From the NCBI RefSeq assembly GCF_003967355.1, contig NZ_BIFH01000016.1:1-64000 (forward strand): a stretch of DNA of 64,000 bases, given 5' to 3'. This DNA is from Embleya hyalina (GTDB lineage: Bacteria > Actinomycetota > Actinomycetes > Streptomycetales > Streptomycetaceae). This document shows, one piece after another, positions 1 to 64,000 of this stretch; position 1 is the stretch's first letter, and the number at the start of each line of letters is the position of its first letter. A program made the translations under genes and the position numbers. The notes beneath the pieces were generated by a model. The model worked only from the letters and a program-made list of their open reading frames with translations. It had not been told where the DNA came from and did not search any database.

Positions 1-384
1 CCCCAGACGCAACGCACGCCGGAACAGACCCAACCCACCCGAGAACGCACGCCCGGCGGAACCCAACCCGACCACCCACCCCGCCGGCCGCCGCAGGCCG
101 GTTTTCGCCGAGCAACACACCCACCTCGCCGGGAACCCCAAGCCTCCGAGCCCCGCACGCCGGCGGCGGCCCACCCCACGAACCGGACCCGCACCGCACC
201 GGCACCCGGCAACCACAACCGCAACGCGCGCCGGAAACCACCCGGCCCACCCCGGAAGCCCCCAGCGGGATCGACCCGACCGCCCCCGCTCCCTCCCCGC
301 TGGCCGATTCCGACCGGCAACCCGCATCGCGACCGCCCGCAGCCGCGCCCGCAGCCGCTCGCCGCGTTTCGGTTCGTTCTCGGG
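1..384. other. Gene-free left edge with one dispersed repeat copy
   Basis: No convincing coding frame is seen. The stretch is C-rich on the plus strand. It contains one copy (about 90-200) of a repeat family that recurs at 28.1-29.1 kb, recognised by the shared words TTTTCGCCGAGCAACAC and GCACGCCGGCGGCGGCCCA. The rest shows nothing recognisable. Confidence 0.6.
90..200 (+). repeat. Dispersed repeat family B, copy 1
   Basis: This segment matches, with small differences, segments near 28.80 and 29.01 kb on the plus strand and 28.24 kb on the minus strand. Shared landmarks in order are GCCGGTTTTCGCCGAGCAAC, a CTCG(C/T)CGGGA(A/G)CCCCAAG block, and CCCCGCACGCCGGCGGCGG. It is non-coding as far as can be seen. 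Being 28 kb from the other copies, it shows the family is dispersed and not just a local duplication. Confidence 0.6.
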
Positions 385-932
385 TCAGCTTGCCGAGGCC
401 GTCAGGTCCAGGTGGCTGAGGCGGGTCGGGTTGGGGGCCGGATGTCCAGGCTGACGATTCGGTGGGCTGCGAAGCTGAAGGCCAGTACCGACATCGGCCT
501 GGGCCGGCGCGGATCGCCACCACCCCGGCCGTGCCGTTGACCAGTGCCGGGGTGCGCTGTCGGCGATCTGCGCGAAGGCGGGCGCCTGTTCGGCCACCGC
601 CGCCACGCCGCGCGATCGGGCCGCCGGGGCGTAGCGGGCCGCCGTCGGCGCGGGAGCGGCGTGAGCGCAGCATGTCCGGGCAGGCTCGGCCGGCCAGGTT
701 GTCCACCTCGTCCGGGTCGGATCGGCTGAGCTTGAGCCAGGTCTTCTGGAGCGCGTCGTCGGCCTCGGTCAGCGAGCCGAGGCATGTGATAGGCCGCCGC
801 CGGCGGGTGGCTGCGGTGCGTCTCGAAGCGCTGGGCCGGGAAGTCGTGCTCGTTCATCCGCATCATCGTCACCGTCACGTCGCCCGGGCCTGCGGTCGTG
901 TCCTCGGTTCTCGTCGCGACTTTCACAGCCAT
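385..932 (-). pseudogene. Decayed ECF sigma factor gene (SigJ/ECF41-like)
   Basis: Three reading frames must be joined to recover a sigma factor. The N-terminus reads MRMNEHDFPAQRFETHRSH, like the start of ECF41/SigJ proteins. A one-base shift near 790 then gives GSLTEADDALQKTWLKLSRS and DEVDNLAG, which is the region 2 core. A further frame reads AFAQIAD, and the last frame gives ALVNGTAGVV and finally RLSHLDLTA, the typical C-terminal end. The total, about 180 codons, is far below the usual ~290-310, so most of the region 2-4 linker and the SnoaL-like domain is deleted. It is almost certainly non-functional. Family assignment is by motif recognition. Confidence 0.72.
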
Positions 933-1274
933 GACGTTGCGACCTGGGTCGCTGTGACAGCGCGGGAAGCGAGGCACACGGCCCTCGGGGTGGCTGCGGG
1001 GTGCTGCCGGGGGTGTACGGGAATCGGTTTCGGGCCCGCTGTCACATTCGCCGTCGGCGATCCGTCAAGGCGGTAACGAACGAAGCCCGACCCCGACCCC
1101 GTGGCCGAACGCGCGACGCGGTCAGTTCGGCGGATCCCCGCGACGATGCTCGGCCGGTTGCCTCCGGCGACCGCCCGGCGTGGGTGGGACCTGCCCTCGA
1201 ACACCCGACACCGCGATCGCCACGGACGTCCGATCGCTCGATCACCCGATTCCGCATGGCTTAGGAGAAATGTG
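933..1274. other. Intergenic region before the MFS exporter gene
   Basis: No gene is supported here. The segment should hold the promoter of the downstream exporter gene and, on the other strand, whatever once drove the sigma factor pseudogene. No clear operator or promoter hexamers were recognised. Confidence 0.5.
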
Positions 1275-2816
1275 ATGTCTGCCACCGATTCGGCGACGAG
1301 CCGATCCGGACCCGGCGTGGGCACCGGAGCGGTCCTGGCGTTCCTGTGCCTGGGCCAGTTCATGGTGTTCCTCGACGTGTCGATCGTGAACCTGGCGCTG
1401 CCGTCGATCAAGACCGGCCTGGACATGTCGGAGGTGAGCCAGAACTACATCGTCACCGCGTACGGCACCGTCCTGGGCGGCTTCCTGCTGCTCGGCGGAC
1501 GACTGGCGGACACCTTCGGCCGCCGCCGGGTGCTGCGGGCGGGCTTCGTACTGTTCGCACTGGCCTCGCTGGTCTCGGGCCTGGCGCAGAACGGCACAGT
1601 GCTGATCACCGCGCGCGGCTTCCAGGGCCTGGGCTCGTCGATGATCGCGCCGTCGGCGCTGTCCATCCTGACCAACACGTTCCCCGAGGGCGCCGAGCGC
1701 AACAAGGCGCTGGGCATCTGGGGTTCGCTCGCCGGCATCGCGTCGATCGTCGGCGTGATCATGGGCGGCCTGCTCGCGGACGGACCCGGCTGGGAGTGGA
1801 TCTTCTGGATCAACGTGCCGATCGGGCTCGGCGTCGCGCTCCTCGCCCCGAGGGTGCTGCCGGAGAGCGTCGCGGAGGAGCGTGGACACAGGTTCGACGT
1901 GGCCGGCGCGACCACCCTCACCAGCGGTCTGCTGCTGCTGATCTTCACCCTGGGCGAGGCCACCACCGTGGGCTGGGCCACCACGCGGACCATCGGCAGC
2001 CTGGCCGGTGTGGCCGTCCTACTCGGCGCGTTCGTGGCGATCGAGGCACGGGCGGCGGCACCGATCCTGCCGCTGCGGGTCTTCCGGTTGAAGACGATGC
2101 GGACCGCGAACCTGTCCGCGATCCTGGTGTTCGGCATGTTCGGCGCCCTGTTCTTCTTCGCCAGCCTGTTCATGCAGGACGGGTACGACTACTCGCCGAT
2201 GAAGGCAGGCTTCGCCTACGTACCGCTGGCCGTCGCGGTCGCGGTCGGCGCGGGGGTCGCGTCGGGTCTGATCACCAAGGTGGCCGCGCGCCCGGTACTG
2301 ATCGCCGGGCTCGCGGTGACCACCGCGGGACTGCTGCTGCTGTGGCGGGCCCCGCTGGACGGCCACTACGCGGTCGACATCCTGCCCGCGTTCATCGCCC
2401 TCGGTCTCGGTTGCGGCATGTGCTTCGTCACCCTCCAGATCGCCGCGTTCGTCGGCGTCGGCGAGGAGGAGGCGGGCATGGGCGCCGGTCTGATCAACAC
2501 CAGTCAGGAGGCGGGCGGCGCGCTCGGCCTCGCCGTGATCGCCACCATCGCCTACAGCGGCTTCGCCGGCGACATGACCCGGGCGGCGGGCAACGTGCAC
2601 AGGGTGCACGAGGCGCAACTGTCGGTCAACCACGACGCGTTCCTGTCCGCGGCGATCCTGGGCGCGGTCGCGCTGCTCTTCGCGGCGCTGTTGATGCCCC
2701 GGGGCCGGGCGGCGATGAGCTCCGACCCGGCCCCGGCGACCGGCGCGGCTGCGGGCGGCGCGGGCGTCACCTCCGCGACGACGGAGGCCGAGGTCGGGAT
2801 CGAGACCCGGAAGTAG
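1275..2816 (+). CDS. MFS drug exporter, DHA2 (14-TMS, EmrB/QacA) family
   Basis: Predicted 513-residue inner-membrane proton-coupled multidrug exporter. TM1 carries the DHA2 motif LDVSIVNLALP (about residues 33-43). Motif A GGRLADTFGRRRV lies between TM2 and TM3, and a motif-C-like segment with GGLLADGPGWEWIFWINVP follows around residues 165-185. Hydrophobic segments continue to about residue 485, consistent with 14 helices, followed by an Ala/Gly/Thr-rich cytoplasmic tail. The ATG at 1275 is chosen because AGGAG sits 7 nt upstream; an in-frame GTG directly precedes it. The substrate is not predictable. The upstream neighbour is a dead sigma factor gene, so no linked regulator remains. Confidence 0.9.
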   Translation: MSATDSATSRSGPGVGTGAVLAFLCLGQFMVFLDVSIVNLALPSIKTGLDMSEVSQNYIVTAYGTVLGGFLLLGGRLADTFGRRRVLRAGFVLFALASLVSGLAQNGTVLITARGFQGLGSSMIAPSALSILTNTFPEGAERNKALGIWGSLAGIASIVGVIMGGLLADGPGWEWIFWINVPIGLGVALLAPRVLPESVAEERGHRFDVAGATTLTSGLLLLIFTLGEATTVGWATTRTIGSLAGVAVLLGAFVAIEARAAAPILPLRVFRLKTMRTANLSAILVFGMFGALFFFASLFMQDGYDYSPMKAGFAYVPLAVAVAVGAGVASGLITKVAARPVLIAGLAVTTAGLLLLWRAPLDGHYAVDILPAFIALGLGCGMCFVTLQIAAFVGVGEEEAGMGAGLINTSQEAGGALGLAVIATIAYSGFAGDMTRAAGNVHRVHEAQLSVNHDAFLSAAILGAVALLFAALLMPRGRAAMSSDPAPATGAAAGGAGVTSATTEAEVGIETRK

Positions 2817-2840
2817 CCCGGAAGCAGCCCGGGAGTTCCC

Positions 2841-2888
2841 GTCGAGGCTTCGCCCCGGACCGAGGTCGGTCCGGGGCGACCCCTCGAC
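2841..2888. terminator. Large bidirectional hairpin terminator
   Basis: A perfect 13-bp stem CGCCCCGGACCGA / TCGGTCCGGGGCG (2851-2878) has only GG at its centre. It is nested in an outer 7-bp stem GTCGAGG / CCTCGAC (2841-2847 with 2882-2888). It lies between convergent genes ending at 2816 and 2954, as expected for a shared terminator. No T-tract follows, which is normal in streptomycetes. Confidence 0.75.
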
Positions 2889-2953
2889 CGCGTCCGACGA
2901 CCCTGCCGGGCGTGGGTGTTCGGCCGCTGGGGCGGCCGGTACCCCCGCGCCAC

Positions 2954-4594
2954 TCAACCGCCACGCAGGCGGCGGGCCGTGTGGTGGACCCACCACGCCA
3001 TCGGGCCGGCCGCGGCGAGGAGGCAGGCGAGCGGGATCGGGGCGGGCCTGTCGTGTGCGCCGGCCGCGGCCAGCGCGGGGACCCCGGCCGCCAGCGCGGC
3101 GAGCGGTCCTCGCAGGTACCACAGCGCGGTCTGGGCGAGGGCGGTATTGCCCATCGGGGTGTCCGCGCCGAACAGCACGGACGTGGGGACCGGGCCCCGG
3201 TACGCGCTGACCAGTGCCGCGCCCGTCAACACCGGAACGGCTGCGGGAAGCAGCAGCAGCGCCGGATGCCAACGCCCGACCACCGCACAGACCCCGATGC
3301 CCACACCCGTCGCCGTGATCGCCGACAGCGCCGGCACCACGCCGTGCCACAGCGCCAACGCCCCGGCGGAGAAGGGGAGATTGCCGGCGCGCCGGACGTC
3401 GTCGGTCTCCACGCGGGCGGGTTCGGCGAGCCGGCTCACCGCCAGGTAGGCGCCGGTCAGCGCGAGCGCGCAAAGCAACATCCGGGGCCGGGACGGCAGT
3501 TCGGGCGCGGCGGCGGTCAGGGACACCGCGATCGTGGTCCACAGGCCCGCCCATGCAGGCAGCCTCGGCGCGCGCAGCAGGGCCGTCGCGTCGCGCCACG
3601 GGATCGTCCATCGTCGATCGCGCGGGATCGGCAGTCGCCACACCGGGCGCGACCGGCGGGTCGTCCGGGCGCCGCGCACGACGGTGCCGGCCTGGCGCGG
3701 GTCCAGGGTGAGTACGGCCGCGGTCACCCGCGCGACCAGCGCGGTCCGGGTCCGCAGGCCCTCGGCGGGGATGGCGCCCGACGCGCGCCACGCGAGGCCG
3801 AGCAGGGCGGCGGTCCCGAGCAGGGCCAGGACACCGGCCGGCGCCCATCCCGGCGCGCGGGTCGCGGTCGCGGCCAGGAGCGGCTGGGTCGCCCACCCCC
3901 ACGGGCCGCTCCAGGACACCACCGTGCCGATCCGGGCCGCGCCGGGGCCGAGCAGCGCGGGTACGGACAGCGCGACCGGGACGAGCAGCGCCAGTCGTAC
4001 GCCGAGCAGGATCCGCCGCGCGTACCGGAGCGGAACGCGGTCGTGGCGTTGCACGAGCACGCCGACCCCGACCGCGCCGAGCCCGGTGAGCAGCCCGGCG
4101 AACGCGCCGCCGGCGGTCGGCCCGGGCCAGGAATCGGCGCCCAGGACGTACAGCACGAAGCCCGCCGCGCCGCCGGCCGCCGTGCCCGCCGCCCCCGAGA
4201 CCAGCATCGCCCCGAGCAGTCGGGGCCGGAACAACCGCCGGCGCAGCGCCGGAAGCGGCAGCAGCCAACTCGCGGCTGGCCCGTCGAGCCGGATCGGGCC
4301 GCGCCAGACCGCGTCGCGCGCGGCCGCGTACAGGACCAGCGCGACCAGGGTCGGTGCGGTCACCGGCAGCGACGCGAGCACGCGTCGGGCCGCCGGGCCG
4401 TCCCAACCGCCGGCCCGCGCGGTGTGCAGGCCGGCCACCAGGTACGGCACGCCCCAGATCGCGACGAGCAACACGATCGTGTACAGCGCGAACACGGTTC
4501 GGCCACGCCGCCGTTCCCGCTCGGCGCGGCGAACGTCGTGGAGGTAGGCCAGGGTTCGCGTGGTGACGGCCGCGAAGTCGGGGTCGGCGCTCAT
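2954..4594 (-). CDS. ABC exporter membrane protein (DUF6297-like)
   Basis: Predicted 546-residue polytopic membrane protein. After a charged N-terminus (to about residue 33) it shows roughly ten hydrophobic segments separated by Arg-rich loops. It has no ATPase motif. The start ATG overlaps the stop of the preceding ABC ATPase gene (ATGA), so the two are translationally coupled and very likely form one exporter. Length and layout resemble the DUF6297 proteins that accompany single ABC ATPases in streptomycetes; this family match is from memory of the N-terminal pattern, not from a search. Substrate unknown. Confidence 0.75.
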   Translation of the reverse strand: MSADPDFAAVTTRTLAYLHDVRRAERERRRGRTVFALYTIVLLVAIWGVPYLVAGLHTARAGGWDGPAARRVLASLPVTAPTLVALVLYAAARDAVWRGPIRLDGPAASWLLPLPALRRRLFRPRLLGAMLVSGAAGTAAGGAAGFVLYVLGADSWPGPTAGGAFAGLLTGLGAVGVGVLVQRHDRVPLRYARRILLGVRLALLVPVALSVPALLGPGAARIGTVVSWSGPWGWATQPLLAATATRAPGWAPAGVLALLGTAALLGLAWRASGAIPAEGLRTRTALVARVTAAVLTLDPRQAGTVVRGARTTRRSRPVWRLPIPRDRRWTIPWRDATALLRAPRLPAWAGLWTTIAVSLTAAAPELPSRPRMLLCALALTGAYLAVSRLAEPARVETDDVRRAGNLPFSAGALALWHGVVPALSAITATGVGIGVCAVVGRWHPALLLLPAAVPVLTGAALVSAYRGPVPTSVLFGADTPMGNTALAQTALWYLRGPLAALAAGVPALAAAGAHDRPAPIPLACLLAAAGPMAWWVHHTARRLRGG

Positions 4595-5388
4595 CGCGCG
4601 GACTGCGGCGCGGGCTCGCCGACACCCCCGTGCGGTCGAGGCGCCGGGCACGACGCGTCGATCGGGCGCGCCGTACCCGGGCCGGCCGAGTCGTCGCCCC
4701 CGTCGCCCCCACCATCCCCGTCGCCCCCGGGCGTTCCCGCCTCGTACCGGTCCAGCACCAGGATGCGATCGGCCACCGCCCCGGCCAGATCGTCGCGGTG
4801 GGTGGCCAGCAGGATCGCCACGCCGTCCGCCTTGTGTTCGAGCAGTCGTTCGATCAACTCGGCCCGGGCCCGCGCGTCCAGGCGCTGTTCGGGCTCGTCC
4901 AGGACCAACAGGTCGTGCGGCCGGACGAACGCGGCGGCGAGCGACATCGCCTGGATCTGGCCGGAGGACAGGCGGCCGGGGAAGACGTCGGCGTGGTCGC
5001 CGAGCCGGTGTTCGACGAGCATGTCGTCCACCACGTCGTCGGCGTCGCGGCCGAGCCCGTGCGCGACGGCGACCAGCATCAGGTGCTCACGTACCGTCAG
5101 GTCCGGGTAGTGGGCGCCGACATCCATCACGGTCGCGATCCGGGCGCGGGTGGCCGGGTCGTCCTCGTCCACGGGAGCGCCGGCGAAGCGCACCTCGCCC
5201 GAGGCGGGCCGTTCGCGCCCGACGGCCAGGCGCAGCAGGGTCGATTTGCCGGACCCGTTGTCGCCCATCAGCGCCAGGCACTCCCCGGGGCGGATCGACG
5301 CGCTGATCCCGTCGAGCACGGGCCGCTCCCCGTAGCGGTGGCCGACCCCGTCGAGGACAAGGAGCGCGGCGTCGTGGTCGGCGCTCAC
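4591..5388 (-). CDS. ABC transporter ATP-binding protein
   Basis: A 265-residue ATPase with Walker A GDNGSGKST (about residues 41-49), a Q-loop-equivalent region, signature LSSGQIQAMSLA, Walker B LLVLDEP and a switch His in LLATHRDD. The C-terminal 40 residues are Gly/Asp-rich low complexity. The GTG start is preceded by GGGGGAAG. The stop overlaps the start of the membrane partner. The glutamine replacing the usual final Gly/Arg of the LSGGQ-R consensus (SSGQIQ) is a minor variation. It presumably energises export by the 546-residue partner. Confidence 0.9.
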   Translation of the reverse strand: MSADHDAALLVLDGVGHRYGERPVLDGISASIRPGECLALMGDNGSGKSTLLRLAVGRERPASGEVRFAGAPVDEDDPATRARIATVMDVGAHYPDLTVREHLMLVAVAHGLGRDADDVVDDMLVEHRLGDHADVFPGRLSSGQIQAMSLAAAFVRPHDLLVLDEPEQRLDARARAELIERLLEHKADGVAILLATHRDDLAGAVADRILVLDRYEAGTPGGDGDGGGDGGDDSAGPGTARPIDASCPAPRPHGGVGEPAPQSAR

Positions 5389-5568
5389 GGCGCTTCCCCC
5401 CGTTCGAGGTGTTCGTTCCGGCGACCGGATACCCGGCGGCTCGGCCCTCAGCCTACGCGGGACGCCCGCGCCACCCGGTCCGACGCGGCACGAGGCGCGA
5501 GGCACGAGGCACGGCGGGCCGCCGTCACCTCCACGGGAACGAACATCGTCACGCGCTAGGGTCGTCCC

Positions 5569-5997
5569 ATGACTATTCGTAGCGCGACCGCACAGTGGCA
5601 GGGCACCATCCTCGAGGGTGCGGGCACCATTCGCACCGGTAAGGGCGGCCTGGAAGGCGCCTATTCGTTCAAGTCCCGCTTCGAGGAGGGTGAGGGCACC
5701 AACCCGGAGGAGCTGATCGGCGCGGCCCTCGCGGGCTGCTTCTCGATGGCCCTGGCCAAGGGCCTGGGCGACGCGGGCTTCCCGGCCACGAGCGTGGACA
5801 CCACCGCCAAGGTGCACTTGGACAAGGTCGACGGCGCCCCGACCGTGACCCGGATCGACCTGGAGAACACGGTCGTGGCCGCCGGGATCGACGAGGCCGA
5901 ATTCCTCAAGATCGCCGATGTCACCAAGCAGAACTGCCCGATCTCGCGCCTGCTGGCCCCCGGCGCGGAGATCACCCTGACCGCGTCGCTGGGCTGA
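5569..5997 (+). CDS. osmC: OsmC-type organic hydroperoxide reductase
   Basis: A 142-residue OsmC/Ohr-fold peroxiredoxin that reduces organic hydroperoxides with a two-cysteine thiol cycle. Both conserved cysteines are present: Cys57 in AGCFSMA, on the long central helix, and Cys123 in QNCPIS. Length equals the family norm (about 140). The N-terminal ATAQWQGTILEGAGTI and the TNPEELIGAALAGC segment are characteristic of the OsmC subgroup rather than Ohr. It diverges from the ABC exporter operon. No OhrR-like regulator is adjacent. Confidence 0.92.
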   Translation: MTIRSATAQWQGTILEGAGTIRTGKGGLEGAYSFKSRFEEGEGTNPEELIGAALAGCFSMALAKGLGDAGFPATSVDTTAKVHLDKVDGAPTVTRIDLENTVVAAGIDEAEFLKIADVTKQNCPISRLLAPGAEITLTASLG

Positions 5998-6009
5998 CCC
6001 GGAGCCGAT

Positions 6010-6053
6010 CCCCGAACCGCCGTCCGGGCCCACCGCTCGGACGGCGAACGGGG
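6010..6053 (+). terminator. Hairpin terminator after osmC
   Basis: Inner perfect 8-bp stem GCCGTCCG / CGGACGGC (6019-6026 with 6038-6045) with an outer CCCCG / CGGGG pair (6010-6014 with 6049-6053). It starts 12 nt after the osmC stop codon. Confidence 0.65.
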
Positions 6054-6763
6054 CAACCGACCCCCGGGCGAGGGGATTCCGACCCGACCGGGCTCACGGG
6101 ACCGGGCCGTCCGGGCTCACGGGACCGACCCGGCCACCGGCTTTCGGGCCGACGGGCAAGCGTGCCGGGTGGGACGTACACCCTCACCGGGATCGGGTTC
6201 GCGAACCGTCCGGGCGTGCATGATCAGGCCCGACGAGGTCCTGCCGCTCCCGGACGCGGTCGCCACCGCCGAACAGGTGCACCGACTCGACGTGGAGCAC
6301 GGCCGCCGCATCGGCTCCGGCACCTGCCGCCACCTGCCCCGGCTGCCGGACGGGGCGGACCCCGGGACGGTCGCCCGCATCCTCGGCCGACTCCCGGAAT
6401 CCATCCGCCGACCTCCGTGAACCGGTGGCAACCGGCCTACGCGGCCCGGGATCCGTGGGGACCCACACTCGATCGACCCTGGCCTCCTGAGCGGATCCGT
6501 CCCGAACGCATGTCTGCTTGCGCACCACGGGCACGTTCAGTTCACTGTCCTCATGGGGAACGGGCCCGGCGTGGAGGCGACTTCGCTCGAAGGCTTCTGG
6601 CCGACGCGTCGCGTCCGCCTGTTCGACGAGTGGTGTCCATGGGCCACGCCGCGTGTCGTCGCCGCCGGCGTGGCCGCTCCGCGTCCGAACCCGCCCGGTT
6701 CGCCCGACACTTCGAGCACCGGGATCGGGTGAGTCCCGCAACTCCCCAGCCGAAGGACCCCAC
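6054..6763. other. Intergenic region between osmC and the carbonic anhydrase gene
   Basis: About 700 bases without a firmly supported gene. A short high-GC3 frame at 6220-6420 is listed separately as doubtful. The last 100 bases should contain the carbonic anhydrase promoter; no hexamers were recognised with confidence. Confidence 0.5.
6220..6420 (+). CDS. Possible small hypothetical protein
   Basis: A 66-codon frame starting MIRPDEVLPLPDAVA and ending ILGRLPESIRRPP. Third codon positions are almost all G or C and the composition is protein-like (acidic and hydrophobic residues mixed), unlike the Arg/Pro-rich shadow frames around it. There is no obvious ribosome binding site and no family is recognised. 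It could instead be the remnant of a larger gene. Confidence 0.3.
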   Translation: MIRPDEVLPLPDAVATAEQVHRLDVEHGRRIGSGTCRHLPRLPDGADPGTVARILGRLPESIRRPP

Positions 6764-7252
6764 ATGTCCGTCACGGACGAACTCCTGGCCAACAACGTGG
6801 CCTACGTCGAGAGCTTCACCGGTCCCCTCCCGCTCCCGCCCGCCCGGCACGTGGCCGTGGTGGCGTGCATGGACGCGCGGTTGAACGTGTACGCGATCCT
6901 CGGGCTGGCCGAGGGCGACGCACACGTGATCCGCAACGCCGGCGGGGTGATCACCGCCGACGAACTGCGGTCGCTGACGATCAGTCAACGGCTGCTCGGC
7001 ACCGAGGAGATCATCCTCATCCACCACACCGACTGCGGCATGCTGACCTTCGACGACGACGGGTTCAAGGCCGACATCGCGGCCGACACCGGCCTCAAGC
7101 CCGGTTGGGCGAGCGAGGCGTTCACGGACGTGGAAACCGATGTACGCCAGTCGATCGGCCGGATCAAGGCCGACCCGTTCATCGTGCACAAGGACCGGGT
7201 ACGCGGCTTCGTCTTCGACGTGGCCACCGGCAAGCTCAACGAGGTCGTCTGA
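6764..7252 (+). CDS. Beta-class carbonic anhydrase
   Basis: A 162-residue cytosolic zinc enzyme interconverting CO2 and bicarbonate. The first zinc ligand Cys35 and the Asp-Arg dyad lie in CMDARLN (Asp37, Arg39). His88 and Cys91 in HHTDCGM supply the remaining ligands. The RNAGG loop (57-61) is intact. It is of the short mycobacterial/streptomycete beta-CA type (about 160-170 residues). The start ATG follows CGAAGGAC. It is a single gene ending at a very strong hairpin and then the repeat array. Confidence 0.93.
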   Translation: MSVTDELLANNVAYVESFTGPLPLPPARHVAVVACMDARLNVYAILGLAEGDAHVIRNAGGVITADELRSLTISQRLLGTEEIILIHHTDCGMLTFDDDGFKADIAADTGLKPGWASEAFTDVETDVRQSIGRIKADPFIVHKDRVRGFVFDVATGKLNEVV

Positions 7253-7262
7253 CCCACGACGC

Positions 7263-7305
7263 CACCCCGGCCCGAGAAACACACACGCACCCTCGGGCCG
7301 GGGTG
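7263..7305 (+). terminator. Strong hairpin terminator after the carbonic anhydrase gene
   Basis: A perfect 14-bp stem, CACCCCGGCCCGAG (7263-7276) with CTCGGGCCGGGGTG (7292-7305), encloses a 15-nt loop and begins 10 nt past the stop. It separates the gene from the repeat array, so array transcription from this side would be largely blocked. Confidence 0.8.
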
Positions 7306-7337
7306 ATCGTGCCGGACGCAACACCCCTCCGAACCGA

Positions 7338-8600
7338 CCCGACACCCCACCCACACGCGGCACTTCACCCGAGAACGAGCGGGATCACCGCACGGGGCCG
7401 CTCGGCCGAGCGAGACACACGACAAGCGGGCAGCCGCACCGAGGCGGCGTCCCACCCGCACACGCCACTTCGCCCGAGGGCGAGCGGGATCGGCCCGGGA
7501 GCCGCTCGGGCGGGCGAGACACGCGGCGAGCGGGCGGGCGCTCGAGGTAGCGTCCCCATCGTGCCGATGCGGCGCGCCTTCCAACCTGGCCGACACCCCA
7601 CCCGCACAGGCCACTTCGCCCGAGAGCGAGCAGGATCGCCGCAGGGGCCGCTCAGGCGGGCGAGACACACGGCGAGCCGGCAGCCGCACCGAAGTGGCGT
7701 CCACACACGCGGTACTTCGCCCGAGGGCGAGCGGGGTCACCGCAGGGATCACTCGGGCGGGCAAAACCCGTGCCGAGCGGCCGCACCGAGGCGGCGTCCC
7801 CATCGTGCCGACGCGGCGCGCCTTCGAACCAGCTCGACGCCCCACTCGCACACACCACTTCACCCGAGAGCGAACGGCGTCGCCGCAGGGATCGCTCGGG
7901 CGGGCGAGACACGCGACGAGCAGGCGGCCACACCGAAGTGGCGCCCCACCCGCACGCGGCACTTCGCCCGAGAGCGAGCAGGGTCACCGCAGGGGCCGCT
8001 CGGGCGGGCGAGACGCATGGCGAGCGGGTAGCCGCACCGAAGTGGCGTCCACGCACGCGGTACTTCGCCCGAGGGCGGTCGGGGTCACCGCGGGAATCAC
8101 TCGGGCGGGCGAAACGCGTGGCGAGCGGCCGCACCGAAGGGGCGTCCCCATCGTGCCGGATGCAGAGCGCCTTCCAACCGGGCCGGCACCCCACCCGCAC
8201 ACGGCACTTCACCCGAGAGCGAACGGCGTCGCCGCAGGGATCGCTCGGGCGGGCGAGACACGCGACGAGCAGGCGGCCGCACCGAAGTGGCGCCCCACCC
8301 GCACACGGCACTTCGCCCGAGAGCGAGCAGGGTCACCGCAGGGACCGCTCGGGCGGGCGAGACACTTGGCGAGCGAGCGGGCGCACCGAAGCGGGCGGCC
8401 GCACCGAGGTGGCGTCCCACCCGCACGCGGCACTTCGCCCGAGAGCGAGCAGGGTCACCGCAGGGACCGCTCGGGCGGGCGAGACGCATGGCGAGCGAGC
8501 GGGCGCACCGAAGTGGCGGTCCAATCGTGCCGAACGCGACGCGCCTTCGAATCTGGCCGACGGCCCACCCGCTCACGCCACTTCGCGCGAGGGCGAGCGC
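7338..8600. repeat. Tandem array of eleven ~101-148 bp hairpin units
   Basis: Units share (C/T)ACTTC(G/A)CCCGAG at 7361, 7466, 7612, 7713, 7856, 7960, 8061, 8205, 8309, 8431 and 8579. The intervals are 105, 146, 101, 143, 104, 101, 144, 104, 122 and 148. Most units contain an inverted repeat: in the ninth, CGCCCGAGAGCG (8314-8325) pairs with CGCTCGGGCG (8346-8355), leaving one bulged A. Long units carry an extra ~40-bp module starting near CATCGTGCCG. Unit lengths are not multiples of three, so it is not a protein repeat. It fills the space between convergent genes; the last copy abuts the stop of the next gene. Function unknown. Confidence 0.88.
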
Positions 8601-9785
8601 TCAGCAGGCGAACGGATCGGTCGGGTCGGTGGCGTCGCTCGGGTGGGCGGGGTACGAAGGCCCGTGCGGCGGCGGCGTGCCGGGTCGGGGGTCCGCACCG
8701 GCGGGCGTGACAACGGCGGACGCCGAGTCCGAGGGCCGGGCCGCACCCGCCACCGGACCGGTACCCGTCCCCGCACCGGCAGCCGATCCCGCACCCGTTC
8801 CCGCCCCGGCGGCCGACCCCGACCCCGTTCCGGCTCCGGCTCCGGTAGCCGATCCCGTAGCCGCTGCGGCTCCCGCATCGTCCGGCGACGTGTCGCCGAT
8901 CTCCCGCGCCGCCCGTGGTTCGTCCGGCTCCTCCTCGCCGCCGGCCGCGACCGCCTCGGCCTGTTCGCGCTGGGCGCGGAGCTTCGTGGCGATCGTGTCG
9001 GTGCGGGCGCGCAGCGCACGGGTGCGCTCGGCCGCCGCCGCCTCGTCCGCGCCGCCCGCCGGGACGGCCTCGACCACCTCGACGCCGTGCGCCCGCGCGG
9101 TGGCCACCAGGCTCTCCGCGACGGCGGTCTGCCGGGCCAGCAGCGCGGTCGCGAACAGGCTTGCCCGCAGCGTGCGTTCCCGGCCGAGCAGGCCGCGGTA
9201 GGTGATCTCGCAGGCCACCGGCACCCGGTCGATGCGCCGATCGTCGGCCTGCTCCAGCGAGGCCAGGACGACGGTGAGCAAGCCCTCCACGACCTTGGTG
9301 ACCGCCCACTTGCGCCCCGGCAACGGCGGCAGCACATCGCGGATCCGGTCCACCTCGGTGTCCAGCGCCGCCGTGGTCATCGACTCGAACGCGTCGTGCG
9401 TGGTCAGCCGGACGACCTTCTCCCACGGGATGTCCTCCCCGTCGAAGCCGACCGTCTCGGGGCCGAACCGCACCGCACCCAGGCCGTCGAGCAACCGCAA
9501 CGGCCGGGCGGTGATCGCGGGCACCTTCGGATGCCGACAGACCAGCGCGCCGAGGGAGAACTCCCAGGCCAGGAACGTGGGCGCGTTCGGCGCAGGCAGG
9601 GCGTCCAACGTCGCGCGCACCCAGTCGCCCGACGCGACCCGGGCCCGACCGGCCCCGATCCGACTCCCGACCGCGGCCCGCCCCGACGCCGCCGCGGAGC
9701 CCACCGCGCCGCCGATGCCCCGCAGTTGGTCCCGTATCGCCACGTCCCCGCTCCCCTCGCCGAACCACCCCGCGAACCCCTTCAT
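8601..9785 (-). CDS. Hypothetical protein with Ala/Gly/Thr-rich low-complexity tail
   Basis: A 394-residue protein of no family I recognise with certainty. Residues 1-290 look globular: LAWEFSLGALVCRHPKVPAI, FDGEDIPWEKVVRLTTHDAF and a segment resembling a PH-like or membrane-proximal domain, then alpha-helical stretches rich in Ala, Glu and Arg (AEAVAAGGEEEPDEP). The last ~100 residues are an Ala/Gly/Thr/Ser tract followed by a Pro-rich end (DPRPGTPPPHG). No signal peptide or transmembrane helix is evident. The start ATG at 9785 was chosen as the first Met after the divergent spacer. The gene terminates directly at the repeat array. Confidence 0.75.
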   Translation of the reverse strand: MKGFAGWFGEGSGDVAIRDQLRGIGGAVGSAAASGRAAVGSRIGAGRARVASGDWVRATLDALPAPNAPTFLAWEFSLGALVCRHPKVPAITARPLRLLDGLGAVRFGPETVGFDGEDIPWEKVVRLTTHDAFESMTTAALDTEVDRIRDVLPPLPGRKWAVTKVVEGLLTVVLASLEQADDRRIDRVPVACEITYRGLLGRERTLRASLFATALLARQTAVAESLVATARAHGVEVVEAVPAGGADEAAAAERTRALRARTDTIATKLRAQREQAEAVAAGGEEEPDEPRAAREIGDTSPDDAGAAAATGSATGAGAGTGSGSAAGAGTGAGSAAGAGTGTGPVAGAARPSDSASAVVTPAGADPRPGTPPPHGPSYPAHPSDATDPTDPFAC

Positions 9786-9953
9786 GATCACCTTAATCGC
9801 ACCCGCCCCCACCGACCGGCGCCGGCGGCTCCCCGTTCTCCCTCCTGGCCGCCTCCAAGTCGCTTCCATGTGCCTTCCAGGACCACCCGGCGAGTGTTTT
9901 CCCCACAAGGCGACGACGGCCGGTCCCACCGGCCCGACACTCGGGAGAACACC

Positions 9954-10400
9954 ATGAAGCTCAGGACCCTCACCACCATCCTGGCCGCCCTCGGTGGCGG
10001 CTTCATCATCTACGTCGGCCTCGCCTACCTGCTCGCCCCGCAGTCGACCGCGTCCGGCTTCGGCCTGCCCAGTTGGCCCGAGCACCAGGGCACCGGGTTC
10101 CTCGCCGTCAAGGGTGTCCGCGACATCGGCACGGGGCTGGTCATGCTCGCCCTCCTGCTGACCGGACACCGGCGGGCGCTCGGCTGGACGATGCTCGCCA
10201 TGACCTTCATCCCGGCCGGCGACATGACGGTCGTGCTGAGCAACGACGGCTCCACCACCACGGCCTTCGGCGTGCACGGCCTGACCGCCTGCCTGGTGGC
10301 GCTCACCGCCGGCCTGCTGCTGCGCGAACGCCCGGCCGCGGCAACCGCCCCCGCGTCCACCTCGACCTCCCCGCGCGTGAGCGTCCCGGCCGCGCGTTGA
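9954..10400 (+). CDS. Small membrane protein, DUF4267-like
   Basis: A 148-residue protein with about four hydrophobic segments: LAALGGGFIIYVGLAYLLAP, VMLALLLTGHRRALGWTMLA, and LTACLVALTAGLLL near the C-terminus. The FLAVKGVRDIGTGLVM segment and overall size fit the DUF4267 family of small integral membrane proteins often found near regulators of aromatic or stress metabolism. A CGGGAGAAC ribosome site precedes the ATG. No biochemical role is established. Confidence 0.75.
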   Translation: MKLRTLTTILAALGGGFIIYVGLAYLLAPQSTASGFGLPSWPEHQGTGFLAVKGVRDIGTGLVMLALLLTGHRRALGWTMLAMTFIPAGDMTVVLSNDGSTTTAFGVHGLTACLVALTAGLLLRERPAAATAPASTSTSPRVSVPAAR

Positions 10401-10591
10401 CCCGTCGGGCCATGCCGGCGATCGTGCCCCGACCCCGTTGGAGGCGCCGCGGAACGACCGGGAACCCCGCGCGAGCGGGTACGGTCTACGGCGTGTCTTC
10501 AAGCCCCCGTCGCGGCGCCACCGAGGGTGGCGCGGACGGGTGCGGGGTACGGGGGCCGGGAGAGCGAAGCCGGGGACGGAGGGACACGGGC

Positions 10592-10984
10592 GTGGGCGAA
10601 TCACCGCGGGTGCAGGGCGAGTTGCAGGCCGAGATCATGGCCGTGTTGTGGCGGATCGAGGCCGGTACCGTCGAGCGGATCAGGTCCGAACTGCCCGAGT
10701 CCTCGCGCGGGGCCTATACGACGGTTCAGACCGTGTGCAACCGCCTCGCCGAGCGGGGGCTGTTGGCCAGGGCGCGGGACGGTCAGGCGTTCGTGTACCG
10801 GCCGACGGTGACCGAGGCCGACTATGTGGCCTCGTCGGTGTCCTCGGCGCTCGCCGCGGCGTCCGCGCCGGCCCGCCGGGTGGCCCTGGCCCAACTCGTC
10901 GGCGGTCTGGACGCGTCGGAGTTGGCGGATCTGCGCGCGCTGGCCCGCCGGATCGAGATCGAACGCGGGCCCGACGGCCGATGA
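10592..10984 (+). CDS. BlaI/MecI/CopY-family transcriptional repressor
   Basis: A 130-residue winged-helix repressor. The HTH region includes LQAEIMAVLWRIEAGTVERI and the recognition-helix segment AYTTVQTVCNRLAERGLL, followed by the wing ARARDGQAFVYRPTV. Family members hold beta-lactamase or metal-resistance promoters and are cleaved when a membrane M56 sensor peptidase is activated; the next gene encodes exactly such a peptidase, with an ATGA overlap. The GTG start follows GGAGGGAC. No penicillin-binding sensor domain is encoded nearby, so the inducing signal is open. Confidence 0.9.
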   Translation: MGESPRVQGELQAEIMAVLWRIEAGTVERIRSELPESSRGAYTTVQTVCNRLAERGLLARARDGQAFVYRPTVTEADYVASSVSSALAAASAPARRVALAQLVGGLDASELADLRALARRIEIERGPDGR

Positions 10985-11943
10985 GTCGGCTCGCCGTCTG
11001 GGCCGCGCTCCTGGGCGCGGCGATCGTACTGCCACACCTCGCGCCGCTGGACCGGGTCCGTCCCGTGGGCGCGGCGGCGGTCTGGGCGTCGGCCCTGGCG
11101 GCCCGCGCGGCCGCGGCGATCGGCCTCGTCCTCACCGCGGTGATCTGCCTGCCCGACACCCCGCGCTTCGCGCACCGGGTACGGGAGTTGCCGCACCAGG
11201 TGGTCACCGGCGTCGGCGACACCCGACTCGCCCTCGGCGGCCTGGCGTTCCTGACCCTGACCGCGGTCGCCCACCGCCTCCGGGCCTGCCTGCGCGGCGC
11301 CCGCACACCGCTGCGCCCGCTGCCCCTGACCGGCCCGGGCGGCAGCATCGTGGTCGGCGACCGCGAGGTGCTGATGGCGGCCGTCGGCTGGCGGCAGCGC
11401 TCGATCGTGGTCAGCGCCGGCGCGTTGGCGGCGCTCGACGACGACGAGCTCGCGGCCGGTCTCGCCCACGAACAGGGCCACATCGCCCGCGCCCACCACT
11501 GGTGGCAGGCCAGCGCCGAGGTGTGCCGCCTGCTGGCTCGCTGGCTGCCCGGCACCACGCGGGCCGCCGACGAGTTGGCGTTCCAACTGGAGCGGGCCGC
11601 CGACGTATGGGCGATCGAGCACGACCACGACCCGGTCGTCCTGGCGAGCGCGGTGTGCAAGGCGGCACTCGCCGGGCCGATCCGCGAGCCCGACCCGACC
11701 GGCGGCGCACACCACCTGATCGGCCGCTCCCCGACCTACGCGGGGCGCCGGGTCCGCCTGCTCCTGGAGGGCTGCCCGACCGGCACCCGCGGACGCAACC
11801 TCGCGGTCCGAACCGCCGCGCTGGCCATGACGGTCCTGATCACCGGCGCGACCCTGACCGGCACCGCCCACTTCGGCACCACCGTGATCCGCTGCCACGT
11901 CACCGCCACATGCGCCCACCCCATGCAATCGGCGCACCGCTGA
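10981..11943 (+). CDS. M56-family membrane zinc metallopeptidase (BlaR1-type, sensorless)
   Basis: A 320-residue membrane protease. N-terminal hydrophobic segments (residues 4-60 and 84-98) are followed by a cytoplasmic zincin domain with HEQGH at residues 163-167 and a downstream helix FQLERAADVWAIEHD containing the third ligand region. A final TM segment lies near residues 280-300 (AALAMTVLITGATLTGT). It lacks the C-terminal extracellular penicillin-binding domain of true BlaR1, like most actinobacterial paralogues. It is coupled to the BlaI-type repressor and probably degrades it. Confidence 0.88.
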   Translation: MSRLAVWAALLGAAIVLPHLAPLDRVRPVGAAAVWASALAARAAAAIGLVLTAVICLPDTPRFAHRVRELPHQVVTGVGDTRLALGGLAFLTLTAVAHRLRACLRGARTPLRPLPLTGPGGSIVVGDREVLMAAVGWRQRSIVVSAGALAALDDDELAAGLAHEQGHIARAHHWWQASAEVCRLLARWLPGTTRAADELAFQLERAADVWAIEHDHDPVVLASAVCKAALAGPIREPDPTGGAHHLIGRSPTYAGRRVRLLLEGCPTGTRGRNLAVRTAALAMTVLITGATLTGTAHFGTTVIRCHVTATCAHPMQSAHR

Positions 11944-12103
11944 CGCCTCCGCCGCACCCACCCGGCCGCCATCCCACGCCCGGCCCGACCGGGACGCCGC
12001 CAACGGCACCCGCACTCGACCGGGCCGCCCACCCCGGTCCGTCACCCCGCACGCACCCGCGCCCGCACGCACCGGCACCCGGCCCGCCCCGCCCGACCGC
12101 CCG

Positions 12104-12565
12104 TCACCCACCGGTCCCCGCGTCGGTGCGCGCGATCGTCGCCCACACCAGCAGTTCGCCCGCCACCGGCCGGCTCCCCCACTCCACCGCCAGCGCCGCG
12201 ACCAGGCCCAGTCCCCGACCGCGTTCGCTGTCCTCCGGTGGGCCGTTCGGCCGGGCCAGCCGTCGTGGCCGGGCATGCCGACTGCGTACCGCCAGATGGA
12301 TCCGCGTCGGCTCGATCCGCACGTCGAGGTCCATCGTCGGCCCACTCCCGTGCCGGATCGCGTTGCTCAGCAGCTCGCAGACGATCAACTGCGCGGTATG
12401 CACGTCGTCCTCGTGCACGTGCCGCCGACGCAGCGCCGAGGCCAACACCCGACGGGCCCGAGGCACCTCGGCGGCCACCGCCTCGAACACGGCGCCGCCC
12501 CGGAGCGCGGGCGGCTCCGCCGGATCCGCCGGGGTGGCCGACCCACCGCCTGCACGCTGCGCCAT
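12104..12565 (-). CDS. Anti-sigma-type ATP-binding protein (HATPase_c_2, RsbW/SpoIIAB-like)
   Basis: A 153-residue protein with a GHKL ATPase fold. The N-box is in LIVCELLSNAIRHGSG and the G2 region is GRGLGLVAALAVEWGS. Streptomycetes carry many such stand-alone kinases, which regulate sigma factors or anti-sigma antagonists. The G1 box (usually DxGxG) is replaced by a less canonical HARPRRLARP stretch, so catalytic activity is uncertain. The ATG at 12565 is preferred because GAGGGG lies upstream; a GTG at 12583 is also possible. Partner proteins are not adjacent. Confidence 0.8.
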   Translation of the reverse strand: MAQRAGGGSATPADPAEPPALRGGAVFEAVAAEVPRARRVLASALRRRHVHEDDVHTAQLIVCELLSNAIRHGSGPTMDLDVRIEPTRIHLAVRSRHARPRRLARPNGPPEDSERGRGLGLVAALAVEWGSRPVAGELLVWATIARTDAGTGG

Positions 12566-12739
12566 CCCAACACGTCCCCTCACCGGGCGGAGTAAGTCCT
12601 ACGAACTGTAGGAGAGATCGACTCGGGACTCCAGCCGCCGTGGACGGCGACCCGACCACGACCTTCACCCAAAGTGATCATCCTGTTACGATCTGATGGC
12701 CAATCGACTCCCCATCCCACCCCAGAGGAGCCAGTCGAC

Positions 12740-12940
12740 ATGCACGCCACCAAGGGTGATCGCCTTCTCATCCACGGCCGGGTCGTCGGCCAACAGGACC
12801 ACTTCGTCGAGATCGTCGAGGTACTGGGTCCGGACGGTACCCCGCCCTTCCGGGTCCGCGCCGAGAACGGCCACGAGACGATCATGTCCCCGGGCCCGGA
12901 TTGTGTGGTCGAACACCGCCCGTCCTCCACCCAGGGGTAG
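12740..12940 (+). CDS. DUF1918 domain protein
   Basis: A 66-residue single-domain protein with the family pattern MHATKGDRLLIHG, EIVEVLGPDGTPPFRVR and GHETIMSPGPDCVVEH. DUF1918 proteins are small SH3-like barrel proteins common in actinomycetes and have no assigned function. CAGAGGAG precedes the ATG. It sits 63 nt upstream of a universal stress protein gene on the same strand, so they may be co-transcribed. Confidence 0.88.
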   Translation: MHATKGDRLLIHGRVVGQQDHFVEIVEVLGPDGTPPFRVRAENGHETIMSPGPDCVVEHRPSSTQG

Positions 12941-13003
12941 CCTCGGAACCCGTCGCCCGCCCCTCGTACGCGTGCGCACGTCCCCGATGTCCGAGGAGCA
13001 CCC

Positions 13004-13465
13004 GTGACCGACCCCGCGTCGCCGCCCGTCTTCGAACTCGGAACGGACGGACCGCGCGCCGTGCTCGTCGGCGTGGACGGCAGCCGCACGTCCCTCCGTG
13101 CCGCCGACTACGCCCTCGGGCAGGCCCGCCGCGGCGACGCGGAGTTGGTCTCCGTCTACGTCCGCGCCCCCATGGGCATCGCCGCCACCACCGCCGAGGG
13201 GGCCGGGGTGATGGAGCAGGTACACGAGTCGGCCGTCCACGAGGTCGCCGACTACATCACCGAGCGGGCCGCCGAGTTGCGGGTACGCCACCGATTCGTC
13301 GAGGCGTACGGCGATGTGGCGCACGAGATCGCCAAGCTCGCCGACCAGGTCCGCGCGGACGCGGTGGTCGTCGGCGCCTCGGAACGATTCGGTCACCGCC
13401 TCGTCGGCTCGCTCGCGATCCGCCTGGTCCGTTCGGCCCGCTGGCCGGTCACGGTCATCCCCTGA
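13004..13465 (+). CDS. Universal stress protein (UspA family)
   Basis: A 153-residue single-domain Usp. Beta-1 with the ATP-contacting Asp lies in AVLVGVDGSRTSLRAADYAL. The C-terminal nucleotide-binding signature VVVGASERFGHRLVGSLAIRLVRSA approximates G-x2-G-x9-G-(S/T), and the chain ends WPVTVIP as in most family members. It likely binds ATP and acts in stress or dormancy. The GTG start is preceded by GAGGAGC. The gene follows the DUF1918 gene. Confidence 0.9.
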   Translation: MTDPASPPVFELGTDGPRAVLVGVDGSRTSLRAADYALGQARRGDAELVSVYVRAPMGIAATTAEGAGVMEQVHESAVHEVADYITERAAELRVRHRFVEAYGDVAHEIAKLADQVRADAVVVGASERFGHRLVGSLAIRLVRSARWPVTVIP

Positions 13466-13530
13466 GCCGCAGCCCCGCCCCCACCCGAGCCCCGCGCCCG
13501 CGCAATTTCCTGGACACCCCACCCACACCC

Positions 13531-13564
13531 TGCAAATGTATGTCGAGTGAAGCATACTCATGCA
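13531..13564 (+). promoter_or_regulatory. ARG-box-like inverted repeat upstream of the arginase-family gene
   Basis: TGCAAATGTATG (13531-13542) and CATACTCATGCA (13553-13564) match as an inverted repeat at 9 of 12 positions across a 10-nt spacer. The dyad is AT-rich against a GC-rich background. The half-site CATGCA resembles streptomycete ArgR boxes, and a similar word precedes argF in this window. ArgR control of an arginine-degrading enzyme is plausible but inferred. Confidence 0.5.
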
Positions 13565-13576
13565 CATTTCCCCCGC

Positions 13577-14476
13577 ATGCTGATCGTCCCCCAGTGGCAG
13601 GGCTCCGGCACCCCCGCCCCGCACCGACTCGTCGCGGGAGCACATCGGTTGGGCGCCCTGCTGCCGGCCGGCCGCCGCACCGTCGTCCCCATCGACGCAC
13701 AACCGGACCCGAACCCGGACCCGGACCCGGACCCGAACCCGGCCCCGACCCCGGATCCGAACCCGGACCCGCGACGGACCCACACCGGCGTCCTCCGCCT
13801 CGACGCCCTTGCCCGCTCGCTCGCGGCCACCGAGCACGCACTGGCCGCCTGGGGGGACGACACCCTGTTCACCGTCGGCGGCGACTGCGGCGTCGAACTC
13901 GCCCCGATCGCGCACGCGGCGGCCCGGCACGGCGAGCACCTGGCGGTGATCTGGTTCGACGCACACCCCGACCTGAACACCCCCGAGTCGTCCCCGTCGG
14001 GCGGCTTCCACGGCATGGTCCTGCGCACCCTGCTCGGCGACGGCCCCGACGAACTGCTGCCCGCGCCCGAGCGGCGGCCGTCAGCGGACCGGCTCGTACT
14101 GGCGGGAACGCGCGCCGTCGACCCCGCGGAGGAGCGGTTCATCCAGGCCCGAGGGATCCGCCGGGTGTCGGTGGACGCACTCCGCACCCCGAACGCGCTC
14201 GTGGCCGCCGTGGCCGCGACCGGTGCCACGCACGTCTACATCCACGTCGACCTCGACGTCCTGGACCCCGCGCGGTTCGGCGCGCTGTCCTTCCCCGAAC
14301 CCGGCGGGCTGCACCCGGACCGTCTGCGCGCCGCGCTGCGGGCGCTGACCGAGGCGTTCGCCCTCGCCGGACTGGGGATCACCGAGCACGCCCCCGGGCC
14401 CGCCGCCGCCCTCGCCGACCCGACGCGCGACGACGACACGCTCCGGGAGATCTTCGCCGACGTGTGCCCCGGCTGA
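13577..14476 (+). CDS. Arginase/agmatinase-family ureohydrolase
   Basis: A 299-residue enzyme of the binuclear-manganese ureohydrolase family. Metal-site motifs are in order: GGDCG (101-105, where most members have GGDH), WFDAHPDLN (126-134), SGGFHGM (about 143-149) and HVDLDVLDP (223-231). Cys replacing the usual His of GGDH(S) is a departure at a metal ligand, seen in some streptomycete homologues. An insertion of about 24 residues made of Asp-Pro/Asn-Pro repeats sits near residues 42-66. The start ATG at 13577 is favoured because an upstream GTG (13547) lies inside the ARG-box-like dyad. Confidence 0.82.
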   Translation: MLIVPQWQGSGTPAPHRLVAGAHRLGALLPAGRRTVVPIDAQPDPNPDPDPDPNPAPTPDPNPDPRRTHTGVLRLDALARSLAATEHALAAWGDDTLFTVGGDCGVELAPIAHAAARHGEHLAVIWFDAHPDLNTPESSPSGGFHGMVLRTLLGDGPDELLPAPERRPSADRLVLAGTRAVDPAEERFIQARGIRRVSVDALRTPNALVAAVAATGATHVYIHVDLDVLDPARFGALSFPEPGGLHPDRLRAALRALTEAFALAGLGITEHAPGPAAALADPTRDDDTLREIFADVCPG

Positions 14477-14660
14477 ACGCGGCGCTCCGTCACGGGCCCG
14501 AATCGCTCACCCGTTCGACACGGGCGTGGCGCGATCACGGTGTCCCGTCCGCGCGTGCGCAGGCGGGGAACGGGTGTCCGGAGTCAGACTTGTCGAGTCC
14601 GTGCAATTCATGACATCTGCGGCATATTCGGACCGAAGCGAGGTCCGGCGAAGGAGCGAC

Positions 14661-15440
14661 ATGCTCAGCACCGACTACGCGACCGGCGCGCCGAACTGGC
14701 TCGACCTGGGCAGCCCCGACACCGACGCGGCGGCGCGTTTCTACACCACGATCTTCGGCTGGGACTTCCAGTCGGCCGGACCGGACGCCGGCGGCTACGG
14801 CCTCTTTCAGCAGGACGGCAAGGCGATCGCCGGACTCGGGCCGTTGACCGAGGAGGGCGCCTCGTCCGCCTGGACGGTCTACTTCAAGAGCCCCGACGCC
14901 GACGCGACCGCCCGGGCCGTGACCGAGGGCGGCGGCCGGGTCCGGGTGAGCCCGTTCGACGTGATGGAGATGGGTCGGATGTCGCCGCTCACCGACCCGG
15001 CGGGCGCCGATTTCGCGATCTGGCAGCCCGGCACCTTCCAGGGCGCGGAGCTGGTCGGCAAGCCGACCTCGCTCGCCTGGGTCGAACTGCACGGCGTCGA
15101 ACTCACCGCCGCGCTCGCCTTCTACGGGAAGCTGTTCGGCTGGCGCACGCAGCAGTTCGAGATGCCCGGCATGACGTACAACGTGCTCTCCACGGCCGAG
15201 GGCGACCAGCAGGCGACCTCCTTCGGCGGCATCGTGCCCGACCCGCACGGTCAGGACGCGCACTGGATCGCCTACTTCGAGGTCGCCGACCCCGACGACG
15301 TGATCGCCAAGGCGGAGCGCGACGGCGGCACCGTGACGATGCCCGCCGCCGACGTCCCGGACGTGGGCCGACTGGCGTGGCTGACCGACCCGTTCGGCGC
15401 ACCGTTCGCCATCATCAAGAGCGTGGACCCGACCCCGTAG
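14661..15440 (+). CDS. Two-domain VOC (glyoxalase/bleomycin-resistance) family protein
   Basis: A 259-residue protein with two vicinal-oxygen-chelate domains (residues about 6-120 and 130-258). Each starts with a typical strand: PNWLDLGSPDTDAAARFY and AWVELHGVELTAALAFY, followed by KLFGW or TIFGW. Acidic or His metal ligands are not obvious at all four positions, so catalysis is uncertain. Such tandem VOC proteins are abundant in streptomycetes and mostly uncharacterised. AAGGAGCGAC is 1 nt before the ATG region and fixes the start. Confidence 0.88.
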   Translation: MLSTDYATGAPNWLDLGSPDTDAAARFYTTIFGWDFQSAGPDAGGYGLFQQDGKAIAGLGPLTEEGASSAWTVYFKSPDADATARAVTEGGGRVRVSPFDVMEMGRMSPLTDPAGADFAIWQPGTFQGAELVGKPTSLAWVELHGVELTAALAFYGKLFGWRTQQFEMPGMTYNVLSTAEGDQQATSFGGIVPDPHGQDAHWIAYFEVADPDDVIAKAERDGGTVTMPAADVPDVGRLAWLTDPFGAPFAIIKSVDPTP

Positions 15441-15489
15441 ACCGCGTGGCGCCGACGGCCGGGATCGCCCGGCCGGGCGGCGCCGCGAT

Positions 15490-15522
15490 CGGCGTCCCGG
15501 GCCCGACGGCTCCGGGACGCCG
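15490..15522 (+). terminator. Hairpin terminator after the VOC gene
   Basis: A perfect 11-bp stem CGGCGTCCCGG (15490-15500) with CCGGGACGCCG (15512-15522) and an 11-nt loop, 50 nt beyond the stop codon. Confidence 0.7.
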
Positions 15523-15653
15523 ACGGTGTTCGGCCCGGATCCCGTTACTCCTCGCGCGCGCCCCGCCCCCACCTCGCCGGGCCGCCTGTTCGAGTGTCGT
15601 CACCTGTTCGGCGGGCACCGTGCGTGCGGCATACCACCACATTCTGGGCGACC

Positions 15654-16781
15654 ATGGACGCACCGATGAGCAGCAGGGAGCCGCAGCAGCCCGTGGCCGG
15701 AACCGCGACACCGTCGCTGTTTCGTCAGATCGCGCTGCCCGTCGGCATCCTCGTCGTGGTCACCGTCGTGGACCTGTCGACCGGTTCGTCGATGGTGTTC
15801 TATCCGTTCCTGCTGCTCGCGCCGACGCTCGCCGCCGCCACCGCGCCGCCCCTGGCGATTCTCGTCATCGGCGGCGTGTCGTTGCCGCTGCGCTACTGGC
15901 TGGCGTCGGTGGACGGCTATCTCGGGCCCGAGTACCACGAGCTGTTCAACATCAGCACGTGGATGTACGTGATGGCCACGGCGCTGGCGATGTACCTGTC
16001 CGCCGCCCGGATACGGCACGAGCGGGCCCTGGTCGCGGTCTCCGAGGTGGCTCTCGCGGCGCAGCGCGCGATCCTGATGCCGCCGACCGACGGCCTCGGC
16101 GGCCTGCGGTTGGCGGTGCGCTACTTCGCGGTGGCCGAGGGGGCGGAGCTGGGCGGGGATCTGTACATCGCGCTCGACACCCCGTTCGGGGTGCGGCTGA
16201 TCATCGGCGACGTGCTCGGGAAGGGGCTGGGGGCGGTGCGGACCGCCGCGATCACGATCGGCGCGTTTCGCGAGGCGGCGTACGACGAGCCGGAACTGAG
16301 CGCGGTGGCCCGCCGGGTGGACGCCAGCGTGACCCGCAACGCGCCGGCCGACCGCTTCGTGACCGCGCTGCTCGTCGAGGTGCGGGCCGAGCAGGTGGCG
16401 TTCGTACACCGGGGCCACGAGCAGCCCGTGGCGATCCGCGCGGACGGCACCGTGCACGTGCTGGAGCCGCCCGATCCCGGCCTGCCGCTGGGTCTGGGCG
16501 AGCTCGACCCGGGCACGCCGCCCGAGTGGAACGTGCCGTTCGGCGTGGGCGATCTGCTGCTGCTGATGACCGACGGCTTCGCGGACGCCCGGGACGCGGG
16601 GGGCCGGCACTATCCGCTGGTCGAGCGGATCGAGGCGCTGCTCGGCGGCGAGCGGCCGATCGCCGCGGATCCGGTGGCCGCGGTCGAGCGGTTGGGCGAC
16701 GACCTGCGGCGGCACGTCGGCACGCTGCGCCTGACCGACGACGCGTTGGTGCTGGCGCTGTGCCACCCGCCGGGCCGCTGA
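15654..16781 (+). CDS. Membrane-anchored SpoIIE-type PP2C serine phosphatase
   Basis: A 375-residue protein. Residues 20-120 hold about four hydrophobic segments (PVGILVVVTVVDL, FYPFLLLAPTLAA, LAILVIGGVSLPL, MYVMATALAMYL). The SpoIIE/RsbU-like PP2C domain follows: AVAEGAELGGDLYIALDTPFG and IGDVLGKGLGA contain the metal-binding Asp residues, and LLLMTDGFADARDAGG with LTDDALVLAL complete the site. It probably dephosphorylates an anti-sigma antagonist. A paralogue with the same architecture lies at 53.3 kb. The ATG at 15654 was chosen over one at 15666; neither has a strong ribosome site. Confidence 0.87.
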   Translation: MDAPMSSREPQQPVAGTATPSLFRQIALPVGILVVVTVVDLSTGSSMVFYPFLLLAPTLAAATAPPLAILVIGGVSLPLRYWLASVDGYLGPEYHELFNISTWMYVMATALAMYLSAARIRHERALVAVSEVALAAQRAILMPPTDGLGGLRLAVRYFAVAEGAELGGDLYIALDTPFGVRLIIGDVLGKGLGAVRTAAITIGAFREAAYDEPELSAVARRVDASVTRNAPADRFVTALLVEVRAEQVAFVHRGHEQPVAIRADGTVHVLEPPDPGLPLGLGELDPGTPPEWNVPFGVGDLLLLMTDGFADARDAGGRHYPLVERIEALLGGERPIAADPVAAVERLGDDLRRHVGTLRLTDDALVLALCHPPGR

Positions 16782-16940
16782 CCCGCGTGCCGACGTCGCG
16801 CACAGTCCGAGCCCGTGCATCCGGGCCCGTCCGCCCGAGCCCGGTCCGCCCGCGCGCCGTCCGCCCGCGCGCCCGAGCCCCCTCCGGCCCACGCGCCGAC
16901 GGTCGCGCCCCGCGATGGCGATCGCGCGGTCGCTCCGCGG

Positions 16941-17633
16941 TTACTCCTCGATCGCGCCGCCGGTGCGGCGCAGGTGTTGCCGGAAGGTGTACGACGGGTC
17001 GGCGGCGCGGCGGGACAGGTAGTCGGCGAAGGTGGTCTGCTCACGCAGGGTGTCGCCGGAGCGGATGCGGCGGGCCTGTTCGCGTTCGGTGTCGTGAATG
17101 CGGTGGGCGGTGGCCAGGACCTCCTCGACCCGGTCGGCGGCGACGAACAGGACGCCGTCCTCGTCGCCGAACACCACGTCGTCGACGCCCACCGTGTGCG
17201 GCCCGATCCGGGCCGAGGTCAGCGCCTCGGGCTCGCGCTCGTCCAGCCGGGTGGGGCCGGGCGGGTAGGCGCCGTAGCTGAACACCGGCAGCGCGATCTC
17301 GACCAGTTCCGGCGTATCGCGGTGCAGCCCCCACACCACCAGCGCCGCCACCCCCGCCGCCTCGGCCTCCAACACCGCCAGGTCGCCCACGCACGCCTCG
17401 TCGACCCGACCGCCGTTGTCGATCACCAGCACGTCCCCCGGCTCGGCCGCGCCGAACGCCTCCAGGAACACGTCCACGCTCCCGTAGTGCCGAACCGGCA
17501 ACACGCGTCCGGCGATCCGCTGTCCGGGAACCACCGCCCGAATCCCGGGCGGAGCGATCCGCAGCGGCGCGTCGACCCGGATGCAGGCATCGGCCACGAG
17601 CGGCGTGGACAGGTCCGCGAATGCCTTCAGCAT
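16941..17633 (-). CDS. RraA-family protein (HMG/CHA aldolase-like)
   Basis: A 230-residue protein of the RraA/demethylmenaquinone methyltransferase-like fold. Recognisable blocks are FADLSTPLVADAC, IAGRVLPVRHY, GDVLVIDNGGRVDEACVGDLAVLEAEAAGVAALVVWG and the acidic DDVVFGDEDGVLFV. Proteins of this class act either as oxaloacetate decarboxylase/aldolase enzymes or as RNase E regulators. The conserved RD (usually GxxRD) is replaced by GLHRDTPEL, with Arg and Asp present. The start ATG follows GGAGAAACGCC. Confidence 0.83.
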   Translation of the reverse strand: MLKAFADLSTPLVADACIRVDAPLRIAPPGIRAVVPGQRIAGRVLPVRHYGSVDVFLEAFGAAEPGDVLVIDNGGRVDEACVGDLAVLEAEAAGVAALVVWGLHRDTPELVEIALPVFSYGAYPPGPTRLDEREPEALTSARIGPHTVGVDDVVFGDEDGVLFVAADRVEEVLATAHRIHDTEREQARRIRSGDTLREQTTFADYLSRRAADPSYTFRQHLRRTGGAIEE

Positions 17634-17763
17634 GGCGTTTCTCCGTGGCTCGGCACCGTCACCGTCGACGGCACGCACCGATACGACAAGTCGGTCTCAT
17701 GATGCCATCCACCCGGCCCCCACCCCGTGGACGCCATCCGCGGCGGTGATCCCGGCCGAGCGG

Positions 17764-18072
17764 TCAGGGTTTCGACCCGACGATCCTGATGCGGGCCGTA
17801 CCGGTGGCGAAGTCGATGCCGGGGCGCCCCGGAGCGCCGTCCCGTTCGTCGTCGCGAAGCAGCGGTTCGACGCGACGCTGCTCCAGTTGCAGCCGCTTGC
17901 CCGGGTACAGCAGCGCGTGCAGTTCCTCCACGCCGGTGGCTCCCAGTCCCCGCTCCCCCACACCCGTTCGCTGGCCCCGGATCCGCCGGCCGACCATCCG
18001 CAGCGCGGCGAGCACGAACAACGGGACGACGATCAGGAGGGCCAACGCCGGACCCGTCAACAAACGTGTCAT
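17764..18072 (-). CDS. Small single-pass membrane protein, DUF6191-like
   Basis: A 102-residue protein. An N-terminal TM segment (LLTGPALALLIVVPLFVLAAL) is followed by a basic stretch and a cytoplasmic region with LHALLYPGKRLQLEQRRVEPLLRDDERDGAPGRPGIDFATGTARIRI. That last region resembles the DUF6191 family of streptomycete small proteins. It lies 72 nt downstream of the response regulator gene on the same strand and may be the last gene of that operon. Function unknown; the start is uncertain because no clear ribosome site is seen. Confidence 0.65.
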   Translation of the reverse strand: MTRLLTGPALALLIVVPLFVLAALRMVGRRIRGQRTGVGERGLGATGVEELHALLYPGKRLQLEQRRVEPLLRDDERDGAPGRPGIDFATGTARIRIVGSKP

Positions 18073-18144
18073 GCCCGGGCAACGCACCGACACCCGCCCG
18101 CCGTTCCCCGCGGGTGGCGCGAGCAACGCGGGTGGCGCGGCGGG

Positions 18145-18813
18145 TCACAGGGGTTGCACGAGGCGGCTTTCGTAGGCGACCACCACCGCCTGGACCCGGT
18201 CGCGGACGCCGAGTTTGGCCAGGACCCGGCTGACGTGGGTCTTGATCGTGGCGTCGGACAGTTGGAGGCGGGCGGCGATCTCGGCGTTGGACAGGCCCCG
18301 GGCCATCTCGACCAGGACACCGCGTTCGCGTTCGGTCAGGCCGCCCAGGCGCGGGTCCTCGGCGCCGGGGGCGGCGTCGTGTTCGGGCAGGCGGTGGGCG
18401 AAGGTCTCCAGGAGGCGGCGGGTGATCCGGGGCGCGACCACCGCGTCGCCGGCCGCCACGGAGCGGATCGCGCCGAGCAGTTCGTCGGGCAGCGCGTTCT
18501 TGAGCAGGAATCCGGAGGCACCGGCGCGCAACCCGGCGAACGCGTACTCGTCGAGGTCGAAAGTGGTCAGGATGAGCACCCTGGTGTCGGGGCAGCGCTC
18601 GGTGATCAGTCGGGTGGCCTCGATGCCGTCCATGCCGGGCATCCGCACGTCCATCAACACCACATCGGGACGGGTGAGTTCGGCCAACCGCACGGCCTCC
18701 TCGCCGCAGTCGGCCTCACCGGCCACGCTCATGTCGTCCTGGGCGCCCAGGACCATCGTGAACGCCATCCGCAGCAGCGGCTGGTCGTCCACCACCAGTA
18801 CGTCGATGGCCAC
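18145..18813 (-). CDS. Two-component response regulator, NarL/FixJ family
   Basis: A 222-residue regulator. The receiver domain has the acidic pair Asp9-Asp10 and phospho-acceptor Asp55 in VVLMDVRMPGMDG. The C-terminal LuxR-type HTH spans LTERERGVLVEMARGLSNAEIAARL and TIKTHVSRVLAKLGVRDR. It starts with GTG one base after the histidine kinase stop, forming a cognate pair in an operon with an ABC transporter. The likely target is the operon's own promoter upstream of 21941. Confidence 0.93.
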   Translation of the reverse strand: MAIDVLVVDDQPLLRMAFTMVLGAQDDMSVAGEADCGEEAVRLAELTRPDVVLMDVRMPGMDGIEATRLITERCPDTRVLILTTFDLDEYAFAGLRAGASGFLLKNALPDELLGAIRSVAAGDAVVAPRITRRLLETFAHRLPEHDAAPGAEDPRLGGLTERERGVLVEMARGLSNAEIAARLQLSDATIKTHVSRVLAKLGVRDRVQAVVVAYESRLVQPL

Positions 18814-18814
18814 G

Positions 18815-20110
18815 TCAGGATCCTCCCGGGTCGGTCAGGTGCAGCACGGCCGACACGCGCCAGCCGCCGCCGGGCAGTGGCCCGGCCGCCACATCGCCAC
18901 CGTAGACGGCGGCGCGCTCGCGCATGCCGGCGATGCCGCTGCCGGTGCCGGGGGTGGCGGTGGCGGTGGCGGTGGCGGTGGCGGTGGCGGTGGCGGTGGT
19001 AGTGGTGGCGGTGGTGCCGCCGGCGGCGCGGTCGCCGGCGAATGCGCGCGGGCGGCCGTCGTCGACCACGCTCAGTTCCAGGCGCTCGGGCGAACTCCAC
19101 ACCCGGATCCGGGCGTTCGCGCCGGGTTCGGCGTGCTTGAGGGTGTTGGTCAGGGCCTCCTGGGCGAGCCGGTACACCGCGAGTTGGGCGCCCTGCGGCA
19201 CCTCGCGGGTGTCGCCCTGGATGGTCAGCGTGGTCGGCAGGCCCGCCGCGCGGACCTGTTCGGCCAGCGCGCCGAGGCGGGCCAGGTCGGGCTGCGGGTG
19301 TCGGGCCGCGTCCGGTTCGTCCTCGCGCAGCACACCCAGGAAGCGGCGCATCTCGGTGAGCGCCTGCCGGCCCGTGCCGGAGACCTGCTCCATCGCCGTC
19401 GCGGATCGGTCGGGCGTGCTGCGTACGGTCATCGCGGCGGCGTCGGCGAGGGCGACCATCACCGACAGGTTGTGCGTGACGATGTCGTGCATCTCCCGGG
19501 CGATCCGGGCACGTTCGGCCGCGACGGCGAGTTGTGCCTGCTGTTCCTGGTCGCGTTCCAGGCGGTGGGCACGGTCCTCCAGGGCGGCCAGGTAGTGCCG
19601 TCGCGTGCGCAGGTTCGCACCGAGCACCACGGCCGTGACGGCCATCGCGCTCAGCCCGACGAACGCGCCGAAACGGTAGCCGTCCAGGGTCCAGCGCCCG
19701 ACGGCCAGCAGGATGCCGACCTCGACCACGGCCAGCGCGTACACCGTCCGGCGCCGGTCACGGGTGGCGGCCACCGTGTACAGCGCGATCAGCAGGCTCG
19801 CGTCCGCGCCGGTGTGCGCGTCGACGACCCACTGGGCCAGGGCCACGGTCGCGATCACCGCGAACACCGCCTCCGGGGCCCGGCGGCGCAGCGCGAGCGG
19901 CAGGATCAGGGCCAGCCCGAGCACCGACCAGCCGGACAGCCGCACCAGGTTGCCGGCCTCGAAGATGAGCACCAGGCCCACCGCCACGGCGGTGTCGGCC
20001 CAGATCGGATGCCTGCGGGTGAAGGCCATCAGGCGCGCCGGAACGGCGACGAGCCCACGCCCGCCGCCGTCCCGGCGCAGCGCCGTGTCGATGCGCCACG
20101 GCGTGCTCAT
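18815..20110 (-). CDS. Sensor histidine kinase (HisKA_3, NarX/DesK-type) with TA-repeat in the ATP lid
   Basis: A 431-residue membrane kinase. Residues 35-165 hold about five to six hydrophobic segments (short-loop, intramembrane-sensing type). Autophosphorylation His208 is in AREMHDIVTHNLSVMV. The HATPase domain includes LAQEALTNTLKHA (N-box) and GSGIAGMRERA (G2). Between the G1-like DDG and G2 lies a run of alternating Thr and Ala encoded by a GCCACC hexanucleotide tract (18953-19014). Its ATG overlaps the permease stop. Together with the ABC genes it resembles peptide-sensing detoxification modules. Confidence 0.92.
   Translation of the reverse strand: MSTPWRIDTALRRDGGGRGLVAVPARLMAFTRRHPIWADTAVAVGLVLIFEAGNLVRLSGWSVLGLALILPLALRRRAPEAVFAVIATVALAQWVVDAHTGADASLLIALYTVAATRDRRRTVYALAVVEVGILLAVGRWTLDGYRFGAFVGLSAMAVTAVVLGANLRTRRHYLAALEDRAHRLERDQEQQAQLAVAAERARIAREMHDIVTHNLSVMVALADAAAMTVRSTPDRSATAMEQVSGTGRQALTEMRRFLGVLREDEPDAARHPQPDLARLGALAEQVRAAGLPTTLTIQGDTREVPQGAQLAVYRLAQEALTNTLKHAEPGANARIRVWSSPERLELSVVDDGRPRAFAGDRAAGGTTATTTTATATATATATATATPGTGSGIAGMRERAAVYGGDVAAGPLPGGGWRVSAVLHLTDPGGS
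18953..19014 (-). repeat. GGTGGC hexanucleotide microsatellite inside the kinase gene
   Basis: About ten near-perfect GGTGGC units on the plus strand (GCCACC in coding sense) encode alternating Ala-Thr. Because the unit is six bases, copy-number change lengthens or shortens the ATP-lid loop without shifting the frame. Confidence 0.85.
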
Positions 20111-20949
20111 GCGTCGCGCCTGCGCAGCAACACCGCCGCCGCCGCGAGGGTCGCCGCGGCGTAGAGCGCGAAGACCGTGATCCCCGTGTTCGGGGACAGC
20201 GCGTCGGCCGACGGATGCCAGCGGGTGAACGCCTGTCCGGCCTCGCTGGGCAGGTATCTGGTGATGTGGTCCTGCCACGCGGTCGGCAGGGCCTGCACCA
20301 CCTGGGGCAGGACGAGCAGCAGGCCGAACACGATCGCGATGCCACCGGCGGCGTTGCGCACGACGGCGCCGACGCCGATCGCCAGGATGCCGGTGATCGC
20401 GAGGTAGAGGGCCACGCCGACCACCACGCGGGGCACGCCCGGGTCGCCCAGTGCGACGTCGATGTGCTCCTTGCTCAACACCGCCTGCCCGGCCAGGAAC
20501 GCGATCAGGGAGGTGACCAGCATCAGTACGAAGGTGACCGCACCGAAGACCGCGGCCTTGGCCCACAACACGGGCAGGCGGTGCGGCACCGCGGACATCG
20601 TGGCCCGGATCGACCCGGTGGCGTACTCCCCGGTGATCACCAGCACGCCGAGTACGCCGATGGCCAACTGGGCGAGGTAGAGGCCGGTCAGGCTGGCGTT
20701 GGGCGCGGAGAACCGCGCGCGCTCGGCGGCACCGGTGTCCGGCCAGCGGTCGACCGTGCCGGAGGTGACCAGCAGGCCGAGCGCGATCACCACGAAGACC
20801 GCGGCGACCAGGACCCAGAACGTCGAGCGCAGGCTGCGCAGTTTGATCCATTCGGCGCGAAGCACGCGGACGAAGGTGACCCGCCCGCGCCCGGCGGCGC
20901 GGGCGGCGAAGTCGGGGGCGGGGGTGCCGGGGGTGATCGTGGTCGACAT
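20107..20949 (-). CDS. ABC transporter permease (ABC-2 type)
   Basis: A 280-residue permease with six hydrophobic segments. It starts with a cytoplasmic RAEWIKLRSLRSTFWVLVAAVF segment typical of ABC-2 permeases of the bacitracin/lantibiotic export class, then a large first extracytoplasmic loop (residues about 65-90), then ITGEYATGSIRATMSAVPHR, a hallmark loop of this family. The start shares one base with the ATPase stop (TGATG), and its stop overlaps the kinase start. It is the membrane half of the exporter encoded with the ATPase upstream. Confidence 0.92.
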   Translation of the reverse strand: MSTTITPGTPAPDFAARAAGRGRVTFVRVLRAEWIKLRSLRSTFWVLVAAVFVVIALGLLVTSGTVDRWPDTGAAERARFSAPNASLTGLYLAQLAIGVLGVLVITGEYATGSIRATMSAVPHRLPVLWAKAAVFGAVTFVLMLVTSLIAFLAGQAVLSKEHIDVALGDPGVPRVVVGVALYLAITGILAIGVGAVVRNAAGGIAIVFGLLLVLPQVVQALPTAWQDHITRYLPSEAGQAFTRWHPSADALSPNTGITVFALYAAATLAAAAVLLRRRDA

Positions 20950-21941
20950 CAGGCGGCCCTGCCCCGGGTGCGCGGGCCGGTGCGCGGGCGGGTGTTCGGG
21001 CCGGTGCCCGCACTCGTGGCGCCGGTGCCGACCGACGGACCGCCCACCCGATACTCGACCGCGTCGCGCGTCGACTCCATGAACGCCTCCTCCAGGGACA
21101 CCCGATGCGGGACCAGTTCGAACAGGGTGATGCCGTGCGCCGCCGCGATCCGGCCGATGTCGTCGCTGGAGACCCCGCTGACCTCCAATACGTCGCGCTC
21201 CTCCGTCGCGATCCGCACCTCGGGGCCGAACAGCAGCGCCCGCAGCCGGTCGGCGTCGGGGGTGCGGACCCGGACCTGGTCGGGCGCGGCGCCGGCGATG
21301 AAGTCCGCGACCGACGTGTCGGCGATCAACCGGCCCCGACCGACCACGATCAGGTGCTCGGCGGTGAGCGCCATCTCGCTCATCAGGTGCGAGGACAGAA
21401 AGACGGTACGTCCCTCGGCGGCGAGCGACTTGAGCAGGGTACGGATCCACAACACGCCCTCGGGGTCGAGGCCGTTGACCGGTTCGTCCAGGACCAGCGT
21501 CGCGGGGTCGCCCAGCAGTGCGGTGGCGATGCCGAGCCGCTGGCCCATGCCGAGCGAGAAGCCGCCGACCCGCTTGCGGGCCACCTCGTCCAGGCCGACC
21601 ATCCGGATCACCTGGTGCACCCGGCGCGTGGGGATGCCGGTGGTGGCGGCCATGGACAGCAGGTGGTGGTACGCCGAGCGGCCGGTGTGTACCGCCTTCG
21701 CCTCCAGGAGCGCGCCGACCTCGTGCAGCGGGGCCGGATGGTCGGCGTAGCGGCGGCCGTTGACGGTGACCGAGCCGGAGGTGGGGCGGTCCAGGCCCAG
21801 GATCATCCGCATGGTGGTGGACTTGCCGGCGCCGTTGGGACCCAGGAAGCCGGTGACCACGCCGGGACGGACGGTGAAGCTCAACCCCTCCACGGCGGTC
21901 TTGGGACCGTAGCGTTTGGTCAGTGCTTCGGCTGTGATCAT
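20949..21941 (-). CDS. ABC transporter ATP-binding protein (DrrA/BcrA type)
   Basis: A 330-residue ATPase. Walker A GPNGAGKST (about residues 36-44), signature FSLGMGQRLGIA (LSGGQ variant), Walker B TLVLDEPVNGLDPEG and H-loop FLSSHLMSEM are intact. A DUF4162-like C-terminal domain and a basic Pro/Arg/Thr-rich tail follow. It is the first gene of a four- or five-gene overlapping operon: ATPase, permease, histidine kinase, response regulator, then possibly the DUF6191-like gene. A GGAGATCC ribosome site precedes the ATG. Confidence 0.93.
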   Translation of the reverse strand: MITAEALTKRYGPKTAVEGLSFTVRPGVVTGFLGPNGAGKSTTMRMILGLDRPTSGSVTVNGRRYADHPAPLHEVGALLEAKAVHTGRSAYHHLLSMAATTGIPTRRVHQVIRMVGLDEVARKRVGGFSLGMGQRLGIATALLGDPATLVLDEPVNGLDPEGVLWIRTLLKSLAAEGRTVFLSSHLMSEMALTAEHLIVVGRGRLIADTSVADFIAGAAPDQVRVRTPDADRLRALLFGPEVRIATEERDVLEVSGVSSDDIGRIAAAHGITLFELVPHRVSLEEAFMESTRDAVEYRVGGPSVGTGATSAGTGPNTRPRTGPRTRGRAA

Positions 21942-22208
21942 CGCTGGATCTCCGCGGCTCCGGTGCGTCGACGCCTCCCCGGGGAGGGCCGCCGGGCGGG
22001 TGCCCGGTATGCCCTCGACGGTAGGGAATCGGTACGGCCGTGACGATCGCCGTGCGGACGAACCTTTCGGCCGTGGATGTGCGCCCGCAGGGTGAACGGG
22101 TCCGCCCCGGGGATGACCCGGCTCGTGGCTGCTCCGGGGTGGGGGCGGTGCGGGACGGGTGCGGGGCGGGGCGGGTGCGGGTCCGGTGCCGCGGGTCGTC
22201 GGCCCTCG

Positions 22209-22892
22209 CTACTCCGGTCGCGTCCGCGTGCGCCGCAGGGCGAGTGCGGCCTCGGGTGGTTGCCACCTCGGGTCGAGGTCGGCGATGGTGACGAAGGTGT
22301 CCATGAGCAGCATCACCAGCAGGTGGTGCACCTCCTCGCGGGTCGACTCCCCGCGGGCCAGCCAGTCCAGGGTGACCCCCTCGACGCAGTACAGCCAACC
22401 CACCAGCGCGGCGCGGGCGATCGGCGACAGGTCGACGCGGCCGTAGGCACCGTCGGCGAGCGAGCCGAGCATCTCCTCGCGGACCCGTTCGCGGATGGTG
22501 AGCACGTCGGTGTCGAAGCCGACGCCGCCGCTGACCACGGTGCGGTAGGCGGCCTCGTTGCCCTGGGCGAAGCGCAGATAGCCGTCCAGCACCTTGCGCA
22601 GCCGGTCGGCCGCGGGTTGGTCGGCGTCGCTGCGGGCACGGGCGACCAGGTCGGCGACCGAGTCCTCGATCACCGCGACGTAGTAGCCGCGCTTGTTCCG
22701 GAAGTAGTAGTAGAGCAGGCCCTTGGCCACGTTGGCCCGGGTCGCGATCTCGTCCACGGACAGCGCGTCGTAGGAGGTGTTCGCGAACAACTGGCGCCCG
22801 ATGGCCACGAGTTCGGCGCGACGGGCCTGCGAGCGCTCGGAGTCGGGCGGGGTCCGGCGACCCTCCGTGCGGGATCGTTGACTCTTGTTCAA
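22209..22892 (-). CDS. TetR/AcrR-family regulator
   Basis: A 227-residue repressor when started at TTG 22892. The N-terminal HTH reads RRAELVAIGRQLFANTSYDALSVDEIATRANVAKGLLYYYFRNKRGYYVAVIED, a classic TetR domain (residues about 25-75), followed by a helical ligand-binding domain. No Met codon precedes the HTH closely. The other option is GTG 22985, which adds 31 residues. Both start codons fall inside a TTGACT...TTCAA operator copy, so the repressor would control its own translation start region and the divergent operon. Confidence 0.85.
   Translation of the reverse strand: MNKSQRSRTEGRRTPPDSERSQARRAELVAIGRQLFANTSYDALSVDEIATRANVAKGLLYYYFRNKRGYYVAVIEDSVADLVARARSDADQPAADRLRKVLDGYLRFAQGNEAAYRTVVSGGVGFDTDVLTIRERVREEMLGSLADGAYGRVDLSPIARAALVGWLYCVEGVTLDWLARGESTREEVHHLLVMLLMDTFVTIADLDPRWQPPEAALALRRTRTRPE
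22878..22892. promoter_or_regulatory. Putative TetR operator, copy 1
   Basis: TTGACTCTTGTTCAA is an imperfect palindrome (TTGA...TCAA) matching the second copy at 22968 at 13 of 15 positions. It overlaps the likely TTG start codon of the TetR gene. Confidence 0.6.
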
Positions 22893-22967
22893 ATCGGGGC
22901 CTGGTTTCGGTCGCGGCGACGGCGGCGGGTACGCGCAGAGTATCGAAACCGGCGGGCGTTCGAAGTA

Positions 22968-22982
22968 TTGACTTTTATTCAA
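22968..22982. promoter_or_regulatory. Putative TetR operator, copy 2, overlapping the operon -35
   Basis: TTGACTTTTATTCAA repeats copy 1, 90 bp away. Its first six bases TTGACT double as a -35 hexamer for the divergent operon, so a bound repressor would occlude RNA polymerase. Confidence 0.65.
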
Positions 22983-22995
22983 CACTCCCTACTGT
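22968..22995 (+). promoter_or_regulatory. Sigma-70-type promoter of the PF10118-ephD-like operon
   Basis: The -35 TTGACT (22968-22973) and -10 TACTGT (22990-22995) are separated by 16 bp. It lies 60 bp upstream of the first gene at 23055 in one of the most AT-rich patches of the region. Confidence 0.6.
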
Positions 22996-23054
22996 GAGGT
23001 AACAAGACAGGTGACCAGAGAGGCAGCAAGAGTTCCCCACGAAGGAGCACCGTC

Positions 23055-24017
23055 ATGTCCTCGGCTCCCCCCGACACACCGCTCCCCCGCCGCGACCGCC
23101 TCGACCGTCGCTCGACCCGAACCCCCGCCAGGGGTCCCGCCGTTCGCGCCGACGAGCACCACGACCTCGCGCTCAACCCGCGAGACGTGCGGTTCGACTG
23201 GTCACGTCTGCCGATGCACTGGGTTCCGCGGGAGCCGATGGCCACGCACACGATGAACGTGCTGCACCTGCTGCTCCCCGAGGGCGAGCGCTGGTTCGTG
23301 CGCACCTTCCGGGAGGCGTTGCCGCTGGTCACCGACGAGCTGCTGCGCGAGGACGTGATCGGCTTCATCGGCCAGGAGTCCGTACACGCCGAGGCCCACC
23401 AGGGGGTGCTCGACCTGCTGCTCGCCAAGGGCCTGGATCCCGCGCCGTTCGTGCGCCAGGTCGAATGGCTCTTCCACCGCGTGCTCGCCGGCCGGGACGA
23501 CCTCGGCGGCCCGGCCGGCCGCGAGCACCTGATCGAGCGGGTCGCGATCATCGCCGCGATCGAGCACTTCACCGCGTTCCTCGGCGACTGGGTGCTCAAC
23601 GCACCCGGCCTGGACCGGGCCGGGGTCGACCCGGTGATGCTGGACCTGCTCCGCTGGCACGGCGCCGAGGAGGTGGAACACCGCAGTGTGGCCTACGACT
23701 TGCTGGTCCACCTCGACCCGAGCTATCTGCGCCGGATGCGCACGATGGCGGTCACCGGACCCGTGCTCACCTGGCTGTGGGTGCGCGGTGTGCGCTTCCT
23801 GATGCTGACCGACCCCGACCTCGATGGCCGGGCCCGACCCACGTGGCGCGGGTACATACAGGCGTCACGGCGTGGGTTGTTGCCGGGGCTGACCGGTGCG
23901 GCCCGTTCCGCCGCGCGGTACGTGAAACCGCGCTATCACCCGACCCAGGAGGGCTCGACCGGGCAGGCCGTGGCGTATCTGGCCCGATCTCCGGCGGCGC
24001 GGGCGGCTGCGCGGTGA
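23055..24017 (+). CDS. PF10118 'metal-dependent hydrolase', putative diiron protein
   Basis: A 320-residue protein of the PF10118 family. Helical blocks carry paired carboxylate/His motifs expected of a ferritin-like dimetal site: FIGQESVHAEAH (about residues 107-118), IAAIEHFTAFLGDW and RWHGAEEVEHRSVAYDLL. The EExEH pattern is typical. Despite the database name, such motifs are equally consistent with a diiron oxygenase. It is the first gene of an operon with a flavin/2Fe-2S reductase that could be its electron donor. The ATG at 23055 follows GAAGGAGCACC. Confidence 0.85.
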   Translation: MSSAPPDTPLPRRDRLDRRSTRTPARGPAVRADEHHDLALNPRDVRFDWSRLPMHWVPREPMATHTMNVLHLLLPEGERWFVRTFREALPLVTDELLREDVIGFIGQESVHAEAHQGVLDLLLAKGLDPAPFVRQVEWLFHRVLAGRDDLGGPAGREHLIERVAIIAAIEHFTAFLGDWVLNAPGLDRAGVDPVMLDLLRWHGAEEVEHRSVAYDLLVHLDPSYLRRMRTMAVTGPVLTWLWVRGVRFLMLTDPDLDGRARPTWRGYIQASRRGLLPGLTGAARSAARYVKPRYHPTQEGSTGQAVAYLARSPAARAAAR

Positions 24018-24120
24018 GGGGTGGCGGTCGCCGGCTGCGTGCCGCGGCGATCGGCGACCGCATCGCCGTATTCGCTGCGATACCGATTCGATCCGGATAT
24101 CGAGGATGCCGAGGATGCCG

Positions 24121-25254
24121 ATGAGCCCGTCCATACCGCCGAACTCCGCGCCGTCGGAGCCGATCACCGTGCCGCCGGACCTGTACGGGCGCGAGCGCGG
24201 CGACCGGATGATGCGAGCGCTGACCGTCCTCGGCCGCGTCCACACCGAGGCGATCGCCCGTCGCGGCCGGCGCCCGGCCCGGGTGGGTGCGCCGAACACC
24301 GCCGCCGTGCGTCCCGACGCGCTGGAACTGGTGGTGCGTGAACGGGTCGTCGAGGCCGAGGACGTGGTCTCCCTGCGGCTGACCGCGCCGGCCGGCGGCC
24401 GACTGCCCCGCTGGCAGCCGGGTGCCCACCTGCTCCTGCTGCTGCCGTCCGGACGCCGCAGGCACTACTCGCTGTGCGGCGACCCCGAGGACCGCTACAC
24501 CTATCGGATCGCCGTGCGCCGACTGGCCGAGGGCGGCGGCGGATCGATCGAGATGCACGACGCGTTGCCGGTGGGCGCCACGCTGCGAACCGCCGGGCCG
24601 CGCAACGCGTTTCCGTTCGCCGCCGAACCCGCCGTGTTGTTCCTGGCCGGCGGCATCGGCATCACTCCGATCCTGCCGATGGCGCGTCGGGCCGCCCGGG
24701 TCGGATCGGACTGGCGGCTGATCCATCTCGGCCGGACCCGCGACTCGCTGCCGTTCGGCGCCGAACTGGCGGAACTGGGCGGCGCCGAACGGCGGTTCGA
24801 GGTGCGTGCGGACGACGAGGAGGGCACGCCCGACTGCGCCGAACTGCTCGGCCGCGCGCCCGCAGGGGCGGCGGTGTACTGCTGCGGGCCGGCTCCGATG
24901 CTGGCCGCCGTACGCGAGGCCGTCGAGGCAAGTCCGGCCGGGGGGCTGCACTTCGAGCGATTCGCGCCGGCGCCCGTGGTCGACGGCCACCCGTTCACCC
25001 TCCACCTGCGGCGCGGCGGCGTCGAACTGCCGATACCGGCCGACCGGTCGGCGCTCGACGTGCTGCGCGAGGCCGCGCCCGACACCGCCTACTCCTGCCG
25101 GCAGGGCTTTTGCGGAGTGTGTCGGGTCAACGTGGTGGCCGGCACCGTACAACACCGCGATCTGCGCCTGACCGACGACGAACGCGCGGCCGGCGCGATG
25201 CTGATCTGCGTCTCCCGCGCCGCCGAGGGCGAGCGCCTGGTCCTCGACCTGTGA
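24121..25254 (+). CDS. PDR/VanB-type oxidoreductase (flavin-NAD(P)H-2Fe-2S reductase)
   Basis: A 377-residue reductase with three modules. The flavin domain has HYSLCGDP (RxYS variant). The NAD(P) domain has FLAGGIGITPILPM and YCCGPAPML. The C-terminal plant-type ferredoxin has CRQGFCGVCRVNV and a later LICVSRA supplying the fourth Cys. This is the phthalate dioxygenase reductase layout, feeding electrons to an oxygenase. The start was set at the third of three closely spaced ATGs (24106, 24115, 24121), as GAGG lies six bases before it. About 100 bp separate it from the PF10118 gene. Confidence 0.92.
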   Translation: MSPSIPPNSAPSEPITVPPDLYGRERGDRMMRALTVLGRVHTEAIARRGRRPARVGAPNTAAVRPDALELVVRERVVEAEDVVSLRLTAPAGGRLPRWQPGAHLLLLLPSGRRRHYSLCGDPEDRYTYRIAVRRLAEGGGGSIEMHDALPVGATLRTAGPRNAFPFAAEPAVLFLAGGIGITPILPMARRAARVGSDWRLIHLGRTRDSLPFGAELAELGGAERRFEVRADDEEGTPDCAELLGRAPAGAAVYCCGPAPMLAAVREAVEASPAGGLHFERFAPAPVVDGHPFTLHLRRGGVELPIPADRSALDVLREAAPDTAYSCRQGFCGVCRVNVVAGTVQHRDLRLTDDERAAGAMLICVSRAAEGERLVLDL

Positions 25255-25307
25255 CCCGCACGATCTCCCGTTCCCAAAGGCGGCGTTCTCCCCTCTCGAA
25301 GGCGGCG

Positions 25308-26186
25308 ATGATGAGCACACGGCTACAAATCACGACGGTGCGCGCGCCCGGGGGCATGCCGGCGTTCCGGTACGACGAGGACGACCTGGATCGATTCCGC
25401 GACGTGCAGCGGTTGGCGTATCGGTGCGCAGAGCGGGTCGCGGCCTGGATCGAACCGGGCGTCACCGAGCGACAGACCGCCGCGCGCCTGGGGCGGGAGT
25501 TGGCGGCGGAGGGCGTCCGGGACTGCTTCCACATCCCGTTCGTGTGGTTCGGCGACCGCACCGCGTTCCGCGACTTCCGCACCCCGCTGCAGTTCTTCCC
25601 GAGCGGTCGGGTCCTGACCGAGGGCATGCCGTACGTGCTGGACTGCGCACCGATCGTGGACGGGTACACCGGCGACATCGGCTACGCGGGCAAGGTCGGC
25701 GAAAACCCGGTCTGGGACCGGGTCGTGGCCGATCTCGGCGCCTACCGCGAGCTGATCGTCGCCGAGGTACGCCGGCGCAGGCCGCTGGACGACGTGTATC
25801 GGGCGGTCGACGCACTGACCGTCGCGCACGGCTACGACAACCGGCATCAGGTTTATCCGGGGCGGGTGATCGCCCATCAGGTCACTCGGGTCACCCTGCG
25901 CCGGCCGATCGGGGTGAACGTACTCGGCTTCGGTGTGCGCACGATTCGCACCCTCGGCCGGGAGCTGATCGCCGAGCGGCTGCACGGGCGTTCGCCGCTG
26001 TGGGCGGACGGTCGGGCCTCGCGGCATGCGCCGACCCCGGGTCTGTGGGCGGTGGAACCGCACATCGCGCTGCGCGCGGTGGGCGCCAAATTCGAGGAGT
26101 TGCTGGTGGTCACCGACGACGACGCGTACTGGCTGGACGACGACGTGCCGCACGTTCGGCGGTTGCGCGAGGTGGGGTCGCGATGA
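25308..26186 (+). CDS. M24-family metallopeptidase-like protein
   Basis: A 292-residue pita-bread-fold protein. All five canonical metal ligands seem present: two Asp eleven residues apart in VLDCAPIVDGYTGDIG, a His in GRVIAHQVT, a Glu in WAVEPHI and a Glu in AKFEELLVVTDD. An insertion of about 50 residues lies between the His and first Glu (containing FGVRTIRTLGRELIAERL). Family members are aminopeptidases, prolidases or creatinases, but some lack peptidase activity. Its place between a redox pair and an EphD-like fusion is unusual. Two consecutive ATGs follow GAAGGCG; the stop overlaps the next start. Confidence 0.82.
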   Translation: MMSTRLQITTVRAPGGMPAFRYDEDDLDRFRDVQRLAYRCAERVAAWIEPGVTERQTAARLGRELAAEGVRDCFHIPFVWFGDRTAFRDFRTPLQFFPSGRVLTEGMPYVLDCAPIVDGYTGDIGYAGKVGENPVWDRVVADLGAYRELIVAEVRRRRPLDDVYRAVDALTVAHGYDNRHQVYPGRVIAHQVTRVTLRRPIGVNVLGFGVRTIRTLGRELIAERLHGRSPLWADGRASRHAPTPGLWAVEPHIALRAVGAKFEELLVVTDDDAYWLDDDVPHVRRLREVGSR

Positions 26187-28045
26187 CGGCGGGGGCCTCC
26201 GAAGGAGTCGTGAACGAAGGTGTCGGGGAGGCGGTCGGGGAGCCGGTCGGGGGAGTCGGCGAAATCGGGGAGACCGGGGAGAGCGGCGTCGTGCGGGCTC
26301 GGACCGTGGTGTCCGGCGGGGTCCGGCTCGCGGTGTACGAACAGGGGCCGGTGGAGGGCCCGTTGGTGCTGCTGGTGCACGGCTACCCGGACACACACCA
26401 CGTGTGGGACGACGTCGCCGCCGATCTGGCGCGGGACCACCGGGTGGTGCGCTACGACGTGCGCGGCGCGGGCGCGTCGGGGGCGCCCGGGAGTCGATAC
26501 GGCTATCGGCTGGAGCAGTTGGCCGCCGACCTGTTCGCCGTGCTGGACGCGGTGAGCCCGGATCGGCCGGCGCATCTGCTCGCCCACGACTGGGGTTCGA
26601 TCCAGGCGTGGGAGGCGGTCACCGACCGGGCCGGGCCGCGCCGGATCGCCTCGTACACCTCGATCTCCGGGCCGTGCCTGGACCACGTCGGACACTGGGC
26701 CCGGCGCCGACTGGCCCGGCCCACGCCCCGGCATCTGGGCCAACTCGCGGCCCAGTCGGCGCGTTCCTGGTATATCGCGGCGTTCCACCTGCCGATGCTC
26801 GCGCCCGCGGCCTGGCGGTCGGGGCTGGCGGCGCGTTGGGGCGGGCTGTTGGCTCGGGCCGAGGGGGTATGGCCGCGCGCGGGCCATCCGCAGGCCACGC
26901 TCGCCGACGACGCGGTGCGCGGTATCGCGCTGTACCGGGCCAACATGCTGCCCCGGATGCTGCTTCCGGGGCGGCGCGAGACGACCGTGCCGGTGCAGTT
27001 GATCACCCTCGCCGACGATCCGTATGTCGGTGCGGCGCTGTCCGAGGACCTGGACCGCTGGGTGCCCCGGTTGTGGCGGCGCACGGTCGCGGCCGGCCAC
27101 TGGTCGGCCCTGCTGGAGAAAGGCCCGACCGTGGCCCGGATGACCCGCGAATTCGCCGCCCACATCGACCACGGCACCACGACGCCCGACCTCGACGCGG
27201 CCCGACACCACGAACGGCCGCCGAGAAAGGACCCGTTCGCGGGTCGGCTCGCCCTGATCACCGGCGCGGGCGGCGGAATCGGCCGCGCCACGGCGGTCGC
27301 GTTCGCCGAACAGGGCGCCGACATCGTGGTGTGCGACGTCGACTCGGCCGGGGCCGAACGCACCGCCGAACTGGCCCGCCTGTACGGCCGCTCGGCACAC
27401 GTGTACCGCGTCGACGTGTCCGACGGCGCGGCCATGGACACCTTCGCGGCCAAGGTCGCGGCCGCACACGGCGTCCCGGACATCGTGGTCAACAACGCGG
27501 GCGTCGGCCACTACGGCACATTCCTGGCCACCACCGACGCCGAGTGGAAGCGGGTGTTGGACGTCAACCTGTGGGGCGTCATCCACGGCTGCCGGGCCTT
27601 CGGCACACTGTTGGCCGAACGGGGCGAGGGCGGCCACATCGTCAACATCGCGTCGGCGGCGGCATACACCCCGTCCAAACTGCTGGCGGCCTACGCGACC
27701 ACCAAGGCGGCGGTGTCCATGCTGTCGGACTGCCTCCGCGCCGAACTGGCCGGATCCGGCGTGCGGGTGACCACGATCCACCCGGGCATCGTCAACACCG
27801 GAATCACCCGCAGCACGACCTTCTCCGGAATGAGCGATACCGACCAGGCCGCACACCGAGAACGAGCATCCAGACTCTACGCCCGACGCAACTACCCCCC
27901 GGAAAAGGTGGCGGACCAAATCGTACGAGCAATCCGCCGCCACCATGCGGTAGCACCAATAACCCCGGAGGCCCGAACAGCCTGGTGGCTGAGCCGCCTA
28001 TCCCCGACAACAATGCGCTTCCTGGCCCGCACAGGCACCCCCTGA
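26183..28045 (+). CDS. EphD-like alpha/beta hydrolase-short-chain dehydrogenase fusion
   Basis: A 620-residue bifunctional protein. After a Gly/Glu-rich linker-like N-terminus (to about residue 38), the alpha/beta hydrolase domain has oxyanion segment LLVHGYPDTHHVWDD and nucleophile motif AHDWGS, where Asp replaces Ser as in epoxide hydrolases and dehalogenases. The SDR domain starts near residue 355 with TGAGGGIG, then NNAG, and catalytic YATTK. This order matches mycobacterial EphD (Rv2214c), an enzyme tied to epoxy-mycolate metabolism. Coupled by ATGA overlap to the M24 gene. Substrate here is unknown; streptomycetes lack mycolates. Confidence 0.88.
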   Translation: MTAGASEGVVNEGVGEAVGEPVGGVGEIGETGESGVVRARTVVSGGVRLAVYEQGPVEGPLVLLVHGYPDTHHVWDDVAADLARDHRVVRYDVRGAGASGAPGSRYGYRLEQLAADLFAVLDAVSPDRPAHLLAHDWGSIQAWEAVTDRAGPRRIASYTSISGPCLDHVGHWARRRLARPTPRHLGQLAAQSARSWYIAAFHLPMLAPAAWRSGLAARWGGLLARAEGVWPRAGHPQATLADDAVRGIALYRANMLPRMLLPGRRETTVPVQLITLADDPYVGAALSEDLDRWVPRLWRRTVAAGHWSALLEKGPTVARMTREFAAHIDHGTTTPDLDAARHHERPPRKDPFAGRLALITGAGGGIGRATAVAFAEQGADIVVCDVDSAGAERTAELARLYGRSAHVYRVDVSDGAAMDTFAAKVAAAHGVPDIVVNNAGVGHYGTFLATTDAEWKRVLDVNLWGVIHGCRAFGTLLAERGEGGHIVNIASAAAYTPSKLLAAYATTKAAVSMLSDCLRAELAGSGVRVTTIHPGIVNTGITRSTTFSGMSDTDQAAHRERASRLYARRNYPPEKVADQIVRAIRRHHAVAPITPEARTAWWLSRLSPTTMRFLARTGTP

Positions 28046-28077
28046 CCAACCGCACCAAAACCCGACGGGCAGCGGCG

Positions 28078-28310
28078 GCGAGCGGGAAGGACGGTCGGGT
28101 CGGGTCCGCCGGGGCGCCTTCCCGAGCAGTCAGGTCATCCTCGACGGACGTTGCGCCTTTGGTCACGGGCGCTGCTGCGGTCCGGCTCGTGGAGTGGGCC
28201 GCCGCCGGCGTGCGGGGCTCGGAGGCTTGGGGCTTCCGACGAGACGGGTGCGTTGGTCGGCGAAAAACCGGCCCGGCAGCGGCGGGCAGGGAAGGTGCTC
28301 GGGTCGGGTC
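28078..28310 (-). repeat. Dispersed repeat family B, copy 2 (inverted)
   Basis: The reverse complement reads through GCCGGTTTTTCGCCGACCAA, GCACGCCGGCGGCGGCCCA, then GGCGCAACGTCCGTCGAGGA and TGACCTGACTGCTCGGGAAG. These words recur in the same order in copies 3 and 4. The start of a further unit follows it. Confidence 0.75.
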
Positions 28311-28744
28311 TGCCGGGGAGCCTTTGCGGGTGGGTCAGGGTATTTCGGGGGCGTTGGGAAGAGGTTGGGGTTTGGAACCGGATCTTCGCGGGTGGTTGTG
28401 GGCTTCGAGTTTTCGGTGACCTGCGGTTTTGCATGGTCGGGGCGGAAAGTCGGGCGTCGAGTGCCGGTTTCGCGTGCCTCGGCTCCCTCAACGCCGGTGT
28501 GGGCGCCGAAATCACTCAATTGGAGCCGACTTCGGGCGCTGCGACCTCACACAGGCCGTCGAGAAGACCGAAAGTGCCTGGTGGGTGTCGGAACCGGATT
28601 CAGAGGCACTCGAAACGGCTCCTCTTCGCGCTGACCTGCGGTTTTCTCTCCTGCCGAGGCTCCGGCATCCCACGCCGTTCAGATCTGTGAACCCCTGTCA
28701 CCCAAATGCCCACCACACACCGAAGACACCCGGCCACTCGGGAA

Positions 28745-28945
28745 GGCTCCCGGTCAGACTCGACCCGATCGCCCTCCCCGCCTGCCACTGCCAAGCCGGC
28801 TTTCGCCGAGCAACACGCCCGTCTCGTCGAGAGCTTCGGGTTTCGGAGCCCCGAACGCCGGCGGCGGCCCGCCCAACGCCCCAGGCTGGCCCCGCACCAG
28901 CCCCCGCGACCGAAGGCGCAACGTCCGTCGAGGATGACCTGACTA
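28745..28945 (+). repeat. Dispersed repeat family B, copy 3
   Basis: It shares TTTCGCCGAGCAACACGCCC with copy 1, and GGCGCAACGTCCGTCGAGGA followed by TGACCTGACTACTCGGG with copy 2. It is tandem with copy 4 at a 209-bp period. Confidence 0.75.
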
Positions 28946-28954
28946 CTCGGGGAG

Positions 28955-29130
28955 GTGCCCTCGGCGGACTCGACCCGACCCCCTCCCTGCCTGCCGCTGC
29001 GGGCTGGTTTTTCGCCGACCAACGCATCCGCCTCGACGGGAGCCCCAAGTCTCGGAGCCCCGCGCGCCGGCGGCGGCCCACCCCACGACCCGGGCCGGCC
29101 CGCGGCCCAACGCGCAACGTCCGTCGAGGG
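28955..29130 (+). repeat. Dispersed repeat family B, copy 4
   Basis: It repeats copy 3 from GACTCGACCCGA through TTTTTCGCCGACCAACGC and GCGCGCCGGCGGCGGCCCA to CGCAACGTCCGTCGAGG. It ends about 60 bp before the stop of the MFS gene. Confidence 0.75.
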
Positions 29131-29194
29131 CGCGCGGTGGGCTCGGGCCGGACGCCGTGTGGGGCTTGGCTTGGGTCGGAAGGTCGGGGTTGGG

Positions 29195-30388
29195 TCAGAT
29201 GTGTTGGGTGGGGGTGGGGAGTTGGGGCTTGGGGTCACGGTGGTGGGGCCGGTGGGTTGTTGCTGCCACCGTCAGGGCCAGGAGCGTCAGGGCCGCGCTG
29301 GTTGCGAGGGGGGCTCGATAGCCGAGGTCGGCGTCGATGGTCAGGCCGCCGAGCCAGGGTCCCAGGGTGCCGCCGATGTTGAAGGCGGAGGTGGCCAGGG
29401 CGCCGGCCAGGCCGGAGGTGTCCTGGGAGAGGCGAAGTACGCGGGCAATCAGGGCCGTTCCGGTCGCGAAGGCGAGCATGCCCTGGATGGCGATCAGGGT
29501 GATCGCCGCCCACGGGGTGGCCGCGGTGTAGGCGAACACGGCCCAGCCGACGGCCGAGGCGACCATCCCCCACCCGATCACCCGGGTCGGTCGCCGGTCG
29601 ATGATGCGGCCCGCGACGGTGACACCGACGAACGAGCCGACCCCGAACAGGGCGAGGGCGATCGGGACCCAGCCGTCGCCCAGGCCGGTGACCTCGGTGA
29701 TCACCGGCTCGAAGTAGGAGAACGCGCAGAACGTGGCGCCCTGGACGAGGGCCATCACCGACAGGGTCAGCAGCAGCGGCCGGGTGAACAGGGCCCGCAG
29801 TTCCCGACGGGCGTGCACCGGCGGGCCCGACTGCGCCGGCGGTGCGTGGTTCGGGATGGTTCGGGCGATGGCGAGCACGGCCGGCAGCGACACCAGGGCC
29901 ACCGCCCAGAACGCCGCGCGCCAGCCCCACCGGTCGCCCAGGAGCGCGCCGGCCGGTACGCCGACCACGCAGGCGATGGTGACGCCGCCGACCACCACCG
30001 AAGTGGCGCGGGCCCGCTGTTCGGGTCGGACCAGGTCGATCGCGGTCACCAGGGCGACCGCCCAGAAGCCGGCGTTGGCCAGTGCGCCGAGCACGCGAGT
30101 GGCCAGCAGAACCGCGTAGTTCGGGGTGAGCGCGCCCACCACGTGCGCGGCGATGAACACGCACAGGAAGAACAGCAGCGCCCGGCGGCGTGGTTGTCGG
30201 CGACCGATCAGCGCCATCGCGGGCGCGCCCACCACCATCCCGATGGCGAAGGCCGAGGTGAGCAGTCCGGCGGTGGGAATGGACACGTGCAGATCGTCGG
30301 CGATGCCCGAAAGCAGGCCGGAGAGCATGAACTCCGAGGTGCCCTGGGCGAAGACCGCGAGCCCGAGCACATATACGGCGAATGGCAT
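29195..30388 (-). CDS. MFS exporter, DHA1 family (chloramphenicol-exporter-like)
   Basis: A 397-residue 12-helix transporter. TM1 begins PFAVYVLGLAVFAQGTSEFMLSGLL, the hallmark of the Cmx/CmlR and PbuE/AraJ-like DHA1 exporters. Motif A-like GRRQPRRRALL follows TM2, and the antiporter motif C is visible in GVTIACVVGVPAGALLGDRWGWRAAFW. It may export chloramphenicol-like or other small molecules, but substrate cannot be predicted. The ATG start is the first in-frame codon with TM1 directly following. It diverges from argF. Confidence 0.88.
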   Translation of the reverse strand: MPFAVYVLGLAVFAQGTSEFMLSGLLSGIADDLHVSIPTAGLLTSAFAIGMVVGAPAMALIGRRQPRRRALLFFLCVFIAAHVVGALTPNYAVLLATRVLGALANAGFWAVALVTAIDLVRPEQRARATSVVVGGVTIACVVGVPAGALLGDRWGWRAAFWAVALVSLPAVLAIARTIPNHAPPAQSGPPVHARRELRALFTRPLLLTLSVMALVQGATFCAFSYFEPVITEVTGLGDGWVPIALALFGVGSFVGVTVAGRIIDRRPTRVIGWGMVASAVGWAVFAYTAATPWAAITLIAIQGMLAFATGTALIARVLRLSQDTSGLAGALATSAFNIGGTLGPWLGGLTIDADLGYRAPLATSAALTLLALTVAATTHRPHHRDPKPQLPTPTQHI

Positions 30389-30781
30389 GACAAAACCCCA
30401 TGGACGTCCGATGGATTACCTCACGGCTCGACACCGGCGACTCCGGTGGCGGCCATGTCCGAGGACGCCCGCGGCCATTGCGGCCACGCGGCTTCAGCTC
30501 ATCGACAGGGAATCGGCCACCGGCTCACCGGCGGCCGTCGTCTGTCCGACTCGGGGTTGCGCACGGGGGCGAAGCTACCAGTCCCGATCACGGCATCTCC
30601 ACCGGGTTTTCGCTCTTCGCTCCGTTCGGGCCGCCCGCGGCCGGGTGACATCCCGTCAGATCCGTCAGACCCATCAGACCATGCCGGAAAAGGGCCACCA
30701 TTTTCGGCCCCGATCGTGCATGATGATGCTGCATCAGGAATATTCATGCATCACCATCAAGACATCGAATCGAGGTCACCC
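30389..30781. other. Divergent intergenic region between MFS exporter gene and argF
   Basis: It holds the MFS promoter on the minus strand and the argF control region at its right end (30717-30755). The middle 250 bases show no coding frame or recognised element. Confidence 0.5.
30717..30753 (+). promoter_or_regulatory. Putative ARG box cluster (ArgR operator) upstream of argF
   Basis: An AT-rich patch contains TGCATGATGATGCTGCATCA and ATATTCATGCATCA, about 30 bp before the argF start. Repeated TGCAT/ATGCA half-sites and ATTCATGCA resemble ArgR boxes of bacterial arginine biosynthesis genes. The left half of the 18-bp E. coli-type consensus is poorly matched, so the exact box is uncertain. 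Confidence 0.55.
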
Positions 30782-31765
30782 ATGGGGTTCTCCACCCTCA
30801 AGGGCCGCAACCTGCTCTCGCTCCTGGACGTGAACGCCGCAGAGATCGGCGAGTTGCTGGATCGGGCCGGGGATCTGAAGGAGCGGGCCGCGTGCGGGGA
30901 GCGAGTGCCGGTGCTCGCGGGGCGCAATATCGCGTTGATCTTTCTCAAGCCCTCGTGCCGCACCCGGGTCTCGTTCGTCGTCGCGGCGACGCAGTCCGGT
31001 GCGCATCCGGAGTTCTTCGGTCGCGAGGACATCCGATTCGGGATCAAGGAGTCCGTGCGCGATATCGCCCAGGTGTTCGGGCGGGTCTTCGACGGGGTGA
31101 TGTTCCGCGGCTTCGAGCATACGACCATCGCCGAGTTCGCCGCGCACGCGGGGGTGCCGGTGTGGAACGGGCTGTGCGACACCTACCATCCGACCCAGGT
31201 GCTCGCCGACCTGCTCACGCTGCGGGAGAACTTCGGCGAACTCCACGGCCTGCCCGTCACGTACGTCGGCGACGGCCGCAACAACGTGGCCCGCACCCTG
31301 GCCGTCGCCGCCGTCAAGCTCGGCCTCGACCTGCGCGTCCTGGCCCCGGAGCCGCTGCACCCGGACCCCGCGTCGATCGCCGAGCTGCTCGCCGGGGCCG
31401 AGTCGTCGCGGGCCGCGATCACCGTCACCGCGTCGCCGGCGGAGGCGCTGGCCGGGTCGGCCGCGGTGTACGGCGACGTGTGGGTGTCCATGGGCGAGGA
31501 GGAGCAGACCGACCGTCGCATCGAGCTGCTGCGCGACCTGAAGGTCACGCCCGAGCTGATGGCCCGCACCGGCCGCACCGACACCGTCTACCTGCACTGC
31601 CTGCCCGCGTTCCACGACCTGGAGACCGAGACCGCGCGGGCCCGTCCCGACCTCCGCGAGGTGGCGGACGAGGTCTTCGAGGGCCCGCGCAGCCGGGTGT
31701 TCGACCAGTCGGAGAACCGCATGCACACCGCCAAGGCCCTGATGCAACTCACCATCGCGGGCTGA
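30782..31765 (+). CDS. argF: Ornithine carbamoyltransferase
   Basis: A 327-residue cytosolic enzyme making citrulline from ornithine and carbamoyl phosphate. The carbamoyl-phosphate-binding STRT motif appears here as SCRTRVSF (about residues 58-65). DTYHPTQVLADLLT (HPxQ) follows, then the ornithine loop SMGEEEQ and the catalytic HCLPA. SCRTR instead of STRTR is a notable variant of the carbamoyl-phosphate loop, seen in some OTCs. It stands alone, away from other arg genes, and follows ARG-box-like sequences. The ATG at 30782 aligns with the usual start (FSTLKGRNLLSLLD). Confidence 0.93.
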   Translation: MGFSTLKGRNLLSLLDVNAAEIGELLDRAGDLKERAACGERVPVLAGRNIALIFLKPSCRTRVSFVVAATQSGAHPEFFGREDIRFGIKESVRDIAQVFGRVFDGVMFRGFEHTTIAEFAAHAGVPVWNGLCDTYHPTQVLADLLTLRENFGELHGLPVTYVGDGRNNVARTLAVAAVKLGLDLRVLAPEPLHPDPASIAELLAGAESSRAAITVTASPAEALAGSAAVYGDVWVSMGEEEQTDRRIELLRDLKVTPELMARTGRTDTVYLHCLPAFHDLETETARARPDLREVADEVFEGPRSRVFDQSENRMHTAKALMQLTIAG

Positions 31766-31898
31766 ACGGTCGCGCACGCCCCAAGGAGTCCACACCGATC
31801 GAACCGGGCCGACCGGGCCGAGCGGCCCCGCCGTTCCCACCGACCACGCGGGCCCCACGAATCGCGCGGTCGCGCCCGACAACCCCGCCCACGAACAC

Positions 31899-31930
31899 CG
31901 GGCCCCGGCGGGTGGCACCGCCGGGGCCCG
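31899..31930. terminator. Bidirectional hairpin terminator after argF
   Basis: A perfect 13-bp stem CGGGCCCCGGCGG (31899-31911) with CCGCCGGGGCCCG (31918-31930) and a 6-nt loop lies between the convergent stops at 31765 and 31961. Confidence 0.78.
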
Positions 31931-31960
31931 TGATCGACTCGCCTCCCCCGGCGATGTCGA

Positions 31961-32812
31961 TCAGATCCGCTGCCACAGGGCCGGCACGTTCGGCGGCTCC
32001 CATCCCGACAGTGCCGTGTGCCCTTGCAGGCAGCGGTAGTTCTGGCCGCCATAGGACACCGTGGCCCCGGCGGCGTAGTTGGTGCCCGCCCGCCAGCTGC
32101 CGCCCGGCGGGTTCGTCGGCGGCTCGCTCGTGGGCGGCTCGCTCGTCGGCGGCTGGCTCGTCGGCGGGACGCCGGCGATGTTGAGCACGAAGTCGAAGGT
32201 CGCCTCCTTGCCGCCGTTGCCGTTGCGCACGTTCATCAACAGCCGCGCGTCGAAGATCGTGTCGGTGTTGTTGCGCGGCTCGCCCGGGAAGTAGGTCTGC
32301 GTGGTCAGGATCCCGCGGTTGGGCGCCTGGACCTTCATGTGCAGGTGCCGGGTACGGCCCGGGTACAGACCCGGTACCACCGTGGTCAGCGAGTACGCGC
32401 CCTGCGCGTTGGTGAACTGGTGGCCGCGGAAGGTGTATCCGACGTTGTCGTACTCGCCGTTGGTGTCCGCCTGCCAGAAGTCGAGCAGCACGTTGGCCAG
32501 TGGCTGACACGCGCGGTTGAACACGAAGCCGGACACCGTCAGCGGCGTGCCGGCGCCGGTGAGTACCGACCGCAGCGGGGAGTTGGGCTTGAAGTACGGT
32601 CCTTCGGTCTGGTCGATGGTGGGCGCGTCGCCGTCGTGGCAGAACGGCGTCGGGGCCAACGGCCCGCCACTGTTGCGCTGCGCCCGGGCCAGCGCGGGCA
32701 CGCCGCCGATCAGCAGCGGCAGCGGAGCGGCGATCAGCGCCGCCTTGAGCAGATTCTTTCGGGTGATGCCGCGCGCGGCGGGCTCGTCCTGATCGGTGAT
32801 CTCGGGGTCCAT
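31961..32812 (-). CDS. Secreted intradiol dioxygenase with C-terminal CBM5/12
   Basis: A 283-residue exported enzyme. A Tat-like signal (TRKNLLKAALIAAPLPLLIGG; RK in place of RR) ends near residue 44. The intradiol ring-cleavage domain shows all four Fe(III) ligands: Tyr in EGPYFKPN, Tyr near YPGRTR, and two His in RHLHMKV. A Pro/Thr/Ser linker (PPTSQPPTSEPPTSEPP) leads to a CBM5/12 module (WRAGTNYAAGATVSYGG ... GHTALSGWEPP). The architecture matches Streptomyces sp. SirexAA-E SACTE_2871, an extracellular dioxygenase implicated in attack on lignin-derived catechols at polymer surfaces. It neighbours chitinases and an LPMO. Confidence 0.92.
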   Translation of the reverse strand: MDPEITDQDEPAARGITRKNLLKAALIAAPLPLLIGGVPALARAQRNSGGPLAPTPFCHDGDAPTIDQTEGPYFKPNSPLRSVLTGAGTPLTVSGFVFNRACQPLANVLLDFWQADTNGEYDNVGYTFRGHQFTNAQGAYSLTTVVPGLYPGRTRHLHMKVQAPNRGILTTQTYFPGEPRNNTDTIFDARLLMNVRNGNGGKEATFDFVLNIAGVPPTSQPPTSEPPTSEPPTNPPGGSWRAGTNYAAGATVSYGGQNYRCLQGHTALSGWEPPNVPALWQRI

Positions 32813-32890
32813 GTCGACTCCTCGGCGAGGGGACGGGCGGGCAGCGTCGACGAATCGATCCGCCCGCTCGCGATTGGTCTGAACCTATGC

Positions 32891-33847
32891 TCACCGGTTG
32901 CGGGCGTCGATGGACAAAGCACGGCTCTCGTGGTGCTTCGCGTTGATCTCGCGGCGATACTCCCCCGGGGTGCTCCCGGTCTCCCGGCGGAAGAACCGGC
33001 AGAAGTACGCGGGGTCCGCGAAACCCACCCGGTCCGCGACTTGACGCACTGTCAGATCACTGCCTGCGAGCAGCCGTTTGGCCTCCACCACCTGCGCCTG
33101 GCGGATGATCCGGCCGGGGGTGCGGCCGGTGGCGGTCTTCACCGCGTGGTTGAGATGGCCCACCGAGACGCCGAGGCGGTCGGCGTACGCACCGACCGTA
33201 CGCTCGACCGGATCCGGATCCGGCGGGCCGTCCAGGAGCCGGGCGAAGCGCTGGGCGAGCGCCGCGGTCGGCCCCGGATCGGGCTGTCCCGGATCCGACC
33301 GCCTCGCGTCCCGCCGGGAGTCGGGACCGTCCCACACCGCCAGTCGGGCCGCACGCAGGATCAGCACGTGCAGATACGCCTGCAGCACCGGAATGAATCC
33401 CACACCCTGTTCGGCGTACTCGCGGCGCATTTCGGCCACCACGCCCAGCAGTCCGGGCGCCGCCTCCGGCGTGGGCCGCAACCGCGCACAGCCGGCCAGG
33501 TCGCGGACGGTGTCCCGGTCCTCGGGGTGGGCGAACAGGAAGTCGTCGTTGAACAGCACCACCCAGCCGGAGAGTTCGTGCATGCGATGCCAGAAGTGCA
33601 CCTGGCCGGGGGCGATGAAGAACAACTGCGGCGGAGACACCGACCGGGGCACCAGATCCAATACGTGGGTACCGCGCCCACCGGTGACGATGGCGATCTC
33701 GTAGAAGGTGTGCCGGTGCGGGAAATCGGCCCGGGACAGTGGGCCGATGCTGTCGAACGAGCCGACGGCGAACGGCAGGACGCTCGGCGCGGGTACCTCG
33801 AGGCGATGCAGCGGAACCGCCGGGCGGAGTTGGGTGGACGCGGTCAT
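32891..33847 (-). CDS. AraC-family transcriptional regulator
   Basis: A 318-residue regulator. The N-terminal cupin-like sensor (HRHTFYEIAIVTGGRGTHVLDL, residues about 42-63) is followed by a helical linker. The C-terminal double HTH has LGVSVGHLNHAVKTATGRTPGRII and LTVRQVADRVGFADPAYFCRFFRRETGSTPGEYR. It ends 78 bp before the dioxygenase gene on the same strand, so it probably controls and may be co-transcribed with it. The inducer is unknown; a phenolic or sugar ligand would fit the context. Confidence 0.9.
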   Translation of the reverse strand: MTASTQLRPAVPLHRLEVPAPSVLPFAVGSFDSIGPLSRADFPHRHTFYEIAIVTGGRGTHVLDLVPRSVSPPQLFFIAPGQVHFWHRMHELSGWVVLFNDDFLFAHPEDRDTVRDLAGCARLRPTPEAAPGLLGVVAEMRREYAEQGVGFIPVLQAYLHVLILRAARLAVWDGPDSRRDARRSDPGQPDPGPTAALAQRFARLLDGPPDPDPVERTVGAYADRLGVSVGHLNHAVKTATGRTPGRIIRQAQVVEAKRLLAGSDLTVRQVADRVGFADPAYFCRFFRRETGSTPGEYRREINAKHHESRALSIDARNR

Positions 33848-34435
33848 CGGCGCCTCCCGGCGCCGGTGCGGCGGGTTGGTCGCGGGTGGGTGTTGCGTGC
33901 CATGTCGGCCCCCTGGCGGTTCTCGGAGATGCGGCCGGCGCTCGATCAGCGGTTCAGGTTAGGCCGTTCCGAGCCCACTGCCGGGCGGGTCGCGCGCAAC
34001 GGCACGAACTGGCAAACCAAACCGTCTGCGACCTGCCACGACGGCCGGCCGGGAAGGGTTTCGCGCCCCGATCGATCGGCGCCGCCGCCGGGTCCGTCCG
34101 GCCCACCCGCATCCGTACCCGGGCGGGCCGGAAGCACACCGCGCCGGAGACCACCGAGCCGGCCCGGGCCGTACCGTGCCGGGCGGCCGGCGGGCTCGGC
34201 GAGGCGGTGTCGGTACCTCGCCCGGGCGGACCGGCCCATGGGCCCGGGGCCGGGCGGCCCGGTGGGTCCGACGGCACATGCCCGGCCCGCGATCCGGGCC
34301 GGGCATGGCGCAACCGGGCGCCGGCTCGCGGTGGGGTCGCGAGCCGGCGTCCGGGCTTCGGGGGCGATCGCGGCGGTGTCGGGACGGTCCCGTGCATCCG
34401 GCGGGATGCACGGAACCATCCCCGGCACCGTGGCC
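33848..34435. other. Intergenic region holding AraC promoter and chitinase terminators
   Basis: About 590 bases. The right part (34277-34412) holds three consecutive perfect hairpins, listed below. The left part should hold the AraC gene promoter. No coding frame is supported. Confidence 0.55.
34277..34412 (-). terminator. Three tandem hairpins downstream of the GH18 chitinase gene
   Basis: Hairpin 1: CATGCCCGGCCCG (34277-34289) with CGGGCCGGGCATG (34295-34307), 13 bp. Hairpin 2: GCCGGCTCGCG (34320-34330) with CGCGAGCCGGC (34338-34348), 11 bp. Hairpin 3: CGTGCATCC (34391-34399) with GGATGCACG (34404-34412), 9 bp. All are perfect and lie within 160 bp after the chitinase stop. Confidence 0.75.
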
Positions 34436-36568
34436 TCAGCTGATCGCGAAGTCGTCGCCGTAGACCGAGCCCTGCGCGTACCAGCCGTGCAGGTAGACCG
34501 TCACGCTGCCGGACGCGCCGACCGTGAACGGCACGGTCAGCTTGGCCCACGTGGTCCCGGGCGAGGCCCAGGTGCTGGCCGTCGCGCCCCCGCTCACGCC
34601 CAGGTAGGCGTAGTTGCCGCGAACCCAACCGGTGAGCGTGTGGGTCGAGTTGGGAGCGAGTTGCAGGGTCTGCCGGCATTCCCCGGTCTGCGCCGCGCCG
34701 GCCGCGACCTCCAGGGCGTGCGTGCCGCCGTGCGTGGGCGTGGACACGATCGCGCCGCCGGGCTGGCAGGTCCACGGAGCGAGCGAACCGCTTTCCAGGT
34801 CGGCGTTGAGCAGGCCGCCGGCGGAGCCGTTGACGGTGAGCGTGTACACCGTGCTGTGGGTGGCCGACGGGCTGGTACCGGTGATGGAGATCGGATAGGT
34901 ACCGGGCAACAGGGCCGCGGTGGTGGAGATGTTCAGCGTCGCGGTTCCGCCCGTGGTGACGGAGGCCGGGGTGACCGTGGCGTTGAGGCCGTTGCCGGTG
35001 CCGGACACGGTCAGCGCGATGGTTTCCGCCGCGCCGGCGGCGATCCCGGTGGTGAGTGTCGACGAGGTGCTGCCGCCCTGCGTGACACTGCCCGACGCGG
35101 GACCGGCGAACAGCGTGAAGTCGTTGGTGACCGGCCCGGAGGTGACGGTCAGCGAGTACGTCGCGCTGTGCGTCGCGGACGCGCCGACGCCGGTGACCGT
35201 GAGCGGATAGGTGCCGGGGGTCGCCGTCGCGGAGGCGCTGACGTTCAGCGTCGCGGATCCGCCCGCGGTGACCGTACTCGGCGTGATGGACGCGCTCACC
35301 CCGCCGGGGGCGCCGGTCACGGTGAGCGCCACGTTCTGCGCGTTGCCCTGGGTGACCGCGGTGGTGATCGTCGACGAGGTGGTGCCGCCGAGCGCGACCG
35401 AGCCGGTGGTCGGGTTCAGGCTGAGCGCGAAGTCGTTGACGACCGGTCCGCCGCCGCCGGTGAACGGCGCGAAGGTGTGGGTGAACTGCCATTGCTCCTG
35501 CGGGATTCCGGAGCAGTTGTCCTGCGCCGTGCCGCCCGGGCAGGAGCCGTTGTCGCGCTGGAGGGCCCACATCGACAGGGTGCTGATGCCCTGCGTCTTG
35601 GCCCAGTCGACGACGGTGACCGCGTCGGCGGTGGTGAACGTCTCGGCGGGGCCGAAGTCGTCCACGCCGGGCATCACCGTGACACCGACCATGGCCCACA
35701 GTTCGGCCTGGGTCTTGTTCGGGTACAGCTGGCCGAGTTGGTTCTTCAGGCCGGTCGCGGCGCTCTTGGCGTCGTTGGCCATCTGGTGCGGCTGGTTGTC
35801 GTAGTAGTCGAACGTCATGATGTTGACGACGTCGACCTTCGTGCCGTTGCTCACCGCGTTCCGCAACACCGCGAGGCCGCTGTCGGCCAGGCCCGAGGTC
35901 GTGGTCGGCAGGGTGTACTGGACCTGCAGCGAACGGTTGTTGCTCGCCGCCCACGCCTGGACCTGCTTGAGCGCCTTGTTGCGGCGGTCGATGCCGGCCG
36001 TGTTGGTCAGCGAGTTGTCCTCGATGTCGAGGCAGATGCGGCTGATGTCGTAGGTGGAGATGACGTTCTCCATCGCGGTCGCGATGGAGTTGACGTTGGT
36101 GCAACTGTCCGCGATCTCGGTGCCGGTGTTGTCCGCGGTGTAGCCGCCGAACGACGGGATCACGTCGCCGCCCGCCGCGCGGATTTTGGCGATGTCCGCG
36201 CCGAACGTGGACTGGGCGATGGGCATTCCGGTGTCGCCGTTCCAGTACGGCGTACACGAACCCTTGCTCGGGGTCTGGATGAAGGCCATGGTCAGGTACT
36301 TCGCGCCGGACTGGGCGGACAGCGTCGCCGGGCTCTCCCCCGTCCACGCCTCGAAGTACGGCGCGAACACGCGGGTGGGCAGTGGTGTGGCGGCCTGCGC
36401 ACTCGCCTGTCCGGCCGCGGCGGGCGCCGCCGCCGCCGTCTGCGCGATGGTCGGCGTGGTCTCCGCGGCGGCATTCGCGGCGCCGCCCGAGGTCAGCACG
36501 AGGCCCAGCGACGCGGCGGCGGTGGCCACCACGGTCGCCAGGGTGCGGAGCGGACTTGGTCGTCGCAT
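34436..36568 (-). CDS. Secreted GH18 chitinase with Ig-like repeats and C-terminal binding module
   Basis: A 710-residue exported enzyme. The signal peptide (residues 1-34, ending GGAANAAA) and an Ala-rich linker precede a GH18 barrel from about residue 65 (VFAPYFEAWTG). The catalytic acid Glu183 is in ICLDIEDN; the first residues of DxxDxDxE are degenerate (only D181 and E183 are clearly in register). After GGGGP come two ~85-residue Ig-like repeats starting NDFALSLNPTTGSVALGG and NDFTLFAGPASGSVTQGG. A final carbohydrate-binding-like jelly roll (LESGSLAPWTC to the end) follows. Predicted to hydrolyse chitin outside the cell. Confidence 0.88.
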   Translation of the reverse strand: MRRPSPLRTLATVVATAAASLGLVLTSGGAANAAAETTPTIAQTAAAAPAAAGQASAQAATPLPTRVFAPYFEAWTGESPATLSAQSGAKYLTMAFIQTPSKGSCTPYWNGDTGMPIAQSTFGADIAKIRAAGGDVIPSFGGYTADNTGTEIADSCTNVNSIATAMENVISTYDISRICLDIEDNSLTNTAGIDRRNKALKQVQAWAASNNRSLQVQYTLPTTTSGLADSGLAVLRNAVSNGTKVDVVNIMTFDYYDNQPHQMANDAKSAATGLKNQLGQLYPNKTQAELWAMVGVTVMPGVDDFGPAETFTTADAVTVVDWAKTQGISTLSMWALQRDNGSCPGGTAQDNCSGIPQEQWQFTHTFAPFTGGGGPVVNDFALSLNPTTGSVALGGTTSSTITTAVTQGNAQNVALTVTGAPGGVSASITPSTVTAGGSATLNVSASATATPGTYPLTVTGVGASATHSATYSLTVTSGPVTNDFTLFAGPASGSVTQGGSTSSTLTTGIAAGAAETIALTVSGTGNGLNATVTPASVTTGGTATLNISTTAALLPGTYPISITGTSPSATHSTVYTLTVNGSAGGLLNADLESGSLAPWTCQPGGAIVSTPTHGGTHALEVAAGAAQTGECRQTLQLAPNSTHTLTGWVRGNYAYLGVSGGATASTWASPGTTWAKLTVPFTVGASGSVTVYLHGWYAQGSVYGDDFAIS

Positions 36569-37056
36569 GGGTACTCCCGCTTTCTGAGGACGAGAAAGGG
36601 ACTTGCGGAGCACGTGCGGGGCGGGACGGTGGGTGCGGGGTCGGCGCGGAGGGGTGGAGCCGCGGGAGGACTGGTCGGACGAGACGGGTTGTCGGTCGGG
36701 CGTCGCGCGGTCGGGACGGGCCGCGCGGGACGGTACGGGTCGGCGCGCTCGGGACGCGCGGTCGGGTCGGAACGGGTGCGCGCGGTCGGGACGGGCCGCG
36801 CGGTGGGGGCGGTTCGGGGCCGGCGCGGAGGGGACGGCCGCGCCGGCGGATCGGGTGGAGGGATCGGGTGGTGCGGAGGGGCCGGCCCCGGGACCGGGCC
36901 GGTGCGGGGAAGGTTGCCGACCCCCCGGGGACGTGGGGGGCGGCGCAACGGGCGTGGTTTGGCCCACCTCCGGCCCGGCGGCGGTCGTCGGGTTGGTCGG
37001 GCCCGACGACTTCGTCCGGACCGGAGGTGGCATCTGTGGGGTGCCCGGCGGTGGGT
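36569..37056. other. Intergenic region between LPMO and GH18 chitinase genes
   Basis: About 490 bases with no supported gene, expected to carry the chitinase promoter. It contains a direct repeat GCGCGGTCGGGACGGGCCGC at about 36705 and 36780. No DasR-like site was found here. Confidence 0.5.
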
Positions 37057-37965
37057 TCAGCGCCGGGCGCGGGCCTCCCGACGCCGGTTGGTCAGCACGA
37101 CGGCGCCGCCGCCGACGATGATCAGCGCGCCCGCGCCGGCCGCGCCGACGGTGGCCGCGCGCGGCACCCCCGCGGGACCGCGGTCCGGCACGGCCGCGGC
37201 GACCGGGGCCTCGTGGATGTTCTCGTGGGCGCGCCCGGCGGGTTCGATGTACGGCGCGCCGGTCTCGTGCGCGAGCGGCGCGGTCGCCGCCGTCACCCGC
37301 TCGGCGGCGGCCGGTGCGGCGGCGGCGCCGAAGACCACGTCCGAGCAGGAGTAGAACGCCTCGGGGCTGTCGGAGCGTTGGTAGATCACGTAGACCAGGT
37401 GGCGCCCGGTCTTGCCCTGCGGCATCCGGCCGTTCATCACGAACGAGCCGTTGTCCAGCGGCGGATCGGTCTGGGTCAGGAACGGCGTGGCCTCCAGGTC
37501 GGACCAACGCAGCGGCACGGTCGGGTCGTAGCCGTCGCGGGTCACGAAGAACTGGAAGGTGCCGCGGTGCGGCGAGGTGGCCCGGAACAGGAAGTTGAAG
37601 GTGCTGCCGGGAGAGACCGCGGTCGCGGGCCAGTCGGCGCGCGCCTGGTCGAAGCCCTTGTACTTGTCCCGCCCGGCGCTGCACAACTTGCCGTCGGGGA
37701 TCAGCTGGTGGTGCCGACCGGCGACGTCCGCGAGGTTGACCTCGTTCCAGTCGTACACCGGCTGCGTGCCGCCGATGGCCACCGCGGCCTTGCACGCGGC
37801 CGAGGTCGGGTTCTCCGGGTTCTCGGCGCGACACGTGCCGGTGCGGCTGAGCGGGTTGCTGAGCGTGCCGTGCGCCTGTGCGGTTCCGGTGGCCAGCGCG
37901 GCGATCGTCAAGGGTGCCAGGCAGCAGGCCGCGGCGAATGCCGCGACCCTGCGGGGAGACTTCAT
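37057..37965 (-). CDS. AA10 lytic polysaccharide monooxygenase with C-terminal membrane anchor
   Basis: A 302-residue secreted copper enzyme. Signal peptide residues 1-31 end in AQA, so His32 (HGTLSNP) becomes the N-terminal copper-brace His; the second brace His is in SPHRGTFQF. Cys pairs (GTCRAENP, AACK, KLCSAG, YSCSD) fit AA10. The catalytic domain ends near residue 225. A linker and a hydrophobic helix (ATVGAAGAGALIIVGGGAVVL) follow, then TNRRREARARR, so it should stay membrane-attached. No LPXTG/LAXTG sortase motif is seen. CGGAGGG precedes the ATG. Confidence 0.92.
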   Translation of the reverse strand: MKSPRRVAAFAAACCLAPLTIAALATGTAQAHGTLSNPLSRTGTCRAENPENPTSAACKAAVAIGGTQPVYDWNEVNLADVAGRHHQLIPDGKLCSAGRDKYKGFDQARADWPATAVSPGSTFNFLFRATSPHRGTFQFFVTRDGYDPTVPLRWSDLEATPFLTQTDPPLDNGSFVMNGRMPQGKTGRHLVYVIYQRSDSPEAFYSCSDVVFGAAAAPAAAERVTAATAPLAHETGAPYIEPAGRAHENIHEAPVAAAVPDRGPAGVPRAATVGAAGAGALIIVGGGAVVLTNRRREARARR

Positions 37966-38180
37966 GAAGCCCTCCGGGTAAGGGAGTTGCCGATTGCGGG
38001 GACGCACGAAGACCGCATGGACGTCATACGGGAGCCCTCGAACGCGGGTGGGACGGTCGGCGCGGTTGGGACCTGTCGGCACTGGTGGGACGGTCGGCGC
38101 GGGTGGGACGGGGATCCGAGGTGGCCGCGACGGATCCCGGTATTCCGGCGTACGGGTGCCGCCGCCTGCGGTCCGACGGG

Positions 38181-38196
38181 ACAGGTATAGACCAAT
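38181..38196. promoter_or_regulatory. DasR-responsive-element-like site (LPMO side)
   Basis: ACAGGTATAGACCAAT matches the streptomycete dre consensus ACTGGTCTAGACCACT at 13 of 16 positions. It lies 216 bp upstream of the LPMO start. DasR is the GntR-family N-acetylglucosamine regulator that controls chitin genes. Confidence 0.6.
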
Positions 38197-38352
38197 GACT
38201 GCGGCGCTACACAGATTCGTCGTGCTCGTCCGGTCGCGCAAGAGCGCGGAGCGGGTCTTTCCGATTCGATCGTGCCGACGAGGGTTCATTACTCCCCAAC
38301 CGAGGCGTTGCGAAAGCCCGCGAAAAGTCGGGATGGCCTGCGCGACTCTGTT

Positions 38353-38369
38353 TCTGACACTCCGTCAGA
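38353..38369. promoter_or_regulatory. Inverted repeat TCTGAC-N5-GTCAGA
   Basis: A perfect 6-bp inverted repeat with a 5-bp spacer in an AT-richer patch between the two dre-like sites. The cognate regulator is unknown. Confidence 0.5.
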
Positions 38370-38385
38370 TGTGTCGTCATTGTGC

Positions 38386-38404
38386 CGAGGAAAAATTTTC
38401 CTCG
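38386..38404. promoter_or_regulatory. Perfect 19-bp palindrome CGAGGAAAAATTTTCCTCG
   Basis: Two 9-bp arms around a single central base, strikingly AT-rich for this genome. The centre is too short for an RNA hairpin loop without losing pairs, so a protein-binding dyad is more likely than a terminator. Confidence 0.6.
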
Positions 38405-38476
38405 ATCCGCGGCGGCCTTGCCAATACTTGCCGGGCGCGCCGAAAAAGTGCCCGCGACCCTATGGACGAGACCCGG

Positions 38477-38492
38477 GTTGGTATAGACCATT
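38477..38492. promoter_or_regulatory. DasR-responsive-element-like site (chitinase side)
   Basis: GTTGGTATAGACCATT contains the core TGGTATAGACCA, one mismatch from the dre core TGGTCTAGACCA. It lies 150 bp upstream of the chitinase start at 38642. Confidence 0.68.
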
Positions 38493-38641
38493 GCACCAGA
38501 CACATCTCGAAGCGCAGTACGATCCGGCACACCGCCCGGCCGCGAGCGGTGGAGTGCGCCAACCGGCGGCGCACGTACGGCGGATCGCGCACCACCCTCG
38601 TCCCCCGACTCGTGTCCCAGACGTGTCCAGGAGCCGGCTCG

Positions 38642-40351
38642 ATGAACCCTGAGTTCCCCGCCCCGTCCCCCTCCCCGCGCCACGACCCCCGGGCCGGCGC
38701 CCACCGGCCCCGCAACTCCCGTTTCCCCAAAGCCCGTTACACCTCGTCCGGGCCCGCTCGGCGCCGGCTGCGCGCACTCGCCCGCGCCGTCGCCGTCACC
38801 GTTCTCGCCCCCATCGCGTTGGTGGTCCTGCCCGCCGGCGCCGCGCACGCCGCCTCCCCCGAGGCGACCTTCGCCAAGGCCTCCGACTGGGGCTCCGGCT
38901 TCACCGGGCAGTACACGATCCGCAATCAGGGCGGCAGCACGCTCACCGGTTGGAAGGTCGAGTTCGACCTGCCCGCCGGCACCACGGTCGGTTCCTACTG
39001 GGACGCGTTGCAGAGCGGTTCCGGCAGCGGCGGCCACTACGTGTTCACCAACCGCGAGTACAACGGCACCCTCGCGCCGGGCGCCTCGACCACGTTCGGC
39101 TTCCTCGGCGCCGGGCCCGGAACTCCCGCCGGCTGCAAGCTCAACGGCAACCCGTGCACCGGACCGGCCACGCCGGACACCACCCCGCCGAGCACACCGA
39201 CGAACCTGCGGGTGTCCGCGGCCGGTTCCTCGTCGCTGACCCTGGCCTGGACCGCGTCCACCGACAACGACCGGGTCGCCGGCTACGACGTGTACGTCGA
39301 CGACGTCTCCCGCGCCGCCACCGCCGACCCCGGCGCGACGCTGACCGGGCTCACCCCGGACACCGCGTACCGGATCAAGGTCCGGGCGAAGGACGCGTCG
39401 GGCAACGTGTCCCCGTTCTCCCCCGAGCTGATCGCCACCACCACGACGGGCGGCGGCAATCCGCCCGCGGGCTCGGTGCGCAGCGTCCCGTACATCGACA
39501 TCACCGCTCCCACCCCCACCCTGACCGACGTGGCCGCGGCCACCGGCCAGAAGTTGTTCACCCTCGCCTTCGTCCTGGGCAGCAACAGCGGCTGCGATCC
39601 CAAGTGGGGCGGCACGATCGCCCTCGACGAGCGGCGAATCCTCGATCAGATCGCGGCGCTTCGGGCCCAGGGCGGTGACATCGTGGTCGCCTTCGGCGGT
39701 GCGGCCGGCCCCTACCTGGAGGCGTCCTGCGGCAGCGCCGACGCGCTGGCCGCCGCGTACACCAAGGTGATCGACACGCTGGGCGCCAAGCACCTCGACA
39801 TCGACATCGAGGCGTCCATCCCGATCGACACGATGAACAAGGCGCTGGCCAAGGTGCAGCGGGATCGGCCGGCCACCACGGTGAGCTTCACGCTGATGGT
39901 CCAGGGCGACGACTACGGTCTGACCCCGGCGCTGGGCGTGGACCTGCTGAAGAACGCGCGGGACAACGGGGTTCGGGTCGACATCGTCAACCCGATGGCG
40001 ATGGAGTTCGGCACGTCGCGCCCGGTGTGGGGCGACGCGGTGATCGCCGCCGCGGAATCGACGCTGCGTCAGATGAAGGAGATCTGGCCCGCCAAGTCCG
40101 ACGCCGAACTCCGGGGCATGCTCGCGGTCACCCCGATGATCGGACGCAACTTCAACGGCAAGATCTTCGTCCAGTCGGACGCGACCAAGCTGGTCTCCTG
40201 GGCCAACACCAACCACATCGGTCGACTGGCGTTCTGGTCGGTGGGTCGGGACAACGGCTCCTGCCCCGGCGGCGGGGTCTCCGCGACGTGCAGCAGCATC
40301 AGCCAGTCGCCCTACGAATTCACCAATCTCTTCAAGGGCTTCACCGGCTGA
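38642..40351 (+). CDS. Secreted GH18 chitinase with CBM2 and FnIII domains
   Basis: A 569-residue exported enzyme with the classic streptomycete order. A long basic signal region ends near AAHAA (about residue 77). A CBM2 follows (ATFAKASDWGSGFTGQYTIRNQGG ... TFGFLGAG), then a FnIII domain (PSTPTNLRVSAAGSSSLTLAWTAS). The GH18 domain has LDIDIEAS, with Asp386, Asp388 and catalytic Glu390. FWSVGRDNGSCPGG near the end is shared with the 34.4 kb chitinase, indicating the same GH18 subgroup. CCAGGAGCC precedes the ATG. A dre-like site lies upstream, implying GlcNAc/DasR control. Confidence 0.93.
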   Translation: MNPEFPAPSPSPRHDPRAGAHRPRNSRFPKARYTSSGPARRRLRALARAVAVTVLAPIALVVLPAGAAHAASPEATFAKASDWGSGFTGQYTIRNQGGSTLTGWKVEFDLPAGTTVGSYWDALQSGSGSGGHYVFTNREYNGTLAPGASTTFGFLGAGPGTPAGCKLNGNPCTGPATPDTTPPSTPTNLRVSAAGSSSLTLAWTASTDNDRVAGYDVYVDDVSRAATADPGATLTGLTPDTAYRIKVRAKDASGNVSPFSPELIATTTTGGGNPPAGSVRSVPYIDITAPTPTLTDVAAATGQKLFTLAFVLGSNSGCDPKWGGTIALDERRILDQIAALRAQGGDIVVAFGGAAGPYLEASCGSADALAAAYTKVIDTLGAKHLDIDIEASIPIDTMNKALAKVQRDRPATTVSFTLMVQGDDYGLTPALGVDLLKNARDNGVRVDIVNPMAMEFGTSRPVWGDAVIAAAESTLRQMKEIWPAKSDAELRGMLAVTPMIGRNFNGKIFVQSDATKLVSWANTNHIGRLAFWSVGRDNGSCPGGGVSATCSSISQSPYEFTNLFKGFTG

Positions 40352-40434
40352 ACCGTCGGGATCCGTCCGGATCCCACCCGAGGAAGAACCCGTGCCCGGC
40401 ATCGATCGACCCCCTTTCGGTCGATGCCTCCCGA

Positions 40435-40465
40435 GCCCGGCGGCGACCACGCGACGCCGCCGGGC
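40435..40465. terminator. Bidirectional hairpin terminator
   Basis: A perfect 11-bp stem GCCCGGCGGCG (40435-40445) with CGCCGCCGGGC (40455-40465) and a 9-nt loop, followed by CTTCCTCGTT. It lies between convergent stops at 40351 and 40516. Confidence 0.78.
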
Positions 40466-40515
40466 CTTCCTCGTTCACGGGTCGCGGGTCGCCGGTCGTC
40501 CGTCGACGTCGCCGG

Positions 40516-41715
40516 TCAGGGGTTGTTGAACCGGAACTCCGGGTGCGCCGGGGTCGGACCGTCGAGCAGCGGTCGGGGCAGGTGCCTCAGGTGGCGGTCG
40601 ACGAAGGCGGCGAGGTAGGTGCGGGTCAGGGCCAGCCCCCGCGCCCCCGACAGGGTCGTCGCCGATCCGCCGCCGGGCAGACCGAGTCGGTCCAGGAAGA
40701 CCGGGAAGTCGCTGAAGCTGAAGTGGGTGGCGTTCGCCACGGTCAACCACCGCTTCCAGCCGTCCAGTCGGGTCCACGCCTGGTCCCAGCTCGGATCCTC
40801 GCCGCCCGGCCGATGGGTGGCGTCGTCGGTCCCGAAGAGCAGGAACGGCCTTTTGCCCAGGCCGGTTTCGGGCACGGCGGAGTGGAAGGCGCCGTCCATG
40901 TTCACGCCCGCCCGAATCCGGGTGTCGCCCGCCATCGCCGCCGCCGCTCCCGCGCCGCCGATCGAGTGGCCGGCCGCGCCGATCCGGTGCCGGTCGATGA
41001 GGTCGGCGTACCCCCAGGCCGGGTCGGCCCCGGTGAGGCGATCCACCACGAACGACATGTCCCGGCCCCGGCCGGAGCCGGCCGCGATCAGGTCCTCCTC
41101 GGTGCGCGCCTTCGTACAGGCGACGCAGGTGAGCATCCGGCCGCCGGGGAAGGCGGTGCCCACCGACTCGTACGCGTGGTCGATCGCGGCCACCACGTAG
41201 CCCCGACTCGCCAGATCCTCGGCGAGGCCGGTGAGGGTGAACACGGAATAGCCGAATCCCGGGGAGAGCACCACCAGCGGATACCGGCCGGGCACGGGGC
41301 GGGCGTCGGTCCGCACGTCGGTGGCGGTCGTGCTCAACACCTCCGCGGGGAACACGTCCCCCATCCCGATGTCGGCCAACATCAGCCGCGCCTCGTCGAC
41401 GGTGGCGTACCGCGCGGGTGTGCCGGTCCCGCGGCGTGCGGGGTAGTACATCCCGACCATCAGTTCACGCGCCCCCGCCTCGGGCACCCACGGATCGGTC
41501 CGGCTCGGGTCGACCAGATGGAGGGATTGCCGGCCGACCCCGTAGGGCCCGGTCGGGTGCGGCAACGAGGTACGCGGTCCGCCCGGCGCGGGATCGGCGG
41601 CGAGCACGGTCCGCGCGGGCGGGGGCGAGGCGGCGGCGGGCAGGGCCGACACGATCGGCAACACCAGCGCGAGCGCCGGTGGCAGCAGTCTGCGAATCAG
41701 TGAGAATGCGGGCAT
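40516..41715 (-). CDS. Secreted alpha/beta-hydrolase (PAF-acetylhydrolase/lipase-like)
   Basis: A 399-residue exported hydrolase. The signal peptide (FSLIRRLLPPALALVLPIVSALPAAAS) is best placed with the ATG at 41715; a GTG/ATG pair at 41754/41751 would lengthen the n-region. The core has LVVLSPGFGYSVFTLTGLAEDLASRGYVVAAIDH and nucleophile GHSIGG, with a catalytic His in VANATHFSFSDFP. The HFSFSD motif is typical of bacterial PAF-AH-II-like and polyester hydrolase relatives. Two Cys in TCVACT may form a disulfide. Ester substrate unknown. Confidence 0.87.
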   Translation of the reverse strand: MPAFSLIRRLLPPALALVLPIVSALPAAASPPPARTVLAADPAPGGPRTSLPHPTGPYGVGRQSLHLVDPSRTDPWVPEAGARELMVGMYYPARRGTGTPARYATVDEARLMLADIGMGDVFPAEVLSTTATDVRTDARPVPGRYPLVVLSPGFGYSVFTLTGLAEDLASRGYVVAAIDHAYESVGTAFPGGRMLTCVACTKARTEEDLIAAGSGRGRDMSFVVDRLTGADPAWGYADLIDRHRIGAAGHSIGGAGAAAAMAGDTRIRAGVNMDGAFHSAVPETGLGKRPFLLFGTDDATHRPGGEDPSWDQAWTRLDGWKRWLTVANATHFSFSDFPVFLDRLGLPGGGSATTLSGARGLALTRTYLAAFVDRHLRHLPRPLLDGPTPAHPEFRFNNP

Positions 41716-41986
41716 ACCCCGAACACTGGACGCTGCTCCGCTCCGGCGCATCACCCTTCGGTCGCAGTCGGTGACCGCGCTCGCCTACATCCCGCGGCGC
41801 ACCCGTCCCCCGTGCGGGTCGATCGACCGATCGGACCACTCCCGGGTGGTTCGGCGCGGTACTTCGGCGTGGCGCGGGAGCAGGGTGCCGGTGTCGCGGG
41901 GGCGCCGGCGGATAGTGGAACGCAGGCGATCCCCGGGCATCCGGTCACGTCCGCGATCGATGCCGCCCCACCTGGGAGAAGGCTCC

Positions 41987-42472
41987 GTGTCCGACACGCA
42001 GTTCAGCTACGTCATCTACATCCGCGCCACCCCCGAGGTGTTGTGGCGCGCACTCACCGATCGGGCCGAGATCGAGCGCTGGTTCGACGGCTCCGGGCCG
42101 GAGTCGGACTGGGCCGTCGGCTCGACCGTACGCTGGTCGCTGTCGCCCCGGACGGCCCCGCGCGACGCCGGCCAGGTGGTCCTCGCGGCCGAGCCGCCTC
42201 GCCGGCTGGCGTACACCTGGCACAACTACGAACCCGAGATCGCCGAGATGTTCGGGTGGAGCGCGGAGCAGTTGGCCGAGCGTCGGCTGGAGCCGGTGTC
42301 CAAGGTCGCGTTCGATCTGGTGCCGGTCGGGGAGGCGGTCGCGTTGCGCGTCCTGCACGACGGGTTCGCGCCCGGGTCGGAGATGTTGGCGAGCGTTCGG
42401 GAGGGGTGGCCGATGATCCTGTCCAACCTCAAGACGGTGTTGGAGACCGACGAACCGCTGCGGTGGGCGTAG
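41987..42472 (+). CDS. SRPBCC/AHSA1-family protein
   Basis: A 161-residue START-like hydrophobic-cavity protein. The N-terminal FSYVIYIRATPEVLWRALTDRAEIERWF is the standard activator-of-Hsp90-homology start, and the C-terminal helix is GWPMILSNLKTVLE. Such proteins often pair with ArsR-family regulators; an ArsR-like gene lies 1.3 kb away. The GTG start follows GGGAGAAGG at 4-5 nt. Ligand unknown. Confidence 0.88.
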   Translation: MSDTQFSYVIYIRATPEVLWRALTDRAEIERWFDGSGPESDWAVGSTVRWSLSPRTAPRDAGQVVLAAEPPRRLAYTWHNYEPEIAEMFGWSAEQLAERRLEPVSKVAFDLVPVGEAVALRVLHDGFAPGSEMLASVREGWPMILSNLKTVLETDEPLRWA

Positions 42473-42488
42473 GGCGGCGTTCCGAGGC

Positions 42489-43211
42489 TCAGCGCGCCGG
42501 GCGGCGGCGGGCGTCCGGGGCGGCGAGGAAGGACCGGACCACCTCGGTGAACGCGTCCGGCTCGGCGGCGTGCACCAGGTGGCCGACCGGGATGGTGACG
42601 ACGCGCACGTCGGGGAGGCGGCGGCTCCACTCGGCGATGCGCTCCTGCGGGATGTGGCTGCCGGATCCGCCGCCGACGACCAGTGTGGGGGCGGTGATCA
42701 GGCCGAGGCGCTCCCACCAGACGGGGTCGGGGCTGTCGATCTGCTTGCGGATGGCGATGACCATGTCCCAGTCGAAGCCGAGCTCACCCTCCGGCCGCAC
42801 CGGCGCGACCGCCTCGCGCGGCACCGGGACGGAGACGTCCTCCAGGACCAACCGCCTTACCCGGTCCGGGTGTTCCTGGGCGAAGAGGTAGGCCACGATG
42901 CCGCCCATCGAATGGCCGATCAGGTCCACCCGGGCCAGGCCCAGTGCGTCCAGGCAGCCGAGGAGGTCGTCCCGCATGAGTTCGAGCGAGTAGATGCCGG
43001 GCCGGTCGCTGCGCCCGTGTCCGCGCAGTTCGAAGACGTACACCCGCCAGGTGTCGGCCAGCCGGCGCGCTATCCGATCCCAGTCCCCGGCGTCCTCCCC
43101 GAGCGCGTGCAACAACACGATCGGCGGAGCCGCGGGATCCCCCCAGGCCTCGTGGACCAGCCGCACCCCGTCGACCTCGACCATGCCGACCACACCACTG
43201 GATTCACCCAT
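42489..43211 (-). CDS. Alpha/beta-fold hydrolase
   Basis: A 240-residue cytosolic hydrolase. Features are the oxyanion loop IVLLHALGEDAGDWDRIA, LRGHGRSDRPG, nucleophile elbow GHSMGG, the acid after TLVVGGGSGSHIPQE and His in VGHLVHAAEPDAF. Similar to esterases, haloperoxidase-like or lactonase-like enzymes; substrate not assignable. It converges with the SRPBCC gene. The ATG at 43211 was chosen; an alternative Met lies nine codons in. Confidence 0.87.
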   Translation of the reverse strand: MGESSGVVGMVEVDGVRLVHEAWGDPAAPPIVLLHALGEDAGDWDRIARRLADTWRVYVFELRGHGRSDRPGIYSLELMRDDLLGCLDALGLARVDLIGHSMGGIVAYLFAQEHPDRVRRLVLEDVSVPVPREAVAPVRPEGELGFDWDMVIAIRKQIDSPDPVWWERLGLITAPTLVVGGGSGSHIPQERIAEWSRRLPDVRVVTIPVGHLVHAAEPDAFTEVVRSFLAAPDARRRPAR

Positions 43212-43306
43212 ATTCGGACCATACCGAGGACCCGCACACCAACGGAACACCACCGCAACGGACGGCGACCCGAGGAATCGACGCGGACCCCGGGGGGCGG
43301 TTGTGG

Positions 43307-43708
43307 TCAGGTCCGGGGGTTCGGCTCGGTGAAGCCTTCGGGCGCGGGGCCTTCGGGCGCGGGGCCTTCGGGCGCGGGGCCTTCGGGCGCGGGGGTGATG
43401 CCTTCGAGGTGGAGGAGATTGGTCAGGAGGCCCGGGAAGCGGGCGTCGAATTCTTCCGCGCGCAGGCGCAGGGTCATGCCCGTGCCGGTGTTGCGCTGGA
43501 CGATCAGGCCGGCCTCCCGAAGCACCTTCCAGTGGTACGAGCGGGTGGACTTCGACCCGGGTACGGACAGCGCCGAGCACGGCAGTTCGCGATCCGGGTC
43601 GGCGGCCAGCGTGACCACCACGCCGCGTCGGTGGTCGTCGGACAACGCGGCGAAGACGGCACTCAGCGCCACCTCGTCGAGTGACGGGTGGTGCATCTGA
43701 ACAGGCAT
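43307..43708 (-). CDS. ArsR-family regulator with PAPEG repeats
   Basis: A 133-residue winged-helix regulator. The HTH reads DEVALSAVFAALSDDHRRGVVVTLA ... STRSYHWKVLREAGLIVQRNTGTGMTLRLR. It lacks metal-binding Cys clusters, so it is not a classic metal sensor. The C-terminus carries four exact PAPEG repeats encoded by a 15-bp minisatellite. It diverges from the NAD(P)-binding oxidoreductase gene, which it probably regulates. GAGGAGCGG precedes the ATG. Confidence 0.88.
   Translation of the reverse strand: MPVQMHHPSLDEVALSAVFAALSDDHRRGVVVTLAADPDRELPCSALSVPGSKSTRSYHWKVLREAGLIVQRNTGTGMTLRLRAEEFDARFPGLLTNLLHLEGITPAPEGPAPEGPAPEGPAPEGFTEPNPRT
43335..43394 (-). repeat. 15-bp minisatellite, four copies, within the ArsR-like gene
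   Basis: CCTTCGGGCGCGGGG repeats four times exactly (43335, 43350, 43365, 43380). Each copy encodes Pro-Ala-Pro-Glu-Gly, so copy-number change keeps the frame. Confidence 0.9.
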
Positions 43709-43813
43709 CCCGAATCCCGCTCCTCGGTTCGATCCCGGTTGCCGGCGTGTGCCGTCGGTGTCTACGGTACCGGGGTACGAAGATTTTCGAACCACCCCAC
43801 GGGGAGTGCACTC

Positions 43814-44692
43814 ATGACGAACACCCGTCCGACCGTCGCCGTACTGGGCACCGGCATCATCGGAGCGGCCCTCGCCCGCAACCTGGCGCGCGCCGGATTC
43901 GCCGTCCGGGCCTGGAACCGCAGTCCGGAGAAGGCGGCGGCGCTGGTCCCCGACGGGGTGACCGCGGCCGAGACCCCGGCCGACGCGGTGACCGGCGCCG
44001 ACCTGGTGCTGACGGCGCTCAACGACGGCCCGCGCGTGCTCGACGCGATGCGCGCGGCGGTCCCGGGGCTGCGCAAGGGCACGACGTGGGTGCAGGTCAG
44101 CACGGTCGGCGTGGACGCGTTCGCCGAGCTGGCCGAATTCGCCCGCGCCCGGGGCCTGTTCCTGGTGGACGCCCCGGTGCAGGGCACCCGGGGACCGGCC
44201 GAGCAGGGGAAGCTGGTGATCCTGGCGGCGGGCGAGCCGGGGATTCGGGACCGGGTGCAGCCGCTGTTCGACACGATCGGGCAGCGCACCATGTGGGTGG
44301 GCGAGGACGGTACGTCCGGCACCGCCAGCCGGCTCAAGCTCGTCCTGAACACCTGGGTCCTGGCGCTGACCCACGGCGTGGGCGAGACGCTGGCGCTGGC
44401 CAAGGGCCTGGAGGTGGACCCGAAGCTGGTCTTCGACGCGATCACCGGCGGTCCGCTGGACAACCCGTACTTCCAACTGAAGGGCGCCGCCATCCTGGCG
44501 GACGAGTACACCCCGTCCTTCACCGTGGACAACGCGGAGAAGGACGCCCGCCTGGTCCTGCGGGCCGCGGAGCACGCGGGGGTCCGCATGGACGTCGTCG
44601 CGGCCGGCGCCGAACGCCTCCACCGCGCCTCCGCACAGGGCCACGGCGACAAGGACATGGCCGCCACGTATCTCGCCTCCTTCGACGGCTGA
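43814..44692 (+). CDS. NAD(P)-dependent beta-hydroxyacid dehydrogenase/imine reductase family
   Basis: A 292-residue oxidoreductase. The Rossmann motif GTGIIGAALARNLARAGF is followed by VRAWNRSPEKA, where Arg after the second strand suggests NADPH preference. The substrate-binding motif DAPVQGTRGPAEQGKLVILAAG replaces the usual DAPVSGG. The helical C-terminal domain has the catalytic-Lys region SRLKLVLNTW, where the NH2-N/K pattern is only partly kept. Homologues include 3-hydroxyisobutyrate dehydrogenases and imine reductases. It diverges from the ArsR-like gene. Confidence 0.88.
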   Translation: MTNTRPTVAVLGTGIIGAALARNLARAGFAVRAWNRSPEKAAALVPDGVTAAETPADAVTGADLVLTALNDGPRVLDAMRAAVPGLRKGTTWVQVSTVGVDAFAELAEFARARGLFLVDAPVQGTRGPAEQGKLVILAAGEPGIRDRVQPLFDTIGQRTMWVGEDGTSGTASRLKLVLNTWVLALTHGVGETLALAKGLEVDPKLVFDAITGGPLDNPYFQLKGAAILADEYTPSFTVDNAEKDARLVLRAAEHAGVRMDVVAAGAERLHRASAQGHGDKDMAATYLASFDG

Positions 44693-44727
44693 CGGCCACG
44701 CCCCGGATGCCGCCGCACCCGCCGGGT

Positions 44728-45201
44728 TCAGGCTCGGGGGGTGCGGTCGGCGTCCGCCAGGCGGCGGGTGACCGTCGGGACGACGACGGCCGCGGCCACC
44801 AGGTGGGCGCCGCACAACATGAGCCTGGTCGAGATCGCGGTGTCGCCGGCCAGGATCGGGCTGATCATGGACAGCGCGGTCAGGGCGACGGTGGTGCGCA
44901 GATACGTCCGCGCCGGGCGGGCCGCTCGGCGCGCGATCAGGACGGCCGAGAGCGTGCCGAGGGTCATGGCCACCGCCACGCCCATGGCGAACATCCCCAC
45001 GGTGATCGGCTCCGCCGTCGCCGCGCCGATGTTCCCGGCCCGCATCGGCGTACCGAGACCACGCGCGATCAGCCCGTACGCCTCGGTGGCGACCGCCGCG
45101 ACCGCTCCGGCGGCCACACTGACCAGCCACACCGGCCGGGTCGAGACGAGGGTTCGGATCGAACGGTCGTGGGCGGCGCGGCGGGTGACGGTCTGGGCCA
45201 T
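44728..45201 (-). CDS. Membrane protein, DUF6069-like
   Basis: A 157-residue protein with four hydrophobic segments (about residues 25-47, 68-92, 105-123 and 130-147): PVWLVSVAAGAVAAVATEAYG, VGMFAMGVAVAMTLGTLSAVLIA, LRTTVALTALSMISPIL and LMLCGAHLVAAAVVVPTV. This four-helix layout fits the DUF6069 group common in actinomycetes. GAGGAG precedes the ATG. No function is known. Confidence 0.78.
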   Translation of the reverse strand: MAQTVTRRAAHDRSIRTLVSTRPVWLVSVAAGAVAAVATEAYGLIARGLGTPMRAGNIGAATAEPITVGMFAMGVAVAMTLGTLSAVLIARRAARPARTYLRTTVALTALSMISPILAGDTAISTRLMLCGAHLVAAAVVVPTVTRRLADADRTPRA

Positions 45202-45347
45202 GGCGATCTCCTCGGGCGGTCGTTTCGTTGTCGTCACCGGGCGGTCGGAGCCGGACCCGGGTTCTCGACGCCCCGCCCACAAACTTTTCCGCGCGACTTC
45301 GCGACGACCCGAACTCGCGTCTCCCGAACGGGCGTAGGGTCGGTGCC

Positions 45348-45854
45348 ATGGGCGAGCTGCCGGGAATCGCGATGGTCGTCGGCATCCTTGCCGCCGCGGT
45401 CGGTGTGTGCCTGTGGCTCGCCGCGCGCGTACGCCGCAGGGGCACCGGCGGCGCGGCCATTCGTGCCGCCATGTCGGCCTATGACGAGGCCCTGCACGGA
45501 ACGGCGAACGACGCCTACGTGGAGATCCGGCTCCAGGAACGGCGCAAGGTGCCGGTGCGATCGCCCGACGACCCCTGGCACCCGTCCCGATGCGACCCCA
45601 CCCGGCGGGACGACGACCGCACGGCGCCGCCGCCCCGATCCCGCGCGCGCCGTACGCCCGTGCGCGGTCGGCTTCGGCGGTTGTGGTCGAGGCGCGCTTC
45701 GGCGGATCGGGATCCGGGCGGGACACCGCGACGGGTGGCCGCCGAGGCGACGGGCCCGCGAGCCGGTCGCCGGTTCACCGCACGAGCGCCGCGCGCCCGC
45801 CGGTTCGTCCCGCGTACGCCGACCTTCGGGCCCGTGCCGAACCCGGTCGGGTAG
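45348..45854 (+). CDS. Hypothetical single-pass membrane protein, Arg-rich
   Basis: A 168-residue protein. One N-terminal TM segment (IAMVVGILAAAVGVCLWLAARV) is followed by a basic cytoplasmic region with AAMSAYDEALHGTANDAYVEIRLQERRK, then a disordered Arg/Pro-rich tail. The first 80 residues look like a real streptomycete small membrane protein. The Arg-rich remainder could be partly out-of-frame read-through after a decayed end. The start ATG directly follows the divergent spacer. No family recognised. Confidence 0.6.
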   Translation: MGELPGIAMVVGILAAAVGVCLWLAARVRRRGTGGAAIRAAMSAYDEALHGTANDAYVEIRLQERRKVPVRSPDDPWHPSRCDPTRRDDDRTAPPPRSRARRTPVRGRLRRLWSRRASADRDPGGTPRRVAAEATGPRAGRRFTARAPRARRFVPRTPTFGPVPNPVG

Positions 45855-46146
45855 TTCGTCCCGACCTCGTTCGGCGTGACGCCGTCGTCCTTCGCGCGAC
45901 GCCCTCGCCGCCCGCTCCCGCCGCGCCGGGCGCTTCGGCGGCCGCGGCCGGTCCGGGCACGGTAGTCCCGGCCCCACCGGGCGATCCGCGCGGCCCCGAT
46001 ACCGCCGACCAACCGGTCCTTCCCGTCACGGACCCGGCCCACGACGCGCCGCCGCCCCCTCACGCACCCGGTGCTGACACCGCGAAAAGTTGCCTCACCC
46101 GCCCGAATGCCCAGGCCGGAGCCCACGAATCCGCCCTTTGGCTCCC

Positions 46147-46167
46147 TAAGTTGTGGCTCGGAACTTA
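46147..46167. promoter_or_regulatory. Putative operator TAAGTT-N9-AACTTA
   Basis: A perfect 6-bp inverted repeat with a 9-bp spacer, about 190 bp upstream of xylF. AGTT/AACT half-sites are typical of ROK/XylR-type operators; the cognate regulator is probably the ROK protein at the end of the operon. Confidence 0.55.
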
Positions 46168-46213
46168 ATTTCCCCCCACGTGAGGTCTGGCGAACACCCC
46201 GTGCGGCTATTAC

Positions 46214-46228
46214 GTTGTCGCCCACAAC
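46214..46228. promoter_or_regulatory. Inverted repeat GTTGT-N5-ACAAC
   Basis: A perfect 5-bp inverted repeat with a 5-bp spacer, 130 bp upstream of xylF. Possibly a second operator or half of an extended site. Confidence 0.4.
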
Positions 46229-46358
46229 ATTTACGGCGCGGTCGCCGTCCCACTGTCGACCGCTCACCCCTGCGCACCACTCCGCACGCCGCACCACCCC
46301 CGTGACGCCATCACGTCTCCCCGCCGGCCCCACCGGCGCGTGCCCGAAGGGATCCACC

Positions 46359-47489
46359 ATGCGCAAGAGGTTCCTCGTGTCCGTCTCCGCCTGTGTGCTG
46401 CTCGCCGCCGGCACCCTGTCCGCCTGTTCGGACACCTCCGGCTCCGGGTCCGGGTCCTCCGGTGCCACCGGAGCGTCCGGAGCCACCGGCGGCAACGGCA
46501 AGAAGGCGAAGATCGGCGTGATCCTCCCGGACAGCAAGACCTCGGGTCGCTGGGAGACGAACGACCGCAAGTACCTGACCGAGGCGTTCAAGGCCGCCGG
46601 CGTCGACTACGACATCCAGAACGCCCAGGGCGACAAGTCCCAGTTCCAGACCCTCGCCGACCAGATGATCACCAACGGCGCCACCGTCCTGATCATCGTC
46701 AACCTGGACAGCGGCACCGGAAAGGCCGTACTGGACAAGGCGAAGTCGCAGGGCGTGGCGACGATCGACTACGACCGGCTGACCCTGGGCGGCAGCGCCC
46801 AGTACTACGTCAGCTTCGACAACGTGAAGGTCGGCACCCTGATGGGCCAGGGCATCGAGAAGTGCCTGTCCGCGGCGGGCGCGCAAAAGCCCACCATCGC
46901 GATGCTCAACGGCTCGGCCACCGACAACAACGCGACGCTGCTCAAGCAGGGCTACGACGGGGTGCTCAAGCCGAAGTTCGACTCCGGCGCGTACGTGAAG
47001 GGCCCGGACCAGGCCGTCCCGGACTGGAACAACACCGAGGGCGCCAACATGTTCGAGCAGATGCTCACCCAGTCGCCGAACATCTCCGGCGTGGTGGCCG
47101 CCAACGACGGCCTGGGCAACGCGGCGATCTCGATCCTGAAGAAGCAGAAGCTCAACGGCCGGGTCCCGGTCACCGGGCAGGACGCGGAGACCACCGCGCT
47201 GCAGAACATCCTGGTCGGCGACCAGTGCATGACCGTCTACAAGGCGATCAAGAAGGAGGCCGACGCGGTCTCCGGCCTGGCCGTGGCGCTGGCCAAGGGC
47301 CAAAAGCCCAGCGTGCCCGCCACCGTGCGCGACCCCGAGGGCAAGCGCGACGTGCCGTCCGTACTCCTGGAGCCGCTGGCGATCTACAAGGAGAACGTCA
47401 AGGACGTCGTCGCCGACGGCTACGTCACCAAGGACACCCTGTGCACCGGCGCCTACGCCGCCAAGTGCACCGAGTTCGGCATCAACTGA
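46359..47489 (+). CDS. xylF: Xylose ABC transporter substrate-binding lipoprotein
   Basis: A 376-residue lipoprotein of the pentose-binding family (periplasmic-binding fold type I). The signal peptide ends at lipobox LSAC (Cys about residue 25), then a Gly/Ser linker. The mature domain shows KIGVILPDSKTSGRWETND, IDYDRLTLGGSAQYYVSFDN and VVAANDGLGNAAIS, close to streptomycete XylF. It binds xylose outside the membrane and delivers it to XylH. GAAGGGA precedes the ATG. It is the first gene of xylFGH-ROK. Confidence 0.92.
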   Translation: MRKRFLVSVSACVLLAAGTLSACSDTSGSGSGSSGATGASGATGGNGKKAKIGVILPDSKTSGRWETNDRKYLTEAFKAAGVDYDIQNAQGDKSQFQTLADQMITNGATVLIIVNLDSGTGKAVLDKAKSQGVATIDYDRLTLGGSAQYYVSFDNVKVGTLMGQGIEKCLSAAGAQKPTIAMLNGSATDNNATLLKQGYDGVLKPKFDSGAYVKGPDQAVPDWNNTEGANMFEQMLTQSPNISGVVAANDGLGNAAISILKKQKLNGRVPVTGQDAETTALQNILVGDQCMTVYKAIKKEADAVSGLAVALAKGQKPSVPATVRDPEGKRDVPSVLLEPLAIYKENVKDVVADGYVTKDTLCTGAYAAKCTEFGIN

Positions 47490-47511
47490 CCGTTCGGGCC
47501 CCGCGATCGCG

Positions 47512-47543
47512 CCGGAACCGACACCCACGAGGGTCGGTTCCGG
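47512..47543 (+). terminator. Intercistronic hairpin between xylF and xylG
   Basis: A perfect 11-bp stem CCGGAACCGAC (47512-47522) with GTCGGTTCCGG (47533-47543) and a 10-nt loop. It lies in the only long gap of the operon, fitting partial termination or 3'-end stabilisation that yields more binding protein than transporter. Confidence 0.7.
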
Positions 47544-47588
47544 TCGGCGCGTCCCACCCCTGCCGCCCCCAAGCGAGGAGCCCGCATC

Positions 47589-48398
47589 GTGGCCCTGTCC
47601 CCCACCCCCGCCCCGCCGCCCGCGTCGAATCCGGTGCTCGAACTGCGCGGTGTCAACAAGAGCTTCGGCGCCGTCCACGTACTGCGCGACGTCGACCTGT
47701 CCGTGTACGAGGGCCAGGTCACCGCGCTCGTCGGCGACAATGGCGCGGGCAAGTCGACCCTGGTCAAGTGCATCGGCGGGATCCACACCGCCGATTCCGG
47801 CGAATACTTCTTCGACGGTGCGCCGGTCACCGTGCACAGCCCGCGCGACGCGTCCGACCTGGGCGTCGAGATCGTCTACCAGGACCTCGCCCTGTGCGAC
47901 AACCTCGACATCGTGCAGAACATGTTCCTCGGTCGGGAACGCCGGCGCGGCTGGGTGCTCGACGAGGACAGCATGGAGCAGATCGCCGAGGAGACCCTGG
48001 CCGGCCTGTCCGTGCGTACCGTCTCCTCGATCCGCCAGCGCGTCTCCAGCCTCTCCGGCGGCCAGCGCCAGACCGTGGCCATCGCCAAGGCGGTGCTGTG
48101 GAACAGCAAGGTCGTGGTGCTGGACGAACCCACCGCCGCGCTGGGCGTGTCGCAGACCGCGCAGGTGCTCGAACTGGTCCGCCGCCTCGCCGACAACGGC
48201 CTCGCCGTCGTACTCATCTCGCACAACATGAACGACGTGTTCGCGGTCGCCGACCGGATCGCGGTGCTCTACCTGGGTCGTACCGCCGCCCAGGTCAACG
48301 CGGGTGAGATCACCCATTCCCAGATCGTCGAACTCATCACGTCGGGACAGACCGAGGCATTCGGTCCCGGTGCCGGTCGAAACGGAGTGAACCGATGA
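47589..48398 (+). CDS. xylG: Xylose ABC transporter ATP-binding protein
   Basis: A 269-residue single-domain ATPase. Motifs are Walker A GDNGAGKST (about 52-60), YQDLALCDNLDIVQNMFLGRE (typical of sugar ABC ATPases), signature LSGGQRQTVAIAKA, Walker B VVVLDEPTAALG and H-loop ISHNM. E. coli XylG has two fused ATPase domains; actinobacterial ones, as here, have one and presumably homodimerise. GTG start after GAGGAG. The stop overlaps the xylH start. Confidence 0.93.
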   Translation: MALSPTPAPPPASNPVLELRGVNKSFGAVHVLRDVDLSVYEGQVTALVGDNGAGKSTLVKCIGGIHTADSGEYFFDGAPVTVHSPRDASDLGVEIVYQDLALCDNLDIVQNMFLGRERRRGWVLDEDSMEQIAEETLAGLSVRTVSSIRQRVSSLSGGQRQTVAIAKAVLWNSKVVVLDEPTAALGVSQTAQVLELVRRLADNGLAVVLISHNMNDVFAVADRIAVLYLGRTAAQVNAGEITHSQIVELITSGQTEAFGPGAGRNGVNR

Positions 48399-49660
48399 CG
48401 AGCAGCGCCCTGCCTCTCGCCGACGGCAACAGCGGGACCGGTGCCCCCGAATCACCGGTGGTCGCGCACGTGAAGGACTACCTCGCCCGGCTGCGCGGCG
48501 GCGACACCGGCGCGATGCCCGCGGTGCTCGGCCTGGTCGTGCTGTGCACGGTATTCGCCATCATGCGCCCCAAATTCCTCAGCGCGGGCAACTTCGCCAA
48601 CCTGTTCACCCAGGGCGCCGCGGTCACCGTGATCGCGATGGGGCTGATCTTCGTCCTGGTCCTCGGCGAGATCGACCTGTCCGCGGGCTTCGCCAGCGGG
48701 GTGTGCGCGGCGGTGCTCGCGGTGCTGCTCACCGAACACGACTGGCCCTGGTACGCCGCCGTACTCGCCGCGCTGGTCGTGGGCATGGTGATCGGCCTGG
48801 TCCTGGGCGTGCTGGTGGCCAAGGTCGGCATCCCCTCGTTCGTGGTCACCCTCGGCGCGTTCCTGGCCTTCCAGGGCGTATCGCTGCTGCTGGTCAAGGG
48901 CGGCACCAACGTGCCCGTGCGCGACTCGACCATCCTGGCCATCTCCAACCGCAACCTCGCCCCGATCGCCGGCTGGCTGCTGGCCGCCGCCGCGGTCGCC
49001 GGGTACGGGGTGGTGCACGTGCGCCGCAACCGCGGCCGGGCGCGCCGCGGGCTGAGCGCCGAGCCGATCGCGATCACCGGCCTGCGGATCGGCGTGCTCG
49101 CCGTGCTGGTCGGCCTCGCCGTGTACGTGCTCAACCAGGAGCGCAGCCGCAACACGGTGATCTCCTCGCTGCGCGGCGTGCCGATCGTGGTGCCGGTGCT
49201 GGTGATCCTGCTCCTGGTCGGCACGTTCGTGCTGCGCCGCACCCCGTACGGGCTGAGCCTGTACGCGGTCGGCGGCAACCGCGAGGCGGCCCGGCGGGCC
49301 GGCATCAACGTCGACCGGGTGCGCATCTCGGCGTTCGTGATCTGCTCCACGATGGCCGCGATCGGCGGCATCGTCGCCGCCTCCCGCGCCAACTCGGTCG
49401 ACTCCAACACCGGCGGCAGCAACGTGCTGCTGTACGCCGTGGGCGCCGCGGTGATCGGCGGCACCAGCCTGTTCGGCGGCAAGGGACGGGTGTTGGACGC
49501 GGTGCTCGGCGGCGCGGTGGTCGCGGTGATCGACAACGGCATGGGGCTCATGGGGTACAGCGCCGGCGTCAAGTACGTTGTGACCGGCGTCGTGCTGCTC
49601 CTCGCCGCCGGGGTCGACGCCCTGTCGCGGCGGCGGGCCGAAGCCGCCGGGCTGCGGTGA
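48395..49660 (+). CDS. xylH: Xylose ABC transporter permease
   Basis: A 421-residue permease with about ten hydrophobic segments. Family landmarks are FANLFTQGAAVTVIAMGLIFVLVLGEIDLSAGF (EIDLS is the sugar-permease signature), VTLGAFLAFQGVSLLL, and TPYGLSLYAVGGNREAARRAGINVDRVR in the last cytoplasmic loop. A central insertion (residues about 200-260) contains Arg-rich RRNRGRARRGL. Start overlaps xylG (ATGA), and stop overlaps a possible GTG start of the ROK gene. Confidence 0.93.
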   Translation: MTSSALPLADGNSGTGAPESPVVAHVKDYLARLRGGDTGAMPAVLGLVVLCTVFAIMRPKFLSAGNFANLFTQGAAVTVIAMGLIFVLVLGEIDLSAGFASGVCAAVLAVLLTEHDWPWYAAVLAALVVGMVIGLVLGVLVAKVGIPSFVVTLGAFLAFQGVSLLLVKGGTNVPVRDSTILAISNRNLAPIAGWLLAAAAVAGYGVVHVRRNRGRARRGLSAEPIAITGLRIGVLAVLVGLAVYVLNQERSRNTVISSLRGVPIVVPVLVILLLVGTFVLRRTPYGLSLYAVGGNREAARRAGINVDRVRISAFVICSTMAAIGGIVAASRANSVDSNTGGSNVLLYAVGAAVIGGTSLFGGKGRVLDAVLGGAVVAVIDNGMGLMGYSAGVKYVVTGVVLLLAAGVDALSRRRAEAAGLR

Positions 49661-49716
49661 CGCCGCCCTCCCCCTCGATCGACGCCACGGATGAGAAAGG
49701 CAGGGTCCGCAGCCCG

Positions 49717-50901
49717 ATGCGCGCAGCGCCCACCCAGGAGGACATCCGCAGGCAGAACCTGGGGGCGCTGCTGCGCCACGTGCACGTGCTCGGCCCCACC
49801 TCCCGGGCCCGGTTGACCGCGGGCATGGGCCTCAACCGCAGCACGATCGGCGCGCTGACCACGGAGCTCGCGGCGGCCGGGCTGATCGTCGAGGAGGCGC
49901 CGCGCGACACCTCCGGCGGCGGGCGGGGCCGGCCCTCGCTCGTGGTCCGGGCCCAGTCGCAGCGGGTGTACGTGTACGCCTTCACGATCGGCGTGGACCG
50001 ACTCGTCGCGGCCCGGGTCGGGCTCGGTGGGGTGATCCTGGATCGCCGCGAGCTCCAGCGCCCGGGCAGCGGGTTCTCGCCGAAGGAGGTGGCCGAGGCG
50101 CTCGGCGGGTTCGTCGCGCAGATGCGGCTGAGCGCGCCGCACGACGGGGTGTGCGTGGGCGCGGGCGTGGCGGTGTGCGCGATGGTGCGCGGCTCGGACG
50201 GCACGATTCCCGAGGGGCCCACCCAGGATTGGCGCAACGAACCGCTGGGCGAACGGCTTTCGGCGGCGATCGGGATGGTGGTCATGGTCGGCAACGACGC
50301 CGACCTGGGGGTGGTCGCCGAGCACACCCGGGGTGCGGCGGTGGGCTGCGACGACGTGATCTACCTGCACGGCGACGTGTGCATCGGCGGCGGCATCCTG
50401 TCCGCCGGGCGGCCGGTGGCCGGCGGCGACGGGTACGCGGGCGAGGTCGGGCACATGGTGGTCAATCCGGACGGCCGGCCGTGTCGGTGCGGGGCGCGCG
50501 GCTGCTGGGAGGCCGAGATCGGCGAGTTCGCGCTCACCCGGGGCACCGCGAAGCACACGATCGGCGGCCTCGCGGACGCGGCGGCGCGCGGCGACCACGA
50601 CGCGGAGGAGGGGATGCGCCGGGTCGGCGACTGGCTCGGCCTGGGCGTGGCCAACCTGGTCAACATCCTCAATCCGCAGATGGTGGTGTTCGGCGGCACG
50701 CTGCGCGAGGTGTACCTGGCCACCGCCGCGCAGGTGCGCAGCCGACTCAACCGCACCAGCCTGTCGGTCACCCGCGAACACCTCAAACTGCGCACGGCGG
50801 CCCTCGGCGACGACGCCCCGCTGTACGGCGCCGCCGAGCTGGCCTTCGCCCGCCTGCTGGACAACCCCCTGGAATCGGGGTTGGCCCCGGCGGCGGGGTA
50901 G
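49717..50901 (+). CDS. ROK-family regulator of the xylose operon (Rok7B7-like)
   Basis: A 394-residue regulator. The N-terminal HTH (IRRQNLGALLRHVHVLGPTSRARLTAGMGLNRSTIGALTTEL) precedes a sugar-kinase-like ROK domain. That domain has the zinc motif EVGHMVVNPDGRPCRCGARGCWEAE (C-x-C-G-x2-G-C) and a degenerate ATP loop. In S. coelicolor, rok7B7 adjoins xylFGH and links xylose uptake to carbon control; gene order here suggests the orthologue. Start could be GTG 49657 (overlapping xylH) but conservation begins at ATG 49717. DasR/GlcNAc genes elsewhere in the window are separate. Confidence 0.88.
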   Translation: MRAAPTQEDIRRQNLGALLRHVHVLGPTSRARLTAGMGLNRSTIGALTTELAAAGLIVEEAPRDTSGGGRGRPSLVVRAQSQRVYVYAFTIGVDRLVAARVGLGGVILDRRELQRPGSGFSPKEVAEALGGFVAQMRLSAPHDGVCVGAGVAVCAMVRGSDGTIPEGPTQDWRNEPLGERLSAAIGMVVMVGNDADLGVVAEHTRGAAVGCDDVIYLHGDVCIGGGILSAGRPVAGGDGYAGEVGHMVVNPDGRPCRCGARGCWEAEIGEFALTRGTAKHTIGGLADAAARGDHDAEEGMRRVGDWLGLGVANLVNILNPQMVVFGGTLREVYLATAAQVRSRLNRTSLSVTREHLKLRTAALGDDAPLYGAAELAFARLLDNPLESGLAPAAG

Positions 50902-50926
50902 GGGGTCGGCGGCGCGCCCACGATCG

Positions 50927-50952
50927 GGTGGACTCGGCGCGCCGATTCCACC
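50927..50952 (+). terminator. Near-perfect palindrome after the ROK gene
   Basis: GGTGGACTCGGC (50927-50938) and GCCGATTCCACC (50941-50952) pair except for one mismatch, 26 bp after the stop. Likely the operon terminator, though the tight centre also fits an operator. Confidence 0.5.
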
Positions 50953-51190
50953 GTCCGGGTGACCTTTCCGGTCGCCCGGCGTGGCACGCCGTGTTTCATG
51001 GTCCTCGTGCGGGCCGCCGAGTCCGAAGGGTGCATCGCGCCCGAGCATCCCCCGAACCCGGCGGCCGGCACCCCGAAGCCCGCGACGCCCCACCGACGTT
51101 CACCGCCCCCGTCCCGGCGCGGGTTTGCCGCATGTGATCCCGGGCAGCGGCCGACGAGACGGCGATCCACGAGCGGCACCGGGAGTCGGC

Positions 51191-52108
51191 ATGGCCACGA
51201 GCACCCTCCGCGACCGGGTCGCCCTGGTCGCCGGAGCCACCCGGGGCGCCGGCCGCGGCGTCGCGGTCGAACTCGGCGCGGCGGGCGCGACCGTGTACGT
51301 CACCGGCCGCAGCACTCGCGGGCAACGCTCCGAGTACGACCGCCCGGAGACCATCGAGGACACCGCCGACCTGGTCACCGCCGCCGGCGGCCACGGCATC
51401 GCGGTACCCACCGACCACCTGGAGCCGGCGCGGGTCCGGGCGCTGATCGAGCGCATCGACGCCGAACAGGGCCGCCTCGACGTGCTGGTCAACGACATCT
51501 GGGGCGGCGAGAAGTTGTTCGCCTGGGACACCCCGGTGTGGGAGCACGACCTGGACGACGGGCTGCGGATCCTGCGCCTGGCCGTGGACACGCACGCGAT
51601 CACCAACCATCACGCCCTGCCGTTGCTGCTGCGCACCCCCGGCGGTCTGGTCGTGGAGATGACCGACGGCACCGACGCGTACAACCGCGACAACTACCGG
51701 GTGTCCTTCTTCTACGACCTGGCCAAGTCGTCGGTGTTGCGGATGGCCTTCGCGCTCGGCCGCGAACTCGGCCCGCGCGGCGCCACCGCCGTCGCCCTCA
51801 CCCCGGGGTGGCTGCGCTCGGAGATGATGCTCGACGCGTACAAGGTGACCGAGGCGAACTGGCGCGACGCCCTCCGGGTGCAACCGCACTTCGGCATCTC
51901 GGAGTCCCCGGCGTACGTGGGCCGGGCCGTGGCGGCGCTGGCCGCCGACCCCGACGTGGCCCGCTGGAACGGGCGATCCCTCTCCAGCGGGCAACTCGCC
52001 GGCGTCTACGGCTTCACCGACACGGACGGCAGCCGCCCCGACGCCTGGCGCTACCTGGTCGAGATCCAGGACCGCGGCCTCCCCGCCGACCAGACCGGAT
52101 ACCGCTGA
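51191..52108 (+). CDS. Short-chain dehydrogenase/reductase
   Basis: A 305-residue SDR with an extended C-terminus, DHRS1-like. The cofactor loop is AGATRGAGRGVAVELG, then TGRSTRG after strand 2, where Arg favours NADP(H). The active site is YDLAK (Tyr-x3-Lys), with MTDGTDAY ahead of it providing the Ser-equivalent region with Thr/Asp. Substrate unknown. CGGGAG precedes the ATG. It converges with a lipase gene 18 bp away. Confidence 0.88.
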   Translation: MATSTLRDRVALVAGATRGAGRGVAVELGAAGATVYVTGRSTRGQRSEYDRPETIEDTADLVTAAGGHGIAVPTDHLEPARVRALIERIDAEQGRLDVLVNDIWGGEKLFAWDTPVWEHDLDDGLRILRLAVDTHAITNHHALPLLLRTPGGLVVEMTDGTDAYNRDNYRVSFFYDLAKSSVLRMAFALGRELGPRGATAVALTPGWLRSEMMLDAYKVTEANWRDALRVQPHFGISESPAYVGRAVAALAADPDVARWNGRSLSSGQLAGVYGFTDTDGSRPDAWRYLVEIQDRGLPADQTGYR

Positions 52109-52126
52109 GACCCGAACCGGCCGGGA

Positions 52127-53140
52127 TCAGCCGCCGAGGACGGGCAGGGACAGGGCGCAGGCGCGGGTGGTGCGGGTGGGGTCGAGGGCGTTGAGGACCT
52201 CGTTGAGGGCCACCCGGTCGTAGATGATCGCCAGGTGGTCGGAGAAGTCGAGGCCGCAGTGGTCCTGGACGGTGACGTTGCGCACGTTCGGGCCGGTCAG
52301 GAACGCCAGGGTGTAGGGGACGATCACCTCGTCGTACCGGCTTTCGATCATCGTGTAGCGCACACCGGGGACGGTGTCCGGAAGGGCGTCGAGGGCCCGC
52401 ATGAACGCGGAGCCGCGATCCTGCTGCGTGCACGCCGGGCACAGGCGGTCGAAGGCCGCCCGGCCGCCGGGGAAGGCGTCGAGCAGGTTCAGGATCGCGC
52501 CCAGGTTCGCGCCGTGGCTGCTCGGGGCCAGGCCGACCAGGTCGTGCACCTTGGCCGCGCCGCCCGCGACCTGGAGGTAGTAGCGCGGGAGCGCGCCGCC
52601 GCCCTGCGAGTGGCCGACCAGGTCGACCCGGTCCGCACCGGTGGCGGTGCGGACCCGGTCGACGAAGGTGTCCAGTTGGGCCGCGCTGTCCGCGATGTCG
52701 CCGTAGCCCTGGAACAGGCCTGGCGCGCCGCCGTAGTTCAGCGCGAAGACGCAGTAGCCGTTGTTCTTCAGCAGCGGCGACAGCGCCTGCCAGCTGTCCG
52801 TCATGTTGCCGAGCGTGCCGTGCAGCAGGATCACCGGACGCGGGTGTGCGGCACTCGGTCGACAGCCGAAGTCGTTGGCGCCGGGGGGTGCGGAGCCGGG
52901 TGCCGCGAGTTGCGCCGCGATGCCGGCGGCGAAGCTGTACGGCACGGGCAGCCGGGGTGCGGCGCCGGCCGGGGCGGGCATCATCCAGGTCGCCACCATG
53001 GTCACGGCCGCGCCCAGGACGCCGAGCCGGGTCCGGAGGCGGCGGAGCCTGCGGGCCGGGGGGCGGGTGGAATCGGGCGGGACGGCGGAACCCGGGGCCG
53101 TCCTCGGGGTGGATCTCGACACGCGTTCGGAGCCGTGCAT
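52127..53140 (-). CDS. Secreted triacylglycerol lipase/esterase
   Basis: A 337-residue exported lipase. A long basic n-region with twin Arg (RRLRRLRTRLGVLGAAVTMVATWMMPAPAGA) forms the signal peptide. The mature enzyme has oxyanion loop VILLHGTLGNMTDSW, nucleophile GHSQGGGALPRYYL, an Asp in ESRYDEVIVPY and His in DHCGLDFSDHLAI. This is the streptomycete/Propionibacterium-type (family I.7-like) lipase layout, with Cys pairs consistent with disulfides. Confidence 0.92.
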   Translation of the reverse strand: MHGSERVSRSTPRTAPGSAVPPDSTRPPARRLRRLRTRLGVLGAAVTMVATWMMPAPAGAAPRLPVPYSFAAGIAAQLAAPGSAPPGANDFGCRPSAAHPRPVILLHGTLGNMTDSWQALSPLLKNNGYCVFALNYGGAPGLFQGYGDIADSAAQLDTFVDRVRTATGADRVDLVGHSQGGGALPRYYLQVAGGAAKVHDLVGLAPSSHGANLGAILNLLDAFPGGRAAFDRLCPACTQQDRGSAFMRALDALPDTVPGVRYTMIESRYDEVIVPYTLAFLTGPNVRNVTVQDHCGLDFSDHLAIIYDRVALNEVLNALDPTRTTRACALSLPVLGG

Positions 53141-53328
53141 CCGCGCCTCCAGGTGATCGCGAGTGGCCCGCGGCGATGCGGGGGCGCGAGGCTATCGGCG
53201 GTACGTGTGGGTTACAACGAGACGGCGCGGTTGGCCGCGAATGGGCGGTCGTCCACCGTGTGGCGTAGCTGGGGGCGGGGTGGACCGGGAAAGGGTTTCG
53301 AGGGGCGCCGGCCCCCGGTGATCGACCG

Positions 53329-54525
53329 ATGACCGATCCACTCCGGGTGACCCCTCGCGGTGCCCGCCCGACGCAGGACGGTGCCCAGCCGATGAGCGAA
53401 GCTGCGGTGGTCGAGGCGCAGCAGGGGCGGGCGCTGCGGCAGTTGATCCCGGTGCTTCCGGCGCTGCTCTACATCACCATCGTGGCCGTCGACTTCGGCA
53501 CGCCGGACGAGTTCCGGACCGACGACATGTTGTGCCTGGTACCGATGACCGCGTCCGCGCTGGTCCCGGTGCGCCCGACCGTGGTGTACGCGGTCCTCGC
53601 CACGGCGACGTTCCTCGTCCTGGACCCGTGGCTGGCGTCGGCGGGATACGTACACGACTGGGCCGGCTTCATGGTGGTCGTCCTGGGCGGGGCCATCGCG
53701 GTGGTGACGGTGCTGCTCCGCACCCGTCTCCAGGAGCGGGTCTCGCGCCTGGGCAACGTGGTCGAACACGTGCAGCGCGCGCTGCTGCCGCCGGTGCCGC
53801 CGGTGGTGGGCGGGATCCGGGTCGAGCGCAGCTACCTGGCCGCCGAACGGGACGCGGAGGTCGGCGGCGACGTCTACGACGTGGTGGACACGCCGTATGG
53901 GACGCGCGCGTTCATCGCCGACGTGCAGGGCAAGGGGCTGACCGCGGTCGGCGCGAGCGCGGCGCTGGTCGGCACGTTCGACGAGGCCGCCCACGCCGAG
54001 TCCGACCTGTGGCGGGTCGGGCGGCGCATGGACGCGGGGTTGGAGCGCTTCGGCCGCAACCAGGTGCTGCTCGGCGAGCCGGACTCGGACTGGTTCGCCA
54101 CCGCGTTGCTGATCGGGTTCGACGGGGACGGCCGGGTCGAGCTGACCAACCACGGGCACGAGGCGCCGGCGGTGATCGGCCCGTCCGGGGTGCGCTGGTT
54201 GCAGGTGCCGCCGGAGTTGCCGCTGGGTCTGGCCGGACTGGTGCCGGCGGAGGACCGGGCGCCGACGTACCGGTTCCGGATGGCCCCGGACGAGTTGCTG
54301 CTGCTGTACACCGACGGCACCACCGAGGCGCGGGACGCCGCCGGCCGGTTCTTCCCGCTGCGCGACTGGGTCGCCCGGCACGCGGACCCGAACCGGTCCG
54401 CGGCCGAGTTGTTGGCCGATCTCCAGCAGGCGCTGCTCGCCCACGTGGGCGGGCGGCTCACCGACGACGCGGCACTGATGGTGCTGCGCCCGGTGACGCC
54501 GGAGCCGGTCGGCTCGGCGGGATGA
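53329..54525 (+). CDS. Membrane-anchored SpoIIE-type PP2C phosphatase (second copy)
   Basis: A 398-residue protein with the architecture of the 15.6 kb gene. N-terminal hydrophobic segments (LIPVLPALLYITIVAVDFG, TVVYAVLATATFLVLDPWL, FMVVVLGGAIAVVTVLL) precede a coiled linker and the phosphatase domain with ERDAEVGGDVYDVVDTPYG, FIADVQGKGLTAVG, LLLYTDGTTEARDAAG and LTDDAALMVL. Both carry the metal-binding Asp set. ATG at 53329 or 53392. It presumably acts on an anti-sigma antagonist; none is encoded next to it. Confidence 0.87.
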   Translation: MTDPLRVTPRGARPTQDGAQPMSEAAVVEAQQGRALRQLIPVLPALLYITIVAVDFGTPDEFRTDDMLCLVPMTASALVPVRPTVVYAVLATATFLVLDPWLASAGYVHDWAGFMVVVLGGAIAVVTVLLRTRLQERVSRLGNVVEHVQRALLPPVPPVVGGIRVERSYLAAERDAEVGGDVYDVVDTPYGTRAFIADVQGKGLTAVGASAALVGTFDEAAHAESDLWRVGRRMDAGLERFGRNQVLLGEPDSDWFATALLIGFDGDGRVELTNHGHEAPAVIGPSGVRWLQVPPELPLGLAGLVPAEDRAPTYRFRMAPDELLLLYTDGTTEARDAAGRFFPLRDWVARHADPNRSAAELLADLQQALLAHVGGRLTDDAALMVLRPVTPEPVGSAG

Positions 54526-54685
54526 CGTCACACCGGCGTCCGCGGCGCGGGCTCTCCCCGAATCCGCTACCGCCACGGGGGATGCGGCCGTTACCGTCGA
54601 CTCGACGCCAGGGAACGCGCCACGCGGCCGGCGAGGATCGGGGCGTCCGCCGCGCGGGCTCGGAGGATGCGACGGGGGCGGGGCC

Positions 54686-55948
54686 GTGCGAAATCGTATG
54701 CGTGGGTGGACGCGCGTCCTGGTGGCGCTCGCGCTGCTCGGCGCGGGCATCACGGAGAGCACGCGGGCGCCGGACGGTCGGCCCGTGATCGAGGTGGACG
54801 CGCCGACCGCGCTCCTGGATCGGGCGGTGCACATCCGGATCGGCGGGCTGCCGGCCGGGGAGAAGGTCGGCGTCGATCTCGGGGCGGTGGACGCCGAGGG
54901 TGAACCGTGGCACGGCCACGCCACGTTCCGTGCGAACCCCCGCGGCGTCGTCGACCTGGACACCGCGACCCCCCTGTCCGGCACCTACCGAAAGCCGGAC
55001 GGCATGGGGTTGTTCTGGTCGATGAACCCGAGGTCGGGCGATCCCGAGCAGATGTACTTCATCCCACCGGACTCGGGGGAGCACGTCTTCGACCTCACCC
55101 TCACGGCCGCGGTCCGCGGTCGTCCCCCCGTCTCCCGAACGCTCACCAGGCAGTGGACGGCACCGGGTGTCGTTGCCCGGGTTCTCGCCCCCGCCACGGA
55201 CGGGGTGAGCGGGATGCTCTTCCTGCCCGCCCCCGGGACCCCTCGGCACCCGGCCGTGCTCGCCTTCGGCGGTTCGGAGGGCGGACGCGGCCCGATCACC
55301 GACGCCGTACTGCTCGCCGGACACGGCTACCCGGCCCTGGCTCTCGGCTACTTCGGACTCCCCGGCCTCCCCGACGAGTTGGCGAACATCCCGCTGGAGT
55401 ACTTCGCCGGCGCCGCCCGCATCCTGGCCGCCCAACCGGGAGTCGATCCCGAACACATCCTCGCCCAGGGCTACTCGCGCGGCACCGAGGCCGCCCTGCT
55501 CCTCGCCCGGCACTACCCCGACCTCGTGCACGGCGCGATCGTGTACGCCCCGTCGGCGACGGTCCACGCCGGATTCCCGCGTGGGCGGACCGCCTGGACC
55601 AAGGACGGCGAACCCATCGCCGAGGGTCGCATCCCCCTCGACCGTGTCGACGGCCCGGTCCTGGCCATCGCCGGCACCGACGACCGACTGTGGCCGTCGG
55701 CGGATTCGGCCCGGGAGATCGTCGCCGAACTCGACGCCCTCGGCAACCCCTACCCGCACCGGGCCCTGATCTTCCCCGACGCCGGGCACGGCGTCGGCAC
55801 GCATCCCTACTTCGCCGCCGGCACCACGCTCAACCACCCGGTGACCCGGGAACTGCTCGACATGGGCGGCACCCGGGCGGCCGACGCCGCCGCGCAGGCA
55901 CAGGGGTGGCCCCAGGTCCTCGCCCTGCTGGCGTCCCTCACCCGGTGA
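54686..55948 (+). CDS. BAAT/acyl-CoA thioester hydrolase family protein
   Basis: A 420-residue protein. An N-terminal hydrophobic stretch (VLVALALLGAGI) may be a signal or anchor. The N-terminal beta-sandwich (residues about 33-160; PVIEVDAPTALLDRAVHIRIGGLPAGEKV) is the acyl-CoA thioesterase N-terminal domain. The alpha/beta hydrolase domain has LAFGGSEGGRG, nucleophile motif GYSRGTEAALLLA and His in DAGHGVGTHPYF. BAAT proteins use Cys or Ser; here Ser. Probably an export-associated acyl-transfer or thioesterase enzyme. GTG start; alternative ATG four codons in. Confidence 0.83.
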   Translation: MRNRMRGWTRVLVALALLGAGITESTRAPDGRPVIEVDAPTALLDRAVHIRIGGLPAGEKVGVDLGAVDAEGEPWHGHATFRANPRGVVDLDTATPLSGTYRKPDGMGLFWSMNPRSGDPEQMYFIPPDSGEHVFDLTLTAAVRGRPPVSRTLTRQWTAPGVVARVLAPATDGVSGMLFLPAPGTPRHPAVLAFGGSEGGRGPITDAVLLAGHGYPALALGYFGLPGLPDELANIPLEYFAGAARILAAQPGVDPEHILAQGYSRGTEAALLLARHYPDLVHGAIVYAPSATVHAGFPRGRTAWTKDGEPIAEGRIPLDRVDGPVLAIAGTDDRLWPSADSAREIVAELDALGNPYPHRALIFPDAGHGVGTHPYFAAGTTLNHPVTRELLDMGGTRAADAAAQAQGWPQVLALLASLTR

Positions 55949-55976
55949 GCGGAACGACCCGGGAACGGCCGACGGG

Positions 55977-56993
55977 TCAGCGGATGCGCAGCACCAACTT
56001 GCCCGTGTTCGCCCCGGTGAACAGGCGCAGCAGTGTTTCCGGGAAGGACGTGACGTCGCCCTCGACCACGTCCTCGCGGGCGCGGAGCCGGCCGTCCGCG
56101 AGCCAACCGGCCAGCTCCGCCGTCGCCTCCGGGTAGCGGTCGGCGTAGTCGAAGACCACCATGCCGGTCATCGACGCCCGGTTGACCAGCAGGGAGAGGT
56201 AGTTGCTCGGGCCCGGGCCGGGTTCGGTGTTGTTGTACTGGGAGATCGCGCCGCACACGATCACCCGCGCGCCCCGGGCCAGCCGGGTCAGCGCGACGTC
56301 CAGGATCGTGCCGCCGACGTTGTCGAAGAACACGTCCACGCCGTCGGGGCAGTGCTTGCGCAGCGCGGCGGGCACGTCGTCGTTCTTGTAGTCGACGGCC
56401 GCGTCGAAGCCGAACTCCTCGGTCAGGGTGCGGCACTTGTCCGGCCCGCCGGCGATGCCCACCGCCCGACAGCCCGTCAACCTCGCGAGCTGACCGACCA
56501 CGCTGCCCACCGCGCCGGCCGCGCCGGACACCAGTACGGTCTGCCCCGGCTGGGGGCGGCCGATGTCGAACAGGCCGAAGTACGCGGTCAGTCCGGTGGC
56601 GCCGAGCACGCCCAGGTGGGTCTCGGGCGGGGCGATGCCCAGGTCCACCCGGCGCACCCCCGCACCGTCGGATTCCGCGTACTCCTGCACGCCGAACGGG
56701 CCGAACACGTGGTCCCCGACCGCGAAGTCCGGGTGTCGTGAGGCGAGCACGCGGCCGATCGCGCCGGCGCGCATCACCTCGCCGATCCGCACCGGCGGGA
56801 TGTACGAGCGCACGTCGTTCATCCAGCCGCGCATCGCCGGGTCGAGCGAGATGTGCGAGACCTCGACCAGGAGGTGCCCGTCGGCCGGTTCGGGCACCGG
56901 TTCGACGGTCGACTCCCAGTCGGTGGGCACGGGCAGGCCGGACGGGCGGGCGGCCAGCCGGATCTGACGGTTGCCGGCGGCGGGCGTGGTCAT
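55977..56993 (-). CDS. NADP-dependent oxidoreductase, MDR family (curcumin/alkenal reductase-like)
   Basis: A 338-residue zinc-free medium-chain reductase. The N-terminal LAARPSGLPVPTDWE is typical of the YncB/leukotriene B4 dehydrogenase group. The Rossmann site is VSGAAGAVGSVVGQLARLTGCRAVGIAGGPDKC, followed by YKNDDV and VFFDNVGGTILD. Such enzymes reduce alpha,beta-unsaturated carbonyls with NADPH. It is on the same strand as MaoC and FabG genes and likely the last gene of that unit. Confidence 0.92.
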   Translation of the reverse strand: MTTPAAGNRQIRLAARPSGLPVPTDWESTVEPVPEPADGHLLVEVSHISLDPAMRGWMNDVRSYIPPVRIGEVMRAGAIGRVLASRHPDFAVGDHVFGPFGVQEYAESDGAGVRRVDLGIAPPETHLGVLGATGLTAYFGLFDIGRPQPGQTVLVSGAAGAVGSVVGQLARLTGCRAVGIAGGPDKCRTLTEEFGFDAAVDYKNDDVPAALRKHCPDGVDVFFDNVGGTILDVALTRLARGARVIVCGAISQYNNTEPGPGPSNYLSLLVNRASMTGMVVFDYADRYPEATAELAGWLADGRLRAREDVVEGDVTSFPETLLRLFTGANTGKLVLRIR

Positions 56994-57053
56994 GGGGACG
57001 CAACTCCTCGGTCGTGGACGTGCCGGTCGGTCGGGCGGTCGGATGCCGGACGG

Positions 57054-57506
57054 TCAGGGGACGACCAGGGAGAGCGTGTCCGCGACGCACGCCGGCTTCG
57101 CGACGCCCTCGATCTCGATGGTGTGCCGCACCGTCAGCCGCACGCCCTGCGCGGTCCGGGTCGTGTCCACCAGGACGGCGTGGTCGCGGATCCGCGCGCC
57201 GACCGGCACCGGGGCGGGGAAACGCACCTTGTCCGAGCCGTAGTTGACGCCCATCCGCACCCCGCGCACGGTGAACAGGTCGGCGGCCAGGACGGGGATC
57301 AGCGACAGGGTGAGATAGCCGTGCGCGATGGTGGTGCCGAACGGGCCGGCCTTGGCCCGTTCCGGGTCGACGTGGATCCACTGGTGGTCGCCGGTCGCGT
57401 CGGCGAAGGTGTCGATGCGTTCCTGGTCGACGGTCAACCAGTCGCTGGTGCCCAGCGGTTCGCCCTTGGCCGCGAACACCTCGTCGACGTTCTCGAACAC
57501 GCGCAT
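57054..57506 (-). CDS. MaoC-like enoyl-CoA hydratase/dehydratase
   Basis: A 150-residue single hot-dog domain. The hydratase-2 motif DATGDHQWIHVDPERAKAGPFGTTIAHGYLTLSLI contains the catalytic Asp/His pair. It likely hydrates or dehydrates acyl-CoA intermediates made or used by the adjacent FabG-type reductase. GAAGGAGCAGCAACC precedes the ATG, which was chosen on that basis. Confidence 0.92.
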   Translation of the reverse strand: MRVFENVDEVFAAKGEPLGTSDWLTVDQERIDTFADATGDHQWIHVDPERAKAGPFGTTIAHGYLTLSLIPVLAADLFTVRGVRMGVNYGSDKVRFPAPVPVGARIRDHAVLVDTTRTAQGVRLTVRHTIEIEGVAKPACVADTLSLVVP

Positions 57507-57576
57507 GGTTGCTGCTCCTTCGGGATGGACCCGGGCCGGGGGTGGCCGGCCCGGGCGCCTTGGGGTTCGACCACGC

Positions 57577-58362
57577 TCAGCAGAGCGGGCCACCGGCGAC
57601 GTAGATCACCTGGCCCGAGACGAAGCCCGCGTCCTCGCCGGTCAGGAACGCGATGGTGTTGGCGATGTCCTCGGGGCGGCCGACCCGGCGGACCGGGATC
57701 TGCTCGGCCGCGGCCTCCTGGAACGCCTCGAACTCCATGCCGACGCGGGCCGCGGTGGCCGCGGTCATGTCGGTGACGATGAAGCCCGGCGCCACCGCGT
57801 TGGCGGTCACCCCGAACTTGCCCAGCTCGAACGCGAGGGTCTTGGTGAAGCCCTGGAGTCCGGCCTTGGCCGCCGAGTAGTTGGCCTGCCCCCGGTTGCC
57901 CAGCGCGGACGAGCTGGAGAGGTTGACGATCCGGCCCCAGCCGGCGGCGGTCATGTGCGCCTGGACCGCGCGGCTCATCAGGAACGCGCCGCGCAGGTGT
58001 ACGTCGATGACCGTGTCCCAGTCGCCGTCGGACATCTTGAACAGCAGGTTGTCCCGGATCACGCCGGCGTTGTTGACCAGCACGGTCGGCGCGCCGAGGG
58101 TGTCGGCCACGCGCGCGACGGCGGCCTCCACCTGGTCGCCGACGGTGACGTCGGCGCCGACCGCGAGCGCGGTGCCGCCGGCCGCGACGATCGCGGCGAC
58201 CGTGTCGGCACAGGCGGCCTCGTCCAGGTCGAGCACGGCCACGGCCCTGCCCTCGGCGGCGAGCCGGCGGGCGGTGGCCGCGCCGATGCCGCGCGCGGCG
58301 CCGGTGACGATGGCCACGCGCGGGGTGGTCGAGGTCGCGGTCGCGGGGGTGTTCTCGGTCAT
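57577..58362 (-). CDS. fabG: 3-oxoacyl-ACP/CoA reductase, FabG-type SDR
   Basis: A 261-residue SDR. Features are TGAARGIG (cofactor), NNAGVIRDNLLFKM, catalytic Ser-Tyr-Lys in LSSSSALGNRGQANYSAAKAG, and PGFIVTDMT. NNAGVIRDNLLFKM is typical of acetoacetyl-CoA/3-oxoacyl reductases. With the MaoC and MDR genes downstream it could form a short acyl-chain redox pathway. It is the first gene after a perfect palindromic operator-like sequence. Confidence 0.91.
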   Translation of the reverse strand: MTENTPATATSTTPRVAIVTGAARGIGAATARRLAAEGRAVAVLDLDEAACADTVAAIVAAGGTALAVGADVTVGDQVEAAVARVADTLGAPTVLVNNAGVIRDNLLFKMSDGDWDTVIDVHLRGAFLMSRAVQAHMTAAGWGRIVNLSSSSALGNRGQANYSAAKAGLQGFTKTLAFELGKFGVTANAVAPGFIVTDMTAATAARVGMEFEAFQEAAAEQIPVRRVGRPEDIANTIAFLTGEDAGFVSGQVIYVAGGPLC

Positions 58363-58526
58363 GGGTGCGGGGTCCTCCGGGTCGTCGCCGGCACGGGACG
58401 GCCGACGGATACGGCGCTTCCGACCGCCCCGGGAGCGACCCGCGCCCGTCCGGCCGAAGGCGCCGACCGATCGATGTTCACGGGTCTCGGAGCGTGGGGT
58501 AGCGGGATTCTGCTGTGCGGTAACGG

Positions 58527-58542
58527 TACCGACCGGTCGGTA
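58527..58542. promoter_or_regulatory. Perfect 16-bp palindrome, probable TetR-type operator
   Basis: TACCGACCGGTCGGTA is fully palindromic and lies 165 bp upstream of the fabG start, between fabG and the WD40-like gene stop. CCGACCGGTCGG dyads are typical TetR-family operators of fatty-acid degradation genes. No TetR gene is adjacent, so its regulator is encoded elsewhere. Confidence 0.65.
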
Positions 58543-58618
58543 TCAAGGCTAGAGCGCACCACGAACTCGTTCGGGTCGACCGGGCGCCGAGTGTGTGCGG
58601 CCCGGGGCCGGGCGGACG

Positions 58619-59650
58619 TCAACCGTGTCGCAGTACCGCGAGTTCCCGGCCGAATGCGACGACCACGCGGCCGCCCGGGGCCACGGCCACGGCGTCGACC
58701 GGGAGCGGGAACAGCAGGCGCGGGCCGATGGGGCCGTGGGTGGTCAGATCCCACACCCGTACCGTGCCGCACTCCTCGGTCGAGGTGGTCTCGCCCGTGG
58801 CGCCGCCGGCGACCACGATCGGGCGGCCGGCGAGCAGGCCGGTCGCGACGGCGGACACGTCGGCGGCGAGCGGTGCGCCGATCGGCTCGCGCGTGGCCAG
58901 GTCCCAGACCCGCGCCGCCCGTCGGCTGCCGGTGACCGCGACCGGGCGACCGTGTACGACGGCGGTGGCCACGTCCGTCACCGCGCCGGCGTGTCCGGTC
59001 AGCGGTGCGCCGAGCTCGGCGCCGGTGGCCAGGTCGATCACCCGTACCGCGACGTCCGCTTCGCCGTCCCGGCCGGCCTCGGGGCCCACGATCGCCACCG
59101 GACGCCCGTCCAGTTCGGCCGTCGCCACCGCCCACACCGATCCGGTCAGCGGTTCGCCGACCGGCAGGCCCGTGGCCGGATCCCACACCCGTACGCCGGC
59201 CGAGTCCCCGGTGACCGCCACCGGGCGCCCGGCCACGGTGGCCCGCGCGGCGCCCACCCACGCGGTCCGGCCGACCAGGGGCCGGCACAACTGGCGGCCG
59301 CGGTCCAGGTCGAACACCCGTACCGTGGCGCCCCACCCGGCCGTCCCGGCGACCACCACCGGCCGGCCGCCGACCAGCGCGGTCGTCACCGCGGCCACCC
59401 GTGCGTCGTGCCCGACCAGGGGTTCGCCGACGGACCGTTCGGGAAGCAGGTCGCGGATCCACACCCCCTCGGGCCCGCGGCCGGTCGTCCGCGCCGGCGG
59501 GTCGGTCGCCGTCCAGGGGCCCGTCACCCAGTCCGGCCGCCAACGCGCAGGCGGTTCGCGGTCGACCGGGTCGGCGGGAGGGGAGGTCGCCGACGTGTCG
59601 TCGTCGATCGTCGCGAGCCAAGAAATATCGCCCTGCGCAACGTTGGACAT
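58619..59650 (-). CDS. WD40-repeat-like protein
   Basis: A 343-residue protein with about six to seven degenerate WD40 blades, each containing (A/V)RVWDLATGxPIGxPLTG-like elements (GVRVWDPATGLPVGEPLTG, ARVWDLATREPIGAPL, VRVWDLTTHGPIGP). Intervening strands read AVATAELDGRPVAIVG and VATAVVHGRPVAVTG. No signal peptide or kinase domain is visible; streptomycete relatives are uncharacterised scaffolds. The ATG at 59650 (MSNVAQGDISW) was selected; its ribosome site is weak. Confidence 0.82.
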   Translation of the reverse strand: MSNVAQGDISWLATIDDDTSATSPPADPVDREPPARWRPDWVTGPWTATDPPARTTGRGPEGVWIRDLLPERSVGEPLVGHDARVAAVTTALVGGRPVVVAGTAGWGATVRVFDLDRGRQLCRPLVGRTAWVGAARATVAGRPVAVTGDSAGVRVWDPATGLPVGEPLTGSVWAVATAELDGRPVAIVGPEAGRDGEADVAVRVIDLATGAELGAPLTGHAGAVTDVATAVVHGRPVAVTGSRRAARVWDLATREPIGAPLAADVSAVATGLLAGRPIVVAGGATGETTSTEECGTVRVWDLTTHGPIGPRLLFPLPVDAVAVAPGGRVVVAFGRELAVLRHG

Positions 59651-59759
59651 ATCACCATTGTGCCCGTCGGCGCCCACCACGCGCACGGTCTCCGGCCCGA
59701 TGCGCCGGCCGAAAACCGGCACCGCCGGCGGGGTGTGACGGCGACCGGGACGCCGGCGC

Positions 59760-60740
59760 TCAGGCCCGGACCGTCAACACCACCTTGCCGTCGGTGGCGC
59801 GGGATTCCAGGGCGGCGTGTGCGGCCGCGGCCTCGGCCAACGGGAAGGCGGTGACGGCCGACACCATCGTGCCGTCGGCGGCGGCACGCAGGGCTCGGGC
59901 GGTCAATTCCGGCCAACCGCCCGCCGGGACCATGTTCGGGCCGATCGCCCAGGTCGCGGTCAGTTGCCGCTCGATCAGGTCGCGCGTGGTGATCTCGGTC
60001 GGCTCGCCCGCGGCCCAACCGTGGAGGAGGAACCGGCCGCCGGGGCCCAGGAGTTCGAGGGCCTGCCGGCCGAGCGCGCCGCCGACGCCGTCGAGCACGG
60101 CGGTGGGCTCGCGGCCGGCCAGTGCGGCCCGCACCCGCTCGGGCCAGTCCGCGTCGCGGTAGTCCATCGCGACGTCGGCGCCCAGCGCACGCACCTTGGC
60201 CACCTTCGCCGGGCCGCCCGCGACCCCCACCACGAGCGCCCCGGCGGCCCGCGCGGCCCGGACGAACAGGCCGCCCAGGCCACCGGCGGCGGACATCACC
60301 AGGACCACGTCCCGGGCGTCGAGCCGGGCCACCCCGAGCACGCCCTGTGCGGTGGTGCCGGTGGTGATCGCCGCGACCGCCTCGGCGGCGCCCAGGCCGT
60401 CGGGGATCGGGTGCACCGCGGCCAGGTCGGCGACCGCCTGCTCGGCGTACCCGCCGCCGTCGCCGAGTTGCGCCACGACCCGACGGCCCAGCCACCGCGC
60501 GGCCACCCCCGGCCCGACCGCCGCGACCACGCCGGCCACCTCGCCGCCGGGGGTGGTCGGCAACGTCGGCGGCCGGTGCGGGCCGATCGCCTCCCCGCGC
60601 CGGAGCCGGGTCTCGATCAGGTGCACACCGGCGACCTCGACGTCGATGCGCACCTGTCCCTCGCCGGGCCGAGGGTCCGGGACCTCTTCGAACCGCAGGT
60701 TCTCGGCCGGGCCGAACGTGTGCAGCCGGATCGCGCGCAT
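59760..60740 (-). CDS. Zinc-free quinone oxidoreductase (MDR superfamily)
   Basis: A 326-residue reductase. N-terminal MRAIRLHTFGPAENLRFEEVPDPRPGEGQVRIDVEVAGVHLIET is standard for QOR-like proteins. The NADPH site is VLVMSAAGGLGGLFVRAARAAGALVVGVAGGPAKV. No zinc-binding Cys set. It reduces quinones or enones. It is on the same strand as the WD40 gene 109 bp downstream, but no functional link is apparent. Confidence 0.92.
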   Translation of the reverse strand: MRAIRLHTFGPAENLRFEEVPDPRPGEGQVRIDVEVAGVHLIETRLRRGEAIGPHRPPTLPTTPGGEVAGVVAAVGPGVAARWLGRRVVAQLGDGGGYAEQAVADLAAVHPIPDGLGAAEAVAAITTGTTAQGVLGVARLDARDVVLVMSAAGGLGGLFVRAARAAGALVVGVAGGPAKVAKVRALGADVAMDYRDADWPERVRAALAGREPTAVLDGVGGALGRQALELLGPGGRFLLHGWAAGEPTEITTRDLIERQLTATWAIGPNMVPAGGWPELTARALRAAADGTMVSAVTAFPLAEAAAAHAALESRATDGKVVLTVRA

Positions 60741-60873
60741 GGGTGACTCCCGGGTTCGAAGTGGGCGCCCGCGGTCCGAGGGACCGACGGGCGCCGGGTA
60801 CCGGAGCCACTATGAAAGATGAAGTCGACTTCAGGTCAAGCCGAGCCGGCGAGCGCGACCCGCGAGGCACGGA

Positions 60874-61734
60874 TCAGACCGCGACCAGGTCCGTCCACGA
60901 GCGGGTGTCCCCCATGTCGGCCCAGGCGTTCAGGAGCGAACGGGCCTCGGCCTCGGGAGCGGCGATCCGCACGCCCACCCCCACCCCGTGCCCGCTCGTG
61001 CGCTCCTGCTCGACCCGGCCCTCGGCGCAACACCCGCACAACATCCGGATGCCGGCCGTCGCCTCCAGCGCGAAGTCGCGTGCGGTGAAGGACGTCTCCA
61101 GCGCGTCGAAGTCCGCCTCCGCCGGCGCGGTCACCTCGGCCGTCCATGTGGGCATGTCGGACGCGCGCCAGAGCAGGAGTTCGTCGAAGACCGGATAGGT
61201 GTGACCGCCCATCACCCGCTCACCCTCGGGCGCGCCGTCGTGCAGCACGATGTCGCCGAAGCGGCGGGCCGGGGACAGCGGCACGTTCAGCACCACCGCC
61301 CGGGTCGGACAGATCCGCCGGGCCCAGACCACCTCCTTGCCCTCGGGGGTGTCCAGACGGACGCAGGTGATCCCGAAGTCCTGGTCGATCTCCCCGGTGC
61401 CCGGCGCGATGTCGAGGCCGTACGCCCGCCACGACGCGCGCGCCGTCTCCCACTCGCCGAGCGCGGTGGCGGCGATGCCCAGGTTCCAGTGCGCGGGATC
61501 CCCGGTGCCCGGCGGCGGCACCAGCGCGGCGGCCTGCCGACCGACCGCGAAAGCCTTCCGCCAGTCGCGCAGGAACTTGTGCGCGAGCGCCGCGTCGAAG
61601 GCCCACTGCCCCGCGAGCGCGTGGTCGGGCTCGGCGGCGAGCAGTCGCTCGTATCGGTCGGCGGCACGCGCCCATTCCTGTCGGCCCCAGGCCCGTTCGG
61701 CCCGATCGATCAGGACACGCGTGCGGCGGTTCAT
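60874..61734 (-). CDS. TPR-like hypothetical protein
   Basis: A 286-residue protein. Residues 1-95 form two to three TPR-like helical hairpins (RAERAWGRQEWARAADRYERLLAAEPDHALAGQWAFDAALAHKFL and NLGIAATALGEWETARASWRAYG). Residues 100-286 form a conserved streptomycete domain with WARRICPTRAVVLNVPLSPARRFGDIVLHDG and a Cys cluster (MLCGCCAEG). No known catalytic motif. GAGGGAG precedes the ATG. It diverges from the dipeptidase gene. Confidence 0.78.
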   Translation of the reverse strand: MNRRTRVLIDRAERAWGRQEWARAADRYERLLAAEPDHALAGQWAFDAALAHKFLRDWRKAFAVGRQAAALVPPPGTGDPAHWNLGIAATALGEWETARASWRAYGLDIAPGTGEIDQDFGITCVRLDTPEGKEVVWARRICPTRAVVLNVPLSPARRFGDIVLHDGAPEGERVMGGHTYPVFDELLLWRASDMPTWTAEVTAPAEADFDALETSFTARDFALEATAGIRMLCGCCAEGRVEQERTSGHGVGVGVRIAAPEAEARSLLNAWADMGDTRSWTDLVAV

Positions 61735-61851
61735 CGGTACGACTCCCTCTCGGCCATCGTACGTCGACGGTCCGGACGGAGTGTGCCGGCCGACCCCGAC
61801 AGGCGCGGACGGTGCGTGCGGCGGCGGCCGCCGCCAGGGGATGATCTTCGT

Positions 61852-62505
61852 ATGGATCAGATCATCTTGATGTCCGACCCGCTCGTGGCCGCCATCCCCG
61901 TCCGCGACCGCGGCGAGCCGCTGGTGGACGTGCGCGCGGACGGCTCGTTGCCGGTGGACGCGCGCCAAGAGGAGTGGGCCGCCGCGTACACCTTCCTGCG
62001 CGTCGGCGTGCTCGACCGGCTGATCAAGGCGCAGGCGGCGCTGCCCGACGGGCTGCGCCTGCTGTTCGTCGAGGGATACCGGCCGCCGGCCCTGCAACGC
62101 CGATACTTCGAGGAGTACGCCGACGAACTGCGCGCCGCGCATCCCGACTGGGACGCCGACCGCGTCCACGTCGCGGCCAGCCGCTACGTCTCCCCGCCGG
62201 AGATCGCCCCGCACAGCGCCGGGGCCGCGGTCGACCTGACCCTCGTCGACCCGACCGGCCGCGAACTCGACCTGGGCACCCCGATGAACGCGAGCCCGGA
62301 GGAAAGCGCCGGCGCCTGCTACACGGCCGCCGAGAACATCACGCCGCAGGCCCGCGCCAACCGCACCATCCTGAGCACCGCCCTGAGCGAGGCCGGCCTG
62401 GTCAACTACCCGACCGAGTGGTGGCACTGGTCCTACGGCGACCGCTACTGGGCCCTGCTCACCAACACCGACTCCGCCCTCTACGGCCCCCGCGACCTCC
62501 CCTGA
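61852..62505 (+). CDS. D-Ala-D-Ala dipeptidase, VanX-type (M15D)
   Basis: A 217-residue zinc dipeptidase that splits D-alanyl-D-alanine. The SxHxxGxAxD zinc motif appears as PHSAGAAVDLTLVD, and the second motif ExxH as TEWWHWSYGD. The Arg that stabilises the transition state is in FVEGYRPPALQRRYF. No vanH/vanA or VanRS genes are adjacent, so it is more likely a cell-wall recycling or peptide enzyme than a glycopeptide-resistance determinant. ATG after a CAGGGG ribosome site. Confidence 0.9.
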   Translation: MDQIILMSDPLVAAIPVRDRGEPLVDVRADGSLPVDARQEEWAAAYTFLRVGVLDRLIKAQAALPDGLRLLFVEGYRPPALQRRYFEEYADELRAAHPDWDADRVHVAASRYVSPPEIAPHSAGAAVDLTLVDPTGRELDLGTPMNASPEESAGACYTAAENITPQARANRTILSTALSEAGLVNYPTEWWHWSYGDRYWALLTNTDSALYGPRDLP

Positions 62506-62524
62506 CCCACCCCGACCGGGCCCG

Positions 62525-62549
62525 GAGCGGCGAACATATCCCGCCGCTT
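62525..62549 (+). terminator. Hairpin after the dipeptidase gene
   Basis: AGCGGCG (62526-62532) pairs with CGCCGCT (62542-62548), extendable by a G-T pair, around a 9-nt AT-rich loop, 20 nt after the stop. Confidence 0.5.
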
Positions 62550-62686
62550 CGGTCGGAACGTGCGCTTCGGGCATGGGAACGGACATTCGGGTGTCCGCGA
62601 CACGTCATCTGTTCTTCGCTCCTTGGTTCCCCCCGGACTGATGAACTCTGGATCGTCGGCAACGCGTCGACTTCGAGGAGGAGAAA

Positions 62687-64000
62687 ATGCCGGATCTGCG
62701 TTTGTCCCGTCGTCATCTCGCGTGGGGAGCGGCCGCCGTGTTGGCCGTCGGCGTCGCCGTACCCGGCGCGGCGTCGGCGTTCGGTCAGGCGGATCAAGCC
62801 CGGCACGCGATCAAGGACGGTCAGGCCAAGAACGTCATCATGCTGCTCGGTGACGGGATGGGCGACTCCGAGATCACCCTGGCCCGGAACTACTCGGTCG
62901 GCGCGGCCGGTCGACTGAACATGGACGGGTTCCCGCTCACCGGCGCGTACACCACGTACGCCGTGGACAAGGACAAGCGTCCGGACTACGTCACCGACTC
63001 GGCCGCGAGCGGCACCGGGTGGGCGACCGGGCAGAAGACGGTCAACGGCCGCATCTCCAAGACCCCGGACACCGACAAGGCGCTGCCGACGATCCTGGAG
63101 CTGGCCAGGAAGAACGGCTACGCCACGGGCAGCGTCACCACGGCCGAGCTGACCGACGCCACTCCGGCGGTCCTCCAGGCGCACGCCACGGACCGCAGCT
63201 GCCAGGGCCCGGCGGACATGGCCAAGTGCCCGACCGACACGATCGCCGCGGGCGGCCCCGGCTCGATCGCCGAGCAGAGCGTCGCGGGCAGGTTCGACGT
63301 GCTGCTCGGCGGCGGCAAGGCCCGCTTCGACCAGACCATCACCCAGGGGCCGTTCGCGGGCAAGACCGTGCTCCAGCAGGCGCGGGAGTCGGGCTACCAG
63401 ATCGCCACCGACGCCGACTCGCTCAAGGCCGCCCGGGCCGGCAAGCCGGTGCTCGGCCTGTTCGCGCCGGTCAACGTCCCGGTCGAGTGGACCGGCAAGG
63501 CCGCCGCTGTCGGCGGTACCGAGCCGCAGCGCTGCGTCACCTCGAACCCGAACCGTCCGGGCACCACGCCGACCCTGGTGCAGCAGACCGCCAAGGCGAT
63601 CGAACTGCTCGAGGCCAAGCAGTCCGGCCGCGGCCACGACCGCGGCAAGGGCTTCTTCCTCCAGGTCGAGGGTGCCTCGATCGACAAGCAGGACCACGCC
63701 GCCGACCCGTGCGGTCAGATCGGTGAGACCGTCGCGTTCGACCAGGCGGTCAAGCTCGCCCGCGAGTACGCGGCCAAGCACCCCGACACGCTCGTGGTGA
63801 CCACCGCGGACCACGCGCACACCAGCCAGATCGTGCCGCTGGACGCCACCCCTCCGGGTCTGTCCTCGACGCTGATCACCAACGAGGGTGTGCAGCTCAA
63901 GGTCAACTACTCGACCAACACCCCCGGCAAGTCGCAGGAGCACACCGGCACCGAGGTGCGCATCGCGGCCCAGGGCCCGCAGGCGTTCCGCGTGCTCGGC
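62687..64000 (+). CDS. phoA: Secreted alkaline phosphatase (PhoA type), 3' end outside window
   Basis: At least 438 residues; the gene runs off the right edge. A Tat signal (SRRHLAWGAAAVLAVGVAVPGAASA, residues 7-31) exports the folded enzyme. The metal/phosphate site is complete: MLLGDGMGDSEITLAR, nucleophilic Ser in VTDSAASGTGWATG, VEGASIDKQDHAADP and TTADHAHTSQ. It belongs to the E. coli PhoA family rather than PhoD or PhoX. GAGGAGGAG precedes the ATG. PhoP control would be expected, but no convincing 11-bp PHO repeats were found upstream. Confidence 0.94.
   Translation, partial: MPDLRLSRRHLAWGAAAVLAVGVAVPGAASAFGQADQARHAIKDGQAKNVIMLLGDGMGDSEITLARNYSVGAAGRLNMDGFPLTGAYTTYAVDKDKRPDYVTDSAASGTGWATGQKTVNGRISKTPDTDKALPTILELARKNGYATGSVTTAELTDATPAVLQAHATDRSCQGPADMAKCPTDTIAAGGPGSIAEQSVAGRFDVLLGGGKARFDQTITQGPFAGKTVLQQARESGYQIATDADSLKAARAGKPVLGLFAPVNVPVEWTGKAAAVGGTEPQRCVTSNPNRPGTTPTLVQQTAKAIELLEAKQSGRGHDRGKGFFLQVEGASIDKQDHAADPCGQIGETVAFDQAVKLAREYAAKHPDTLVVTTADHAHTSQIVPLDATPPGLSSTLITNEGVQLKVNYSTNTPGKSQEHTGTEVRIAAQGPQAFRVLG

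Follow-up and report, generated by a model that had tools for sequence, protein, structure and literature searches.

A PF10118 protein, a 2Fe-2S reductase, an M24 protein and an EphD-type fusion make up a candidate oxidative operon in Embleya

Gene content and regulation of the locus

We analyzed a 64-kb stretch of DNA, hereafter the window, from Embleya, a genus that belongs to the Streptomycetaceae yet lies outside Streptomyces. The five genes claimed by the initial annotation were all present in their places: a divergent TetR gene, and genes for a PF10118 protein, a PDR-type reductase, an M24 protein and an EphD-type hydrolase/SDR. The locus comprises:

22209..22892, minus strand: regulator of the TetR family, oriented divergently to the operon, with an uncertain start; TetR_N and TetR_C_46 matches
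22878..22892, no strand: candidate TetR operator copy 1, TTGACTCTTGTTCAA, located at the TetR start
22968..22982, no strand: copy 2 of the candidate TetR operator, TTGACTTTTATTCAA, lying 72 bp in front of the PF10118 start codon
23055..24017, plus strand: PF10118 protein, proposed diiron oxygenase; Pfam 252.5 bits, conserved ligand set, predicted fold
24106..25254, plus strand: PDR-type flavin / NAD(P)H / 2Fe-2S reductase; domain matches, PDB relatives, conserved residues
25311..26186, plus strand: M24 (pita-bread family) protein; Pfam M24, all five putative metal ligands
26183..28045, plus strand: fusion of an EphD-type alpha/beta epoxide hydrolase and a short-chain dehydrogenase (SDR); NF004514 817.6 bits

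The M24 and EphD reading frames share an ATGA overlap. The closest named records of the PF10118 protein, 92.1% and 89.6% identical to it, are both from Embleya. Elsewhere in the window, the ORF at 30892-31765 is a frame without any known family.

The regulator matched TetR_N (48.6 bits, cut-off 24) and TetR_C_46 (32.8 bits, cut-off 27). A TTG at 22892 is one option for its start, the mechanical ORF from 22985 being overlong at this end; counted from LNKSQ/LNQSQ, the protein was 88-96% identical in all four other Embleya loci (L159 included). The 15-bp candidate operator had just two matches across the window with at most one mismatch, and none in 100 shuffles. Copy 1 has a counterpart at the same position in the four other Embleya loci, and copy 2, which overlaps a -35-like TTGACT (a promoter reading made by eye), is identical in all five Embleya loci, the window included; the spacing between the two copies varies across these loci (90, 323, 925 or 943 bp). 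Acting through these two sites, the TetR protein would probably be a repressor of both promoters. That the genes lie under one TetR, as had been proposed, is true at the window locus, and a TetR recurs within 4.5 kb of PF10118 in 38 of 80 surveyed loci, downstream in most of the 38 and divergent in three. Used as a query, the window TetR matched TetRs near PF10118 at many of these loci; most are remote relatives of it (25-30% identity).

Predicted properties of the encoded proteins

The PF10118 protein scored 252.5 bits against a Pfam cut-off of 33.2 for a family titled Metal_hydrol ('metal-dependent hydrolase'), of which we found at least 568 encoded relatives. Its proposed ligands are E78, E108xxH111, E170 and H202xxxE206xxH209, and the seven residues E78, E108, H111, E170, H202, E206 and H209 did not differ in any of 88 relatives, some of them as distant as 29% identity. 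In a confident model (pLDDT 86.9, pTM 0.83) these ligands sit on four long helices (61-91, 95-124, 152-181 and 193-220), that is, on a four-helix bundle with the E, ExxH, E, ExxH pattern of ferritin-like dimetal oxygenases. Titles among the best 50 of 378 Foldseek rows (E ≤10) named RNR R2, R2lox, CmlI, VlmB, AurF, MMO hydroxylase and aldehyde-deformylating oxidase, with a best E of 0.012 at a probability of 1.00, none below 1e-3, and TM-scores of about 0.3 to 0.5. The best VIA-align Z was 14.9 (4.2 Å over 247 residues), a value similar to those reached by unrelated helical models according to the tool's note. Ligands, helical model and Foldseek titles support, as a prediction, the earlier assignment to ferritin-like dimetal proteins.

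Sequence-level comparison revealed no significant kinship of PF10118 to any known diiron oxygenase, and PDB sequences searched with the PF10118 profile gave no match up to an E of 10. AurF-family proteins share the invariant HxxEExxH with PF10118. The PF11583 (AurF) model did not match the window protein at E ≤1 and gave weak matches in 7 of 80 members of the PF10118 alignment (best E 0.0048), and hhalign of PF10118 against the AurF alignment was not significant (probability 0.33%, E 0.18), though the motifs fall in register. The available portions of the open-access literature found with PF10118, COG3687 and related terms contained nothing about this gene system.

As regards the reductase, Fer2 (52.3 bits, cut-off 21) and NAD_binding_1 (24.8 bits, cut-off 22) were matched, and FAD_binding_6 fell slightly below its cut-off (20.2 against 21.1 bits). 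By sequence, its nearest PDB entries were 6laa (2.8e-65), the reductase domain of a P450 fusion, and 2pia (1.5e-58), phthalate dioxygenase reductase. The window protein has the domain order, the RxYS motif and the four cluster cysteines of the PDR type. Across 82 loci, RxYS was present in 81, the exception lying outside alignment coverage, and the first three cysteines were present in 81 and the fourth in 78, the rest again lying outside coverage. A shared N-terminal motif was sought among these reductases, and a loose pattern appeared in just 20 of the 82.

The fusion protein scored 817.6 bits with NF004514 (cut-off 455) over residues 40-617, which span both domains. The hydrolase residues (nucleophile D, both lid Y and catalytic H) were intact in 42 of 42 loci and the N/S/Y/K of the SDR in 27 of 27, with residue roles assigned by known motifs. 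The claim of a fused epoxide hydrolase/SDR thus stands as a sequence-based assignment.

The M24 protein scored 67.4 bits (Pfam cut-off 23). Its putative metal ligands D111, D122, H189, E249 and E262 were kept in each of the 20 sequences that cover them, a count that includes the window and omits one short fragment; the lowest identity, 49%, was in Burkholderia. Solved M24 proteins matched it weakly (best E 0.0014), and no NCBIfam model matched it. The peptidase name of the family is no guide to its reaction in the operon. Its AF2 model was poor (mean pLDDT 64) and was set aside.

Recurrence of the gene set

The initial annotation had asked for co-occurrence of these families in other genomes, and we found it to be strong. 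Within 4.5 kb of PF10118, a reductase was present in 79 of 80 relatives, which supports its claimed role as partner of the PF10118 protein, and an EphD-type hydrolase in 38. At the same thresholds, the outer flanks contained neither (679 kb inside, 553 kb outside), a control bound to those thresholds, as some loci do have weaker hits (28-37% identity) for SDR and reductase. In 77 of the 80 loci, the first matched gene following PF10118 was the reductase; in two more EphD intervenes, and in the remaining one the reductase position is cut by a contig end. An epoxide hydrolase was absent within 4.5 kb at the threshold used from 42 loci, both flanks being covered in 66 of the 80. The 80 loci display 16 gene orders, 10 of which include an epoxide hydrolase; the commonest arrangement, PF10118-reductase-TetR alone, accounts for 28 loci. 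An FMO/BVMO-like gene was found in 10 loci, and BVMO, PF10118, EH, SDR and FNR all together in just two.

The order is M24-EphD-PF10118-PDR-TetR on a Dietzia plasmid and M24-EphD-PF10118 in Burkholderia, where the 18.8 kb examined from Burkholderia cenocepacia gave no reductase match. On a Rhodococcus plasmid, an LEH-family protein (PF07858 7.6e-15; SnoaL_2 8.4e-7) occupies the EphD slot beside PF10118-PDR, which makes the case for epoxide hydrolysis stronger than it had been in the initial annotation. In the remoter PF10118 branch, a reductase was nearby in none of 17 copies under 45% identity. Because the same neighbours recur among the 80 named relatives, in 121 genomes of the window's family, on plasmids and in Burkholderia, the operon is not a chance grouping.

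PF10118 was present in 93 of the 121 family genomes. It lay within 6 kb of the EphD fusion in 75 of the 87 family genomes having both, counting as EphD only rows above the NF004514 curated cut-off; outside the family, the two were close in just 4 of 11 sampled genomes having both. The M24 protein (E ≤1e-20) was found in 74 of the 93 genomes with PF10118 and in none of the 28 without it, related genomes for which Fisher values overstate the association; in 10 of the 74 it lay away from PF10118. In genus g9, M24 was present in 15 of 15 genomes with PF10118, unlinked in nine of them, and in 0 of 12 without it, while the EphD fusion persists in 10 of those 12. With its ligands kept and this tracking of PF10118 even when unlinked, the M24 protein may be regarded, as had been suggested, as an intact member of the system.

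The tie to mycobacterial EphD metabolism was not supported: in five sampled genomes of genus g24, which we take to be mycobacterial, the fusion does not adjoin PF10118, an observation that tells against the PF10118-EphD pair as an explanation of mycobacterial epoxymycolates, although two named Mycobacterium loci (L041 and L077) carry BVMO-like, PF10118, EphD and reductase genes consecutively.

Proposed route, alternatives and known systems

We propose, with a probability of about 0.5, that the products of the operon form a short oxidative route in which a PF10118 oxygenase and its reductase, EphD-type epoxide opening and SDR oxidation follow one another, with the M24 protein tied in. Electrons from NAD(P)H would reach the PF10118 protein by way of the flavin and 2Fe-2S cluster of the reductase. 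As a ferritin-like oxygenase with a diiron or other dimetal centre, the PF10118 protein would use O2 to add one oxygen atom to a hydrophobic substrate, most likely at a C=C bond to give an epoxide. The two proteins would thus most likely be a two-component diiron oxygenase acting as an epoxidase. Considering its homology and intact residues, the EphD-type N-terminal domain would then turn the epoxide into a diol, which the fused SDR domain would convert to a hydroxyketone; in relatives with an FMO/BVMO-like gene, this ketone could proceed to an ester or lactone. The M24 protein, a putative metalloenzyme, probably acts on a substrate or product of the hydrolase and dehydrogenase steps. An acyl or lipid substrate is a guess, and a terpenoid suits equally. 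Somewhat more tentatively, PF10118, whose near-subfamily nearly always has a PDR reductase close by, may be an unrecognised family of two-component diiron epoxidases that form, with EphD/LEH hydrolases, SDR, FMO/BVMO-like and the new M24 proteins, an exchangeable plasmid-borne module common to Actinomycetota and Burkholderia.

The same chemistry could act on an imported terpenoid, steroid-like or other alicyclic alkene, as in limonene breakdown, instead of a cellular acyl lipid. The EH/LEH, SDR and FMO/BVMO-like partners match the route of Rhodococcus erythropolis DCL14, described in the available text of PMC4097962 as epoxidation, epoxide hydrolysis, diol oxidation and a BVMO step, and carriage on plasmids of Dietzia and Rhodococcus suits a catabolic module. 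We consider this rather unlikely, however, as CoA ligases, thiolases and similar breakdown genes are missing from the operon, PF10118 is frequent in the family for a specialised catabolic trait (93/121), and mycobacterial EphD works on fatty and mycolic epoxides, opening 9,10-epoxystearate and affecting epoxymycolates (PMC7998700, available part). An improbable alternative is that two modules, PF10118-reductase-TetR and an M24-EphD pair for epoxide detoxification, are adjacent by history. The unlinked M24 copies (10/74), EphD without PF10118 and the frequency of the three-gene arrangement (28/80) speak for it, but M24 was not found in any of the 28 PF10118-less genomes at E ≤1e-20, its pattern in g9 (15/15 against 0/12) persists despite nine unlinked copies, block order shifts while membership stays, and an LEH protein fills the EphD slot elsewhere.

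It is quite improbable that PF10118 belongs with the AurF/CmlI/VlmB type of N-oxygenases and oxidises an amine which M24 frees from a peptide or amide. Cleavage of C-N bonds is typical of M24 enzymes, the invariant HxxEExxH and ExxH are shared, CmlI, VlmB and AurF are among the listed Foldseek rows, and seven of the 80 members match AurF weakly; yet the same helical ligand pattern also serves C-oxygenases, the profile comparison was not significant, and it is hard to see what epoxide hydrolases, SDR and FMO/BVMO-like partners would do in the oxidation of an amine. Least of all do we expect a true metal-dependent hydrolase or protease, with the reductase serving something else. Such a role agrees with the Pfam title and with a correlation study (PMC8960859) in which a PF10118 group was handled as a possible protease of lanthipeptides, and which in its available part gives correlation and co-expression and no test of the protein; the helical bundle with its E/ExxH/E/ExxH follows the ferritin-like dimetal pattern, and a reductase lies nearby in 79 of 80 loci.

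If the oxidative route is correct, a widespread 'hydrolase' family becomes a family of oxygenases for which an electron donor has already been named, EphD-type epoxide hydrolases gain a plausible source of epoxide, and an orphan M24 clade is joined to a route via a clean presence/absence pattern; the counting of PF10118 among proteases in PMC8960859, as far as its available text goes, would need rereading. As the set comprises five genes and recurs in very different bacteria, the unstudied PF10118 family is easily testable.

Compared with known systems, PF10118 resembles the N-oxygenases AurF, CmlI and VlmB (PF11583) in predicted helical fold and in the invariant ExxH and HxxEExxH, but the PF11583 model misses the window protein, the profile comparison lacks significance and, unlike them, the near-subfamily pairs with a PDR reductase and often with epoxide hydrolases. 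Multicomponent diiron monooxygenases of the MMO type also have a helical diiron-type protein beside an NAD(P)H/flavin/2Fe-2S reductase, whereas the window operon has a single small oxygenase gene, and neither a coupling protein nor a second subunit of a hydroxylase was identified in it. The M24 protein has all five metal ligands and the Pfam M24 match in common with the methionine aminopeptidase family, whose solved members match it weakly, and it matches no NCBIfam model. Mycobacterial EphD (Rv2214c, MSMEG_4280) is the same two-domain fusion as the window protein, which exceeds the NF004514 cut-off, but its neighbours differ, and Embleya is not expected to contain mycolic acids. The limonene route follows a similar logic, with an LEH-family protein adjoining PF10118 on the Rhodococcus plasmid; its oxygenase belongs to a different family than PF10118, the hydrolase of most PF10118 loci is of the alpha/beta type, and the window operon carries the limonene-type set of epoxidase, epoxide hydrolase, diol dehydrogenase and BVMO incompletely, that is, without the BVMO.

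The PF10118 gene row and its products

The 12.05-Mb genome that contains the window encodes in it a row of four plus-strand genes and a divergent TetR gene that points away from the row, all five lying where the initial annotation had placed them. The row consists of:

23055-24017, plus strand, PF10118 gene, first in the row
24106-25254, plus strand, reductase gene
25311-26186, plus strand, M24 gene
26183-28045, plus strand, gene of the EphD-type fusion, last in the row

Gaps of 88 bp and 56 bp separate the PF10118 gene from the reductase gene and the latter from the M24 gene, respectively, and the M24 and EphD-type genes share an ATGA overlap. Two Embleya records hold PF10118 proteins with 92.1% and 89.6% identity to that of the window, and the genome is accordingly assigned to Embleya. 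Elsewhere in the window, a minus-strand ORF (18815-21013) encodes DUF7134, HisKA_3 and HATPase_c domains and includes a run of alternating A-T residues, and positions 31961-32812 (minus strand) encode an intradiol-type dioxygenase domain fused to the carbohydrate-binding module CBM_5_12.

Pfam entitles PF10118 'Predicted metal-dependent hydrolase', and the family was handled as a candidate protease in PMC8960859, the one paper found to name it. PDB sequences gave no match to the protein, either with the single sequence (E up to 1) or with a profile (E up to 10). Aligning the window protein with 79 relatives (a locus with stops in its frame was dropped from the 80) showed E78, E108, H111, H115, E170, H171, H202, E205, E206 and H209 to be invariant, and these ten residues were retained in 88 of 88 relatives, including plasmid copies, down to 29% identity (Acinetobacter). 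The predicted model was confident (pLDDT 86.9, pTM 0.83) and places the proposed ligands on four long helices. The best 50 matches listed by Foldseek were RNR R2, R2-like ligand-binding oxidases, CmlI, VlmB, AurF, MMO hydroxylase and an aldehyde-deformylating oxidase, none of the matches listed having E below 1e-3 and TM-scores being about 0.3 to 0.5. Alignment with RNR R2 by VIA-align gave a Z of 14.9 (4.2 Å over 247 residues), a Z that unrelated helical models reach too. In single-sequence Pfam scans of the 80 members, 17 matched Ferritin_2 weakly (best E 0.023) and 7 matched AurF weakly (best E 0.0048); the window protein matched neither. The AurF-family alignment, built from the window's and related genomes, has invariant ExxH and HxxEExxH motifs as PF10118 does, and comparison of the PF10118 and AurF-family profiles remained below significance. 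Taken together, these results make it very probable that PF10118 is a ferritin-like dimetal protein.

Sequence comparison assigns the reductase to the phthalate dioxygenase reductase (PDR) type, and its RxYS motif and 2Fe-2S cysteines are kept at every locus that the alignment covers. With 817.6 bits, the EphD-type fusion clears its curated cut-off of 455, and its first domain scores best, among solved proteins, with epoxide hydrolases (EH). Roles being assigned from the motifs of these enzymes, this domain has the nucleophile D, two lid tyrosines and the histidine at 42 of 42 loci, and the SDR domain has N/S/Y/K at 27 of 27. The M24 protein, 49% identical to its Burkholderia counterpart, has five metal ligands, none of which is lost in any of the 20 sequences that cover them; its resemblance to solved M24 proteins is weak, and no NCBIfam model fits it at E up to 0.001.

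Neighbourhoods and distribution of PF10118

A co-occurrence survey, as the initial annotation had suggested, was run by counting genes within 4.5 kb of PF10118 in 80 named relatives. A reductase was present in 79 of the 80 loci, the remaining one stopping at a contig end, and it was the next matched gene in 77, the EphD fusion intervening in 2. EH and TetR genes were each found in 38 loci, SDR in 25, M24 in 15 and FMO/BVMO-like genes in 10, the last label being based on PF00743 (61.1 bits) and on a Baeyer-Villiger enzyme model matched below its cut-off. The loci fall into 16 gene orders, of which 10 include EH; PF10118-reductase-TetR alone was the most frequent (28/80). At the same thresholds, the outer flanks of these loci, 553 kb in total compared with 679 kb of inner sequence, contained no EH, reductase, M24, FMO/BVMO or SDR gene. 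At six loci from several Rhodococcus and relatives (L040, L043, L059, L066, L074, L078), PF10118-reductase lies amid dnaN, 6-phosphogluconate dehydrogenase, RecF-like and gyrB genes, a context taken from the cluster map, with one member of each of these four clusters checked.

Across 121 genomes of the window's family, PF10118 was found in 93, M24 in 74 and the EphD fusion above cut-off in 102. Starts lay at most 6 kb apart for PF10118 and M24 in 64 of 74 genomes, for PF10118 and EphD in 75 of 87 and for M24 and EphD in 71 of 73. In 61 genomes all three were close together. M24 was present in 74 of the 93 genomes with PF10118 and in 0 of the 28 without it. Within one genus of the family (g9) these figures were 15/15 and 0/12, M24 being located elsewhere in 9 of the 15, and EphD was retained in 10 of the 12 genomes without PF10118. 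Fisher tests on such counts take no account of the relatedness of the genomes. A class-wide sample of 158 genomes contained PF10118 in 26, the EphD fusion in 23 and M24 in 6, all 6 also with PF10118; outside the window's family, PF10118 and EphD were close in 4 of the 11 genomes having both. Judged by this distribution, M24 belongs to the proposed oxidative route.

In 40 further regions picked from the family and class-wide searches, with copies split at 45% identity to the best of four queries, a reductase was near 20 of 24 PF10118 copies at or above this value and near 0 of 17 remoter ones, so that reductase pairing is a trait of one large PF10118 branch. Four of the 17 remoter copies adjoin an FMO/BVMO-like gene; these regions (L120, L122, L154, L156) represent a branch of about 33% identity, w/o reductase.

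A mobilizable Dietzia plasmid carries consecutive genes for M24, the SDR fusion, a 'metal-dependent hydrolase', a PDR/VanB oxidoreductase and TetR (domains checked). Burkholderia cenocepacia has M24-EphD-PF10118, with no reductase match within the 18.8 kb covered, and three other Burkholderia records keep the same M24-PF10118 spacing (1.9 to 2.0 kb). On two Acinetobacter plasmids (L090, 7995-8864; L091, 7962-8888), remote PF10118 genes have PaaI-type thioesterase genes nearby, and the one of L091 also has an alpha/beta hydrolase in its vicinity.

A candidate TetR operator

The window contains two copies of the 15-mer TTGACTYTTRTTCAA, which is absent from all 100 shuffles. One lies at the start of TetR, the other 72 bp ahead of the PF10118 start:

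22878-22892, candidate TetR site, 15 bp
22968-22982, candidate TetR site, 15 bp

Four of 4 other Embleya loci have both sites as well, at distances of 90 to 943 bp from each other, and all of these loci have a TetR 88-96% identical to that of the window. The whole genome holds one more copy (L162 7881-7895, C40:131380), which precedes a DUF6230-DUF6114 pair by about 210 bp:

L162 8107-9882, DUF6230-DUF6114 pair, downstream of the third site copy

In congener G002, a near copy precedes, by the same distance, the DUF6230 gene of its own DUF6230-DUF6114 pair (L163 4049-5942); congener G001 has only the two copies at PF10118, and in congener G003 neither the site nor a PF10118 match was found. Loci L159 and L161 carry a DUF6114-like piece in the interval separating TetR from PF10118. 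TetR_N is common to the window's TetR, Streptomyces c3-type TetRs and the divergent TetRs of loci L005, L006 and L016, as is TetR_C_46 with varying strength. From these sequence matches we infer that the TetR may govern a small regulon through the candidate sites.

Proposed route and known systems

In the proposed route, the reductase would deliver electrons to PF10118, a putative diiron oxygenase, whose product would be an epoxide; the first domain of the EphD-type fusion would convert the epoxide to a diol and the SDR domain the diol to a hydroxyketone, on which an FMO/BVMO-like enzyme could act next in relatives. On a Rhodococcus fascians plasmid, TetR-PF10118-PDR is followed by a protein of the limonene-type EH family (LEH; PF07858, 7.6e-15), which has no kinship to the alpha/beta type. 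This swap of LEH for EphD is the best single argument that the putative oxygenase makes epoxides, and falls short of proof because the LEH-family protein also hits SnoaL_2 (8.4e-7), whose fold serves other activities too.

The initial annotation had proposed for the operon oxygenation, epoxide opening and dehydrogenation of an acyl substrate. This reading is partly supported: the set of oxygenase, reductase, epoxide hydrolase and dehydrogenase has a good foundation, the acyl substrate does not. By analogy a lipid substrate is possible, because mycobacterial EphD opens epoxystearate and influences epoxymycolates (PMC7998700); a terpenoid would fit the data just as well. The proposed steps follow the same order as limonene breakdown in Rhodococcus erythropolis DCL14, as described in PMC4097962.
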